Below are positions 1-64,000 of a stretch of DNA of 64,000 nt, piece by piece. Made by a program: the position numbers and the translations under genes. Below the pieces are notes generated by a model. It searched no databases. It worked only from the letters and a program-made list of their open reading frames with translations, and had not been told where the DNA came from. Source of the DNA: Mactra quadrangularis (Eukaryota > Mollusca > Bivalvia > Venerida > Mactridae); the NCBI GenBank assembly GCA_025267735.1, contig CM046299.1, positions 32,874,887 through 32,938,886 on the forward strand. The letters run 5' to 3'. The number at the start of each line of letters is the position of its first letter. Within the stretch, counting starts at the first letter, position 1.

Positions 1-2
1 CG

Positions 3-293
3 CGTTGGACCGTGAATCGATTAAATTCATTAAATGCACGAGAATATCGTGACTGGTGCGAATCAAAATTGCACATAGTTGCTGTGGACAGTATTAAGAC
101 CCACACATCCAAAAAACACAATGTGCCGGTTAACGATGGAACAGTGAGGAATAGCTATTGGGTTGTTAAAATGGATGGCGCGCCAGCCCGCACTGCAAGA
201 GCGACAACAGAATTGCTTCATGACAACAACGTCACGCTGATGTGCATACCGCCGAAATGTGTAACAAAACCTAAAAGAACAAATATTGGATAA
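3..293 (+). CDS. C-terminal ORF fragment, unrecognised
   Basis: An open frame enters from the left window edge and ends in TAA at 291-293, about 97 codons. I do not recognise the product. It has a Trp/Arg-rich start, a Lys-rich tail (KPKRTNIG) and two Cys near the C-terminus. The frame closes 15 bases before the retroelement target site, so the insertion lies just downstream of it and does not break it. It could be the end of another transposon ORF. Reality as a gene is uncertain. Confidence 0.3.
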   Translation, partial: RWTVNRLNSLNAREYRDWCESKLHIVAVDSIKTHTSKKHNVPVNDGTVRNSYWVVKMDGAPARTARATTELLHDNNVTLMCIPPKCVTKPKRTNIG

Positions 294-311
294 ATTGAAC
301 TGTTGTGTACG

Positions 312-943
312 TGTAACCTGACTGTTATTGGTGGTGATTATGCAGCTTGAACTTAAGCTGCTGGCAGTGAGAGGTCCGTAATCTCGGGATCGAGTCCAAG
401 TCAGGAAACATTCACGCAAGTCAAATAATCTAAACTAATAATTAAGACAAAGTCCACTCTTCACATTATGGGTACTTTATTTAAAAATTACAACTCAAAT
501 CCAATGTTCAAAATATTCATAAATAGCTCACTGAAAGATCCTATAGATATCTTTAAGCATTTAATTCAAAGCTTTCAAAAATAACGAAAAATGAAAATAT
601 ATCTTGTGAGTTCTATAAAAATCACGTACTAGAAATACGTCTTGATTAGTCAAAGCCAAAGTAAAAAGTGTTCTTAGAACTTGTAGCCGAAACGCGCTTT
701 TGGAATGTATTTTCAAAACGAGGCTGGATGAACTTGTGATGTATTTAACCTGTCCAAAACGTGTAACCATAAAAGGGTTTGGCCTGTGCTCTGGCACTAG
801 TGAAGTTATGATCTTTAACCTCTATAGTAAATTCAGTGAACTATTCGTTACAATGTATAATTCATAAACATAGCAAGGTGTAAATACAGTGAATACAGAT
901 AAACGCCGTAGTGTTTTGTACCGGCCGAAGTCTAATATGTATA
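312..943 (-). repeat. 3' LTR
   Basis: Direct repeat of 10654-11285. It begins TGTAACCTGACTG on the plus strand, so on the element strand it ends in CA. The two copies differ at the G/C of GAGAGGTCCG versus GAGAGCTCCG and at one C/T near base 554. The outer end follows the TACG target duplication. The exact inner end is uncertain by one base. Confidence 0.93.
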
Positions 944-944
944 T

Positions 945-956
945 CTCCACCCACTT
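945..956 (-). promoter_or_regulatory. polypurine tract next to the 3' LTR
   Basis: On the minus strand the sequence AAGTGGGTGGAG stops directly at the LTR edge. A purine run in this position primes plus-strand DNA synthesis in LTR elements. The role is inferred from position and composition. Confidence 0.7.
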
Positions 957-1325
957 ATTTAAAAAAAAATTAAGTATAATACCCAATAATATGTTTTTTA
1001 TTTTAATTTTTTTTTTCATTCCGTACAAAACACTTGATGAATATATGTATATCGAAAAAGATAACTACATTTTAAACATGAAACAAACATGATAACAATT
1101 TAATGATAGTAATGTTTTGAAAATTGTGTATTATAAAATTAATCAACACGTCTATAAAGCTATATAGCACATCTAAAGTAAAATTATGATAAAGGCACAT
1201 CTAAAAATTTATAACACGTCTAATAAAAATACAAAAGTCACATCTAAAAAAAAATGATTGCTCAAATATCCATGTGTTTTTGAACTTTAAGCAATATTTT
1301 TTGAATGCTGATAATTTTGTTAATT
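957..1325 (-). other. AT-rich 3' noncoding part of the retroelement
   Basis: No ORF is supported here. The decamer CACATCTAAA or close variants recur four times between about 1165 and 1255, separated by A-rich spacers. No known element matches this that I can name. Confidence 0.5.
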
Positions 1326-1883
1326 TCACTTTTTAATTTGTTTGGCGATAAGTTGATTAATATGCTTGTTTGATTTATTTAAAAAGAAAGTTAATTTTTT
1401 CTGTTTTATTGTTTTAGGTAACGGCGTCGTTATTAGAAAGGTATGAAAATAAATTTGAATTAAATCTTGGTCTATATTATAAAAATTTATAGATTTTAAC
1501 AGATTAATTTTGTTGAAATAATTTGTGGAATTTGATATTCTGTAATACAGTTGCCGTTGTAAAATTTCTATATCAAAAAACATGGCAATATCTAAAATAA
1601 AATCAATTGGAATGTTTTCTTCCAGGCATTTGATCAATTCATCGCCTAAATCTATAAAATCCTCATCAAAGGTGCAAAATTTGTGTACAAAATTAAATAA
1701 AAATTTGGTGGCCGTGTCGGTTTTATACGGGCCTTGATAAACCATGATGTTACTGTTTAATGGCTTCACTGTTAATGGGTAAACCTGGTTAGACAGGTGA
1801 TTAAATTCTGCCATTGCCCGAAAATACGATGAATACTTGAGCAACCTCCTGCGTTGTACAACTGTGATTGTAAATGACTCCAT
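1326..1883 (-). CDS. BTB/POZ-like accessory ORF downstream of env
   Basis: A 185-codon frame starts at an ATG giving MESFTITVV; upstream codons are open but start only from TTG. The N-terminal part has the BTB pattern: a short strand pair, then LLKYSSYFRAM, matching the conserved Leu...Ser-x-Tyr-Phe-x-x-Met of BTB domains. A helical IPIDFILDIAMFFDIEIL segment follows at about residues 103-120, where BTB proteins carry their last helices. The rest is helical, Lys/Asn-rich and could be a BACK-like remnant. It lies inside the element, after env and before the polypurine tract, on the coding strand. BTB domains often bridge substrates to Cullin-3 ligases; that role here is inference. An unrelated alpha-helical protein is possible. 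Confidence 0.5.
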   Translation of the reverse strand: MESFTITVVQRRRLLKYSSYFRAMAEFNHLSNQVYPLTVKPLNSNIMVYQGPYKTDTATKFLFNFVHKFCTFDEDFIDLGDELIKCLEENIPIDFILDIAMFFDIEILQRQLYYRISNSTNYFNKINLLKSINFYNIDQDLIQIYFHTFLITTPLPKTIKQKKLTFFLNKSNKHINQLIAKQIKK

Positions 1884-2686
1884 CTTAATAACTTTGAATA
1901 TAATAATAACGTTTATAATTTTTATCAATATCAATATATATATTGTCGATGAGTGTCACTTAGAATCTCTATTTATGATAGCAATATGTACACCAGGAAT
2001 TAATAGATTTGTACAACGCAGTATCTACATAAATTATACATTACATAATAATAACTACTAGTAAAGTAAAGTAAAGTATAAATAAAAAGTCTCAATATTA
2101 TAATTAACATATTTATCTTGAGTGTCACATGTTTTACAACAATTATCTTATTATATTAGTAATAAAGACAATTTTCATGTAAATTATATCAATTAGACAT
2201 AATAGTAAAATATTAGTTGAAAAAAGTTGAAAAATAGAAATAAAATACAATTGAACAATTTAATTCAGTAGAAATACTGTATCAGGTAACACATAGAGAA
2301 AAATATACACTATACATTTTGTATTTTGAAAACAACACAATCATAAAATACATATTTCTAAACTGTATCTGAGTTCTAAGTTTTAAATAATATGCAGTAA
2401 ATAAACAAAAATTGAAATATACTATATAATATGTTTTCATCCAATCAACATGATATCTCTATAAGATGTACATTGACTTACACATATTTTAAATGTTATA
2501 AAATACAATAATAATGTTTAAATGATATGAAATACAATAATAATCAAAGTGAACAACAATGTCACCTTTAACATAAAATAGGGCAACAATAAAAATTAAA
2601 ATGTATATACATTAAATTGAATAATATAACAAAAGAGTTGTAGCGTCAATACACACTTCATTGTTAACTTTATACTCTATTTTTGT
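1884..2686 (-). other. AT-rich noncoding spacer between env and the BTB-like ORF
   Basis: About 800 bases with very high AT content, many AATAAT runs and no supported ORF. It may hold a splice acceptor for the downstream ORF, but I could not choose one. Confidence 0.5.
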
Positions 2687-3817
2687 TTATTCAAAATGTG
2701 ATATTTTCATTCCATTGTGAACTATTTCTAGTTTTATGAAGTAGGTAGTTTTAAGCATTTTCTTCATTCTAAGCCATTGCATTAAGCCTAAACGGATAGA
2801 TGATGGAATTTCCAGTTCCACATTTGTTAATTTATTCTTTATTTTGACCTCAGAAGCATCTATAATCAATCTTGGAAATATCTTTCCAACAATACCATCT
2901 ACAAAAATAGAACGATGGTTTGTGATATTCCATTCGACTGGGCAGGTAGGTATTTGCAATAATGTTGTATCTAAGCAATTAATTCCATTTGACAGATGTA
3001 GGTTTAAATAGTTATTGATACTATTGTTTTTCTTGCTTATTTTACTCATGACATAAATAGCAATGAATAAGTTTAATATAGCAATGCCTAAAATAATATT
3101 ATCATATTGCAGATCATTTTTAAGTGAACTAAGAAATGAATCATACGGACTTTGAGTGGTAGAAGTTACGTATTTTAGTTCAAAAGCACTTGCCTGTCTC
3201 ATTATTGATGTTGCCATTAAAAGTAAACTGATCTTTCTGTATATGAAATAGATACATACAGAATTTAAGATTGTGATAATTATACTACCTATACTTATCA
3301 GTTTATACAGGATTGAATATGAATCTGACCCTAAATTTTCATCATAATAAGATTCTGCTAGGTTGGCATAAACTTTTGAATTTGTCTTAGCTTTCTCCGC
3401 TAAATGTTCTAACGAAATTTCTATATGTTTTGTTTTGGCTAATATTTCTCTTGATTTGTGATGGTACATTTGATATTGGGGCAATGTTATGTTATCCGGA
3501 TGAATTCTGCTCATATTATTGACTAATTGCGTTAAAATACTATCATTGAAAAAGTACTTTATGTACGGTAGATTGATCGGATGAACTGTACCTGTGTTGT
3601 TTGACGTTTCACTATCACAGTTTGCGAAATATATGTCTGTGATATGAAGTTCGGTTTTTAATTGACAGCCACATGGTACCTTGACTAAGCATAATTTACA
3701 ACCTTCAATCGTTGTACTGTTGTCAGTACATTCCATTGTTAGGTTTGCTTGTCGTATGACTAAAAACTTATCATTCGAGAGACGTCTCAATTCTGGTTGC
3801 AATGCACCTTGAATCAT
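2687..3817 (-). pseudogene. env: env-like glycoprotein, C-terminal part
   Basis: A 376-codon frame that continues the upstream env ORF after a -1 offset; the same frame is open back to about 3862. It has a Cys-rich ectodomain portion with several Asn-x-Ser/Thr sites and a coiled region (KHIEISLEHLAEKAK). One hydrophobic segment lies at about residues 171-193 and a second at 240-258, followed by about 115 residues. Two membrane segments are unusual for a simple class I fusion protein and suggest a hairpin anchor or re-entrant region. It was probably one protein with the ORF at 3838-5004. As read, the frame is interrupted. Confidence 0.7.
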
Positions 3818-3837
3818 CTTGTGATTACATAATTCAT

Positions 3838-5004
3838 TTATTTTCGAAATATTCTCATTTTATATAGTTCCATCAGGCAACTGGCTTTATCCTTAGTGTT
3901 GAAGACAATATCTTCATTACACAGCATAAAATTTGCATAACGTACACATTTCTTTAAAGAATGATCATTTGCAGCTGCATAAGATTGATCTTCATGATTT
4001 ATTATTATATAACCCGGGGTGTTTATTAAAATACTGGCATCAGTATTATTGAAATCATTGTTTAAAGGAATTGGAAATAGGTTAATATTATAAACCTGAA
4101 ATTTTCCTTTATGTACGATAGGCAAGTGTATGCTTACATAAATGTTTCGATTATGGCGCCCATATATAAACTTTGCATGTTGATAATAAAAAGCCGCATT
4201 ATCTGAAATTAATTGATATGTATCATATTTATCAGATAAAATTCTAGCAACGTTATTTAATACTAATTGCAATCGAAATGCCGGTATTATGAACGTTGAT
4301 AATTTGCCTGAATTAAGCATTTGGATCCCTTTCAACAAATTATTTAAATTCGACCTTATTTGTGCGAATTTCTCATTGTACAACAACATAGACTTTTCTA
4401 TGACTTCGTGCCTATTATTTTGTGACCTCATGTCATTCAAAATATTACTTATTTCTCTATCTTCATTATGAACAAATTGTTCGAACATTTTTAACTCCTC
4501 ATTTACATGACTCATAAAGCTTGATAAGCCGTCTTCTGATTGACTAAAATCAGTAGTAATGGTATTAACGATTTTTGTTAATTTATTAACATGATTTCGT
4601 AATACACTAAGTTGAGAAGTAGTGGCCACTCCAAATAATGTGGACCCTAAATCTCCTATAAAACCTAAGATCGGCCCGTCTCTTTTTGATATTCCATCAA
4701 AAGTTATTTTTGGAATAATTCCATCCAATATTTGAAACAATAATTTTGATTCAATTTCTAAGTGATTTTTAATTGTTTGTATTTCTAATGTCAAAATACA
4801 ACCCAATTGATCTTTGCATTTAGGAATGTCCTTTACAAAGCTCTTTTCATCCGGTAATTTAAATTCAACCGTGTGTATCCATTCATTAACGTAATTGTAC
4901 CAATTGGTAGGTTCTGCGAACTGTATACCTTGGTTTATTCTTAATACATCTTGAGCATCTGTACCCCTCAACATCAAACTAATTATTAATATTATGATAG
5001 CCAT
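3838..5004 (-). pseudogene. env: env-like fusion glycoprotein, N-terminal part (baculovirus F-like)
   Basis: A 388-codon frame from ATG with a signal peptide (hydrophobic residues 2-13, then RGTDAQ). A dibasic Lys-Arg site at about residue 107 is followed by a Gly/hydrophobic stretch, GPILGFIGDLGSTLFG, then heptad-like helices (about 130-220). This layout of cleavage site, fusion peptide and coiled coil is that of baculovirus F and errantivirus env proteins. It stops at 3838-3840 and the remainder is read in another frame, with the switch confined to about 3838-3862. A splice-acceptor-like sequence sits just before the ATG, so expression from a spliced RNA is likely. Confidence 0.75.
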
Positions 5005-5009
5005 CTTAC

Positions 5010-5022
5010 CTACAAAAAAAAA
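5010..5022 (-). promoter_or_regulatory. splice-acceptor-like site before env ATG
   Basis: On the minus strand a nine-T run is followed by GTAG, and env begins five bases later (GTAAG then ATG). A pyrimidine tract plus TAG directly ahead of env fits the known expression of gypsy-type env from a spliced subgenomic RNA. No donor was assigned. Confidence 0.5.
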
Positions 5023-5030
5023 TACAGAAT

Positions 5031-5189
5031 TTACCTTCTTTTCGGTTTTCTAATTCGTTTTTGAGTTTTATTAATGTAGTATTGCCTAATTACTGCCTCA
5101 CTTAAATCATATTCTGGAATCCATGAATTCTTATATCTTTTGTTAGCCCATTGTACTAGATAATGTTTTACATTGTTTTCAATTTTCAT
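5031..5189 (-). CDS. chromodomain ORF overlapping the pol stop
   Basis: A 52-codon frame whose ATG shares bases with the pol TGA (ATGA overlap), one frame back from pol. Residues 9-38 carry the chromodomain pattern: HYLVQW, then WIPEYDL after nine residues, then an Ile-Arg-Gln-Tyr helix. A basic tail KRIRKPKRR follows. Chromodomains at the integrase C-terminus of Ty3 elements (chromoviruses) direct insertion to modified chromatin. Here the domain is not in frame with integrase. It could be made by -1 shifting, by stop-start reinitiation, or be an artefact of a lost base. Confidence 0.72.
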   Translation of the reverse strand: MKIENNVKHYLVQWANKRYKNSWIPEYDLSEAVIRQYYINKTQKRIRKPKRR

Positions 5190-8100
5190 TTTATAAGTTT
5201 TTTCACCCTATACCATTTTTTATTATTGTTATTTTGTGATTGATCTTGGTCTTGGTTTATTGATTCGTTTTCGTTTTTATCGTCCTTTTCTTTCTTATCT
5301 GATTGTACATTCTGTTCTGGTACTAATTGGTGGTTAAAATTTTGATCATTTGTGATTATCCGATAATCTTCTGGATCATAATATCTTCTTAGGCGATTGA
5401 TATTTACTGGTGCCTGAATTTCTTTGTTGTTGGAACTATTTCTTAATACATATGTGTTATTTGGTAAAATTTTTGTAATATAGTACTTGATGTCTGAGAA
5501 TTTTTTATAAAGTTTTCTACATGCATTAACAGGAACTTTATTTTGTTTTAATAGAACTATATCTCCTAGTTTAAAGGTTCTGGGTTTACAATGTTTATCA
5601 TAATGTTTTTTCATTTTGTTTTGAGTTTGTTTTAAATTTTCTCTTGTAATATCCCAAATAATCTTTAATCTATCGGCCAATTCTCTTGCGTAAAATTCTG
5701 GCTTTGTTTGACTGTCTTCATTAATTTCAATTGATTTAATAGGTTGATTAATGTTTTTGCCGAATACTATGTAGTAAGGTGAGTATTGTGTTGTATCTGG
5801 GCAAACAACGCTATTACACGCTAATTGAACTGAGGATAATTTATTTGGCCAGTCTTTTTCATTGGTCAGCGAAGTTCGTAGAACTGTAAGTAAGCTAGAA
5901 TGAATTCGTTCTACTTGACCGTTGCTCATTGGATGATAACTGCTTGTTCTTAACCTTTTAATATTGAACGCTTTATATAACTTGTCCATAATGCCGCTGA
6001 GAAAATTTTTGCCTCTATCTGAAACAATTTGTTTTGGTGCTCCAAATATTGAAAATACTGAATGATATAGCTTTTCTGCGACTTCTTCCGCATTTTGTGA
6101 TTTTAACGGTAAAAATATAACAAATTTTGAAAACGCACAAATGATACTTAAGACATATTTATATCCTAAGCTTTCTTTGCCCACTGTTACTATGTCAATG
6201 TGTAAGTGTTCAAACGGACTATTAGGCAATTCCATGTGTTGTAGTGGTGCGGGTTTAAAGGTATAGTCTCTTTTATTAACTTGACAAATTTCGCATGATT
6301 TGACATAATCTTTAATTTGTTGAAACATTTTTGGAAAATAATAATGTAATCTGATTGTCCAAAATAATTTTTCATACCCGAAATGACCTAAATCATTATG
6401 AAAAGCGTGCAGTATGTCGTTTCTTAACACTCGTGGGAGCGCTAATTGCCTTAATTGTCTGTTTTCTTTAGATGCATTTTTGCTTCTAGATTCATAAAAA
6501 TGAAATAAAATGCCATCAATTATTTCGTACTGTTCCGCTGAATAAATAATACTTTTGCCTTTGCTATTGTTTGGTGTTAATTCACCTGTTTCCAAGTACA
6601 TAAATATGTCTTTAAAATCCTCACATTCTCTTTGTAATTGGCCAATATTTACTGGGAGAGTGTGTTTATCTGTTTGAGGAATTACTGGAAGAGTGCGTTC
6701 ACCTGTCTGAGGAATTTTGACCGGGTTATCGGGATCAGATGTTCTTGTATTTGTTTCTACCGATAAACCTGTATTGTTTTGGTTTTGCTTCACCTGGCCT
6801 CTGGTTAGTATATTAATAGTTTTGTATTTACCGTCGGAAACTTTTGACTCGTATAAATATCTACAGTCTGAAAGAATAGTGTCGATATCTTCTGATTGCT
6901 TTTCCGTATGTCTAACTCTACTGATAAAGTCTACGGGGTTATCTTTTCCTCTTTTATATATAATACGGTAATCATAGTTCTCTAATTGTATCATCCACTT
7001 ATACAATCTTAAATTAGTCATTTTTGTCTCATGTAAATATGTTAAACTTTTGTTATCAGTAATTATAAAATTTGGGACATTGACAACAAAGTGATGACAC
7101 TCTCGCAATGCATATATAATTGCTAGTAGTTCAAGTTCGGAACTGCCGTATCTTGATTCATTATTTTTTACAGACCTTCCGCCGTATTGAATAACTCTCA
7201 TATGTTTGTTAGCATCTTGTTGACATAGAATGTATCCTATAGCGATTGAACTAGCGTCTGTATAAATATAGAATGGTTTATTAAATTCCGGTAATGTTAA
7301 AACCGGTTCTGAGGTTAACTCTTGCTTAAGTTTATCAAAGCATTTTTGATGTTCATTTGTCCATTTATAGATTGCGTCTTTTCTTAACAATGCATTCAAT
7401 GGAGCCGTAATTTTTGAATAATTTCTTATGAACTGTCTTAAAAATGCAGTCATGCCTAGAAATCCTTTGAGCGATCTTTGATTATTTGGCGGCGGGAAAT
7501 TTTTAATTATTTGTAATTTCTTTGGATCAATTTGTATTGTATCATTTTCAAAAATCATGCCTAAAAATGATATATTTCTATAGCCAAATTCACATTTTGA
7601 TGCATGTAATTTTAAATTTGCTGTGTGCAAAATTTGAAGAACATTTTTTATATGCATAACGTGGTCCTGAATTGTCTTACTGAAAATTAATATATCATCC
7701 ATATAACTTATTGCATATTTGTAGAGAACTGGTTTTAAAATTCTATTTAAATAAATACACCAGAAGCTAGGGCTATTTCTTAGGCCAAATGCAAGAGTGT
7801 TGTATTCATAGCTTTCTCCGTTACTTAGACAAAATGCTGTAAACGGTTTGCTTTCCTCTGCCAACGGTAAAGTTAAAAATGCACTTTTTATATCTATTTT
7901 ACTGAAAAATATAGGTCTTTTTTCCGCGATTAGATCTTTGATGTCAGATAATTTAGGGAGCTGAAAGTACATTCTTTTAGCAATTTTATTTAAATGTCGA
8001 TAGTCAATAACCAGTCTGTATTCTTGTTTTGTATTATTATGTAATGCCTGTTTCTTGACAAGAAATGCTGGGCTGCTAAATATTGAATTGCTTGGCCTAA

Positions 8101-9142
8101 TAATATTTGCTTTTAACAGTTTATTTATCTCGTCTTCTTGAATTGATCTTAAATTCGGGCTAACAGGGTATGGTCTTGATCTGACGGGCAGTGCGTTTGG
8201 GTCTAATTCTATCGTGCATTCAAAATCTTTTACCTTTCCAATATCTGCATTATTTTTGCTAAAAACTTCTTTGTACTGATTTAAAATATCAAATAAATTT
8301 GAATTAGTTTTAAATTCATCCGAGACATTTAATTTAACCTCTGACTCTGGCTCACAATTTGATTTATTTTGCATCTCAAATTCATATTGGTCCGTATTGC
8401 AGTATTGGTCAATTGGCACAATTGAAGCTAAAACTTCATTTTTTGCTATACGCACCGTTTGATCTGAATCATTATTGAACGGTATGTAATAAATATTACT
8501 TTTGGTTTTTGTTAGTAATATATTATTTACTAACTGACAATCAGATTCTAAGATACATTTATTTGACGATATTTTGGAAGGTATTTTAACCGGAATTTTC
8601 TTTATTGTATTAGGTTGTATTTTAATAACTTTATTTGTTTCTATGGTTTGTTGCCATTGAGGTTGAATTACTGAGACAACTGAATTATTAACTTTGAATT
8701 CTTTTGTTTTAAAATTAATAAATGCATTATATTTTGAAAAAAAGTCCATGCCTATTATTATTGGTTTAATTAAATTGTCAATAACATAAAAATCTACCTC
8801 AAAATATGATTTACCTATTTTTATCGGACATTTGATTAATCCCCTAATTTTATTTGGTTGTCCGTCAACTGCTGTTTTAAATTTAGTTTGTGTAGGAATA
8901 ATAGGGCTATGTCTGAGATCACAATTTTTCAAAAATTCATATTGCACACAATTAATTGAGCTTCCTGTATCTAAAAGAGCATGCGTTTCAATGTCAAAAA
9001 TCTGAATTGGAAGAAGATTTTCTGAAATTTTAGACACACAATGTATTGTATGTCGCTTATTTTTCTTAACATTAATAGTTTTCTTTTTGATATTGGTAGA
9101 GTATTGCTGTCTAACAGTACTGCGTGTATTGACGCCGTGCCT
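5186..9142 (-). CDS. pol: pol polyprotein (protease, RT, RNase H, integrase)
   Basis: The frame is open from directly after the UGA at 9143-9145. Numbering from the GTG codon at 9037, it shows aspartic protease (LLDTGSS, about 21-27, and IIIGMDF near 93), RT with LVIDYR and YMDD (about 445), and an RNase H segment (YTDASS). The integrase zinc-binding region has HNDLGH...CEICQ (about 880-915), and the core has HIDIV, SDRGKNF and GQVERI with D-x35-E spacing. The tail is Asn/Gln/Lys-rich. No ATG sits near the start of this frame, which suggests it is made as a gag-pol product. It ends at the ATGA overlap with the chromodomain ORF. Domain order protease-RT-RNase H-integrase is that of Ty3/gypsy. 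Confidence 0.95.
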   Translation of the reverse strand, partial: RHGVNTRSTVRQQYSTNIKKKTINVKKNKRHTIHCVSKISENLLPIQIFDIETHALLDTGSSINCVQYEFLKNCDLRHSPIIPTQTKFKTAVDGQPNKIRGLIKCPIKIGKSYFEVDFYVIDNLIKPIIIGMDFFSKYNAFINFKTKEFKVNNSVVSVIQPQWQQTIETNKVIKIQPNTIKKIPVKIPSKISSNKCILESDCQLVNNILLTKTKSNIYYIPFNNDSDQTVRIAKNEVLASIVPIDQYCNTDQYEFEMQNKSNCEPESEVKLNVSDEFKTNSNLFDILNQYKEVFSKNNADIGKVKDFECTIELDPNALPVRSRPYPVSPNLRSIQEDEINKLLKANIIRPSNSIFSSPAFLVKKQALHNNTKQEYRLVIDYRHLNKIAKRMYFQLPKLSDIKDLIAEKRPIFFSKIDIKSAFLTLPLAEESKPFTAFCLSNGESYEYNTLAFGLRNSPSFWCIYLNRILKPVLYKYAISYMDDILIFSKTIQDHVMHIKNVLQILHTANLKLHASKCEFGYRNISFLGMIFENDTIQIDPKKLQIIKNFPPPNNQRSLKGFLGMTAFLRQFIRNYSKITAPLNALLRKDAIYKWTNEHQKCFDKLKQELTSEPVLTLPEFNKPFYIYTDASSIAIGYILCQQDANKHMRVIQYGGRSVKNNESRYGSSELELLAIIYALRECHHFVVNVPNFIITDNKSLTYLHETKMTNLRLYKWMIQLENYDYRIIYKRGKDNPVDFISRVRHTEKQSEDIDTILSDCRYLYESKVSDGKYKTINILTRGQVKQNQNNTGLSVETNTRTSDPDNPVKIPQTGERTLPVIPQTDKHTLPVNIGQLQRECEDFKDIFMYLETGELTPNNSKGKSIIYSAEQYEIIDGILFHFYESRSKNASKENRQLRQLALPRVLRNDILHAFHNDLGHFGYEKLFWTIRLHYYFPKMFQQIKDYVKSCEICQVNKRDYTFKPAPLQHMELPNSPFEHLHIDIVTVGKESLGYKYVLSIICAFSKFVIFLPLKSQNAEEVAEKLYHSVFSIFGAPKQIVSDRGKNFLSGIMDKLYKAFNIKRLRTSSYHPMSNGQVERIHSSLLTVLRTSLTNEKDWPNKLSSVQLACNSVVCPDTTQYSPYYIVFGKNINQPIKSIEINEDSQTKPEFYARELADRLKIIWDITRENLKQTQNKMKKHYDKHCKPRTFKLGDIVLLKQNKVPVNACRKLYKKFSDIKYYITKILPNNTYVLRNSSNNKEIQAPVNINRLRRYYDPEDYRIITNDQNFNHQLVPEQNVQSDKKEKDDKNENESINQDQDQSQNNNNKKWYRVKKLIK

Positions 9143-9457
9143 TCATTTTCTTCCCGTAAGGCATTGAGATTTAAAATGTCCAATTTTGCCACACATGTGA
9201 CACGCTTTATTAAAAGCTGGGCATGCCTTGCCAAATTTACAAAAATCTAAACCACATCTTGTACAACCCTGAGATTGACCTAACAATTGAGGGTTAACTG
9301 TATATCGCTTAACCACTCTCGGCTTGCGATAAGCGAAGTTATGATACTGGGATGATTCCTGCTGAGAGGCATCTCTAGTATTATCATACCTGTTTGCTCT
9401 CTCATAATTCTGTGACCTTCGATAAAAATTGCCTTGGCGGTCATTTGATGCAACAGG
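9143..9457 (-). pseudogene. gag: gag nucleocapsid segment in shifted frame
   Basis: This open frame lies -1 relative to the main gag ORF and in the same frame as pol. It contains an Arg/Tyr/Asn-rich basic region, a first Cys-rich cluster (CTRCG...C...CPAF) and a canonical CX2CX4HX4C zinc knuckle beginning CHMCGKIGHF, the RNA-binding motif of nucleocapsid. It ends at TGA 9143-9145. The overlap with the gag ORF (9280-9457) shows where the break must lie. Confidence 0.78.
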
Positions 9458-10575
9458 CTAATTTCTTTGGTATCATTTATTTGGGTTTTCAGGCCTTGCA
9501 TTTCATCAAGTAATTTATCAAATTTGGTCTCCATTACACTAACAGATAAAGCATTTGTAACTTCACATAATTTCAAAAATTTTGATAATTCAGGCAAAGA
9601 TTTTGGTTCTTTCAAAATAACCTGTCTTTTAATCTGGTCATTAAGACCATTAATAATCAAACTGATTAAAATTGACTCCTCTAGTTTTAAATCTGTAGAG
9701 ATTTTCAAAGCTCTAGACATATATTCTTCTGCCGTTTCATTAGGCTTTTGTTTGATAGAAATTAAATTAAAATTTAATTCTTCTTTGTATCGATTTTGAA
9801 GAGCCTGTATTAATGATTTATAATCTGTTTTAATGTCTTGAGACAGATTATCATAATACACTGCGGCTGTGCCATCCAAATAAAAATTTATTATGTCACA
9901 TTTTTGTCTGTCTGTAATGATATTATTTATAACGCAAAATTTCTCAAATTTTGACAAAAATGCCGAAAAACTTTCAAAATCTTTGCCTGTAAAAGGTGAC
10001 AATTTTACAATACGAGAATGCATGTTATGAAATAAAGTGTTAGTAGAAAAAGATGAGTAAGTACCTCTCGTTGTATCTGTACTTGAATCTGTTTTTCTGG
10101 TGTCCTGAAAAAGAATATTGTCTGTCTTTTCACACACTTTTTGTGTATCACAATTCGAAGTTTGTTGATCAACACTATATAACTCGTCTAAGCGTGGATA
10201 AATGTTATTAATGTTACTTGAATTTAGTATTGGGCTTAAATCTGGTTGAAGTCGCACATCATCTTGTTCGGATTGGGTCTTCGTTTGGTAATCATTCGGT
10301 TGAATGATTTTTGTCCCCCTGTCGTCTAGGATTGATTTGTCGTCGGTTTTAACTGGAATCTGAGTGTCATCGTATCTGGGCGGCTGAGATAGCTCTTGGG
10401 TGTAACTATCTTTAGTAGATCGTGAACCATTAGATTGTAGATCAGAGTAAAATTGTTTCCGAAGTTCCTTAATTCTTTTCTTGGAGGTGTTTAATAATTC
10501 CTGTGCCGTCCTTGGCGTGGATGTCGTTGGCACTTGTGAATTTGCTCTCCTATTTCGCAAATAGTACTCTGACAT
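9280..10575 (-). CDS. gag: gag (matrix/capsid-like part)
   Basis: ATG-initiated frame of 431 codons. The first ~190 residues are polar and disordered. From FTGKDFESFSAFLSKFEKF (about 196) a helical capsid-like region follows, with the retrotransposon gag pattern (FYLDGTAAVYYDNL, then LQNRYKEEL and the later IINGLNDQIKRQVIL). Residues after about 375 (from 9457 on) look like out-of-frame read-through, because the nucleocapsid continues in the next frame. It assembles the particle that packages the element RNA. Confidence 0.85.
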   Translation of the reverse strand: MSEYYLRNRRANSQVPTTSTPRTAQELLNTSKKRIKELRKQFYSDLQSNGSRSTKDSYTQELSQPPRYDDTQIPVKTDDKSILDDRGTKIIQPNDYQTKTQSEQDDVRLQPDLSPILNSSNINNIYPRLDELYSVDQQTSNCDTQKVCEKTDNILFQDTRKTDSSTDTTRGTYSSFSTNTLFHNMHSRIVKLSPFTGKDFESFSAFLSKFEKFCVINNIITDRQKCDIINFYLDGTAAVYYDNLSQDIKTDYKSLIQALQNRYKEELNFNLISIKQKPNETAEEYMSRALKISTDLKLEESILISLIINGLNDQIKRQVILKEPKSLPELSKFLKLCEVTNALSVSVMETKFDKLLDEMQGLKTQINDTKEISLLHQMTAKAIFIEGHRIMREQTGMIILEMPLSRNHPSIITSLIASREWLSDIQLTLNC

Positions 10576-10653
10576 AATTTGTCCATATTCTATAACACAT
10601 TTCGAAAGTTTGTGACGAAATATTCAAATTAAAATCGTCGGATTCTCCCCAGC
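10576..10653 (-). promoter_or_regulatory. leader with primer-binding-site candidate
   Basis: On the element strand, two bases after the 5' LTR, TGGGGAGAATCCGACG begins. TGG at this place is expected, since tRNA 3' ends are CCA. I could not match the following bases to a particular tRNA. Confidence 0.45.
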
Positions 10654-11285
10654 TGTAACCTGACTGTTATTGGTGGTGATTATGCAGCTTGAACTTAAGC
10701 TGCTGGCAGTGAGAGCTCCGTAATCTCGGGATCGAGTCCAAGTCAGGAAACATTCACGCAAGTCAAATAATCTAAACTAATAATTAAGACAAAGTCCACT
10801 CTTCACATTATGGGTACTTTATTTAAAAATTACAACTCAAATCCAATGTTCAAAATATTCATAAATAGCTCATTGAAAGATCCTATAGATATCTTTAAGC
10901 ATTTAATTCAAAGCTTTCAAAAATAACGAAAAATGAAAATATATCTTGTGAGTTCTATAAAAATCACGTACTAGAAATACGTCTTGATTAGTCAAAGCCA
11001 AAGTAAAAAGTGTTCTTAGAACTTGTAGCCGAAACGCGCTTTTGGAATGTATTTTCAAAACGAGGCTGGATGAACTTGTGATGTATTTAACCTGTCCAAA
11101 ACGTGTAACCATAAAAGGGTTTGGCCTGTGCTCTGGCACTAGTGAAGTTATGATCTTTAACCTCTATAGTAAATTCAGTGAACTATTCGTTACAATGTAT
11201 AATTCATAAACATAGCAAGGTGTAAATACAGTGAATACAGATAAACGCCGTAGTGTTTTGTACCGGCCGAAGTCTAATATGTATA
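10654..11285 (-). repeat. 5' LTR
   Basis: Direct repeat of 312-943, as the upstream LTR for the minus-strand element. The sequence diverges from the other LTR exactly after TAATATGTATA, and TACG follows, matching the bases left of the other LTR. Confidence 0.93.
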
Positions 11286-11289
11286 TACG

Positions 11290-12054
11290 CCTTGGTGTTG
11301 CAGCCCAACCCCTAGCAAGGCCACGCGGAATGATTGTGCGCGAGTGGGCAGGTAAACGTCAGTATGTGAGATCCATTAGAACGCAATGTCAGGCGGTTCT
11401 TAACAGCCATGGAGGCCCCACTTGTTATTTGAGAGAGAATCGTTGACACAATTTTCCAGATTCCACTATCGTTTTACAACATTCGCACAGTCATGCAAAT
11501 CGGAATCCTTATTTTGTTACTTTGATATTTTAACACACTGTGATATTTTTGTTATTGGTTGGCAAATATTTTGTTTTATGTGATGAAATACACATAATAA
11601 TAATGTTCCGTCTTTAAACTATATTTGTTGAAAATTTGACTTAAAACGGACAAATACTTACTGAGATACGAGCCAAAATATACATGTATACTTCTAAGTT
11701 TTGTTAAGAGTACATCTGCGAACCCACGGATGCGGACATGGATCGGACATATGGAATAGACCCAACGATATTTTTGTTAAGCGAAAAATTGCGGACACGG
11801 ATGCGGACGACGGACGCGGACGACAGAGAACGAAACTATGGAATACTAGCCTTAGGAATACATACACTAGAAAACAGTTTGTTAGACATTTCATGGTTGC
11901 GCTTCACGTTCACGCTACACGTTCCCGTATAGATGGGATACCGACCTAAGGAGCTGACCGTCGGCTATGACAGGCGCAATAATTTACACACACTTTATTA
12001 CTGAGGGATTACAACAGGTGAATTTCTCAATCGGATAGGATAAAATATATTTGC
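11290..12054. other. flanking sequence, no gene recognised
   Basis: The first 150 bases can be read as a short open frame but match nothing I know. Bases 11705-11830 are rich in GCGGAC/GGACG repeats, a cryptic simple-sequence tract. No other structure was seen. Confidence 0.4.
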
Positions 12055-12381
12055 ATGATATTTACCCGGAATGAGGAGCTACATTCTGCTAAACATTTGA
12101 AACGTAAATTAGAACGCAAATGGAGGGAAACAAAACTTTTGATCCATCATCAGATTTACAGAAATCAATGTGCTGTGTATAACAAACTGCTGATTGTAGC
12201 CCGTAAAGACTATTACTCAGACAAAGTTGAAGCTGCTGGCAGAGATAATAAAAGTTTATTCAAAATTGTAAATAATTTGTTAAATGGAGAAAAGCGTGGT
12301 CCTCTTTTACCATCTGGAACCACACCGAAAGACACTGCTCAGAATTTTAGCAAGTTTTTCTCATCAAAATTGAAGGCATAA
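12055..12381 (+). pseudogene. LINE ORF2 linker fragment
   Basis: About 108 codons of the basic linker between endonuclease and RT (HLKRKLERKWRETK, then YYSDKVEAA and FKIVNNLLNG). It ends at a frameshift, and the next frame takes over about 45 bases before 12426. No start codon of its own is expected, because the element is 5' truncated. Confidence 0.75.
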
Positions 12382-12425
12382 GAAATGACATTATAAACAG
12401 TCAAGCTGATACACCCACTGAATCT

Positions 12426-14042
12426 GTGACCGAGCAATTCCAAGACAATAAACTCAAAAGTCTAGCTTGTGCTTCACAAGAAGAAGTAAAGAAAATCATT
12501 GAGAAGTCACCAAATAAATCTTGCGAGTTAGATCCTATTCCAACATGGCTTCTTAAATCATGCTTACCCGAACTCTTGCCTGTAATCACAATCCTAATCA
12601 ATTCATCACTTAACGCTGGGAGTGTACCAAAAGCATTTAAAAGTGCTATTATTAGACCATTGCTGAAAAAGTCAGATTTGGATTCAAACACACTTAAGAA
12701 TTACAGACCGGTTTCAAATCTTCCATTTCTGTCAAAGATTTTAGAAAAAGTTGTCAATGTTAGACTTGAGAACCATCTTAAAGAGAACAATCTGCATGAA
12801 CCTTATCAATCTGCCTATAGAGAATTTCATTCCACGGAAACGGCTCTTCTTAAGGTGCAAAATGACATTCTTCAGTCTTTAGACAATAATTGTGTAACAA
12901 TATTGGTGTTACTAGACCTATCGGCTGCTTTCGACACCATAGACCATCATACATTGTTAAGCAGACTGCATGATCACTATGGTCTTGCTGATGGTGCTCT
13001 AAATTGGATAAAGTCATATCTGAGTGATCGATACCAAACAGTCTGTGTTGGTGGAGAACTTTCTGACCCTGTGCTGATGAAATACAGTGTTCCTCAATGA
13101 TCTGTCTTAGGGCCTAAATATTTCACCATGTACACTAAGCCTGTTGGTGCCATCTGCTTGCAACATGGATTGTTACATCATTTCTATGCTGATGATTCTC
13201 AACTTTACATATCCTTTAAACCAATTGATAATATTTCAAGATCAGAAGCATTAAGTCGTATTGAAAAATGTTTGACTGAAATTATTTCATGGATGAATGC
13301 CAACATGCTGAAATTGAATGCAGACAAGACGGAAGTTATGTTGTTCTCTTCCAAACATAACCGTAAACATGTTGATGACGTGTCCATTAGAGTTGGTGAT
13401 TCCATCATAAACTCTAAAGACTGTATTAGAAATCTTGGTGCTTACTTCACACCCCACATGGATATGGAGAAGCATGTCAATATTGTATGCAGATCTTCTT
13501 ATTATCAGCTAAGAAATATCGGTCGCATAAGAAAGTTTCTTACTTTGGATGCTACAAGGACGTTAGTAAATTCCCTGGTTACATCAAGATTGGACTACTG
13601 CAATGCCCTTCTTGCAAATACTTCAAAGTCAAATCTGAATAAACTTCAACGCCTACAAAATACAGGAGCAAGAATCATTACCAGAACCCGTCGTCATGAC
13701 CATATAACACCAGTGCTCAAGGAACTTCATTGGCTTCCTGTTTGTCAGCGGATCACATACAAGCTCTTGATATATACATATAAAGCACTTAGCAACCAAT
13801 GTCCCATATATATCCAAGACCTAATACATGTCTATAAACCCAACAGAGACCTCCGATCTAGCAATTCATTATCTATTACAGTCCCACGGTCTAGGACAAT
13901 TACTTTTGGTAATCGTAGTTTCAGCCAGGCTGCGCCAAAATTGTGGAATTCGCTTCCAGACTCTGTCAAGTGTGCTCAGTCTCTAAATACTTTTAAGAGA
14001 AAGTTAAAGACTTACCTGTTTGTCAATTACTATGGTCACTAA
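12426..14042 (+). pseudogene. LINE ORF2 reverse transcriptase and C-terminal domain
   Basis: RT blocks in order: IIRPLLKKSDLD, NYRPVSNLPF, LLDLSAAFDTIDH (catalytic Asp), WIKSYLSDR, then an in-frame TGA at 13098-13100 where a Gly codon is expected after VPQ, then VLGPKYF and FYADDSQLY (catalytic Asp pair). The C-terminal part ends with LQNTGARIITRTRRHDHITP...LHWLPVCQRITYKLL, typical of L2/CR1 elements. One premature stop makes this copy defective. Confidence 0.88.
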
Positions 14043-14298
14043 ATCAATCACCCTGGGACAAAAAACTTTGGTTTTGGAATATATCAGTATTAATATGAAC
14101 CAATCTTAGACTACTTAAAATTGTTCATTAGTACGTCAAATAATACTACAGTGAAATTTCTTTTAACCAATAGAAACTATCTGGCTGAATGATCTTAAAA
14201 TATAACCAAATTACAAACATATAACACCATAGTTTAAAAAAGAAATGATAATAATAATTATGCACTAGGTGTATTACAAAATAATATGCGACCAAATG

Positions 14299-15299
14299 AT
14301 GGATGTTCTGGTGGGATCCTTGGATTCGAATCCAACTTTGCACCTTGCAATTATGGATTTTACAGGGCAACAAGCCAGTTTCCCCCATTGGCTGGGGGTT
14401 GCCTTTCCACTGATTATATACTCATTACCTTTAGGATTAATACCTTATTAATCCAATTTAGGCGCTGACACTGATGGATGTTCTGGCAGGATCCTTGGAT
14501 TAGAATCCGACTTTGCACCTTGCAATTATGGATTTTCTAGGGCATCTGGCCAGATTCCCCATTGGCTAGGGGTTGCCTTTCCACTGATTATATACTCATT
14601 ACCTTTAGGATTAATACCTTATTAATCCAATTTAGGCGCTGACGCTGATGGATGTTCCGGAGGGATCCTTGGATTGGAATCCGACTTTGCACCTTGCAAT
14701 CATGGATTTTTCAAGGCATCTGGCTGGATTCCCTATTGGTCGGTGGCTGCCTTCTCTCATACTCTAATCTTAACTATTATCACTTTTACTTTATCACTAT
14801 AAAATGCATGGTCGGGGGACGTGTGGCACTGATGCTGATGGATGTTCTGGCAGGATCCTTGGATTGGAATCCGACTTTGCACCTTGCAATTATGGATTTT
14901 CTAGGGCATCTGGCCAGATTCCCCATTGGCTAGGGGTTGCCTTTCCACCGATTATGTACTCATTACATTGAAGATTAAACCTTATCTAACCAATTTAGGC
15001 ACTGACGCTGATGGATGTTCCAGAGGGATCCTTGGATTGGAATCCGACTTTGCACCTTGCAATCATGGATTTTTCAAGGCATCTGGCTGGATTCCCTATT
15101 GGTCGTTGGCTGCCTTTTCTCATACTCTAATCATAACTATTATCACTTTTACTTTATCACTATACAATGTATGGTTGGGAGACGTGCGGCGCTGATGCTG
15201 ATGGATGTTTGGGTGGGAGCCTTGGAGAAGAATCCAACTTTGCACCTTGCAATCATGGATTTTCGGGGCATTTGGCCTGATTCCTCATCGACTACGTAG
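14299..15299 (+). repeat. tandem array, six units of ~173-189 bp
   Basis: Units start with GATGTTC(T/C) near 14302, 14477, 14650, 14838, 15013 and 15202. Each has GGATCCTTGGATT(A/C/G)GAATCC then ACTTTGCACCTTGCAAT. Two subtypes differ in the second half: one ends with CATTGGCT and ATTATATACTCATTACC, the other with a TTATCACTTTTACTTTATCAC stretch. Order is A, A, B, A, B and a diverged last unit. A second, minus-strand array lies at 41765-42325. Confidence 0.85.
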
Positions 15300-15660
15300 C
15301 TGCCGTTCTACCAACAATCCATTACCTCTCTTTCACTATTTTTAAAATTGAAAATTCACTTGTTTTGTTGTTGTTGTTGTTTTTAAACTACTATGAGCAC
15401 TTTATTGATCACAAATTTTAGTTTATTATTATTTTTCAGTTTATGTTTTTATATCTTTATCATTTTCGTTTTTATTTTAGCTCGTTTAACCTAATTATGC
15501 ATATGATTGTGAAGCGCTTTTGAACATATATTCAATATGAAAAGAGCGCTATACAAATACGGTATATAATAATAATAATAATAATAATTGATATATTCAC
15601 AAAAACAAACTATTGATAAATATTATTTATTCGGCACACTTTTTTTATCGTATAGTAATA

Positions 15661-16191
15661 GTTAAGGGTGTATCGGGATTTGAAAATCTATAAAGTGGGA
15701 GTGGTTACTAAACAAACTAAAATATCCATAAATTCCAAAATAATTTTGATATATTTTGTAAGTGATACGTCAAGTGTAGATACATGACAATGGAATTACA
15801 AAAGCCCAACAAAAAAGACATTTAGAAAGAAATGAAAACATTTAACCTTACCTTGAAATAGCTTTCCGAACGTCAGTCCAAACACATAATTAAAGTACTT
15901 TTTTCATAAATCCAAATGTTGATATAGGATGTCCATGTAACATATTACAATGTCTTAGGGTGAATTACACAAAAAGTATTTTCCAAATGTAAATACATGT
16001 ATCATAATTTGTCTCAACACAAACATTACACGTTTTAACTCACAGTTTACACACAGTACCCAGTGCAATTTTCCCCTCATATTGTATGTTCTATATATGT
16101 GATAAGAAGGAAAAATTTATCGGGCTCCTGTGTGAAATTGAAAATAAATCATGTGTAAAGAGTGTTGTGATTAAGGTTCTGGAACTGTAAC
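15661..16191 (+). repeat. left arm of a long inverted repeat
   Basis: Most of this segment is the imperfect reverse complement of 19482-19857. Shared blocks include the AATATCCATAAATTCC region, the GAACGTCAGTCCAAACACATA region and GGTTCTGGAACTGTAA. About 170 bases (16000-16168) are present only in this arm. The arms flank the MITE and the I-type LINE. Confidence 0.7.
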
Positions 16192-16614
16192 TAACTTCGG
16201 TAAACTTCGACACTCGGTATAATCCGGTTTTACCCGAATAGCTGTCGTCGTCAAGTTTCGTAATGGCTTTTTTTTAGTAATTTTCACCTCGCGATCCGGT
16301 TTTTCCATGACGTCATAGTGTAACACATTTTCCGAAAATGGCGAAACCAGACGCTAGACAGCGTGATCGTCGAGGTCGTTAATGTTAAAGTAATAGTTTA
16401 TCGACAAAACAATGTTACGTCGTAAAGGATCATAACTACATTTGTATTGAGTTAATTATGTGTGTGCAGGTTTAAAATGCATTGTTTCATCTTGTGTTTG
16501 CGATTTGAATTTTCCATCACAACCGCTAGAAGATAGCACCTCAATACTATGACGCACAACACATCGCCATATTCAGCAATTTGGTATGCGGTAGAATATA
16601 GTGAGGCGTAATTC
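16192..16614. other. unassigned sequence with a CRE-like palindrome
   Basis: No ORF supported. TGACGTCA occurs at 16308-16315 and CCGAAAATGGCG follows nearby. ATGACGTCATA also occurs at about 52694. Promoter activity is only a possibility. Confidence 0.3.
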
Positions 16615-16925
16615 AGGGGCGGATCCAGGATTTTTTTCTTGGGGGTTCCGAACTTTTCTAGCAGAGGTCCGAACTTTTCTAGGGGGGTCCGAACCTCGAA
16701 CCACAACCACGTTATACACATTTTTCAGGAAAAAAAATGCAACATATTGAAAATGTTTTTGATAAAAGCTAAATAACCATTAAATCTGTGTTAAGCACCG
16801 AGAAAAATTACTTCAGGCTACTTTAAAATGACTTACAGGCAAGAAATACACTAATGGACAGGTACATTTTCCAAATTCTAGGGGGGGGGTCCGACCCCCC
16901 CTGACCCCCCGCTGGATTCGCCTAT
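16615..16925. mobile_element. MITE with GGGGCGGATCCAG ends
   Basis: Left end AGGGGCGGATCCAGGAT, right end GCTGGATTCGCCTAT, an imperfect inverted pair. The interior has runs of G at the left and C at the right (GGGGGGGGGTCCGACCCCCC). No coding frame. Likely a non-autonomous DNA transposon; superfamily not determined. Confidence 0.6.
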
Positions 16926-17565
16926 GCATATGAAGACAATATCGTTGTACTTTTCTGTTTTAAATATAATCATTATCTACTTATAAAGTAAATGATATAA
17001 TAATCAGCATTATTTGAAAGCTAAGGCTCAATATATACCAACATTACTAAGTCTGGTGTATGCAAAACTACTGCAGAAAACACGGCAGGATAAGGTTTAA
17101 CGCGCCTGCGATAGTCAACCAAGAGTCTCTAATACAAAAAGTGTTTGACTCCGTTATTCCTAACTAGTCAGAATGTTTTACGAAAAAAACGTGTTAAGTT
17201 GTAAGTTTCTAATATTTCCCTCAAACCATCCAAAATCAGTAAAGAGAAGGTTTTCATATGATAATGCAGAGTTCTACATTCATATTTCTATTCCCAGTAC
17301 CAGTTTTTATACACAGGTGGATTTAAGTTTAGTACACGTTATTATCGACTATTATCAGTGTGTTTTTGATGTATTAAATTTAGTACGAGAACACACGTTC
17401 CACGCATTAAGACATGTTTAATACTTTCATTACACAAAATCAGCTGACCTCCCTATTTTATGTAATACCTGAGTCCCAAATATGTAAACAAACTGAGTCG
17501 TTTGTCTCAAGTTATCCTAAACGAGCTATAGTATAGATTCAAGAAACACTATCATTATAAGGATT
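16926..17565. other. no feature recognised
   Basis: AT-rich sequence without a convincing ORF, repeat or splice-bordered exon. Confidence 0.4.
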
Positions 17566-19470
17566 GTGGATTTGTTTGTTTGTTTGTTTGAGTTTTACGG
17601 CGCACCAACACAAAAAGGTCATATCGCGCCGAATGCAATCAATTATACGATTAATTCAAACGATATTAATGATGTAAAGCTCTATATCTTATTATATACA
17701 TTTATTTCCTTTAAAAAGTTAAGTATTGCATATGATGGTACGGACTCAAAAAGTTCTTTGAGTGAGTTGACTTTAAAATGTTTGTCACGGATGTCTTTAA
17801 GATCCTGACAGTCAAGCAGAACGTGTTTGATATTGAAATGTTCGTCACAGGGTATACATTTAGGCGCTTCCTCTCCTTTGAGAAGGTATGAATGTGTTAA
17901 TCTGGTATAACCAATTCTACATCGCGAAATCACTATTTGATCCCAGCGATTAGAGAATATAATTGACGAAGACGAATTAAGGGTTGGCTTTATGTCACGT
18001 AACTTATTAAAACTTGCATTGTTCCTCATTGTTTGCCATTTTGATTTAATAAACGTGTTTATTGAACATTTGAAGTCACTGCTTGGTAATTTGATATCAA
18101 CTGGTTGAAAGCCTAAAGATTCTTTAGCTAAAATATCAACTTTTTCATTACCTTGTATACCAATATGGCTTGGTATCCAGCAGAAGTGTACTGTTTTGGA
18201 TTTTAAAATTTCATGTAATTTTAATTCGATACTTTTTATAAGAATATTGTCTGAACTACGATTTTTATGGCCAATAATACAGATAGAGAATCTGAAAAAA
18301 TGACAAAATTGTTATTAATACTATTTGATATGTATGTTAAAGCAAGATCTATTGCTTTGACTTCAGCTGTAAATATGGATGCCTGATCAGGCAGTCGCAT
18401 TCTTGCAACAAACGAATTTCCATATGCAGCGCAACCAACTTTAATACCATCTTTTGAGCCGTCAGTAAATAAATGTGTACAATCTTTATATTTTTCTAAG
18501 ATGTTAACAAATTCCGATTTGAAGGCCTCTGGGCTGGTAATAGTTTTAAGAAAGTTTGATAAGTCAATGTTTATGTTTGGTATGTTGTAGGTCCAAGGTG
18601 GGACATTTTCATTTAAGTTCTGTAAAACTGTAGAAGTGTTAATATTAAGCATTTCTAAGTCGTTTTTAACGCGCAGGCCTAATGGTTTAATTTCGTTTGG
18701 TTTGCTGTTAAATTTATCAATGTAATTTGGTTTAAAACAACTTTGTGCGCCGGGTTACTATTGTTAGAAGATATTCGAGTTGCGTATTGTAATGAAAGCT
18801 TTTGTCGGCGTAATTTTAATGATGGCTCGTTAGCTTCAACATAAAGGCTTTCAACAGGTGAAGTTTTAAATGCACCAAGGGCGATACGTAAGCCCTGGTT
18901 ATGTATAGTATCAAGCATTTGCAAGTACGATTTACGTGCTGATCCATACACAATTGACCCATAATCTAGTTTTGAACGAACAAGACTTCTGTATAATTTA
19001 AATAATGTTTGGGAATCAGATCCGCAGTCAGTATGTGAAAGTACTTTAAGTAGATTTAAAGCTTTAATACATTTTGTTTTTAGAGACTTTAAGTGTGGTA
19101 TAAAAGAGAGTTTTTTTATCAAATGTAACGCCTAAAATTTTAGCTTCATTAACAACAGGGATTTTTGAGCCAGAAATGTAAAGTTCAGGATCATTATGAT
19201 GCTTTCGCAATCGACAAAAATGTACACATTGTGTTTTTGACTTTCAAAATTTAAAACCATTTTCTGTTGCCCACTTTTGAATTTTATCCAAGTTTTGTTG
19301 TTGTTGGCGTTCGATACTTCGAATATTTTCAGATCGATAACAGATTAAAAAGTCATCTACTTATAATGAGCAATCTGTACCAGGATTTATGACCTTAAAA
19401 ATATTATTAATTTTAAGACCAAATAGTGTGACAGATAATATACTGCCTTGTGGCACGCCTTGTTTTTGTT
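17566..19470 (-). mobile_element. 5'-truncated I-type LINE with RNase H (Nimb/Ingi-like), defective
   Basis: Read on the minus strand from 19470 it shows GVPQGSIL, then VDDFL with a stop where the catalytic-motif Tyr should be, an RT C-terminal region (18679-19122: SLVRSKLDYGSIVYGSA), RNase H (18236-18652: LFTDGSKDG, AEVKAIDLAL, VIFSDSLS), and a C-terminal zinc-like region (17682-18029: RIGYTRLTHSYLL, CIPCDEHFNIKHVLLDC). The 3' end is GGCGCGATATGACC...GGTGCGCCGTAAAACTC then (AAAC)n. Several frameshifts and stops make it inactive. Confidence 0.85.
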
Positions 19471-19481
19471 AAGGATTGTGG

Positions 19482-19857
19482 AAGGTCACCATTACAGTTC
19501 CAGAACCTTAATTATCAAATTTACATTTTTGAAATACTTTTTGTCGGATTCACTCTAAGACAGTGTAAAATGTTGTATGGACATTCTATAACATCATTTG
19601 GAATTATGAAAAAAGAACTTCAATTATGTGTTTGGACTGACGTTCGGAATGTCATTTCAAGGTTAGGATAAATGTTTTTATTTCTTTCTAAATGTCGTGT
19701 TGAGTTTTTTTATATTTTCACTGTCACATCTATACAATTAATGCATCAGTTACAAAATATATCAAAATTATTTGGAATTTATGGATATTTTGATATAATT
19801 AGTTACCCCACCCACTTGATATATTTTTTTCAATTTCAACAAATGATAAACCCTTAA
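19482..19857 (-). repeat. right arm of a long inverted repeat
   Basis: Reverse complement of parts of 15661-16191, from GTTACAGTTCCAGAACC-type sequence to the AAGGGTTTATC end. It abuts the truncated 5' end of the I-type LINE. Confidence 0.7.
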
Positions 19858-19927
19858 AATAACTGATCATACTACACACATTCAAAGAGTTGAAATAAAA
19901 AAACTTCATAAGTGTCAATTTTAAATG

Positions 19928-20268
19928 TTTATTTTTTCATGATGCAAACATGTATACATAGTGTCTTATACAAAATGTACTATGACTATAGTCAAATCAT
20001 TGACACATTGAATGGTGAACCTGACAAAATATGTTGTTGTAGGTCTTTATCGTGTACACGTAACATAAATTACGAAAGATTTATTGTTAAGAAAGAACGC
20101 ATGTCTCATATTCATTATAACGACAATTTTCACAAGAAAACCTCAAATGTTTTAAATATAATAAGATACAATTTTAGACAACACATATTACTAATCATTC
20201 AAACAACGCTATTTTCCAGCAATATGCAGTTAAAGTCATTTAATCATGTTAGCCTACTATAACGTATT
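19928..20268 (-). other. probable 3' UTR and poly(A) signal of the host gene
   Basis: Follows the stop codon of the last exon on the minus strand. An AATAAA signal lies at 19933-19928, about 335 bases after the stop. No other gene or repeat is recognised here. The transcript end is inferred. Confidence 0.45.
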
Positions 20269-20579
20269 TTATTTCCATGGTTTAAATTTATTACTTGATG
20301 GAACTGAAATCAACGAAGACCTTCTTCTGCCGTTTGTTCTATCAGTTGACGGCTCGTGTGCATCGGTATCTTTCAAATGTTTAAGATCGTTCGGTTCCTT
20401 AAGTTCTTTTGATTGCTTTAGATCTTTAGGTTCCTTAGATACCTTATGTTGCTCCATCTCCTTCGATTGTTTAAGATCGGTAAGTGGTTTAGAGCTTTGT
20501 GGTTGTTTTATTGGTTCAATTTTTGTTACCGGTGCTTTCTTATGCTTCATGTATGTAACTGCAGCAACTGTCCCCGAAC
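20269..20579 (-). CDS. last exon: end of TM helix and Lys-rich cytoplasmic tail
   Basis: Acceptor TTATTTCAG, phase 1 entry, TAA stop. It encodes SGTVAAVTYMKHKKAP, then a tail with degenerate repeats of LKQSKE, KEPKDLKQ, KELKEPNDLKH, and an RRRSS motif before the end. The positive stop-transfer residues follow the helix begun in the previous exon, which sets the tail inside the cell. Low-complexity charged repeats suggest a disordered tail. Confidence 0.8.
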
Positions 20580-23500
20580 CTGAAATAATTATAGAAACGT
20601 ATAAATGTTAGAATACACACTTTCTTTTCAAACGAGTTAATATTAAGACTCCAAATATTACAAGACTAGTTTAAGTTCCCTATCAAGTTTTTTCACAGTA
20701 AAAGCAGTTATACCACTAATCAGATTTACTGTTTAAATTAACGATGACCTGCTCAATATAGATGTAGTAACTCAGTATATGTTGTGCCCACCTCGTCTAC
20801 GGACCAACGCAAGTGTTCTAGACCGCATGGATCTGACGTAACGTTTCATGAAGTCGGCAGAAATGGCGCTCCACTTGCGTACTGTTTGTTTTTTTCTCAA
20901 CTGTCAAAACAGAAATGATTACACAGTGAATGCGTTTGTCAAAATTATAATCGTAATAAATCCATGAGTTTCCGAAAGAGTGTATTATGATTGGGTAAAG
21001 CTGCTTATGCTGAATGATATGTTTAGTCAACATACTTTTAATAACAATTAGGCCGCCAGTACAAAAACAATGCATTCAGTCTTCGTGAAATTATTCAAGC
21101 TTTGACAGATGGAAAAAACAAGTCATTGAAATTGTTGATTACATGTATCTCGCGTTTCGATCAAGCAAATTCCATAAATGGTCAATGTTCATGTCTCGGG
21201 GGCAAGCTGGCCATGGCAAAACGTTAACGTCATATCTAGCGAGATAATTCCTTGTAAATACAGCAGTATGAAGTCTTGCATTATACAGAACCTTAAGCTC
21301 GGTGATTATAGAGCCAGGGTTTTTTTTTTGTAGACAAGAAACAACTGTGAGTAAAGTTTTGTGCCTGTTTTCCTATCGCCCATAATGCGTTCCAAAACCA
21401 TTTCGCTACCCCCACCAAAACGGTCTTGCTCTAATAAACAGTTCTGTTTACGTCTAACCCGAGTTCTGTCGTCAGCAGAACTTAATCGCAAGTTGAATCC
21501 CGACTCGTCACTAAAAAGGACCCTAAACCTCATGGCACGGTTCCAACGTAAGTGGTGATGGGTCCAGAGAAGTCTGGGAGCGCGATTTCTGTTATAATCG
21601 ACATGCCCTTCATAAGGCCCTTCTAGCCCTTATTTGAATATATTAGTGTAAATAAATATTGAGTACAATCACAGTAAGGGCCTCTAAATGCATATCGAAA
21701 CAAAGGTGACTATGAATTATCTAGAGTTATACTCGGATGATATGAAACTACTTAGCACGTGGTAAATGCTATGCGTTCACATTTCTTTTTATTGAATAAG
21801 AATACACTTAGTTTACATGTACTGACGTCTTCGTGCACATTGTTTGTTACAATTAGTGTTAATACGATCACTTACCAGCTACAAGACCGACAACAATACA
21901 TCCAATTATCACACCAATAGCTAGTGACTCAGACACAGTAGATGTATTGTCTGTAACAGATGGTGTAATTGCCAAAGATGATACAGTAGTTGATGAAGTA
22001 GTCTGTAAGAAAACAAATTAGCATAAATATGAGGCACAAGTTTTACACGAGCTTCTCCAAGTATAATGTTAAATGGATTTAGCTGTAAACCAATTACTAG
22101 CGCATACTTTAATCTGTGACTGACAACTGCCCGACATAATTAAGGGTCATGGGTAGGAGGAAAGTGACTATAAAACAAGCACATTCATCGTGCACTCACG
22201 AAAGAAATGAGTTATGAAAATCATTCTTTGTTTCAAGCTCAATCACTTTAAAATGGTCAAATCCAAGTTTCCTGCATAAGTTGTTGGAATTCAATCAATT
22301 TGTCTTCGTACAGAATAAAATAAAATTCACAAACAGAGCCGACAGAAGGATTTCGCTCAAGTAGATAACATAGTTATTTTATGTATACAACGGTACGATT
22401 AGTGCACAAATAAAAATGTTTTATAATGAAAAAACTTTCCGGTTACATCTCTAACAGCCCTCGTATTCTTGCTCATTCTAAATATAATGATGACACATTC
22501 ATTTAAATAGTTATTGTCCGGGTTTTTTTTCAACTGTCAAAGCTTGAATAATTTCACGTTGACAGAATGCATTGTTTTTGTACTGGCGGCCTAATTGTTA
22601 TTAAAAATATCTTGACTAAAACTTATCATACTGTTCGTTTTTTCTCAACTGTCAAAACATGAATAATTTCACGGTGACTTCGTGCTCTTTGTCTAACACT
22701 CGTGACATTGAGATAGTGTGTAAATATTCACCGTGAAATTATTCAAACTTTGACAGTTTAGAAAAAACGAACAATACGGCAAAAGAAGCTTTACTCAATC
22801 TTACTACACAGTTTCGGAAACTCATGGGTGTATTAGGACACTAATTTTAACAAGCGCATTGACCGTGAAATTATTCATGTTTTGACAGTTGCGAAAAAAC
22901 GAACAATATATTTGCAAATTGATAAACAAGTTACATGTTGTACAGGTCGTATTCTAGGTCATGCGTGTTTTTGTACTTTAAGCAATGGTCTTGCCCAATA
23001 AATAGGCGAATAAGCTGGTACATAAACAGCATTTGCCTGATTTAAACATATCACTTTGGTATTCAAAATTCATTTAAAGTTGTGTATAGTGTGTAAATAT
23101 TGACCCCGATCTCACCTTTCACATTTGCATCTAATAATTATCTACACATATCCCGACGAAAATCAGTACCACGCCTATTCTACACTTCGGCAGCGATCGT
23201 AAAATTATAGAAGTGTGTTTGTGTGTTACATTTTAGCTTATAATCCTCACGGCCACGAACACGGTGTAATCGAAGATTAATACTACATTCGTATTCAATG
23301 TTATGAATATTCTTGCATAAAGGTCAAGTCGGGGTTAATATTTACGCATTATACATGCACATTATAAATTTTATAGATTAGATTTTATTACAAATTTCAC
23401 ACACAGAACAACACTGTTTGACCTTTGCTAAAAAGCAATTTGTCAAACACAAAATTACAGACATATAATGATGGCATTACAGTGTTACAAAACATACATA

Positions 23501-26500
23501 GATATTCAAGGTACAAATACTAACATAACACACATACAGAAGAAACAAAAAGAAAAGAAAAAAAAAAAAAGATAAATGTATATTAATATATACATTATAC
23601 AAACATAACATTGCATTACAAAATTGAGAAACATTTCTAATTGTTAGGAAGAACCACAACTCTTGTGTTAACTGCACAAACCGGAATGGTACGGGCGGTT
23701 TTGTCAAAAAGCTCGTTGGCGCTTGATTTAGACACGGGAAACAAGCGTCTTGCCATTCCGATTTCTACAAAAACACATGGATGGACGTTGTTTACTCAAT
23801 AATCTTTACATTTTAACAAATATAATAGGATAAATTACAGGTCGTCCACGTAAACTTTGCGTATATAAACATTGCCGGTTTCATTACACACTTATATTTA
23901 GGGGTGAAGTTAGTTTATACCTATTTCTAAACACATCATTATATAAAATTTGTAATGTGCATATACACTTTTTAAAATATATGTTAAATGTCAAAGTGGT
24001 ATGTTGAAATCATTAAAATGTTGTTCATGCATCAGCATGTTTACCTATTTAGTGGGCAAGTCCATTGTTTAAAGTACAAAAACACGCATGACCTAGAATA
24101 CGACCTGTAATGTGGGCGTATTGCTCGTTTGTTTGTGTGCTACATTAGTATTGTTCTAGTTATCCAGAAATTATGAACTGGAATTGATACCTATTGACAA
24201 AATTAAATGAATAAAACGTGGACAAGGATTGAGGGAAACACGTGAAAAATACGGTGATGATTGTAAGGATTAATATCTTTAAACACGTGCAAATTCCAGC
24301 CATTTGGATTTACTACATGGATACAACTAAAGTGCGTTTTTGAGTCAGTCCAATATTTACTTATTAGTCTATGTTCGGCTGTTAAATTTAGGCCAGACAA
24401 ACTAGATATTTGATACATATTGGCTGACATGACAGCAGATGATAAAAAGGGATTAATCATTTTGAACAGGATTTATAGGAATGGATATAAGCAACCAATG
24501 TCCATTGACATTTCGCAGTCAATCAGGTATGTTTCCTTTTCCTAGGAAATACGATGAAATGCTATAATTAGTATAACAAAACCTGTCATATATACATGTA
24601 TACACATGCATACACAAACAGACAACCTATATGTACATAGGTATACATTATATAAACGTACATACACGTACATGCGCATACTTACATGCGTATATATGCA
24701 TATGTGTTCACATGTACAATAGACGTACATGCGCCCATACACTTCATATTTGGATATAAACCTACATACACACATAATGTGCTCAGCTAAAATGACATAT
24801 ACTTGCAGTCACATACAAAAAACAAGCAAAGAAAAAGGCAAAGACCAAACATATATATATACATAAATTATATTTACAATGCATACTATTGATTTGCATA
24901 AAGTTTTCTTATTTCTAATGCTTTATAAATGAACATGGCAAGATTTTCCATAATTGTTTCATTTTCAGAATTCAATAATTGTTCTGTCTTATAGATATTG
25001 GGGGTTTGCGAGTAATATGGTTTGATATAGGTGTTTCTTATATTGTCATACAAATTACAATAAAATAAAAAGTGCATTTCATCCTCCAGGGTTTTACTGT
25101 GTGGGCATAACCTTTCATTTGTAGGAGTATTATTCCACCTTCTCTATTGCTAGTCTATGAGACGAAACACGAAACCTTGTCAATGCAATACGAAATTTAT
25201 TTATATTTATCACATCAAGATATTTGTTTCTTTCAAACTTTGCAAATAGTCTATACAAATTTGCACGAGATGAGTTTTCTAAACTGTTTGACCAAAGTTG
25301 AGCAAAATTATCAGTAAGTCTTTGTTTTAATAAAATAATAAATACTTTTTCATTACCCACTCCCTGCATAATCCAAACTTCTCCAAAACACAACCTATTT
25401 AGTGTATCCCTCACTTGTGATGCCCAATTAACTTTATTCGGTTTTGTTTGTATGTCACGTAACATTGAATTGTAAATTATATGTATGTATTTTCTCTCAC
25501 TAGAATTTAATATCTTAAACCAATATTTTATTATATGAACTATTCTTTGTGTCATAAGATCAGTTCTCCCAAGTTCTCCATAAATGAAGTCATTTTGGGT
25601 ATTACTTTTGTCATTTAAAACATATTTACAAAAAGTGTATGCATTCGTTTTAATGGTTGGGCTTTACTAAAGCCCCAGACCTCACACCCATATGATGATA
25701 TTGGTTTTACTAATTTGTCAAAGAGATCCAATGTGTGTTGAGTCGTTATATCAGTAAAACGGTATAAATATCTTTTTAAGGTAAATATTGCTTTCTGTGC
25801 TTTATCGGCTAATGTTTTAGAAGTCTCTGAAAAGTTACCACCAGGTGTAAAAACGATGCCTAGATAAGCAAAACAGTTGACTATTTCTAGGTTACGACCA
25901 TCATATGTAAAAGAAAAATCATTGGGTAAGCGACCACCCTTTCTAAATACTAAATTCTTTGTTTTTTGTTTGTTTACACTAAGTTTCCATTTTAAACAGT
26001 AATCATGCAATATATCTAAATTATTTTGAAGTTCTTGTGGGGACTTGGCAAAAATTACTGTATCATCTGCGTACATAAGCATGAATAATTTTAGAAAAAC
26101 AATGTCAATGCCTTTTGATCCTTTAAGAAATAATTCATCTTCCAAATCATTTAGATACATAGAAGAAAGGAATGGAGATAGACTTTCTTCTTGCCTAACA
26201 CCTTGATTACTTTCAAATATTTCGCCCGGATTGTTATTTAGTCTTACATGTGATGTTATATGATTGTACATTGACTTGATTGTGTTGAATAGCTTACCCC
26301 TTATACCTAAGTTACATATATATAGTTTATACCAAATATTTTGTCTTACTAAGTAATCTAAAGCTTTTGAGTAGTCAACAAAGGCACAGAACAATTGCTT
26401 ATTATCATTAATTAAGTGATTGACCAACACATGCAATACAAAGATATTATCAATAGTTCCCATTTTTTATCTAAATCCAGCTTGGGATTCTACATAAATA

Positions 26501-29500
26501 TAGTAATTTTCGGCCCGAAGAGTAAATCTAGAATTAATTAAACTTTTAAATAATTTTCCAATAACACTAAGAAGAGTTATACCACGAAAATGGTTTACAA
26601 CAGTTAAACTGCCTGATTTATGAATGGGAACGATGTAACCCTCCCCCAATTTTTTGGGAAAATACCCTACATGTAAAATTTTATTGAAAAGTGTGAGTAA
26701 ATAGTCTGTGACATTATCTTTGGCATATAATAAGAATTCATGCAAAATTCCATCTGGGCCCGGACTTTTGTTTAGATTTAGTTCCGAAATACCACGTAAA
26801 ACGTCTGATCGAGAGAAGGGTAAGTCGAGTTCGTGCAACATATATCATTTAGTTCATTTCTAACAATATGATTGTTAAAGTATATAATATCCTCATCTGC
26901 TTGAAAAAAATTGTCTTCTGGATTAGTGATTGCCCTGAAATATTTCGTAAATGTATCAAGGGACATATTTTTAGGCTCTTTCTTTTGCTACTGCTTCTTT
27001 TAACATGCGCCAGTACATGTTTGCATTTTTAAATTGTGCTGAAAGTATTTTTTCCGTGTTACGTTTCTTTTTGATGTAATTAAAACTACGAATATTTTTT
27101 AAATGGGCTGATCTTGCTTTGATCATTTCTGACTTATTGTGATTTGTATTATTTCGTTTAAACGCATTTAACTTACAATAAAATTCATGTTTACTATCAC
27201 TACACAATTTATTGAATAATTGTGATGATTCATAACTATAATTTTTTGAATTGGCTGACATATTACTATTAGTTGTTTTGTGAAACAAAATCATTAATAT
27301 TACAATCAATCTCTTCGCCGGTCGTAGCATTACTCAAAATTGAGCTTAAATTATTGATCTTAGTTTGAGTAGCAAAATCATTCATGTTTTCTATATATGT
27401 GTTTTTGTTTTGATTATTCCATTTATTACGTCCATCAATACAATTATAAACTGATGGGTTATCACTATATGAGATATCATAATTCTCAGAGTTACATACA
27501 CCTTTTAAAGTGAATTCAATATTACAATGACCACTTATAATATTTGGTTTATGTACAACAAACATTTTAAATTTGTGATAGTATATTTTGACTTACTATA
27601 CAGCAATCTACAACACTAGATCCGTTAGTTCCAACAAATGTATAATTTACATATATTTTTGTATCGCCTACTCGTCCGTTTGTAATTTTTAGTCCTGTTT
27701 GTTTGAGAAAATCTATCAATTTATAGCCATTTGAATTAGTACCTGTATCACTTGAGACTCTGGGCAGTACTGTGTCAATTTGGTAATCATCTGGGAGTAA
27801 ATTGTCAAAAGATATCAAATCATTGTTTTCCGTGACATAATTTTGTAAATTACCAACTCTTGCGTTTTATATCCCCCAATAACATGAAACTACAATTTTC
27901 ATCCCCAAATTTGTCTTGTATATATGGTATTATTATCAATGAATAAATCATAGACATTTTCATTTACTAATACGTTTCTACTTGAATTGGATGGTATAAT
28001 ATAGCATACACATACATGTATATATAAAGATCAGTATCAAAATCAAAGTATTTTGAGTCAAATTTCAACCACAAATGTGAGTCTGAATGACTGAGTAGTA
28101 ACATATCACTCGAGAAATATTTGTTTCTAATATATACAATTATTCCACTTGAATGTCTTTTGGTGTTAATTAACTTCTCATCCCTATTTAAAACTAAGTA
28201 CTGAAAGTTATCAACATGGAAATCATGTTCTAGTCCACCCCACGTTTCTGTTAAAACTACAACATCATTGTTATTAAAAATGTCTATGATTTCAATTAAA
28301 TATAATATGTTTGTAAAAAAAAGTGTAAACTAACTAAACTATAAAATTGTATAAAGAATTCACCCCTAAATATTGGTGTGTAATGAAACTGGCTATGTTT
28401 ATATACGCAATGTTTACGTGGAAGACCTGTATAGTTCGTTTTTTTCTCAAAACATGATTAATTTCACGATGACTTTGTGTTCTTTGTCTAAACTCGTGAT
28501 ATTGTGATAGTGTGTATTCATTCACCACAAAATTATTCAAACTTCGACAGTTTAGAAAAAAAACTATATTAGAAGATTGTATCGTTAGTCTTTTTAAAAA
28601 TATTAAATCATGGACATTAACACCGAATTTGCAAGTGATTTGATCTAAATAGCTAGCAGTGTTAACCAGATATAGAACAATACGAATCTTCTTTGGTCCG
28701 TGCGATTTTAATTTGTTGGTAATATCTAAAATGTCTTAGGTCAGCCCTTTAGGCTCTTAGCCATTTGATTATTTTTACCTATAAGAAATCAATAGGCCTT
28801 GTTTTTTGTAACATATAACATGTGTTACTGTAGTAATACTTACTGTCGTCTCATTCGTTATTACGGTAAAGTTTCTAACTTCCTCTGGACCAGAACCAAA
28901 TTTACCAACACCAAACACTCTTACCACTTTTACTTTCACAACTCTAGATACAATAAACATATAATACTGTAAATAGGGTGTACGGACAGTGAAAAGTTGA
29001 CTACAAACAAGTAATTTCGTTATCTAATGCAGTATAAAAACGAATTATTTGCATATAAGCCTACACTTAATACACTTTTGTTTTCACTGTTTGCAGGTAT
29101 TGCAATCACAATAGTGAGGCACAATTTGGGGCAAATTAGCTCAACCTAGATTTTAAAAAGTTTTCGGTGTTTTTGAGTGCTGAGATGTAGAAGGTACGAA
29201 AACTGATGGGTGCCACCATGTAACCCTTGAGCAGTTTTGACACCAGTTTACATCTAATAATTTGCATATTATTTAGTTGGTAAATCGCAGCTTAGTGATC
29301 AGGTAAGCTAAAAAGTATAGTTATTTATGTTTTAATGTTTCCGTTATCATGAACGCCATCTAGAGGTCTCGGAACGGCTTAAAGGTTACAGCATAGGACC
29401 CGCTGGTTTTCATATCTACCACACCCCAGCATTCAAAAACATTAAAACAATGGATCATTTTTTATAATCAATCCGCAGCCTTTTTCAACTTTTAACTGAG

Positions 29501-32500
29501 ATCTCATATAAATAATAAATCGCTCCAATACAATCTTTGTCGTTTTCTTACAATAAGTTATCTAATAACTTTCAAACGAAAAGAATATTTATTTACTTAC
29601 GTCGTTAGTCCGGCAATATCTGCTTTAAGTGTGAAGTTACCACTAACTTTTTCCCTTGGTTTCAATTGCGGAGAAAAAATATTTGGTGCCTGAACAAAGT
29701 TCCTCTCGTCACTTATACGTACATCAATATCTTGGGTTACATCTAACAAGTTAGTCACAGTAAAATTGATAATGAAAGTAGAGTGCTCTATCATAGTTCT
29801 CTCTGTAATAAATACGATTATAGAGTTATCATGTTTCATTCGTGTAAAGATTGAAACGCACTAAACGTAACTATAACCTTACATTGAATTTGATGCGAGT
29901 TCTACCGGTAATATTTTCATAAAACGTGTTTTCACACGGTGTTAAAAATGCAAACAATCATTAAAGATGGAAATGTTGGAATGTTGAGATAAATATAATA
30001 TTCAAAATTAACCGAATTTAAACGTACATACAGGTTTGTATATATTTAGCGCTAAAGCAAATCAATAACCTCTTGATCTCACAAATGTTAGTGAGATATT
30101 TATTTAGAAGTAATTTAAATATTGTTATTGTTTGGACAAGTGATGGCAAACATTGCAACAATATTTAAGTACATTATATCAAAAAGTGACGGTTGGTACA
30201 AACAAATTCACTAAAAATTGGCATAGTCAAATATAACTTTGTCATGTGTTTCGTGAGAACTCTCCGAAAGTATGTTTTGTCAAAGTTATGTTGATTGGTT
30301 GAAATAAGATGTTAAAATTAATCTCATTAGTTTATTTTGGCAACACCTTACTTGTCACCAGTGATTAAAACTTTATTAAATTAGGAAACTGAACATTTTT
30401 GTTATTAGAATAATAACACGAGTAATAGAGAGTTCTGTTACACTGGGTAGCTCTGCTTAACGTCAAAACGCCGCACCATTTTTTCTAAACGTCGCATCAC
30501 GGACGCTAGATGTCGCAACCACCCTAAGGTCCATAACAAACTAGACTTTCGCCTTAAGTACTACCTTTAGGTCCATTGCAACCTCATAAGCACCTTAAGC
30601 GGCAGCCTTAGAGCCCATAGCAACCACACTTGTGCCCTTAGTAACCAAAATTGCATAAAGGTCAATACCATTCCATTTAGCGCCACTTGAAACTTTTTTC
30701 AAGTCCATGTTATACAGTCTCGCACTCGTAATAACTGCACAAATACCCATGGTAACCACACTTGCGCCCATAACAACCGCATTTAGATCAATATCACAAA
30801 TACTTGCGCCTTTTTTAGTTTTAGTAGATAAGAGCGGGGTCGAACTAGCGACCTTTAGAGCGCGACGCAAGTGTTTTACCGCTAATCCAATGATCCGCCC
30901 TAAGACTCTAATAGCTTTTTGTTAAGAAACCTGGATTTATCCTTAAGATACTCCAACTGACATTGACAGAAGTCTGGCTTCTATCTTCTACATTCCTTAC
31001 AATCATAAACATTTCATTAATCGGATAATATTAGAATGTCACCGTACATATTTGTACTCCCTAAAACATGCTAGGCCACTTCAGTGCTTATTATTAGTTC
31101 ATCCAAGTACAAAGTTCTCAAATTAAGCTCATTATTGTAATGACCCGTTGTCCGTCGAGCGTGCGAGGGTTCGTCAATAATTTCTTTTAATGTCTTCTCT
31201 TTCTAGGACCCTTGGTTATTTAGTTAGTGAAACAGGTATGTTCCCTGGGTGTCCCCCTTTCCAGGTTGCCAAAATAAAAAAATCCATCAAAAGCTTTGGT
31301 TACCAAGAAAACAAATATAATAAAATAAAAAACGATAATTACCATAACACGCTACTCATTTGTCCGCTTCTTATGGTATATATATCATACATATCCAATT
31401 AGAATTTCAACAAGTTATCCCGGACATTGGAATCGAAGCGAGCAAGAATTGGATCGTATTTGACGGATGCGAACTGGTTCTAATTCATAATTTTGTCGAG
31501 TTTATCACAAAAAGTTGCATTTATTCTGGTTGAATTTGCTATGTTTAATCATCGGAACAAGTGTGTAGTCTTGTAGTAAAGTATCAACATTTCAGAAATA
31601 GTTTTAACATAAAAATGATTTTTTTAGAGAATGATGCGAACCGGTTCAGGTTTATACAAGGATACGAACCGGTTCAGATTTTTGGAATTTTACCATTTTA
31701 TTTTCATTTTCATAAGCTCTTTGTCGATGTCTATTTCTCGTCATTTCTATTGCACAAGTTTGTTTTCAGGAAATTGTGATCGTCATTTTGTCTCAATTAT
31801 ACAACTTATGACAACGCTCTGATTTGGGAATTTTTGCTGAAAATGACTTCATACCATCTGTATTTACATGAGATTGCATGACACGACTCAGTTGTAAATG
31901 GGTATCTGTTCGGATCATGCATTACATGCAGTTGGTGTGTGACTCGATGATCTGGCTTGTTAATGTCAAAAGTCGACTGATAGTGATTCTAATAGTTGAC
32001 TTCAAAAACATTGTTTTAACAATAACTTTGAATATATGATAGAAATGATAACAGATTACAAGTAAACGTTAGGTATACTAGTAAAAAATAGCAAGCTTTT
32101 CTTTAAAATGGAAACATTCATTTAGAAAAGAAGACCATGTTATTAAATGTTACAAATTTAAGTTCTCAAGTTCATTTTTATAAATAATACTTAAGTCAGT
32201 GAATTATAATGTGTCAAAACTGAATTAGTTTAACTGGAGCAGTAATTAATCAGTTCTATTTTTCAATAAAAATTCTATACTTCAAAAAGATAGTATTATT
32301 ACATACATTATTAACACAATCTATTTCAAACATTTTTATTTGCATCTAACTAAATGTATATGTACTATGAATACATCTTTTAATCAAGACTCTCATTCAT
32401 TCAATTTAACATTAAACATTTAAGCTCCTAATTATTAAAACATAATACTATATAACAGAATTAATCAAAGTACATTTGTACATTTTTCAACCCAATCAAT

Positions 32501-35500
32501 GTTGCAAGAACTTGCACTTATAACATTTTGTTACTCACTGTACATTTTTTTGTTCAAGCATAAATAAATGCTGCAATTACTCGTATGTTATATATGATTT
32601 AAGAGGCTGTCCACGAAAAATCAGGCAGTCAGTGTTACATGCTATCCCTCAGAATTTGATGATTTTGCTGTCAGTTGATCATAATGATGCAAAATTACAG
32701 AATTTACAGTTAGAATTTTGTTTGCATCTTTTGGTTGCTATAGCAACGCGATATAGTGTTTTTGGCCATTTTTTGCATGAAATGCACTTGTAAAAAGTAC
32801 TTTTTTGCTATTTTCATGATTCTCCTGAGCAAACAGTGATGATAGAATAGCAACAAGCATAGTTTCATATCATTATATAGTCAATTTACTATAAAATAAT
32901 TATATTTACAAGTGATGAAGATAAAAGTTCATAGAAAAAAATTGAGTTCAAAACATCATGATTTTCAATTTTTGAAATTCCTTGAAAACTATGCAATTGG
33001 CTATGCTCATAATTTCCAATATGACGCATGAAATGAAACTATAGTACTAGCAATGTAAAGACGAAATATGGTATTATAAAAAGCTAAAATAAAAAAGATG
33101 GAACTCTCAAAGAGAAAAAAGAAAATTTATGATAAAAATTGGCAATTTGCCAAAAAAATGGCATTTTGCCAAATACTTCAAATGCTTATATTATGATTTA
33201 AATTATAATTTTTTTAGAAAATCAACATTTGTATATGAAAATATACTCAGGTTACAAACACAGTAGTGAAAAAAAATACGGTTGCCATGACAACAGTCAA
33301 GAAACAATCACATTATTTTTTCTAAGTCAATGAAATTCATTTATTTCTCTTCTTTTTCTGATTTCATTCATGAAAGTCTGAAGAAATTACATAATTTAAA
33401 AGCTGGATATTAATAAGATTTATTCATTGAAGTGCTTACAATAAATTTTGATTTATCAAGCTTAAAATTAAAGCTATAATCTATATTTATAAATGATGTA
33501 AAATTCATACCCCACCCACTTTATTCAACATTGCAAATTCTTTACCACCACACTTTATTATTTGTTTGAAAACTTCCAAGTAACTTTTCAAAAGTTAAAT
33601 TATAATGTGTAAGTTTAAAGCAGAATTCCAATAATCAAAACTTAAAATTTGATTTCGCTGCCATGGTTATAATTAAATATTTTGAAATCATCTGTTCATG
33701 GGTCTCCACCCACTTAATTACAGTGAAGATCCGCTATTAAGGCCAGCTTGCGGACCGACATAATTTGGCCTTAATAGCGAGTCGGCCTTAATAGTGAAAC
33801 ATGGATTGTGACAGGTTGATCAGCATGTTATTTAAAGTGGGTAATTAATTTTCATGTTTAAAAGATTAACTAGACGCCACAATTCTGTATAATTTCTATC
33901 TTTACATGTTAGCCAAATCAACAGCACTTCAGCATGTTTGAAACTTTTATTAACTCATTTTCAAGGTCAAAATCAGATCATCTTGGGCATTATATATAAG
34001 ACACATCAATGTTGCACCACCATTTGCTGCCATTCCATAATGAAGTCAATATATGCAAATGACCAACACTACTACTTGTATTTCAAAGTAAACAAATGAA
34101 AAAAAAAGAGAAAACATATAGACAATTAATTTTAAAATGTTTTTATTTTTTACGTCATAGTCATCAACATAGCATAACAAATATTAATTCAATTGTTACA
34201 ACCCAGAGAATGTCATTGAATAAACTAAACTAGTGAGAGAGCACTTTGAATGGATAAACTTTTTGAGTCTATTCCTACATCAATATTACGAGTTCCTCAA
34301 CTGTAGTCCTCTCTTTACCCTTTTATAGATACAAAATAAAACCACAATCACACGTTGATCATAATTATACATGTAATGAATTTCAATTATACATTTATCT
34401 TTATGTCATGAAGCTTTCTGTGAGAAATGGTATATGTCTTAAAAATGTTCTTTTTGTAACAAAATGTTCATTATTCTCCTGTCTCAGAACCAGTAACATT
34501 AAGAACATAAACACATACTTTATGAGACATCTGTTGTTGTCATTCTGAAATAAACAAATTTCATTTTATAGTAACATACAAAATAATAAATGTTTACCAA
34601 AGTAAATAAATCAAACTAGATAAAATAACATTACTTTTTACATTTGTACATGATTTAAAGAATTTACTTTTGATAGTAGACTCAGTAGCAAAAATAATGA
34701 AACTCATTAAATAAGATGCCACCTGGCTAGCTCAATTGGTAGCACGTAAGTCTACTGATCGAGGGGTCGCGGGTTTGATTCCCAGGCGGGTCATACTTTT
34801 GTGGAGCTTTGTCATGAAATTATTTCTACGGCCATTCTCCCTCCAACCAATGATTTTTAATTATGTAGGGCAGTTGTCAGTCAGACGAAAGTATGCGCTT
34901 AGTAGTTGGTAGACAGCTAAATCCAGAGATTTAGCCTTTCCAGGAGGAGTGAGTAGGTTGACCGACCGCCATTATATGACCTATAAAATGTGTTGCTATG
35001 ATGTTAAACCCAATAAACAAAGAAACATTAAATAAGATGCTAGATTCAGCAGGTTTTGTCATTATAAATACATTGTAAATAAATTAACATCCCTGGTTTA
35101 AACAATTTTTCTAGCATATTTCATATGTTTTCATGGAAGAACATACCTTGTTTCTATGCTTTGTTATATCAGCATAATAGCAGATCTATGGATACTTTAA
35201 AGTTGATGCAAGTATCATGATTATTATTATATTGTTTCCTTTCTTACCATCATTTTCTGAAATAATAAACAAATATGACTAATTAGTTCAATGATGAAAC
35301 AGTTCTAATACATATTTTGCGAGTTATTTTTTTTTAATAAAAGGTAAACACAGTACAGTACTTATTGAGATAGTGACAAAAGTTGATAGGGTTTTTTGCC
35401 TTTTTTATTGAAAAGCTAATATAGCCTTCCTCCAATTAAAATTTCTAACATAATTTATCATGATGCACATCTCAAAACAAATAACACTAGACAACAAGCA

Positions 35501-38500
35501 AATGGTTCATGTTAAAAGAAGAAATAGTGACAAATCTGCCTAAACACACCAGGCTAATGTCTCTCAAGGTCTTAAAAATGAAGACAGAAAAATTAATTTG
35601 TTGAGGTCAAGGTCATCCACACCTCAAGATTTTTTCCTATGTTCTCATGTGAATCCCCCAAATAATCAATGTTCAATGCTTAGGTTCACTGTTAAGATCT
35701 CTAATCAGTCATTGAACATCAATCTAGTTTCATAATTTTGGGTCATATGCCTCAAGACTTATGAGGAAGCCAAATCTCTTTCCACGTTCTGATAAACATC
35801 TTTTATCAGAGTCCTTTTACGTCACAAATTCCGTCTGATTTGAAACAAAACATATAAATGCCGGTGTAAAATAAATCTTAATTAAACTAATTTTACTTAC
35901 CTTGTAAATTTACACAAAAGACGATGGATTCCAAGAAAATATTTGTCGGTAAGAACTTGTTTTAGTTGTAAACAAACGTCAGATGTCAACAATGTGCAAA
36001 ATTGCAAATGGCGTATGCAAACCAAGGGAGATAATTCATGACAATTTTGTTAGACGAAATATTTTTTCGCAATTTGTCGAAAGAAACATGTTCAAATGAT
36101 TATTAAATATATTTTTTCTCTTTAAATATATATCTGAATTTAATGAAATGAAAAAATTATAACTTTGACGCAAAGTATGAGAAATTGGATCACAAGTCAA
36201 AAAAGACATGTATGACAGTATGAACAGAGTTGCCTCCCTTTGATCAAAAGTTGAAAAAAAGGATAACGATTTACGTAATTACAATTTATTGAAAGAGTGT
36301 TGCATCTTTTTTTCTCGTTATGATTAAAATTTAACCTGTCTATTAATGTTATTATATGCTTTCTATAATTTTCAAGCGTCATATCAGGAGTTACAGGCAT
36401 TTATAAAAACACACCTTACATTGAAATAAAGAGCAAAAGTGAAAAAGTCGGAAATTTTCAAAAATAGCATTTTTTCACTGAATTTCGAAAATACAGCCAA
36501 AATATTTTCAGGAAATGTTTTTGACTTAGTTTATGAACGACTGAAACTAAAAAAAGCTGAAAATTGAAAAATCAACTGTAACACATTTTTAGTGTATCCT
36601 GCCTGATTTTTCGTGGACAGCCTCTTAATCGTTTAATCAATATGTAGTTTTTAATAGCTTGCTTAAACCAGGGATTTTATATAACAGGGATTTGTAACGA
36701 TAAGTAAATGTAAAACATTTTCACCAAATTTCATTGTCGTCGCTATTATTTCGGCCAATACGGAAAACAAGTATAACACGTTTAAATAAAGATATTCACA
36801 TGAATTTTTGTACCAGTACCATTTAAATTGACATAAATGTTAGGAACAATGTGTTTCTAGATGATATTGAGGTAAATTACGCTCACAGACTATTTCACAA
36901 AATAATGCAGTTTCCTGCCGATCTGCCATTTTTAGCCGCATTTTACAAACCTTTAGTCTTGTTTTCGGTCATAATTGCAACATTTTTTTGTCAAAAACTT
37001 TAGAAACATTCACAAAGTGCATTAAAGACATGTACAAATACATAAATCAAGTTTTTAAACGCTGGAATATTTTGTACAGCCTGCTCCAGCCAGCTATAGA
37101 CAGTGACGACCGAGAAAATTAGAAAAAAGCACTTCGTTACAAATCTCTGTTATATAGAATCCCTGCTTAAACTAACCAAATTATACCTAGTATAATAAGA
37201 TTACACAAATAGTCAGCCTAGCCAAAAATGATGACATCTTAGAATCACTTATTTGTATGATTAAAGATTTTCTTTCATAACTATGCTAAATTACTACCTT
37301 TTGGTATTTTTTGTTATGCTTTATCACTGTTTTTCATTCGACTACCAGTACCAAATATAAAACTTATATAATGCTAGTTAAGCTACAGTCCCATAAACAT
37401 AAAAATAGCCGTAAGGGCACCGTACGGGCGCCAAGCGAACAAGCATCGTAAGGTCCCGGACGAACTCTTGCGTACCCGTACGGACTGTTACGTTTTTACC
37501 AGGGTCCGTCAAATCGTGAACAAAATCTTGGCCGAGTGTGGAATATAATTGCATATCTTTCAGATACGGCTCCGAACGGGTGTGTTGTTTTAAGCCATGT
37601 GAGTACGGTCACCTTGATAATCACGTGCGACATGGTTACGTATAATTAAATTTCGTGCGATGTATAGGATACACCTTTGCAATAGCAGTAGGGCGTTCAG
37701 TTACCGCGAATGTTTCGTAACGTTTCGTAACGTTCGCTAACAGTCATTATTGAACGGCTTGTTAGCGGAAAACGTTTAAGGCCAACAGCTAACGGTTTTA
37801 GTATATAGTACGCGAGTATGAAACAACCTGAAACAAAATAGCTCCAGGGCTGCGTTCAGTTAGCAGTTAGCGTTAGCCAAACACAGTTATCGTTATGAAC
37901 GGTTAATTGAACGACCCGTTGAAGTGCGAACGTTTAAAGATGGCGGGCAAGAGAGTCGTAACTTCTATTTTATTAGAAGAATTCGGAGAGGAGGACTAGT
38001 TTACTTGCTTTTTGTAAATGTATTGATCTTAATCAACGGGAGTATCAGTGCCGACTTCGTTAGACCTAATCCAGAATTTAAATGTATGGGTTTTTCCGTC
38101 CGTGCACAGGCGGTACAAACAAAGTTGTCTACACATTATTGCTAAACAGCACGAACTATGGATTAAATACTACTGTTCTTTTTTACACGCGTTTTCATTG
38201 AAACAGTGAAAGTTTGTTTGTACCGGATGGTAAAACGCAAATATTTGAATTTCGGATATAGTCTATTCGCTATGGCAGTTACTATTTTGCAAAATGTACT
38301 GGAACTATTTTGTTTCAGGTTGTTTCATATTCGCGTACTATATACTAAAACCGTTAGCTGTTGGCCTTAAACCTTTTCTGCTAACAGGCCGTTCAATTAT
38401 TACTGTTAGCGAACGTTACAGAACGTTACAGAACGTTCGCGATAACTGAACGCAGGGCAGTACATTTTGCCAATTAGTAACAGCCATTGCGAATAGACTA

Positions 38501-41500
38501 TATCCGGAATTCAAATATTTGGGTTTTTCCCTCCGGTACAAACAAAATTTCACTGTTACAATGAAAACACATGTAAAAAGAACAATATGATTTAATCCAT
38601 AGTTCGTGCTGTATATCAATAATGTGTAGAAAACTTTGTTTGTACCGCCTGTGCACGGACGAAAAATCCCATATATTTGAATTTGGATTAGGTCTATTCA
38701 ACAAAGTCGGCGGTGTTACTCCCGTTGATTTAGATCAATACATTTACAAAAAACAAGTAAACAAGAAAACAAGTCATCCTCTCCGAATTCTTCTAATAAA
38801 TAGAAGTAACGACTCTCTAGTCCGCCATCTTTAAACGTTCGCACTTCAACGGGTCGTTCAATTAACCGTTTATTACGGTAACGGTGATTGGCTAACGTTA
38901 AATGGTTACTGAACGCAGGGCTGATTTTGTGACTTGAGCGTTGACTTCTATGGTGACGTGACTGTGGATTGACGCATTGTCTGAAGCAGGCAAAGCAAAT
39001 GCGAACGGAAAGTTGAAATTTTTATCATCACAAACACATAAGTTATTTGGTTTAGTATGCAGCCATTTTCGCATCATTTTTTTAGTTGGACTAAGGCTCG
39101 CATCTTTGTCGAGGAGAGGGGTACTTCGCATCCGCCCACTAAATCCATCCTTGATGTACTCATTGAAAGAGGGAAAACCTTAAGTGAGACACAGCTGGAA
39201 ACTTAAAATCTGTAGATTTGAAAAAATGCGTTCGTACTAATAAATTTTTAAGCTTTTTCCAAAAGATGTTTAGTTACGAAAATTACGTTTCTAGGTTCGT
39301 CCGAAAATTTTTTCCTTACGTATTTTTCAAACAATTTGTGAAAAAACGCTATTTAGTACTATGGACCACAATGGAATAAGAGTGATCTCTTTTTTGAGTC
39401 ATTCATAGTATATAAACACATTTAACATGGTTGTACTCCTCATTTATTTGAACAATTATAAATATGTTTTATAAAATATTATAAAATTGAGTGCAATTTA
39501 ATTATAATGTTGTTACATTTAGTTTTTTTTTAATTTATCTTATTTAATTGTATAAGTTCTTAAATTGAAATGTTATACATTATTTTATGTCTATTTGATG
39601 TGTTTTACATTTTGTACCATGTTGATTGTGAATTATGCTGAATAAATAATCAAAAAACGTACGCGTTTTTATACATGTACTGTGTGAAAACACGTTTTGT
39701 AAAAAAATGAGATTTAACAAAACCACAATCTGATTAAAACCCGATCTAAAATGTTCCGCTTGCCTACTCGCTAATTTAGATCTGGCCTTTTGCAAACAAG
39801 GGTCACGTTCAAGTGACCTTTTCTCGTCATAATATTAATGATGAAATTGTTATGATACGTAACTTGTTTACATCGTCTACGTCACGCAATTTTAAAAGAG
39901 CCGTCCAATCGCAACCTGTGAATAATACCGCTGTTAAATTAGCTTGCAATTATTGGTCTAAAATAGAAATTACGAAATCAAAATGTTATTAATAGTGTTT
40001 CGTCTAGATGAAAGCTACGCATTGATTTGCCGACACAAAGTTCATCTCGACGTGACCTTCCACGGAGACAGTAGAGATCCTGTAAGACAGCGGTCTACAG
40101 GATATCTGCTCACGGAAATTGACAAAACCACAACATATGGCAATTTTAAACATACCTCTGAACGAGGGAACTTCGAGTTTGACTGACACTGGATTATATT
40201 CATGAGGATCAATACGTCTGAACATTTGACCTGTTTTGTCTGTTCCTTGCACACTGACCAGAAAAATCTAAAATGACATTTTGTATACGAATATTGTTTC
40301 ATAACAAAAGTCTGTACAATATATATAAATCTATCTGTACAGTATATGCTGACATTTAAATACAGTGTATATCAATAACCGATATTATTTGCTTCAAATA
40401 GTTTACATTGGTGATATTTAGCTGAACTAATAGCATAACTGATCTTTTTTGTAAAATATATCAATTTTCATATAAAAAATCATCGTCGATTAAAATACGT
40501 TTCCCACGATTTAGAATTGAGTTATATGACAACTCGTTTGAATATATCAGTAAACACGATGTCTAGCAAAATATTTTTCTGTATGATAGCAGATTTGAAA
40601 TATTTAACTGATAAATTGTTCCATATAATCAGTTTCTACTTACATCAGTTGGCATCTCTACTCTCGCAGCTTCGTATTCATTTCCTTTTTTCTTAACTAA
40701 TTTCAAAAATGACCCACCAGGCCTCATATTCTTCTTCAATAACAAGACTCCCTGATCAACTGATGTGATATCGTGCATATCTTGGATAGTTATTCTCATC
40801 TTATACTGCTTCTCTGTAAAGAAATATCACACTCAGTGTCTGTTTTTAGCATATTGTAATGGTACATGTTGAAAAAAATGTCTTCATTTTTTGTATAAGC
40901 GTTGGCACTTCATTTTTTGAAAATATCTACATTGTATATGATACTAAAAATCTAACAGCTTGCTTGAACAATGTAATCACTTTTAAAAAGTTATCTACTA
41001 GTATGTTATCTTTTGAAAATTAAAAAAGTACAACATATATACTAGATTTTAGTATCGTAATACTGTACATTCGTATAGACTATTTGTTAGTGTTTTATGA
41101 ATATTACTTACCTTGAATAGGGTCACCATTTAGGGGAGTACCAGATGTCAATTCAAAAAGCTGTGATGTCACACAGATAGGACTGTCAGTCTGTATTACC
41201 ACGTTCCAAATATTTGAATCCATCTTAGTTATTTTCCAAATACCATAATCTGCCTAAGAATAAGTCAAAGTAGTTAATAGATGATATAAATGAAATTATT
41301 AAAATACGAGTACGGTTATTTACTTCTTTGCTTGGGGCTATTGTAAGGCATCATATATATGTAGGGATCTGTCACAATTCGTTGTGCATAAAAGACCATG
41401 AATTGTATTGTTTAATTATTACTAAACGGGTCATTAATTACAAAAGGCGTTTTTTAGGTTTTATTATTACAAAATGGGTTGTTTCACAAGGCTCTAGTAA

Positions 41501-44500
41501 TGTTCGTTAAGATTGATCTAAGGTTTCGTTTTACTAAAACACTATTGTTTTGTCGTATTGAACGGGCTTTCGTATAAAATTTACATTTTCCAGAAAGGTG
41601 TCTAATACATAATCTATGGCTTGATATATGCCTAACCGAAATGTGACTTATTAATTCAGTCTCTGTTGATTTCAATAAATTATATTCTTGCTACACTATC
41701 GCTGCTGAGATGTGATTTATTTTGCGTAGCGTCAAATATTATTTAGCGCAAAGCTTAAGCGTTGGGAATCAGCCAAGATGCATTGAAAATCTATGATTGC
41801 AAGCTCCAAAGTCGGATTCTAATCCAAGGATCTCGCCAGAACATCCATCAGCGTCAGCGCCTGAATGGTTTGATAAAGTATTAATCTTAAAGATAATAAG
41901 TATATAATCAATGAAAAGGCAGCCCCAAGCCAATGGGAATAGCCGCCCAGCTAGCTCAGTTGGTAGCACGCAAGTCTACTGATCGAGAGGTCTTGGGTTC
42001 GATTCCCGGGCGGGGCATACTTTCGTGGAGCTTGGTCATGAAATTATTTCTTCAAAGTGATAAGATAGACATCAATGGATTGGCAGCCACTAGCTGATAG
42101 GGAATCCAGCTAGATGCCTTGGAAAAATCCATGATTGCAATGTGCAAAGTCGAATTCCATTCCAAGGACCCCACCAGAATATCAATCAGCGTCAGTGTTA
42201 GTTGTTTAGATAAAGTATTAATCTTTAAGGTACTGAGTATATAATCAGTGGAAATGCAACCCCCAGCCAATGGGAGAATCTGGCTAGATGCCCTTGAGAA
42301 TCCATAATTGCAAGGTGCAAAGTTGTAGATAGGTAGGTAGGTAGGTAGGTAGATGGACGGATGGACGGACGGACGGAAGGACGGACGGACAAAAAGACAC
42401 ACAGACACACAGACAGATAGACAGACAGAGTTTATTTAATAAATAAAAAAATACACATATAGCACATAATACAGCATGACATAAAATACAAATACTGTAA
42501 CTGCAATACATTTATTGTGCTAGAACATATTTTCATTTATTAAGGAGTAACAACAAAGGAAATGTGAATTTCCTTGTTTCCATTGTGGTCCTTAAATAAA
42601 TGAATACATGTCCTAGCAAGGCACACATTGCTTACTCTCTCAAACATAAGGCATTAAAAATATTATATAAATTATATATTTATTGCATTGAGGATTGTTT
42701 AAACATCAGATTGAAACATTTTATAAGATTATTGAACGGTTATTTATATTGGTCATTAGCTATCAATTCATTCAAGTTAATATGTGACTCAGTTGTTAGA
42801 CGTTTTTGTTAGGTACATGTATTTGGGTAGCTTACGATAAACACCTGTTAGTATAGTGCGTACATATTGACCCCGGCCTGACCTTTATGCAAGAATATTC
42901 ATTACATTGAATACGAATGTAGTATCAATGCTCGGATAACAATCGGATTATATTGTCAAGGCTCGAATGTATTTATAACACAGGGATTAATTATAAAGTA
43001 CATTCAAAGCGTACACTGAGTGTCTATTACACATAGGCTGGACCAGAGGATTATACGATGAGGCTAGCTACCCATTCAAAGGTTGTGGGTTTTAGCCCCA
43101 CAATCGCCATCCCCACCGATTTTATTATCATTTGTAATTAAAAAGGTAAGAACACGAGTTTTCCCGTTTGAATGCATTTGGATCGTGAGTTGTTATACAT
43201 GCGGGCTATACTATATACATGACTGTTTTGTTAGACTTATACACGTTAGCCATGGCCAAAATCACACCCTCAAAACCTTTGAATCCCAAGGACCCTATAT
43301 TATTAATAAATGTAGGGTCCTTGGCTTGACTGACTGGACAATTGGGACGATGTTTTTTATTGATTGCAATACTGTGTTGTATGCCTTGTTAAAAGTATTA
43401 TTGATATAATTTCCTAAAGCGAGTTTCACTAAATCCAGTTAGAAATACCAATTTCAAGGCCAATGGCAGCCATTTTAAAGGGGACCCAGACACATAAAAA
43501 TGCGGGATTGACCATGCATGTTAATACTTAATCTGTGCTATTATGGATGCAACAAAAACGGCCACAAATGTACCAGAATGCACGATTTTAGACCTTCATT
43601 TTTCAAGATTTCCGGGGAAGGCCCCCGTACCCCCACCAAAGGGAGGGGACATCCCTCCCGTACCCACCCGAAATTGGGTCTACCAGCCCCATGCAACCCT
43701 ACTCTGTAACCACCCCTGCTATTTACAATCGCTGTAAATCGTTTGCTTATTTTTAATACGTAACGAGCCGAAGTGTAGAGTAGGCGTGGTATTGATTTTC
43801 GCCGGGATATGTGTAGATGATATTTAGATGCAAATATGAAAGGTAAGGTCGGGGTCAATATGTACGCACTATAGGTCTCACAAAAGGCCTGGCAGTAACT
43901 GGTACACCTGTAAGATTGTTGGTCTGGATAGCCTGTGAATAGCTAATAAGTCTAAGTCTTGGTCGTCAAACATTTCCAATGGGTTACCTCTGTCTCTAAA
44001 TATACGCGGCCTTTTCAAATGTCGTCTTCAAATTAAAACATAGGGCGCAGCTATACTGAAATTTCTGTCTTAAGTCATCTTAAGGTGACTCTCCCTAGGT
44101 GACTTAAGTTTTAACTTACGTTTATGTTTCAAAATCGACTTAAGTTATTTTGTGAAACAGTGATAAGATAAAAACAAAGTTAAAAAATGAAGTTAAGTTG
44201 TTTTGTGAAAGTGGCCCTGGTCACATTAACTGTAAATAAACTCTTCGAAACAGAACTGCGGATGTTAAAAGTATTCCACTATACGGGACATTTATACCAA
44301 TAATTAAATTATGCTAGAATAGCAATTGCTTATATTTGCTATACAATACTCGTACTTACTGATGTTATCGGAATATCCAACCATGTAGCTCCTCCAGATT
44401 TTGAAGGATGGCTTGTTTTATCTAAAAATATGAAATGCAAACCTTTAATTATTGATTTTCTATTCTGCCAAATTATCATTTAGATATTATCCTACATTTG

Positions 44501-47500
44501 TAAATATTAATATTCACTAAATAACTAACGACTAACTTCAAATTACGTGCAGTTTTTGAAAGAACGGACATATTTGCTCTATATTTCTATGGTCCCGCTA
44601 TTCCGTCCCAACCAGTCTAAGTGTTCTAAAAGAGCTGATTGTAACATGTATTGTTTATATTTGTCTACATAATTTTCTGAATGAATGGTGTAGTGAAATT
44701 TGCGATTTGTCCAAAACTTACTGTAATAATCAATATACTAATCAGCCAATTCGCTATTTAGACAGACTCGCTATTTAGATAACTTTTTATCAGAACACCG
44801 GGTGGTCTTATCGGCGGAACTTTGATGTTTCTGCCACACGGTTTTATCGCAAACTAACACACTACTATTTTACAATAGAATCATGCTTAAATCGATGTGT
44901 TGAAGTATGCGTTAATAAAATTACTTAGATATATGATATTAAAAATCAATGATCAGTTTTTTTTCTCAAATTTTCATTTGTCCTCCTTTAGGAAGGCATT
45001 GTGTATGTAAATGTTACAGAGAACATGTGTAACCAGGGATTTCACGTAACCCCTAAAATTTAGGGATTGCATGGAAAACATTAACCTTCAGGACACAGTA
45101 TTAATATTAGGGCTGCTGCTAGAGCACAGTCCATTGTTGGCGGTAAATGTTTCTTGAAATGTGAATGTAAAACAGGTTGCAAGACAAAGACAGGTATATG
45201 ATTATATGTCTCGTACATGTGTGTTTTTCTATAGGTCTATTTGTAGCACTGTATGTTTGTTAGGGTTGCTTACGAGTACTTGGCTCTTTTGTATATGATG
45301 TGTTTTTAAAGTTAAAGGACTTTTTACCAAATATTTAAAATAAAATTACATATTGCAGACAATTATAGAACTTTTGGATAGAAGTCATATATTCTTTGTT
45401 ATAAAAACACAGATGTCATTTGCATAAAACCTTTGCTGTAAATAATTAAAGCGTTTGAATTGTTAAAAAAGTTGATGGCCACTGAATGTTATAATTTCAT
45501 CGCTAATCAACATGATCTGTATCAGCAATCGAGTCAGGGAATGTGTGTAAAAGTGAAACACTATTTTTAGGATTCCATGTTATGCCTAGCGAAATCGGAG
45601 ATTACACGTATTCCCTAAATTCCCTGACTTGGTTATGGATTACGTGAAATCTCTGGTTACACACATCTCCTGTAACATTATACATTGGAACTCCTTTGTA
45701 TAAAAATCCTCCCAGTAGTACTTTCAGTACTTTGATTATAAGGTTAGCGTGAATACAGTAAAAAGAACAAGTTTATGCTGATCAATTGTATAGCAAAACG
45801 ATTTACAAAAGATAGAAAAAGGAACAATTAAACATTCTACTAAACTCTTAAAATCAAACTTCAAACAGCAGCCCCTCTCCGTTATTGAATTGTAAATGTA
45901 GGCATTATTCCTGTCTAATTTATGATTTTTTAAACTTACTAGATGGACCAGTTGCCAATATTATTACTGGTTGTGAACCGGTGACAGTCACTTTAATTTT
46001 AAGACTTTTCATAGTAGAGTCAACATATACAACGAACGTTTTTCCTGGACCCGAGGAGTCGGTGAATCTTGCAATATCACATAACTTCATGTTCGTCTGA
46101 AAACAAATAGATGTTTCAAAGTAAATGTAACATTTTCTCGTAAATTGTCGACACCCGGCTGGTGCTTGTACAAAGAAATAATTCCTAGTGACGATTCTAT
46201 TAATTGTTAAGCAGCTTAACTTTCTTAAGATACATAAATGTTTTCTTGTATTAAAAGATGAACTTTTTAGGTTGTTCTGCTGTCAAAAGTCGGGGAGATG
46301 ATGATATGTATCGCTATCACCTGCTAACGTTACTTTAAATCAATTATCTATTTGCATTTGTCAAGATATTGAAATATTCTGTTTGGAGTTTACGCCATTC
46401 ATCAATCTAATGAGTAAAGCAAGTTACACTTAACTACGGATCTATTGCTAGTGTGTTCGATTTCCGTTAAGAAACAACAAACAGTTTGATCATGGCAACG
46501 CATGTATTGAGCCTTTGTCGATAAAATGCTTTTAGATTAAAACTTGCGAACAGCGTTAAGTCCCGTTTGAGGACAGTGAATAGGACATTTTTAACACTTA
46601 TCATTACGCTTTGTTCGGCCACCAAGCTAGGGGTGGGGCGTTGCCGAGTTGTGGCGACGTTGGACTGGTAATAATAGGATAGCCAGCTCCGCGTTGGTTT
46701 GAATCCCATTCAAAACCTACCTCGGTGTTCCTAGAGCAAGAAATTTTACTTTACTAGCTCAGTACTGGGGGACCAGAAAACGAACTCGAAAGTGATTAAT
46801 TCAAGTTGTAAGAACTTATTAAACAATCGAGCTAAAAATATACTATCTAGAGGTTCCCAAGCTAATCTTGCCTTTTCTTCTACTATTCTTCGACAATACT
46901 TTCACAATGATACGACCATTTGTTCCAATGCAAAATCAACAATAACCCTTAGAAAGGTTTAGACTGCCTCTGTCCAAATTAGAATTTACACTATTTAAAC
47001 ACAATGACATAGGAAGGTAAAACAAGAAAACGTTACATTAGGGGTAGTCCTGTTTACCATTGTAGTTACGGATGATGCAATTGTTAAAGATTTAGAAGCT
47101 AATGACGGCGTTGATGATGCTTTTGTTGATATCAGTTTAGGAGTTGTTTTTCCTGTTGATGAAAGCGTCGGTTGAACTGAGGTCTGAGAAAAAAAACCGC
47201 AAAAACAATATTGATTAATGAAAACCGATGCAATTTGGCAAATCAAAATGTGTTTACTACTTAACATGCAAATCAAAAGATAGTTTACATTACTTGAAAT
47301 AAAAATTATTGTAGACAACTTATTCATTTAACTCTGTTATAATGATAGTCCAAAAATATCTTTGCTACATTAAATATTATAATCATCATGAATGGCATCA
47401 TTTAATCAAAGATTTGTCCATAAAACCTAAACAGATTAAAACTGTTGATTAAAAAATCCACGGTTAAATACTATAGTGTATTCACGTTATGAAACTAATA

Positions 47501-50500
47501 TTCCCAATGTTTATTTCAAATGTAATATAGTGTAAAAACAGTTTACAATTGACACATACCGTAGTTTTCACGTAAATTGTAAAATTTCTCCATTCTATTG
47601 GACCAGATGTAAAATTCCCACCTCCTTTGTTTTGTCTTGCCTGGATTTTCACCATCCTAAAAAATGATAATACAATTTAGAAAAAAAATTTGCTTCACAT
47701 AGTATGTATTTGCATGAAGTCAATATAAAACAAATGTCTCGTTCTAAATGGTATGATCAATAATCTAAAGCATGCACAAAAAGTAAACCATCAGACAGAT
47801 CGCACCAAATATTGATCCGAACATTTTAACTACTCGCTTATGACACCATTAGAGCATATGAACAACTACATGTTATTTTTTAATCCATAAGTACTTACGT
47901 AGTGATACCAGTATTTCCAGCTTTAAGTTGAAATATTCCAGTAAAATTATCACCAGGTGCTAAACCTTGCTGAGTTATCACTTTTGGTGATTGTACCAAA
48001 TTCTTGTCATCATCAATCCTTACATCAATATCTTGCGTAGTTGGCATTATATTTGTTACAGTAAATGTTATATTAAATGTTGTATGTACTTCAATCATTG
48101 TTCCTGTAATGCATTATGCTATATATAAGCGTCTGAAAGCTGGCACTAAGTACATGTACACATACATAAGTAAACTAGAATTTAAACAAAATACACATGT
48201 ACTCGTACAAGGAACTTATCAGGCAGTTTGATCAAACCTTTAGACGTATATATGATTACTTTAATAAATGATTGCTCCCAAATGACTGACTGAATCCTTT
48301 GACTGAATGCATTGACCATTACATGTGACCCTGAGTACTATTGGTGCATACATGAACAGAGAAAATTGATATATTTTGGCAATGGTTTATCACTCTTCCA
48401 TCGCACGTATGCTTCAAATGTTGGTTTTGTATAGGAAGGTGACCTGTATGGGAATCTGATTCATTAGTCGTGAAAACATACCACTAAAAACATTTGTCTA
48501 TCAGGCAGATGTGATATCTGCCTGTCAGACGAAGAATGTTTTTAGTGGTATTTAACCTTTAGCTCATGTGAAGTAGTTTTTCATCCTAAATATATCAACA
48601 GAAATAACAACATTATAAATGCATATACCTGTATATGGTGGTACAAACAGTTCTAATGTCACTGGGATTACTTCTTTGTCATCTAAACGCTTGTACATAT
48701 GACTAGAGTTATCTTTTCCTTGTATTCCAATCATAATTGGCTACAAAAATTTATTACGTCATTATTATAGGCATAATAAAATCCATTAAGTCATTAACTG
48801 CGCATTAATTGAAGCGCAGTTCATGATCAAGTTATTAAAATTTACTCCTTTAGAGTTCTTATTCTTTCAGGTATGTAGCAGAGAAGATTTTTGTCTGAAT
48901 TGTCCATCTACCTTCTATGACCCACCATCAGTTGCACTATACGGTTTAGTCAACCAAGATAGCGAACAGATCGCAGATGAAAATGTAAACAGATTTTATT
49001 TTCTCGATTCCTTTAACTTTATCCAATTTAATTAGTGTATAATCAGTTGTATTTAACCAGGCATAGTCATTGGTGCATAATGTACATGTACAACACCTAT
49101 TTCCTTGATATCCGCCCAAGAGCTCAAAAATGGTCGATGTATAATTTCAAACAAAGCGAAAAATAAGTGTATAGTCTGATTCTTATTCATTTAAGATTTT
49201 CGGTTGAAATCAATTAAAAGTGTGGCGTCAAAATTATTGTCCGAGTTACTCCGTTTCCTTCTTTGGGGAAAAGCCTCTCTTTGACAAAAACAAACATTTT
49301 ATGAGTGTACACAAAGTGGGTGCAGATAACGGTGTATGGTGAAGTCAAAACGCACACTTTTGAACGGTGTAGTCTCATAAAACTGTACAGTGGAGTCATT
49401 CTGTACATTTCTAAAAGCATGTCGAAGCAAAATTCAAAATCAAAGTATGTTAGCCATAAGTAGTTCTGCATTTTCAGATTACATGTAGTTTTAATTCGTA
49501 ATTGTCTAATAATTTTGTTGTTTTTCAATCTTTGTTTATTTACCGAATAGTTGATATTTCATATATTCATATGTGTGGAAAATTCATAACAACAATTCAT
49601 ACATAGGCACACCATTTTATTAACACCGAAAATACTAGGTGGTCAGGTTAAAGAAGTGACCAGGTAGAGGTTGAAGTTGTTTCACATCGATGCTCAAGTA
49701 AATTACATTATCTTCGTATATTTTCGATAGCAGCTAATGTACAAGAGTGATTTGTGAAGGATGTAAGACATTGCTGGTCATCCGGCTACAAAAAATAAGT
49801 AAACTTTGTACAACAGTTTACTAAATGTTATTTAATACTTCAGAAATAAGTTGCGTGGCGCGCTGCCCCCTGTCCCATTTTGGTCCATTCCTGCCATTTT
49901 TGGGGCTCTAGAATAATTACTACAGTATTGCATGGTACCAAACTAGTTTGTTAAGAATTACTGGTTGGGTTAAAATATTGTATGATACCATTACGCTATA
50001 AGTTAGGGCGTACAGTTTGGGTTCAAGTATTGCATGATAGCATTACACTATAAGTTAGGACGTACAGTTTGGGTTCAAGTATTGCATAATAGCATTACAC
50101 TATAAGTTAGGACGTACAGTTTGGGTTCAAGTATTGCATGATATATGCACCATTACACTATGTTAGGACTCAGCTGTATAAACATGTACGCTAGGATTTA
50201 CTAGATGGGTTAAAGTATTGGATGGTACTATACTACATGTAGTATGTTTAGATATACTGAATATTTGCAAATATTTCAGGGTACCATTCTTGTATGCACA
50301 ATTGCAGTGCTACCGTTCTATCAGTACTGTCAGTACTTTGATGACTGTATTTTTTACACCCCTACTCTTTACTTTTTTAGTTTATTTGATATAGCTAATA
50401 AGTGTTCACTTTTTTTACTTGAATCAATCATTACCACCATAACGTTTGATACATTTGTAATGATGCATGGTATACATGTTACATTTGTAATGATGCATGG

Positions 50501-53500
50501 TATACATGTTACATTTGTAATGATGCATGGTATACACGTTACATTTGTAATGATGCATGGTATACATGTTACATTTGTAATGATGCATGGTATACATGTT
50601 ACATTTGTAATGATGCATGGTATACACGTTACATTTGTAATGATGCATGGTATACATGTTACATTTGTAATGATGCATGGTATACACGTTACATTTGTAA
50701 TGGTGCATGGTATACACGTTACATTTGTAATGGTGCATGGTATACACGTTACATTTGTAATGATGTATGGTATACATGTTACATTTGTAATGATGCATGG
50801 TATACATGTTACATTTGTAATGATGCATGGTATACACGTAACATTTGTAATGATGCATGGTATACATGTTACATTTGTAATGATGTATGGTATACACGTT
50901 ACATTTGTAATGATGCATGGTATACATGTTACATTTGTAATGATGCATGGTATACACGTTACATTTGTAATGGTGCATGGTATACACGTTACATTTGTAA
51001 TGGTGCATGGTATACACGTTACATTTGTAATGATGTATGGTATACATGTTACATTTGTAATGATGCATGGTATACATGTTACATTTGTAATGATGCATGG
51101 TATACACGTAACATTTGTAATGATGCATGGTATACATGTTACATTTGTAATGATGTATGGTATACACGTTACATTTGTAATGATGCATGGTATACATGTT
51201 ACATTTGTAATGATGCATGGTATGCATGTTACATTTGTAATGATGCATGGTATACATGTATTGACGAATTTTAAATCTTTGATGGAATCATAATTACCTC
51301 TGCTGGCATAGTTACATTTGACATTTCAAACACGTCGTGTCCTTTTGAAATAAGCTTATCCATTTTGAGTGGAAATAGTTTATCTTTTGATATTATCATA
51401 CCAAAGTCTGATGAATGAATATAGTTCATACCAGCAACTGTTATCTGTACGTTGTATTGTTTTCCTTAAAGTAGACACATTGGCCAAATAAAATTTGCGT
51501 AAATTGTTGTGAAAGTGCTACAGTCGCATATTTTCATGTGGTTCGTTGATAGTATAAAAATAGGTCCCCTGAACAAACATTAATATTCTAATATTCATAT
51601 CAGCCCAGTTTCCAGGGCGCACTACGAATAAAAAAACTACATGTAAAGAAGTAATATTAATAAAAAACATAAGACAAGTAGGTCACACTTGAATCAAATT
51701 TTGTTCAATCGATCATGAGCATTGGTTTATGGAACTGACGAAGTGGCTAATTTATCTTAAATAAACGAATGATTTTTTTATAAAACAGAATTAAATGATC
51801 TTGAAAGCTTAACCAACATCAAATACAAAGTAGGATTTAATCACATCAGTTTCGGATAATGAGAAGACGATAATGTGAGATTATCTCATTTGCATTGCTG
51901 TATAGTATGTATTGCAAACACAGCGTAGAAAAAAACAAGAAAAGGAAAACGAAATTGATAAATGATTACATAAATAAATGGTGATTTCCTTTTTATTTTG
52001 TTTTGTGGCTTTTCTATGTAACATGCTTGACCAAAATCGATTATTTAGAGTGAAGATACATGACGTTGCGTTTAATACTGGCGTCAATTTGAAAATAATA
52101 AGTCCCTGGACTCAAGATATTCAACTACATTTACAATTTTTATCGCACTTCAATAAATATTATGTCTATAAATCTATGGTGGACTCACCGGTTCTCGCAC
52201 CTCTAAGGACTCAATGAACCATTTCTAATTAATGCAACAATACTTTCAGAAAAATACATTAAAAACGAACCTTTTAATCTATATTCCATTTTTTTATCAT
52301 ATACTTGCTGATATTTTATATTTAAAACAAATCCAAATCCTTTCAGAAAAAACACGACCATTTTCTGAAAACTGTCATGGCGGCTAAAAATAGATGACCT
52401 AATTTCGAACTTCTACCGTATTTGGCTATTTGTGAGGTTATAAATAGCTGTCACATGACTTTATGAGCAGAAGACAGGAATGGCTACCTGCCATGTGCTT
52501 CTTTTGCAATAACATACTTTCAAACAATATTTGATGGATTGTACTGACAGAGCGGAAAAAGGTAATAAGCATTTACTGAAAAATATTCACCATCACGAAA
52601 TATTCATTCTAATTGCCTGTTTCTTGCGCATTATTCACGTTTGACAGTTGTAGTTGCGTCGATTGTTTACTTAACATTTGTGCACACGAGTTAATGACGT
52701 CATACGCAATAACGCAGCAAAGTAAACAACTTTTTTATGAAAGGTTCGAGATCAGATGAGGTCCGAGATCAGGTGTTTGTACGATAAAACAATTTATACT
52801 TTCAGAAAATTATATTATACAGTATAATTCTGTATACATATTTCACAATATTTGAGTAAAAACCTGACTGAACGTCGGAAAATTGCCGGTAAACGTAACA
52901 AAACAAGTAAATTTCGTTTTAAAAACCCAGATAACTGTATGAAGAAAAGTTTTTTTACCAGGAAAGCTAACAATAATCGTGTAACCTAACTATCTTTTAC
53001 TTAAATACAGTTTTATCCAAATATAAATGTACAGTTCGTTTTTTCTCAACTGTCAAAACATGAATAATTTCACGGTGACTTCGTGCTCTTTATTTTACAC
53101 CCATGGTATTGTGATAGTGTGTAAATCAATCGCCGTGAAATTATTCAAACTTTGACAGTTGAGAAAAAATAGACAATAGCTATAGGCAAAAGTATCGGAA
53201 AATACATGTTCGTTGAAAAGGTAAGTCTTTAATCGTTTACAACTTCGATATATTTGGCGCAATAATTAAAATGGCATAATAATTTTTAGTGCTTTGCAAA
53301 AGTTCATTTCTTTAACCTTAGATATATTTTAGAATGAAAATAATTTAGGAAATGGAAAGCGGTGTTAGTCAGGTTTGGTGTGTCTAGCCACGATGTAACG
53401 CACCTACAACATGCCTTAAATAGACTCGACTCAGATAATTTAAAGTTCACTGTTCAATGGATTAAACAAAATAGCAAAATTTCATAATAATCATTAAAAA

Positions 53501-56500
53501 AATCAAACAAAAGGGTATAACATAATACAATATCAATATAATGTTGGTGTAATAGCTTAGAATATTTATCTATATAAAATGTCTAGCCATAATGTAACGC
53601 TGCCTGTTTTTAGACATTTTAACGTCAATGTTGTCGACTATACTTATGTATGGATTATATAAATTACGATAATGCATAAACATGTGTGGTTTAAATCGGC
53701 AAACGATAAGATGGCAAGCAAAAAGGAAAAAAATCTAAAGAAGATGAGAATGCAAATAAAATATTGTCAAATGAAAACTATCATTAAGACTTGTGGACAC
53801 CGTAACTCGCATTGATATTTGGTAAAATAAGTTATAGTATGTACATGAGGTTTCAGTGTATTTGAAATTAATAAGTAAAAAGATTCACGAAACAATGCAA
53901 ACAAGTTTGTAGCATGAAAGCCAGTTAAAAAGTTTTTACTATTACATGTAGGCATATATTGAATGGTGACTAAGGCGTATTGAATATAGTTTGTAAATTA
54001 AAAAACGTTACTTTTGACGTTACGCAAGTTGACACCAGTATTGAACGCATGTCATTATAAGACATTCAACTATTTCAATTGATAGACTAGGGTCAATTAT
54101 ATGTGATTTAATACATATAAATATATTACCGATCACTGGATATTCATTGACAGAAGTTTTACTTCCTATCTCAAACAACTCATGAGTAATTGATACAGGA
54201 CTTTCACCAAGTATTGTTACATCCCATGTTGTTGCATCGTTCTTCTTAAATTTCCAAAATCCGTAATCGGACTACAAGAAAAAAATACAAATTTATCACA
54301 TGGTATAAGATTGTTTATTTGATGGCATAGTCCAATAAGGGAATAAGTGTTAAATGCTGCATTTTAAAAGTACAGAAAGACTTTCGTCCACATTAAAACC
54401 TTAAGCCCCAGTCCCATAAATCGTGGCTTGTTGCGGGCCCGAAGGTGCTAACAGCCGTAGGCCGTGGGAAGCCTTGTATGTACGGTGTGTCTACGGGTTT
54501 GTGGTCACATTAATTTTAGAGACGTGCAGTCAATCGTAAGAGCGGCAGTACAGGCATCGTACGGGCCATTTACGGATGTAGAAGACTCCCGTGTGGCCAC
54601 CGCAAGGAGTATGGGCGTATGCATTAGCCTGATAAGATGATAACGTAGAGCCTGTTAAGAAAGCAAAGAGAAACGGCGTATCGTATGACGCGTTCGTTCG
54701 TTCGTTCGTTCGTTTGTTTGGGTTTTACGGCGCACCAACACAAAAAGGTAATATCGCGCCGAAAGCAATCAATGATACTATTAATTCTAACGAACCGTAC
54801 GACTGAAAGCAATTTCATTATAAGCCGTCAGCCGTAAGATCACAAGAATGTGGTCACAAAAGCGAAATAATGTTGTTTACGGACATGTAAGAGCTAAAAT
54901 CGTAGATGACCGTGCGGGCTGTCGTGCGGGTAACGTACGGGTCCGTAAGAAGAATTGAATAAAAACGAGTCGTAAAGACCCGTATCTGGAACATGTGTTT
55001 GCCGTGGAAAATCGTACGGAGATCTTGCGGGACACTTGCGGGGTACGCACGATACGTTAGCGCAACAACGGCATATTATTTTCGTAGGTTTCATGATTGT
55101 AAAATATTTATTGTTGACTATAGCTGAGTTAAAATGACACGAATACGTAAACTACGCTTGTTTGTTTTGTTGAATTTCAAATGGGAAATGTTGAGAAAAG
55201 GAATAGAGCAGTTTATCTTGTCTGATTATGGGGAGATTCCTGTATTACCGGAGTTTAAGGTTCTGTCATCTTACCTTGCAAGTTCCAATGAGTAGAAGAC
55301 TCAGTAATGATGGTTTTTGCAGCTCGCCTTCCCTTTTTGGCCAATATGTAATTAAAAAAAGAACTCCACAACTTTAACCTTTCTAATAACAATAATAGAA
55401 ACGTTGACGATTTTCTCATTTATGTCAGCGAATGGCATAGAACCGGTTATATGCTACTTTCCTACAGGGTTGCGCATCGTCCACGTCTCAATACATCATA
55501 ATCAAGATAAGTGATCAAAGCTCATTCCTGCCATAAAAAGCGTGAAATCCCTTCATCTAACTGCAATTTACTGTCATGATGTTTTTGTAGCAATCCCTTG
55601 GTACTTAAATAAGTGTTACCTTTTTGTTTGACTACCTTGAGGATGATTCCTTATGTGGTAAACACACCCCTTTTTATCGACATGGAACTTCTCACCAATT
55701 TGTAAATTGCGTTGTTAATTTAATGAACCATAAATTTGCTGAAAGATGGATTGGACGGAGATGTTCAGCAGAGTTGCTACCAAGACCTTAAGATGAACCC
55801 TCTTGACTTTCTAACTAACTTTTAACTAAATTGTTGGATCATTGTTGATGATTTCAAGGATAAAATTACATCCTGAACGGCACCACCGCAGCCACCAAGA
55901 GAGTGGGGGGGGGAGAATATAAGCCTTCAATATTATAATACATGCATACAATACGTGTGTGCTGAATGTACACATTGAGAGTACATGACTTTTGGCATAC
56001 CCTGTACATTTGTGTGATAGTGAGAATAGCGACTACTTCGTTTTTCATTCAATTGAGACCGTAAAAACATATTCCTAGTCACTAATTTGTGAGGTATAAG
56101 TAATAAGACAAGTACATGTATACAAAACGATACATTTTACTTAACTTGGTCCTCTAGTTTCGGTCTCATAGAAGAGACAGATATCTATATTCAAGTATAG
56201 GACTTTACAGAATAAATGCATAGTATGCTTACGAAATGTCGTTCGATTTATTTATCTTTTACTGGTTGTGACATGGGCATAAATAGGACATTTTTTCACA
56301 TTCACACGTCAGGGCCATTTCAAGATGTTCTTATTTCACTAATAATTGATTGACAGATATACAGCTTAGCAAAGATTTTTCTGTTTTTTTTTTCAGTCAA
56401 AATTTTGCATTTCATACATGCAAATATATTTCCCCAAAATGACATGTAAAGTGCCAGTACTTTACAAAAGCTGAAAACATATTAACTCATCATTTTGCGC

Positions 56501-59500
56501 CATTCTTCTGCTCTCAATGGCCCTGATTTTTTTCTGGCGATGAAGGGCTCTGAGCCTTTAAAACGCCAGTGACAAAGTAGGGAATTCTAGCAGATGCATG
56601 TATAGTGTCTGGAATAAGAAATTTTATCAGTAGCACTTTTATACAATCACACATTTATTCATGCATGCGACGATAAACGTTCATTTTATTCAAAACGGCT
56701 ATTGCAAGCGTGTTTCCTATACATCGCACGAAATTTAATTAAACGTAACCATCTCGCACGTAATCATTAAGGTGACCGTACACACATGGCTTAAAACAAC
56801 ACACCCGTACGGAGCCGTAGCTGGAAGATATGCAACTGTATTCTATGCTGGGCTAAGATTTCCTTCACGATTTGACTTTAAAGCTGATACATGCATCCAG
56901 GGCTCATCTCACGGAACCTGGTAAAAACGCAACAGTCCGTACGGGTATGCTAGAGTTCGTACGGGTCCTTGCGATATTTGGTCGCACGGCGCACGTACGG
57001 TGCCCGTATGGCTATTTTATGTTTATGGGACCTTTGTTTAACAGATTCGGGAACCGGACATTTGCCCTCGGACATTTGCCCCCCCCCTTTCCTTTTTGCC
57101 GAGGCTGAGATTTGCCCCCTTAAGTTTTTGAAGGGCGGACATCACCCCCCCCCCCAATTTTTTAGAGGGTGGACATTTGCCCCCTTTCAAACTAACATGT
57201 GAATATAAAACGTGACCTGGCTACTTTTTGAACGAATTCAAATTTTTGATATTTGAATATTCATTTAAATAAAGTTTAAAAAATTAAAAGCATGTCAATG
57301 TCTTTTGTCTCGATTTTTGTGTCCGAATTTGTCTATCTGAATACTATGCTACTTTGGTTTACGTAGAATTAACAATATACGATGTTTCAATGCTAACTTA
57401 TGAGTAAATTATAATTATCCATATCTAGTTACTCGAGATTTGTGTAAAGATTTACTTTTCTCACAATTATTTCCATCGAGATGTTTTATGGCAAAGACAA
57501 AAATACAAATTTTATACATAACATACAGAGAATCTACATAAAAAATTAACAGGATATTTATGAATAAAACTTAACAGGATATAAATGAGAAATTATAAAA
57601 TAATCATTTATCCAATATTATAAAACATTATACTTTTTTCAAAAGATTTTTACTTTTTTTAATACTTTTTGAAATAAATTTGGCAGAATTTATGTTATAC
57701 TTTTTATTATTTGACGACATTATATTATTACATTTATTATATTATTACATTTATGAAAACGTGCTCATTTTGCATAAGGGAGATATTTTCTTCTCATGTC
57801 AGCTGGGCAGCAAATAATGAAATGATACTCAGTCTCAACAAAATCCATATTACATAACCTACACAGTATATTTTCCCTTAAAGTACCCGATATGTTTCCT
57901 GCTTCGACTTCTAAATTATGATTGCTTAATCTAAAACAAGTTAATCTACCATTAAATACATTATCAAGATACTGTTCATATTTAAACCCATTTTTAGACT
58001 TAACGAAAGGCTTAAGATATCCCACAAATAGAAAACTATCGGCGAAAAGGCATGACCAGTTTTACCTGCGGAGTGATGCATTTGTCTCTGATTTACTACG
58101 CAGTCAACTTCTAGGTTTGATAAAAATAGTTCCGTCATCTGACTCATCTTTGTTTTACTGATCAGTGACAGGTGTTTACTTATACTGATAAGCGTTTGGA
58201 AGGGGCGGAGTCATTCATTGTATAACTTGAAGTTTAAGTTATTTTACAGTTTTGTACAATATTTATGATATTTAACTACACTAATGAACCTACAGAATTT
58301 GTATCTAAAGTGTACAACGGCTAAGCCAAGATAAATGGGATCTTTTGATTTTGCCAATGTTATATTGAAATATTCTGAAAAGTTAAGTTTTAATTAAATG
58401 AAGAGTATTTTTTTCCAACACGTTATTTTGAGAGCTTTCTGATGATGTATAGTTTAATATCTGTTCTATTATCATGTTTTTAATTATTTTTGATTATATT
58501 CCCTAAAAACCCTGTTTTAACACTGTTTTTGAGTCTCACTGAGATTTTTTGTTCTTTTTTTATCATTTGTTTTGAAAAGTTCTTGTTGGTTACAGTTACT
58601 TTGATGTGTTTTCCATCTCTGACTGGCATGCAGGTATACGATATTATTTACGAAAGTTACATATAATCAATATTTAAGAAAATATTAATGAAAGAGTAAA
58701 CATGTACCTCCGTTATGCAAGTAAGAGTTTTACGTTACCATCTTTGACAGACTTTAAAACAATGTTACTGCTTTATTTCACTTGTATCACCCTTTTACAA
58801 TAACAGTATATTTTTTTTTTCTAACGCAAACGAAGTTTTTTAGGGCATAGCATTTTCTTTTTGGAAAATAACTACTGAACATTGAAAATTTATGTAGAGT
58901 TTGTAACCCCTAGTTTAAACTATATGCTGATTGAATATAAAGAAACATAGCTGCTGTTTTATTACATTTTCTGTTTTTGGTTGTGCCATATAGGTAATGC
59001 AGGAAAGGAATTAAATCAGAAGAAGAACAAAAAAAACTAAAGACAAATAATTGCTGTCCGTAGCCCTGTAGAGTTCGTAGCCCCTAAAATATTTATATCT
59101 TTTTTTATACACGACCATTATAAAACTTTTTTAAGTTCCTTAGTTTTATACTTGTGTTGACTAGCTTTGCATTTAAATACTGTATGTCTTGACAATCTTT
59201 ATTCTGTTGATAAAAATGTTAAATTTGCCGTAATTTATGAATTTCTGATAGATTTCTTTGATGTTCAAACTGATACATTAGACTTTTCAGAAGATATTTA
59301 AATATATATTTATAGTGTTTGTAAGTTGAAGTAAATTGTTTTTAAAGGATAATTGCACTTAAAACTAAGCAGCTTTAAATATGTGATAGAAAAATAAATT
59401 GGTTTGGTAGAGTCCGTAGCCCCTTGTTAATTTTCACATAATCTATTCATTTGTATTTTTACTCCCAAACTTATGTATGTATAGAGATAACTTATTTGAT

Positions 59501-62500
59501 AGATTTTTTTGTTTAAATATACATAGAAACAGGTTGAAAATTCAGGACTTTGTTTTGTTTTGACATTTTATGTTACTATGAAACATACATTTTTCATGTT
59601 TTCTCAAGTAAAGTAAAGGAATTGTTTCTTCCTATTATTGCTCATTTTGTTCAAAAGTCAGAAAATTGATACTGTATCAAAAGAATGTCATTCTACAGAT
59701 CAATTTACATTAAACTACTTTGTTCAATCTTCTAAATACCATTAAGCCAGTATGTAGAGTCCGTAGCCCCTGAAATCCATTTTTATGATTTTCTTTATTG
59801 GGTCAAGAAACATGTGATTATTCAAATCAAACTTGTTCTAAATGTGTTGTCTACATATTCGAATACTTTCAAATATAAAAAATCAGTTTTGTTTCTTTTT
59901 TCTCATCTATATGTAAATTGAAACTTAACATTCCCAGTGTATTTTGGGGTATTTGCACTTTTGACCTTGATAAATGTTGCAGACAATGATAGTCAGTGTA
60001 GATTCTTTTCTAAATTGATAAATACATGTATATCAAACTTATTATAAATCATTTATAAGAAACATACATCTTTCTATTTTTTCTAGTGGTGATATGAATT
60101 GTCGTATAGAGTCCGTAGCCCTGGTTTCCAATTATATAATTTTCTCTTTAGGGTCAGCAAAACCATATTATTCATATCAAACTTGTTCTAAATGTGTTGT
60201 CTACATCTTCGAATACTTTCAAATATAAAAATCAGTTGTTTTTTCTCATCTATATGTGAATTGAAACTTAGCATTCCCTGTGTATTTTAGGGTATTGGCA
60301 CTTTTGACCTAGGTAAATGTTGCAGATAATGAGAGAGTGGGCGGGAATTCTCTTCAAAATGTTAAAGTACATGTTTATCAAACTAAATAACAAATTACTT
60401 ATAAGAAATATAAATATTTCTAATTTTTCGTGTGGTGATATGAATTACCATGTAGAGTCCGTAGGCCTCTTGGGTACATCTATTCAACCGTTCTTAACTT
60501 TTTTGTTCTACACGTTCTATCTATGTTCTTTTGGAAATTAGTGCCTAATAGACATATCTTTATATTACTATAAAAGATTCTGTACTCTGATGAGGTCTGA
60601 AAACTGCCATATGTGAGACTGAAGAGGTACCCTTTATCCTGGCTTAGCCGACAAGGGAAAGCTGTACTTAAAGATTTGTTTATGGCAAGAAAAGGAAAAT
60701 AAAATCTTTATAATATTTGCCAGTAATACACGGAAGAATAACACTTCGCCCTCATTATTTGCCCTTCTCGATTCACACTTGAATCTAATGTGAAAGGAGA
60801 AATCATAGTATGGATTTGTTAGGTTTCTATGTGCACGGAAGTCGTTCTGTATTTCAATACTTTGATTTAATTTTTGGTAAAAATATGTCTTAGAAACCGC
60901 ACAATTTTATTCTTCGCTTTTCGTTCGCATCTCAAAATTCAAAATATGAAAAAAAATTTTTTCGCTCGCTCGCTCCAATTTTTTGTGGACAAAATCCATA
61001 GAACATGTGATCAATTTGTTGTAGCCTAAGCAATACAATAAAAGACCACAGTATCATAACACTATACAAATAAGATACTATCAATAGATAATTTTATTGC
61101 TCTTATTTCATTATGTTCTTAGCATAGAATGTTAAAAAATTGCATTTTGATTTGCTATGGTTAGTATTAAAAACAGTCTAACATTAAACTGCTACTATAT
61201 AGACTGCTTAGTGTTATAACATAAAGCTTTTTGTGGTAATTGATTTTGTTTGATAGGTCAGAGTTTTAATATCAAATAAATAAATTCAAAAGCTTTATAA
61301 GTATATTGACACGGTGATTCAATTTAGTAAAAGCATTTTATTAAAAGGGCATACATTCGACCATTGGTACTCAGAGTCATAGACAGATAGATGTTAGCAA
61401 TGTCCCGTACTTCAACGTAAATGTGTTACTACGGGACTAATGATTTTACTGTGCATTTTCACAATTGTTAAAATTGTTGAGTTGCATAATTATCTAATAT
61501 ATTTAATAACATTGTGATAAACAAATTCCAGATGAATTAAATCATGTTGGAAATGTTTACGAATTTATTTGTCGACCTTCGTAACATCACTCCGTCGTCA
61601 GGCCTTTTCGTCGATTTGTGGTATAGCATAAGACTTTCTGACGAAAATCACTGAAAATCTAAAAACTATCCACAGGTTTTATTTTTAGATAAAGCTTAGC
61701 ATTCTTGTAATTCTTGAAATGGAATTTCTAACTCAATAAATTGATGGCTATTTTGAATAAAAACAATTAATTGTTACTATCACCTTTCAGTTCTCTATAT
61801 GGTTTGATATACAATGTACCACCTAATCCCTTTTAGCTCTAATATTAAAAGGCGTAAGTGCAGAAAAGCTGAATAAAAATTCTTAGTTTTAGTACAAGAA
61901 GAAAGTATCTGTTATTTATCCCCTTTTATACATATCTCAATACTTTGGTTACGGTATTTAACCCGATTTTCTTCTAAAACATACACAAAAAAATCGATTG
62001 AAAGCATTGCAAAATGATCATTTGTACGTAAGTGCAGAAAAGCTGAATAAAAAATCATTCTTAGATGATTTCTATCAGTTTGCATAATAATAAAAACACT
62101 TTTTAATTGTTCTTACACGAAATTGATAACAATAATACGTAAATTTCGGCGTACATTTTCTATAGAATGAAACAAAATTGCACTAATTACATGCATTTTT
62201 GATTTTGGTATTCAAAATAATTCATTTGAGATAGATTTTATCAACAGAACAAAACTTATGTCACATAACATAAAAATGATAAAATTCGCTTATGGTAGTT
62301 TACATTCTATAACTTTAAGACACCTTAAATAATAGATGCAAAAACTATTGGAAAATTATCACATTGATATAATGTATTCAAAAACATGGTTATTAGTTGT
62401 CTTTGTCATAATAGTAAGCACTTATAAAAAAAAGTTTCAACACCAATTTTATACATTTTGTACTGTAACGTAAATGAAAGCTAGTATATCATCGGTATAG

Positions 62501-62979
62501 GCACTAAATTTCATGTGATTTGTGCAAATATGTTGTAAATGCATTCTAAATAAAATTTGATGTAAGTAACAGCTGAAAAATGTGCATAAAGTTTAGGGTG
62601 CATTTTGATTTTTTTGGTAACGTATATCTTTGAGCTCAGATTGTGGGAAAACGCCTACCTCGTCAGTTTTAAGAAATGAATTTTCGAATTCCTCAGACAA
62701 AACTACATTAGAATCACTCATCAAACCTTTTGGGCGCGATATCGCACTTAAAACCCTGCGAGCTCTCGGACTAATGCTCATTTCAAATTTGAAAAACAAA
62801 TATGTTAAATTCAATATAATGTGTCAAACATGCTATTCGGCATTACTTAATAAAAATCAAAAATACAAAATGGAAGTATTAAATGCTACTCACAGAAGTA
62901 ATTGGTATATCGAGAGTAGCCACCACTGTACCTTGACTTGCTGTGCCATTCTTGGTTGGCTGTATTGTGTAGGGACTTC
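20269..62979 (-). CDS. 16-exon gene for a type I membrane protein, hemicentin/VWA7-like repeats (5' end missing)
   Basis: Sixteen exons on the minus strand total 2318 coding bases, and every GT/AG border keeps one frame. From the 5' side the product has a partial first copy of a domain block (six exons), a Ser/Thr-rich linker, a second full copy (seven exons), a stalk plus single transmembrane helix, and a Lys-rich tail. Sequence landmarks such as DYGIWKI, VSVQGTDKTGQMFRRI and FTVTN...DIDVRI resemble the region after the VWA domain of hemicentin and VWA7-type proteins. No VWA domain is in the window and it may lie upstream. Expected location is the cell surface. No TM or start exon lies between the two blocks, so one gene is favoured over two. 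Confidence 0.8.
20883..21122 (+). mobile_element. M2 MITE (~240 bp, TGTTTG...CTCAACTGTCAAA ends)
   Basis: The left end is TGTTTGTTTTTTTCTCAACT and the right end carries the inverse (AAGCTTTGACAGATGGAAAA). The interior matches the element at 22515-22905 in reverse orientation, here without the extra insertion, so this copy acts as its empty site. Confidence 0.75.
21130..21600 (-). pseudogene. Tc1-like transposase remnant
   Basis: Minus-strand pieces in transposase order: RWNRAMRFRVLFSDESGFNL and DRFGGGSEMV (21306-21560), then LYNARLHTAVFTRNYLARY, VLPWPACPRDMNIDHLWNLL (21130-21300). These are the Tc1 blocks around the second Asp and the SPDLNPIEHLW block. Frames are broken and the ends are not found. 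Confidence 0.85.
21876..22002 (-). CDS. exon: Ser/Thr stalk and transmembrane helix
   Basis: Acceptor TTCTTACAG, donor G|GTAAG, phases 0 to 1. It encodes TTSSTTVSSLAITPSVTDNTS, a likely O-glycosylated stalk, then SESLAIGVIIGCIVVGLVAG, the main part of the membrane helix. It pairs with the linker exon at 47058-47183 as the C-terminal cap of a domain block. Confidence 0.85.
22515..22905 (+). mobile_element. M2 MITE copy interrupted by an M1 insertion
   Basis: Ends TGTCCGGGTTTTTTTTCAAC and GACAGTTGCGAAAAAACGAACA. Its interior is the reverse complement of 20883-21122, but is split at 22628-22777 by the element below. Confidence 0.75.
22632..22773 (+). mobile_element. M1 MITE, 142 bp, 4-bp target duplication ATAC
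   Basis: Nearly palindromic: TGTTCGTTTTTTCTCAACTG at the left, inverse CAGTTTAGAAAAAACGAACA at the right, with TTCACGGTGA and TTCACCGTGAAATTATTCAA inside. ATAC flanks both ends (22628-22631, 22774-22777). Removing the element and one ATAC restores an ungapped match to the uninterrupted M2 copy. Confidence 0.85.
22940..23385 (+). mobile_element. W element, partial, interrupted by Y
   Basis: Begins TACAGGTCGTATTCTAGGTC and follows, in reverse orientation, the full W copy at 23836-24110 until about 23385. A Y element is inserted at 23087-23351. The other end may be the fragment at 28330-28432. Confidence 0.65.
23087..23351 (+). mobile_element. Y MITE, 265 bp, TA target duplication
   Basis: Ends TAGTGTGTAAATATTGACCC and the inverse GGGGTTAATATTTACGCATT. 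Related to the longer element at 42854-43871. The uninterrupted W copy gives the empty site and points to a TA duplication. Confidence 0.75.
23836..24110 (-). mobile_element. W MITE, full-length copy
   Basis: About 275 bp with short inverted ends TTACAGGTCGT and ACGACCTGTAA. It is in opposite orientation to the copy at 22940. Confidence 0.65.
24111..24859. other. unassigned sequence with an ACATGTATAC-rich low-complexity tract
   Basis: Bases 24580-24780 are made of TACAC/ATGTACATRC-type repeats, possibly the decayed tail of the adjoining LINE. The rest shows nothing recognisable. Confidence 0.4.
24860..28325 (-). mobile_element. APE-type LINE, near full-length ORF2, defective
   Basis: Read on the minus strand: endonuclease with VVVLTETWGG and SSGIIVYIRN (about 28310-28150) and NYTFVGTNGSSVVDC (27567-27818), linker, RT with LNKSPGPDGI (26467-26841), FVDYSKALDYLV, GVRQEESLSPFL and MYADDTVIFA (25615-26463), then the C-terminal part with HFLFYCNLYDNIR (24886-25077). 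Frames are broken by stops and shifts. The clade is not settled; RTE-like features are present. Confidence 0.82.
25615..26841 (-). pseudogene. LINE reverse transcriptase region
   Basis: Two frames hold RT blocks 1-3 (26467-26841) and 4-7 (25615-26463), with the catalytic ADD in MYADDT. A stop separates them at about 26464. GVRQEESLSP in place of the usual GVRQGxxLSP shows loss of a conserved Gly. Confidence 0.8.
28330..28432 (+). mobile_element. W element end fragment
   Basis: Matches the TTACAGGTCGTCCACGTAAAC end of the W family, here ending in ACGTGGAAGACCTGTA. It adjoins the 5' end of the LINE, so LINE insertion may have split an older W copy. Confidence 0.55.
28434..28564 (+). mobile_element. 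M1 MITE copy with TATA flanks
   Basis: GTTCGTTTTTTTCTCAAAAC at the left, inverse at the right (GACAGTTTAGAAAAAAAAC), TATA at 28430-28433 and 28565-28568. It is shorter than the copy at 22632 because CTGTCAAAA is partly lost at the left. Confidence 0.7.
28844..28943 (-). CDS. exon g: second half of FTVTN domain, downstream copy
   Basis: Acceptor TATTGTATCTAG, donor GACA|GTAAGT, phase 2 to 0, 100 bases. It encodes VVKVKVVRVFGVGKFGSG then EEVRNFTVITNETT, a beta-strand pattern with two Asn-glycosylation sites. It pairs with 47560-47656 (97 bases, same phases, sharing SGP-E-RNFT). Confidence 0.85.
28944..29600 (-). other. intron, nothing recognised
   Basis: No repeat or ORF with support is visible in these 657 bases. 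Confidence 0.4.
29601..29802 (-). CDS. exon f: FTVTN domain, downstream copy
   Basis: Acceptor TATTACAG, donor CGAC|GTAAGT, 202 bases, phase 1 to 2. It encodes FIINFTVTNLLDVTQDIDVR, then NFVQAPNIFSPQL and VSGNFTLKADIAGLTT, the Ig-like module seen after VWA-type regions. Partner exon is 47899-48103. Confidence 0.88.
30440..30905 (-). mobile_element. tRNA-derived SINE-like element with internal repeats
   Basis: On the minus strand a tRNA-like head has TTAGCGGTAAAACACTTG (A-box region) and GGTCGCTAGTTCGACCCC (B-box region). Downstream are imperfect repeats of GGTTRCTATGGGC.CAAGTGTGGTTACC. No cloverleaf can be completed, so this is not a tRNA gene. Confidence 0.6.
31471..31675. promoter_or_regulatory. 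cluster of GAACCGGTTC sites
   Basis: Perfect GAACCGGTTC at 31638-31647 and 31666-31675, 28 bases apart, and GAACTGGTTC at 31471-31480. AACCGGTT is the core bound by Grainyhead/CP2-type factors. Regulation of the host gene is inference only. Confidence 0.35.
33731..33778. repeat. hairpin CGCTATTAAGGCC...GGCCTTAATAGCG
   Basis: A 13-bp perfect inverted repeat, with GGCCTTAATAG repeated again just after at about 33783. It resembles pogo/Tigger-type ends and may be a fragment inside the 4-kb element. Confidence 0.5.
34718..35026 (+). mobile_element. tRNA-derived SINE (RUDI-like) with 12-bp target duplication
   Basis: The head contains A box TAGCTCAATTGGTAGCACG and B box GGTTTGATTCCC, then a conserved body and a GTTAAACCCAATAAACAAAG tail. 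ATTAAATAAGAT flanks it perfectly (34706-34717, 35027-35038). The architecture and tail resemble bivalve SINEs; family name from memory. Confidence 0.85.
36669..37164. mobile_element. hAT-like MITE with 8-bp target duplication
   Basis: About 30-bp inverted ends CAGGGATTTTATATAACAGG and the inverse at 37135-37165 with two mismatches. GCTTAAAC lies on both sides (36661-36668, 37165-37172). CAGGG ends and an 8-bp duplication fit hAT elements. No ORF. Confidence 0.78.
37385..37690 (+). repeat. CGTACGG-rich repeat, copy 1
   Basis: Begins AGTCCCATAAACATAAAAAT and is rich in CGTACGG words, in contrast to AT-rich surroundings. It is the inverse of 56690-57032 and is cut by the fold-back element at its right. 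Confidence 0.65.
37691..38924. mobile_element. fold-back element with order L-A-L'-A'
   Basis: L (37691-37841) is inverted at 38305-38458, and A (37846-38301) is inverted at 38459-38924. Both segments begin with GGGC(TG)CGTTCAGT-type ends, as in Harbinger-like elements. A contains a short ATG frame MAGKRVVTSILLEEFGEED that is not kept in the inverted copy. Confidence 0.75.
40156..40267 (-). CDS. exon e, downstream copy
   Basis: Acceptor CATTTTAG, donor CAGAG|GTATG, 112 bases, phase 0 to 1. It encodes IFLVSVQGTDKTGQMFRRID and VSVKLEVPSF. The pattern V-x-G-x-D-x-x-G-x-x-F-x-R matches hemicentin-type proteins. Partner exon 48629-48740 has identical length. Confidence 0.88.
40644..40813 (-). CDS. 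exon d, downstream copy
   Basis: Acceptor CTTTACAG, donor TGAT|GTAAGT, 170 bases, phase 1 to 0. It encodes KQYKMRITIQDMHDITSVDQ, then LLLKKNMRPGG and EYEAARVEMPTD. Partner exon is 51298-51464. Confidence 0.86.
41112..41253 (-). CDS. exon c, downstream copy
   Basis: Acceptor ATTCTTAG, donor CAAG|GTAAGT, 142 bases, phase 0 to 1. It encodes ADYGIWKITKMDSNIWNVVI and a strand ending LFELTSGTPLNGDPIQ. The YGIW-K block matches the galactose-binding-like region following VWA domains. Partner exon 54130-54271 has the same length. Confidence 0.88.
41765..42325 (-). repeat. second locus of the ~175-bp tandem repeat
   Basis: Three minus-strand units related to 14299-15299 (GGATCCTTGGATTAGAATCC-type core), interrupted by a SINE head at 41942-42054. 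No L2 ORF adjoins, so the repeat also exists away from a visible LINE. Confidence 0.78.
41942..42054 (+). mobile_element. SINE head fragment
   Basis: Same family as 34718-35026: TAGCTCAGTTGGTAGCACGC and GGTTCGATTCCCGGGCGGGG, then ATACTTTCGTGGAGCTTGGT. It ends at about 42054, where the tandem array resumes, so it is 3' truncated. Confidence 0.8.
42327..42428 (+). repeat. tetranucleotide microsatellite
   Basis: Successive blocks of (GTAG)n, (GACG)n and (ACAGACAG)n, adjoining the end of the tandem array. Confidence 0.9.
42854..43871. mobile_element. long Y element, ~1.0 kb, TA-flanked
   Basis: Together with its flanking TA it shows perfect 24-bp inverted ends, TATAGTGCGTACATATTGAC at the left and the inverse at 43850-43873. 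The outer 100 bp on each side match the 265-bp Y copy. The interior is unrelated and lacks a transposase frame; it includes a hairpin near 43286-43322 and a G/C-rich stretch near 43620-43700. Confidence 0.78.
44360..44421 (-). CDS. exon b, downstream copy
   Basis: Acceptor CATATTTTTAG, donor ATCA|GTAAGT, 62 bases, phase 1 to 0. It encodes KTSHPSKSGGATWLDIPITS. The upstream counterpart at 62894-62979 is 24 bases longer and shares the DIPITS end. Confidence 0.82.
44990..45698. mobile_element. inverted-repeat element, ~700 bp
   Basis: Arms of 60-100 bp: GTGTAACCAGGGATTTCACG near 45028 and its inverse near 45640-45663, extending outward to TGTTACAG on both sides. CCCTAAA motifs lie within. No ORF and no clear target duplication. 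Confidence 0.6.
45940..46096 (-). CDS. exon a, downstream copy
   Basis: Acceptor GTTTTCAG, donor TCTA|GTAAGT, 157 bases, phase 0 to 1. It encodes LCDIARFTDSSGPGKTFVVY, then VDSTMKSLKIKVTVTGSQPV and a final ATGPS. The VD...VTVTG...GPSG layout is that of the strand-rich segment directly after a VWA domain. Its upstream counterpart is beyond the window. Confidence 0.83.
46097..47057 (-). other. intron with a tRNA-like SINE
   Basis: The intron separates the linker exon from exon a. It contains no start codon exon, signal peptide or VWA domain that would mark a second gene. Confidence 0.5.
46626..46735 (+). mobile_element. tRNA-Leu/Ser-like SINE fragment
   Basis: GTTGCCGAGTTGTGGCGACG resembles the D-arm region of long-variable-arm tRNAs, and GTTGGTTTGAATCCCATTC resembles a B box. 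The anticodon arm cannot be folded well. A SINE or tRNA pseudogene is likely. Confidence 0.5.
47058..47183 (-). CDS. exon: Ser/Thr-rich linker between the two domain blocks
   Basis: Acceptor TTTCTCAG, donor CAATG|GTAAAC, 126 bases, phase 0 to 0. It encodes TSVQPTLSSTGKTTPKLIST followed by more Ser/Thr/Ala/Lys. The composition matches the stalk half of the TM exon, suggesting the same exon type duplicated with or without loss of the helix. Likely O-glycosylated. Confidence 0.75.
47560..47656 (-). CDS. exon g', upstream copy
   Basis: Acceptor TTTTTTAG, donor CTACG|GTATGT, 97 bases, phase 2 to 0. It encodes MVKIQARQNKGGGNFTSGPI and EWRNFTIYVKTT. Confidence 0.86.
47899..48103 (-). CDS. exon f', upstream copy
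   Basis: Acceptor GCATTACAG, donor CTAC|GTAAGT, 205 bases, phase 1 to 2. It encodes TTFNITFTVTNIMPTTQDID, NLVQSPKVITQQGLAPGDN and FQLKAGNTGITT. Identity with exon f is clear through FTVTN, TQDIDVRI and LKA. Confidence 0.88.
48477..48552. repeat. 76-bp imperfect palindrome
   Basis: ATACCACTAAAAACATTTGT at the left and its inverse at the right, with CAGGCAGAT/ATCTGCCTG around a GTGAT loop. It would form a long hairpin in DNA or RNA; probably a tiny MITE. It lies in the intron between exons f' and e'. Confidence 0.8.
48629..48740 (-). CDS. exon e', upstream copy
   Basis: Acceptor TTTTGTAG, donor ACAG|GTATATG, 112 bases, phase 0 to 1. It encodes PIMIGIQGKDNSSHMYKRLD and VIPVTLELFVPPYT, aligned without gaps to exon e. 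Confidence 0.86.
49970..50175 (+). repeat. 52-bp tandem repeat, about four units
   Basis: GTTAGG(G/A)CGTACAGTTTGG starts at 50002, 50054 and 50106, with partial units on both sides (TTAAAATATTGTATGATACC form before, a diverged one after). Confidence 0.9.
50451..51259 (+). repeat. 30-bp minisatellite, 27 units, with 270-bp higher-order repeat
   Basis: Unit ACATTTGTAATGATGCATGG plus ten bases (TATACATGTT or variants). Unit length divisible by three gives open frames on both strands, reading FVMMHGIHVT on plus and MYTMHHYKCN on minus. Variant order from 50641 to 50910 is repeated at 50911-51180. It starts 38 bases downstream of the donor of exon d'. Confidence 0.95.
51298..51464 (-). CDS. exon d', upstream copy
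   Basis: Acceptor CTACTTTAAG, donor AGAG|GTAATT, 167 bases, phase 1 to 0. It encodes KQYNVQITVAGMNYIHSSDF, then MIISKDKLFPLKMDKL and VFEMSNVTMPAE. Confidence 0.84.
51465..54129 (-). other. 2.7-kb intron
   Basis: Includes an M1 element and a segment (about 52060-53350) similar to 63360-64000. A TATAAATA sequence lies near 52440 with CATGGCGG upstream; no gene can be attached to it. The remainder is unassigned. Confidence 0.5.
53033..53175 (+). mobile_element. M1 MITE copy
   Basis: AGTTCGTTTTTTCTCAACTG at the left, inverse at the right (CAGTTGAGAAAAAATAGACA). The related segment at about 63815 lacks this insertion. Confidence 0.8.
54130..54271 (-). CDS. exon c', upstream copy
   Basis: Acceptor TTTTCTTGTAG, donor TCG|GTAATA, 142 bases, phase 0 to 1. 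It encodes SDYGFWKFKKNDATTWDVTI and SITHELFEIGSKTSVNEYPV, gaplessly aligned to exon c at roughly one third identity by eye. Confidence 0.86.
54408..55095. repeat. CGTACGG-rich repeat, copy 2, with LINE-tail insertion
   Basis: Starts CAGTCCCATAAATCGTGGC and has many CGTACGG/CGTAAG words. A 3' end of an I-type LINE is inserted at about 54697-54795. Confidence 0.6.
54697..54795 (-). mobile_element. 3' end of I-type LINE, 5' truncated
   Basis: GGCGCGATATTACC...GGTGCGCCGTAAAACCC with an (AAAC)n/(AACG)n tail on the minus strand, the same 3' end as the LINE at 17566-19470. Confidence 0.8.
55678..56013 (+). pseudogene. mariner-like transposase C-terminus and right end
   Basis: The frame at 55678-55788 reads HGTSHQFVNCVVNLMNHKFA and RWIGRR, followed after a shift by MNPLDFL: the mariner blocks around QDGAPPHF, WIGRRG and SPDLTPLDFF. 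A likely right end, CATGACTTTTGGCATACCCT, lies near 55985-56004. The left end and most of the gene are lost. Confidence 0.75.
56690..57032 (-). repeat. CGTACGG-rich repeat, copy 3
   Basis: Reverse complement of 37385-37690 with about 40 extra bases; shares TTTTATGTTTATGGGAC end and the GTACGGAGCCGTA region. Confidence 0.7.
57060..57185 (+). repeat. C-rich low-complexity repeat (GGACATTTGCCCCC)
   Basis: Four or five degenerate copies of GGACATTTGCCCCC with poly-C runs, in an otherwise AT-rich intron. Confidence 0.75.
57765..58150 (-). pseudogene. LINE C-terminal fragment
   Basis: Minus frame with LTCFRLSNHNLEVEAGNISG and CRLCNMDFVETEYHFIICCP, the Cys-rich block found at the end of many LINE ORF2 proteins. 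The upstream part (58030-58150) is in another frame. No RT domain remains. Confidence 0.7.
58890..60470 (+). repeat. ~346-bp periodic array with a conserved GTAGAGTCCGTAGCCCCT motif
   Basis: The motif or variants occur near 58894, 59071, 59407, 59753, 60107 and 60453. The last four intervals are 336, 346, 354 and 346 bp. The last two intervals are similar along their whole length (CAAACTTGTTCTAAATGTGT and later blocks), while older intervals share little but the motif. Confidence 0.75.
62894..62979 (-). CDS. exon b', upstream copy (first exon in window)
   Basis: Acceptor TTAATACATCAG, donor TTCT|GTGAGT, 86 bases, phase 1 to 0. It encodes SPYTIQPTKNGTASQGTVVA and LDIPITS. Phase 1 entry demands an upstream exon a' outside the window. 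Confidence 0.8.
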
Positions 62980-64000
62980 CTGATGTATTAAAACATGAAT
63001 ATTACATTGATATTATATATTATTTTTGACCCATTTAATTGCAAAACCTATTTCAAGTTGTGTTGTATCTGTTTCACTGCTGTGAGGCTAGTCAATTAAA
63101 AACATTTTAAAATCACTATCCATGCACTTTTATGTTGGATTTTATACTGTTGTCTTGATCAAAACTCCTGATTAGACGTGATATTTTAAGGAACTAATGT
63201 ATAACTGAGATGATTGGAATGAATAAATTCTTTTATCAATGTTAACACACTTTCCAACTTTTAAGAAATATTTTACGATGGCTGGTATTGTTTTATCATC
63301 TATAGGTTTCACGTTCATCTTACATCGTTGCAGTCACACTTACTGCACACTCTCTTGTGTTCAATACTGGCGTCAATTTGAAAATACCAAGTCCTGGGGC
63401 TCAAAATATTTAACTACTTGAACAATTTTTATCGCAATTTAATGAATCATATATCTATGACTTTAAAATAATTTATACTTTTAGAAAATTATATTATACA
63501 GTATAATCAGCCGAACTCATCGGCCAATCGCTGCGAATAATCTCGGACATATTTAGACGCTATTTTGAAACTACAGGTGTTTAAGTAAACAAATATACCA
63601 TCGTTTAGACAATTAGTTATGTTTCGTTTTTAGTCTGTAAATCTTGAAACATCACTCATTGACTTAACGATCGTATACTTGTTTATTAGATTAGATTATT
63701 CGCAGGGAATGGCCGAGGAGTTCCGAATGTATCGTTACGAAACGTTTTGGAAGGTTTAGGGTAATTGAACTGGCTACTTATATACTTAAAAAAAGTTTTA
63801 TCCGAATATAAACATGGCCATAGGCAAAGTTTCGGAAAATACATGTTCGTGGAAAAGGTAAGACGGTAATTTTACAAATCATCTCGTTTACAACTTCGAT
63901 ATATTTGGCGCAATAACTAAATTGGCATAATGGTTTTTAGTATTTTGTAAAAGTTCATTTCTTTGCCCTTAAATATATTTTAGAATGAAAATAATTCTAA
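62980..64000 (-). other. partial intron
   Basis: Includes a segment (63360-64000) similar to 52060-53350 and a small MITE; otherwise unassigned. Confidence 0.5.
63507..63731. mobile_element. short MITE, ~225 bp
   Basis: Inverted ends CCGAACTCATCGGCCAATCG and GGCCGAGGAGTTCCGAATG, with GCGAATAATCT / AGATTATTCGC inside. No ORF. Confidence 0.65.

Follow-up and report, generated by a model that had tools for sequence, protein, structure and literature searches.

An env-bearing Ty3/gypsy element of the clam Mactra quadrangularis with a Pol-terminal chromodomain and a 3' accessory gene found as two divergent alleles

Chromatin-targeted retrotransposons and infectious env-bearing elements are, to our knowledge, usually held apart. 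Insect errantiviruses generate short target duplications, as does the clam element described here. Their integrase is not known to carry a chromodomain; the clam element has one and departs in this from the usual definition of an errantivirus. According to the part of the source available to us (PMC12440569), the genus Errantivirus (gypsy, ZAM and 17.6 of Drosophila) has the same combination of a Ty3-type pol and an F-like env, while the clam element differs by its chromodomain and its accessory gene. Env-carrying Ty3/gypsy elements are described as widespread in metazoans (Chary and Hayashi 2025, as cited in PMC13172572 and PMC12859917), and PMC13172572 refers to 289 of them. They too have a Ty3-type pol and env, and the available portions of the two citing accounts mention neither a chromodomain nor a 3' accessory gene. 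The LTR elements of bdelloid rotifers acquire extra 3' genes (ORF3) of non-env type (Rodriguez et al. 2017, PMC5408684). In the accessible text of that article ORF3 codes either a GDSL esterase or a DEDDy exonuclease, most of the carrier elements have no bona fide env, and none is reported to have a chromodomain; the additional clam gene accompanies env and is of another type.

The provirus and its copies in the genome

The window analysed is a stretch of 64,000 nucleotides of M. quadrangularis DNA (contig CM046299.1). It contains an element of 10.97 kb on the minus strand with the order gag-pol-env followed by a 3' gene coding 185 amino acids. The 3' LTR (312..943) and the 5' LTR (10654..11285), both delimited by comparison with each other, are identical at 631 of 633 sites, leaving two differences. 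A 4-bp target-site duplication, TACG, is read in the sequence on the 3' (308..311) and 5' (11286..11289) sides of the element. The putative polypurine tract adjoining the 3' LTR (944..954) is assigned by position and composition, and the putative primer binding site TGGGGAGAATCCGACG, two bases from the LTR (10636..10651), by position. These features, together with the order protease-RT-RNase H-integrase seen as retropepsin-RT-RNaseH-H2C2-rve matches, identify a member of Ty3/gypsy (Metaviridae). The protein order, the near-identical LTRs and the location of all genes on one strand had been noticed in a first-pass annotation, and all three are borne out.

In the window copy gag is divided between two frames, an N-terminal part with a Ty3-type capsid (9280..10575; E 2.2e-5 to Pfam Ty3_capsid, short of the cut-off) and a C-terminal part with a CCHC knuckle (9146..9457). 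It is unsplit in 8 of 8 other copies, compared over roughly 550-650 bases upstream of the gag stop. An in-frame TGA (9143..9145) separates gag from pol (5189..9142), in which Pfam domains delineate retropepsin, RT, RNase H, integrase and the first half of a chromodomain. All 9 copies compared here have this TGA, which points to expression of Gag-Pol by stop-codon readthrough.

The env gene of the window copy is split into two overlapping frames (5049-3838 and 3859-2687) that code its N-terminal (3838..5004) and C-terminal (2687..3859) parts, the latter with two hydrophobic stretches discerned by eye. The N-terminal half matches Pfam Baculo_F (E 6.8e-15; 5.3e-15 in a second run), in agreement with the baculovirus-F-like env proposed earlier, and the same profile matches the N parts of the L022 and L034 env. 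Searched as full env frames of 781 amino acids, L022 and L034 matched nothing in Pfam at 0.01, which is provisionally taken as a filter effect since their N parts alone match. When compared to PDB sequences, the env N part retrieved influenza HA2 (E 0.43-0.75) and one fusion glycoprotein (E 8), neither significant.

About ten close copies of this element family are present in the genome. The env N part has nine other full-length matches of at least 95% identity. Regions were fetched around 17 other copies of the accessory gene, and 10 of them have chromodomain and env matches arranged in the same gene order, with frames open in several; the order seen in the window, whose recurrence had been proposed as a check, is found in these other copies of the same genome. 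In six of the ten, env is one uninterrupted frame of 778-781 codons. Seven other copies have 0-2 differences between their two LTRs, and exact 4-bp duplications flank five. The env matches, the open frames and the LTR pairs therefore argue for recent activity. The window copy has three frame breaks (gag, pol end and env) despite its nearly identical LTRs and, because these frames are split, it is either not functional itself or affected by assembly errors at the breaks. It is best explained, with a probability of about 0.8, as a young provirus, recently inserted and now broken in its frames, from a Ty3/gypsy (Metaviridae) family that carries env and is probably bivalve.

The Pol chromodomain and its clade

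The first-pass annotation had placed a chromodomain in an ORF of its own at the pol end (5031-5189). The domain is present but forms the C-terminal end of Pol; a frameshift interrupts it in the window copy, where its second half (5031..5207) is out of frame with pol. It is continuous with the pol frame in 8 of the 10 copies with chromodomain and env matches. A profile of 12 Pol tails matches chromodomains of the PDB with E-values down to 1.6e-10 and indicates the HP1/Polycomb type. The profile search suggested for this ORF is in this way answered in favour of a chromodomain, the match of the window piece alone being below the Pfam cut-off, like those of L022, L052 and P0001. L051 and L058 gave weak SH3_Tf2-1 matches instead, which correspond to the integrase part.

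Upstream sequences were inspected for 20 of 24 distant env matches and a readable pol tail was obtained for 17. All 17 tails, which come from other families, fall in a single integrase clade whose tails are of chromodomain type (15 directly and 2 as near-copies); 11 of the 17 are divergent and were called chromodomain-like by eye only. The pairing of env and chromodomain is not peculiar to this element and seems to characterise a whole clade, which has several families in the genome. The set of env, chromodomain and 3' gene that had been considered uncommon is united in one family, but its first two components seem to go together clade-wide.

The clam element shares with chromoviruses a chromodomain at the integrase C-terminus and differs from them by its env. 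In the phylogeny of RT and integrase, proposed earlier as a check, the best trees put it in a clade separate from chromoviruses of plant type (support 98-99), although a joint clade with chromovirus rows is not rejected (p-AU 0.083). A Mytilus Pol falls in the same clade as the window element, which together with an accessory gene homologue in Mactra antiquata fits the molluscan lineage put forward before. No errantivirus was recognised among the best 120 of 512 protein matches listed, and scans of viral contigs and of genome contigs with Pol found no relatives. A search of the literature, in the portions of the sources available, found no account of mollusc elements that combine env with a chromodomain, nor of a BTB accessory gene, and no absence in print is claimed from it.

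The 3' accessory gene and its alleles

The window carries allele A of the accessory gene (1326..1883). Its open frame spans 209 codons, a length that no sequence attains when the 1.7-kb region is simulated 2000 times under a first-order Markov model (longest 141), which substantiates the further ORF reported 3' of env. The gene has 51 matches in the genome, fragments included. Where defined, its dN/dS is 0.16-0.28 for the window copy against others, and 0.16-0.45 across all defined accessory comparisons listed; judged from these sequences, it is under purifying selection. The window protein gave no match at E 0.1 among 5.8 billion proteins, while a family-alignment search found a sole outside homologue, P0121 of M. 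antiquata (59% identity, E 6.7e-70). In the searches made it is a family without named relative.

Alleles A and B are 51-55% identical in protein, in element copies that are otherwise mostly 95-99% identical. Along five A-B pairs, identity per alignment window is 92.6-100% from the end of pol through env, stays mostly above 90% in the spacer, is 56-73% in the gene and 94-98% past it. Each accessory allele is found with each LTR length class, so that all four combinations occur. Because divergence stops at the two edges of the gene, this pattern is read as a whole-gene cassette that would have been swapped between element lineages by a presumed recombination route. Exchange of the 3' gene between deeply diverged alleles is the most unusual feature of the element and was not in the first-pass annotation.

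The BTB signature announced in 1326-1883 received no support from Pfam, PDB-sequence or profile-profile searches. Pfam and PDB sequence searches with the accessory protein gave nothing, and hhalign to four human BTB domains, a small yardstick, gave 0.2% and a score that 60 column shuffles reach on average. In Foldseek the window-only model had a best E of 0.094, with no BTB among the best 50 matches listed, and matched ferredoxin-like folds instead. The P0121 model had nothing significant (best E 0.77), with many BTB among the best 50 matches listed. For the low-confidence Mactra-plus-window model, 45 of the 50 listed VIA rows were POZ-fold by title. This hint, with which the second model disagrees, weakly suggests a BTB/POZ-like fold of the accessory N part. 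The C part of allele B has putative zinc ligands arranged C-x2-C ... H-x2-C ... C-x2-C, and zf-RING_2 matches it below the cut-off (E 0.039 in L013, 0.27 in L016). P0121 retains the RING-type ligand cysteines and histidine, and Pfam gave it no RING match. The RING part was sought downstream of the window gene and is absent. Allele B and the M. antiquata protein would hence possess a RING-like zinc module that allele A of the window lacks.

An artefact of assembly or recombination that joined unrelated insertions could account for the env-chromodomain pairing, and the three frame breaks beside nearly identical LTRs would accord with it; such an origin is extremely unlikely, being contradicted already by the 10 of 17 regions that keep the order, several with open frames, and by the same pairing in other families. 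The accessory gene could also be a chance capture from the host that travels along as a functionless passenger, as its single homologue outside the genome, in another bivalve, and the lack of a known domain in sequence searches might indicate. This is very unlikely for a gene whose N part has a dN/dS of about 0.16-0.38 within and between alleles, whose frame is uninterrupted in 10 of its 11 closest full-length matches (window's included) and which is retained in two alleles with saturated synonymous sites. The alleles may alternatively be old paralogues that lay side by side in an ancestral element and were differentially lost, with no exchange between lineages. Locus C13, with A-type and B-type genes in tandem with short LTR bits, and C11, with several accessory fragments within 3 kb, favour such a history. 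It is rather doubtful, however, as the ten aligned A/B copies each hold one allele at the same position, the flanks are mostly above 90% identical between alleles and the junctions fall at the gene's two edges. Exchange of the whole gene is the preferred reading.

As a best guess, itself less likely than not, the product might be regarded as a modulator of a host ubiquitin pathway, built of a POZ-like N part and a RING-like module (allele B and M. antiquata) that a deletion of ~0.3 kb would have removed from allele A. Retroviral regulators sit after env, where this gene lies, and a nucleic-acid-binding regulator (Rev/Tat-like or a silencing suppressor) instead of a ubiquitin-pathway factor is about as likely: the protein has no firm fold and RNA or DNA could be bound by the allele B zinc motif, but most structural matches of the low-confidence Mactra-plus-window model are POZ-type chains.

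Predicted life cycle and comparison with known systems

Transcription would start from the LTR, Gag being made directly and Gag-Pol through readthrough of the conserved in-frame UGA. Reverse transcription would be followed by integration by an integrase ending in the HP1/Polycomb-type chromodomain, which may tether the enzyme to marked chromatin. The baculovirus-F-like Env, by its homology, would permit cell-to-cell entry. The selected accessory protein would be exchanged as a whole-gene cassette via recombination between co-packaged genomes.

Association of env with an integrase chromodomain has already been claimed, as the available text of PMC5408687 attributes a chromodomain to the integrases of gamma- and epsilonretroviruses of vertebrates. 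Their domain is characterised there by a GPY/F motif, while that of the clam Ty3 element is of HP1/Polycomb type by profile. The present data suggest that env and an integrase chromodomain can coexist throughout an animal Ty3 clade, where the chromodomain/env division would then fail. As several families have young copies in this one genome, targeting and infectivity could be studied together, and the exchange of accessory alleles provides a handle on host-element conflict in molluscs.

Lentiviral accessory genes of the Vif/Vpr/Vpx type recruit host ubiquitin ligases. The clam gene is, by analogy, likewise a small selected 3' gene that is possibly ubiquitin-linked; no homology to them was found and its function is a guess. 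Whole-gene allele swapping would suit a viral factor that competes in an arms race against its target in the host. It would be an unlikely parallel if an invertebrate retrovirus lineage with env and an integrase chromodomain had arrived, independently of vertebrate lentiviruses, at a ubiquitin-ligase-type accessory gene of its own, with POZ-like and RING-like parts, and diversified it by swapping whole-gene alleles between otherwise near-identical proviruses.

Structure of the provirus and activity of the family

The window contains a Ty3/gypsy provirus in minus-strand orientation, whose LTRs (5' at 10654-11285, 3' at 312-943) show 2 differences over 633 aligned sites. The provirus is flanked on both sides by the 4-bp duplication TACG. 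The primer site starts two bases past the 5' LTR and a purine tract is found just ahead of the 3' LTR. In Pfam scans gag displays a CCHC knuckle and a sub-threshold match to a Ty3-type capsid, pol codes for retropepsin, RT, RNase H, H2C2 and rve domains, and the amino-terminal part of env matches Baculo_F (E 6.8e-15). The primer binding site (window 10636-10651; L077-L085) varies among closely similar copies (TGGGGAGAATCCGACG, TGGTGTAGAATGCCATG, TGGTGAAGAACCGGACT, TGGTGGAGAATGCCATG and TGGTGGAGAATCCGGGT), as if different tRNAs primed one family. Next to the provirus, on the plus strand (12351-14042), a non-LTR reverse transcriptase was recognised by eye in two neighbouring frames, and the frame survey of the window revealed a long minisatellite (50214-51325) open in several frames of both strands.

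The window copy has gag, the end of pol and env each spread over two frames. Seventeen regions were fetched around other copies of the accessory gene, and in ten of them env as well as the chromodomain is matched (L022-L027, L030-L032, L034). Env is a single open frame of 778-781 codons in six of these ten copies, carries one in-frame stop in three and is decayed in one; the pol frame runs on into the chromodomain in eight. The other seven regions have env parts only (L029, L033) or neither env nor chromodomain (L028, L035-L038). Gag through the knuckle is one frame in 8/8 other copies, as judged from 550-650 bases fetched before the gag stop. Since other copies have open frames, the breaks are particular to the window copy or its assembly. 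An in-frame TGA between gag and pol (window 9143-9145, minus strand) is kept in all nine copies examined, window included, and probably serves readthrough rather than frameshift.

Eight further LTR pairs were sought and seven could be compared, the L013 copy having no 5' LTR in the stretch fetched. The pairs differ at 0, 0, 0, 0, 0, 1 and 2 sites, the last one also showing 9 gap columns. Exact 4-bp duplications surround five of the seven copies (L004, L005, L006, L007 and L014, the latter once the LTR edge is moved by one base), and three of four bases agree in L008 after a one-base shift of the LTR edge. One LTR of L016 adjoins primer-site-like sequence, so L016 has a tandem neighbour and its LTRs may come from different pairs. 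The family was recently active. The L016/L074 provirus, which carries allele B of the accessory gene (C15:43599200-43600600), lies ~41 kb from the allele A copy L005 (C15:43557001) in opposite orientation. Copies L002 (C16:5003801-5007355) and L001 (C4:32928261-32931815) have an internal deletion or inversion upstream of the accessory gene; in the deletion type pol is fused to the spacer and env is gone.

The accessory gene and its two alleles

A search with the accessory gene (1326-1883, minus strand) gave 51 matches, fragments included. Eleven of them, counting the window's own, are full-length with 89-100% identity, and four have 55-56% identity with frames of 303-305 codons. Its open frame is longer than any in 2000 simulations. 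Nei-Gojobori dN/dS is 0.16-0.28 for the window copy against the others where computable and 0.17-0.28 between alleles, despite saturation at synonymous sites. Within allele B it reaches 0.38, and the additional segment of that allele gives 0.20-0.45. These comparisons leave aside L001 and L002, whose proteins are identical, and the interrupted L006 and L012. Among 12 stretches lying downstream in other env families, several of which are near-copies of one another, none has a long element-strand frame of the accessory type; their frames have at most 111 codons save for non-LTR reverse transcriptase pieces in L072.

The protein of allele A, the type present in the window, is 51-55% identical to that of allele B (L013-L016; compared against L013), which is longer by ~95 residues carrying a C-x2-C...CC...H-x2-C...C-x2-C motif. 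Pfam matches of allele B to zf-RING_2 are below cut-off (E 0.039 for L013, 0.27 for L016). Outside this genome a single homologue was found, P0121 of the clam Mactra antiquata. It shares 59% identity with allele B over 99% and carries that motif too, though without a RING match in Pfam. The longer form is therefore probably ancestral, allele A having lost ~0.3 kb.

Five pairs of one A and one B copy were compared in 240-column windows. Identity per window is 92.6-100% from the pol end through env and 82-99%, mostly above 90, in the spacer; it is 56-73% in the accessory gene from ~40 bases before the start codon, 78-82% in the block across the gene end and 94-98% beyond. All four combinations of LTR length class (~633 or ~621 bases) and accessory allele are seen. 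This pattern marks the accessory gene as a cassette exchanged between element lineages, for which template switching between co-packaged genomes would be the natural route. A decayed tandem array with a ~3.3 kb unit (G000:C13:45764000-45775800; L021, L088) has A and B genes adjacent to one another among LTR scraps, with short stretches of the LTR start and of the spacer between the genes, and no env match was found in it. This arrangement fits either an ancestral element with two genes or frequent template jumps. RING-like pieces lie behind A-like genes in the array, suggesting that this part formerly belonged to allele A as well.

Chromodomain and env in other families

Chromo matches of the window piece (E 0.0025), of copy L022 (E 0.00032) and of the other-family locus L052 (E 0.00011) are all below the Pfam cut-off. 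The nearest Pols among the matches listed are P0001 (56% in RT-RNaseH) and P0002 (52%), whose carboxyl-terminal ends feature the same domain, unbroken; the Chromo match of P0001 is weak (E 0.48) and P0002 is listed with PF00385. A profile built from 12 Pol tails (including L022, L045, L049 and L052) matched 77 PDB sequences at E 1 or less, with the chromodomains of cpSRP43, CBX2, CBX8, HP1 and Polycomb reaching E 1.6e-10, and on account of these matches the chromodomain identification is firm for the group.

The genome search with the env amino-terminal part yielded 40 matches. Ten, the window among them, are close and full-length, six are pieces of close copies and 24 are distant (22-30% identity). 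In the DNA retrieved upstream of 20 of these 24, an open pol tail is present in 17 and absent in three (L050, L059, L060). By eye, six of the 17 tails have a plain-looking chromodomain (L045-L049, L052) and 11 a divergent-looking one. A Pfam scan of eight other-family tails matched Chromo only in L052, with sub-threshold SH3_Tf2-1 matches in L051 and L058. In this genome, env and the chromodomain accompany each other.

Fifteen of the 17 loci entered the integrase tree, L042 and L043 being omitted because their tails equal that of L041 in the part compared, and all 15 fall, like the window, into a clade of 39 rows (support 99). The length filter passed 80 of the 120 protein matches listed for this tree and 113 of 120 for the RT tree. 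The clade holds 23 public Pols; the domain is visible by eye in 17 of the 20 whose ends were inspected, the exceptions being P0009 (ambiguous), P0022 (domain end only in the part inspected) and P0028 (truncated).

Relation to chromoviruses and to env-bearing elements

In a 51-row mixture-model tree, whose rows were chosen and groups named after the first tree was seen and which has no errantivirus references among its rows, the 21 rows of the window group are set off by one branch (support 99). The 14 chromovirus rows, so labelled from Pfam tags and plant names, form a separate branch (support 100) with other Ty3 groups in between. Forcing the two together costs 11.1 log units with p-AU 0.083, so the chromodomains may have a common origin.

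Excerpts of PMC2774666 treat the chromodomain and env as two distinct traits and assign the Ty3 integrases that bear a chromodomain to a single branch, the chromoviruses. Passages of PMC12440569 state that several groups gained env, and an eLife paper cited in parts of PMC13172572 and PMC12859917 concerns env-carrying gypsy elements across metazoans; the portions consulted of PMC8905726, PMC11599104 and PMC12992720 hold nothing bearing on this question. Rotifer elements have extra ORFs but no chromodomain, according to an excerpt of PMC5408684. A passage of PMC5408687 states a chromodomain on the integrases of vertebrate gamma- and epsilonretroviruses, which would make the pairing of env and chromodomain less novel as such.
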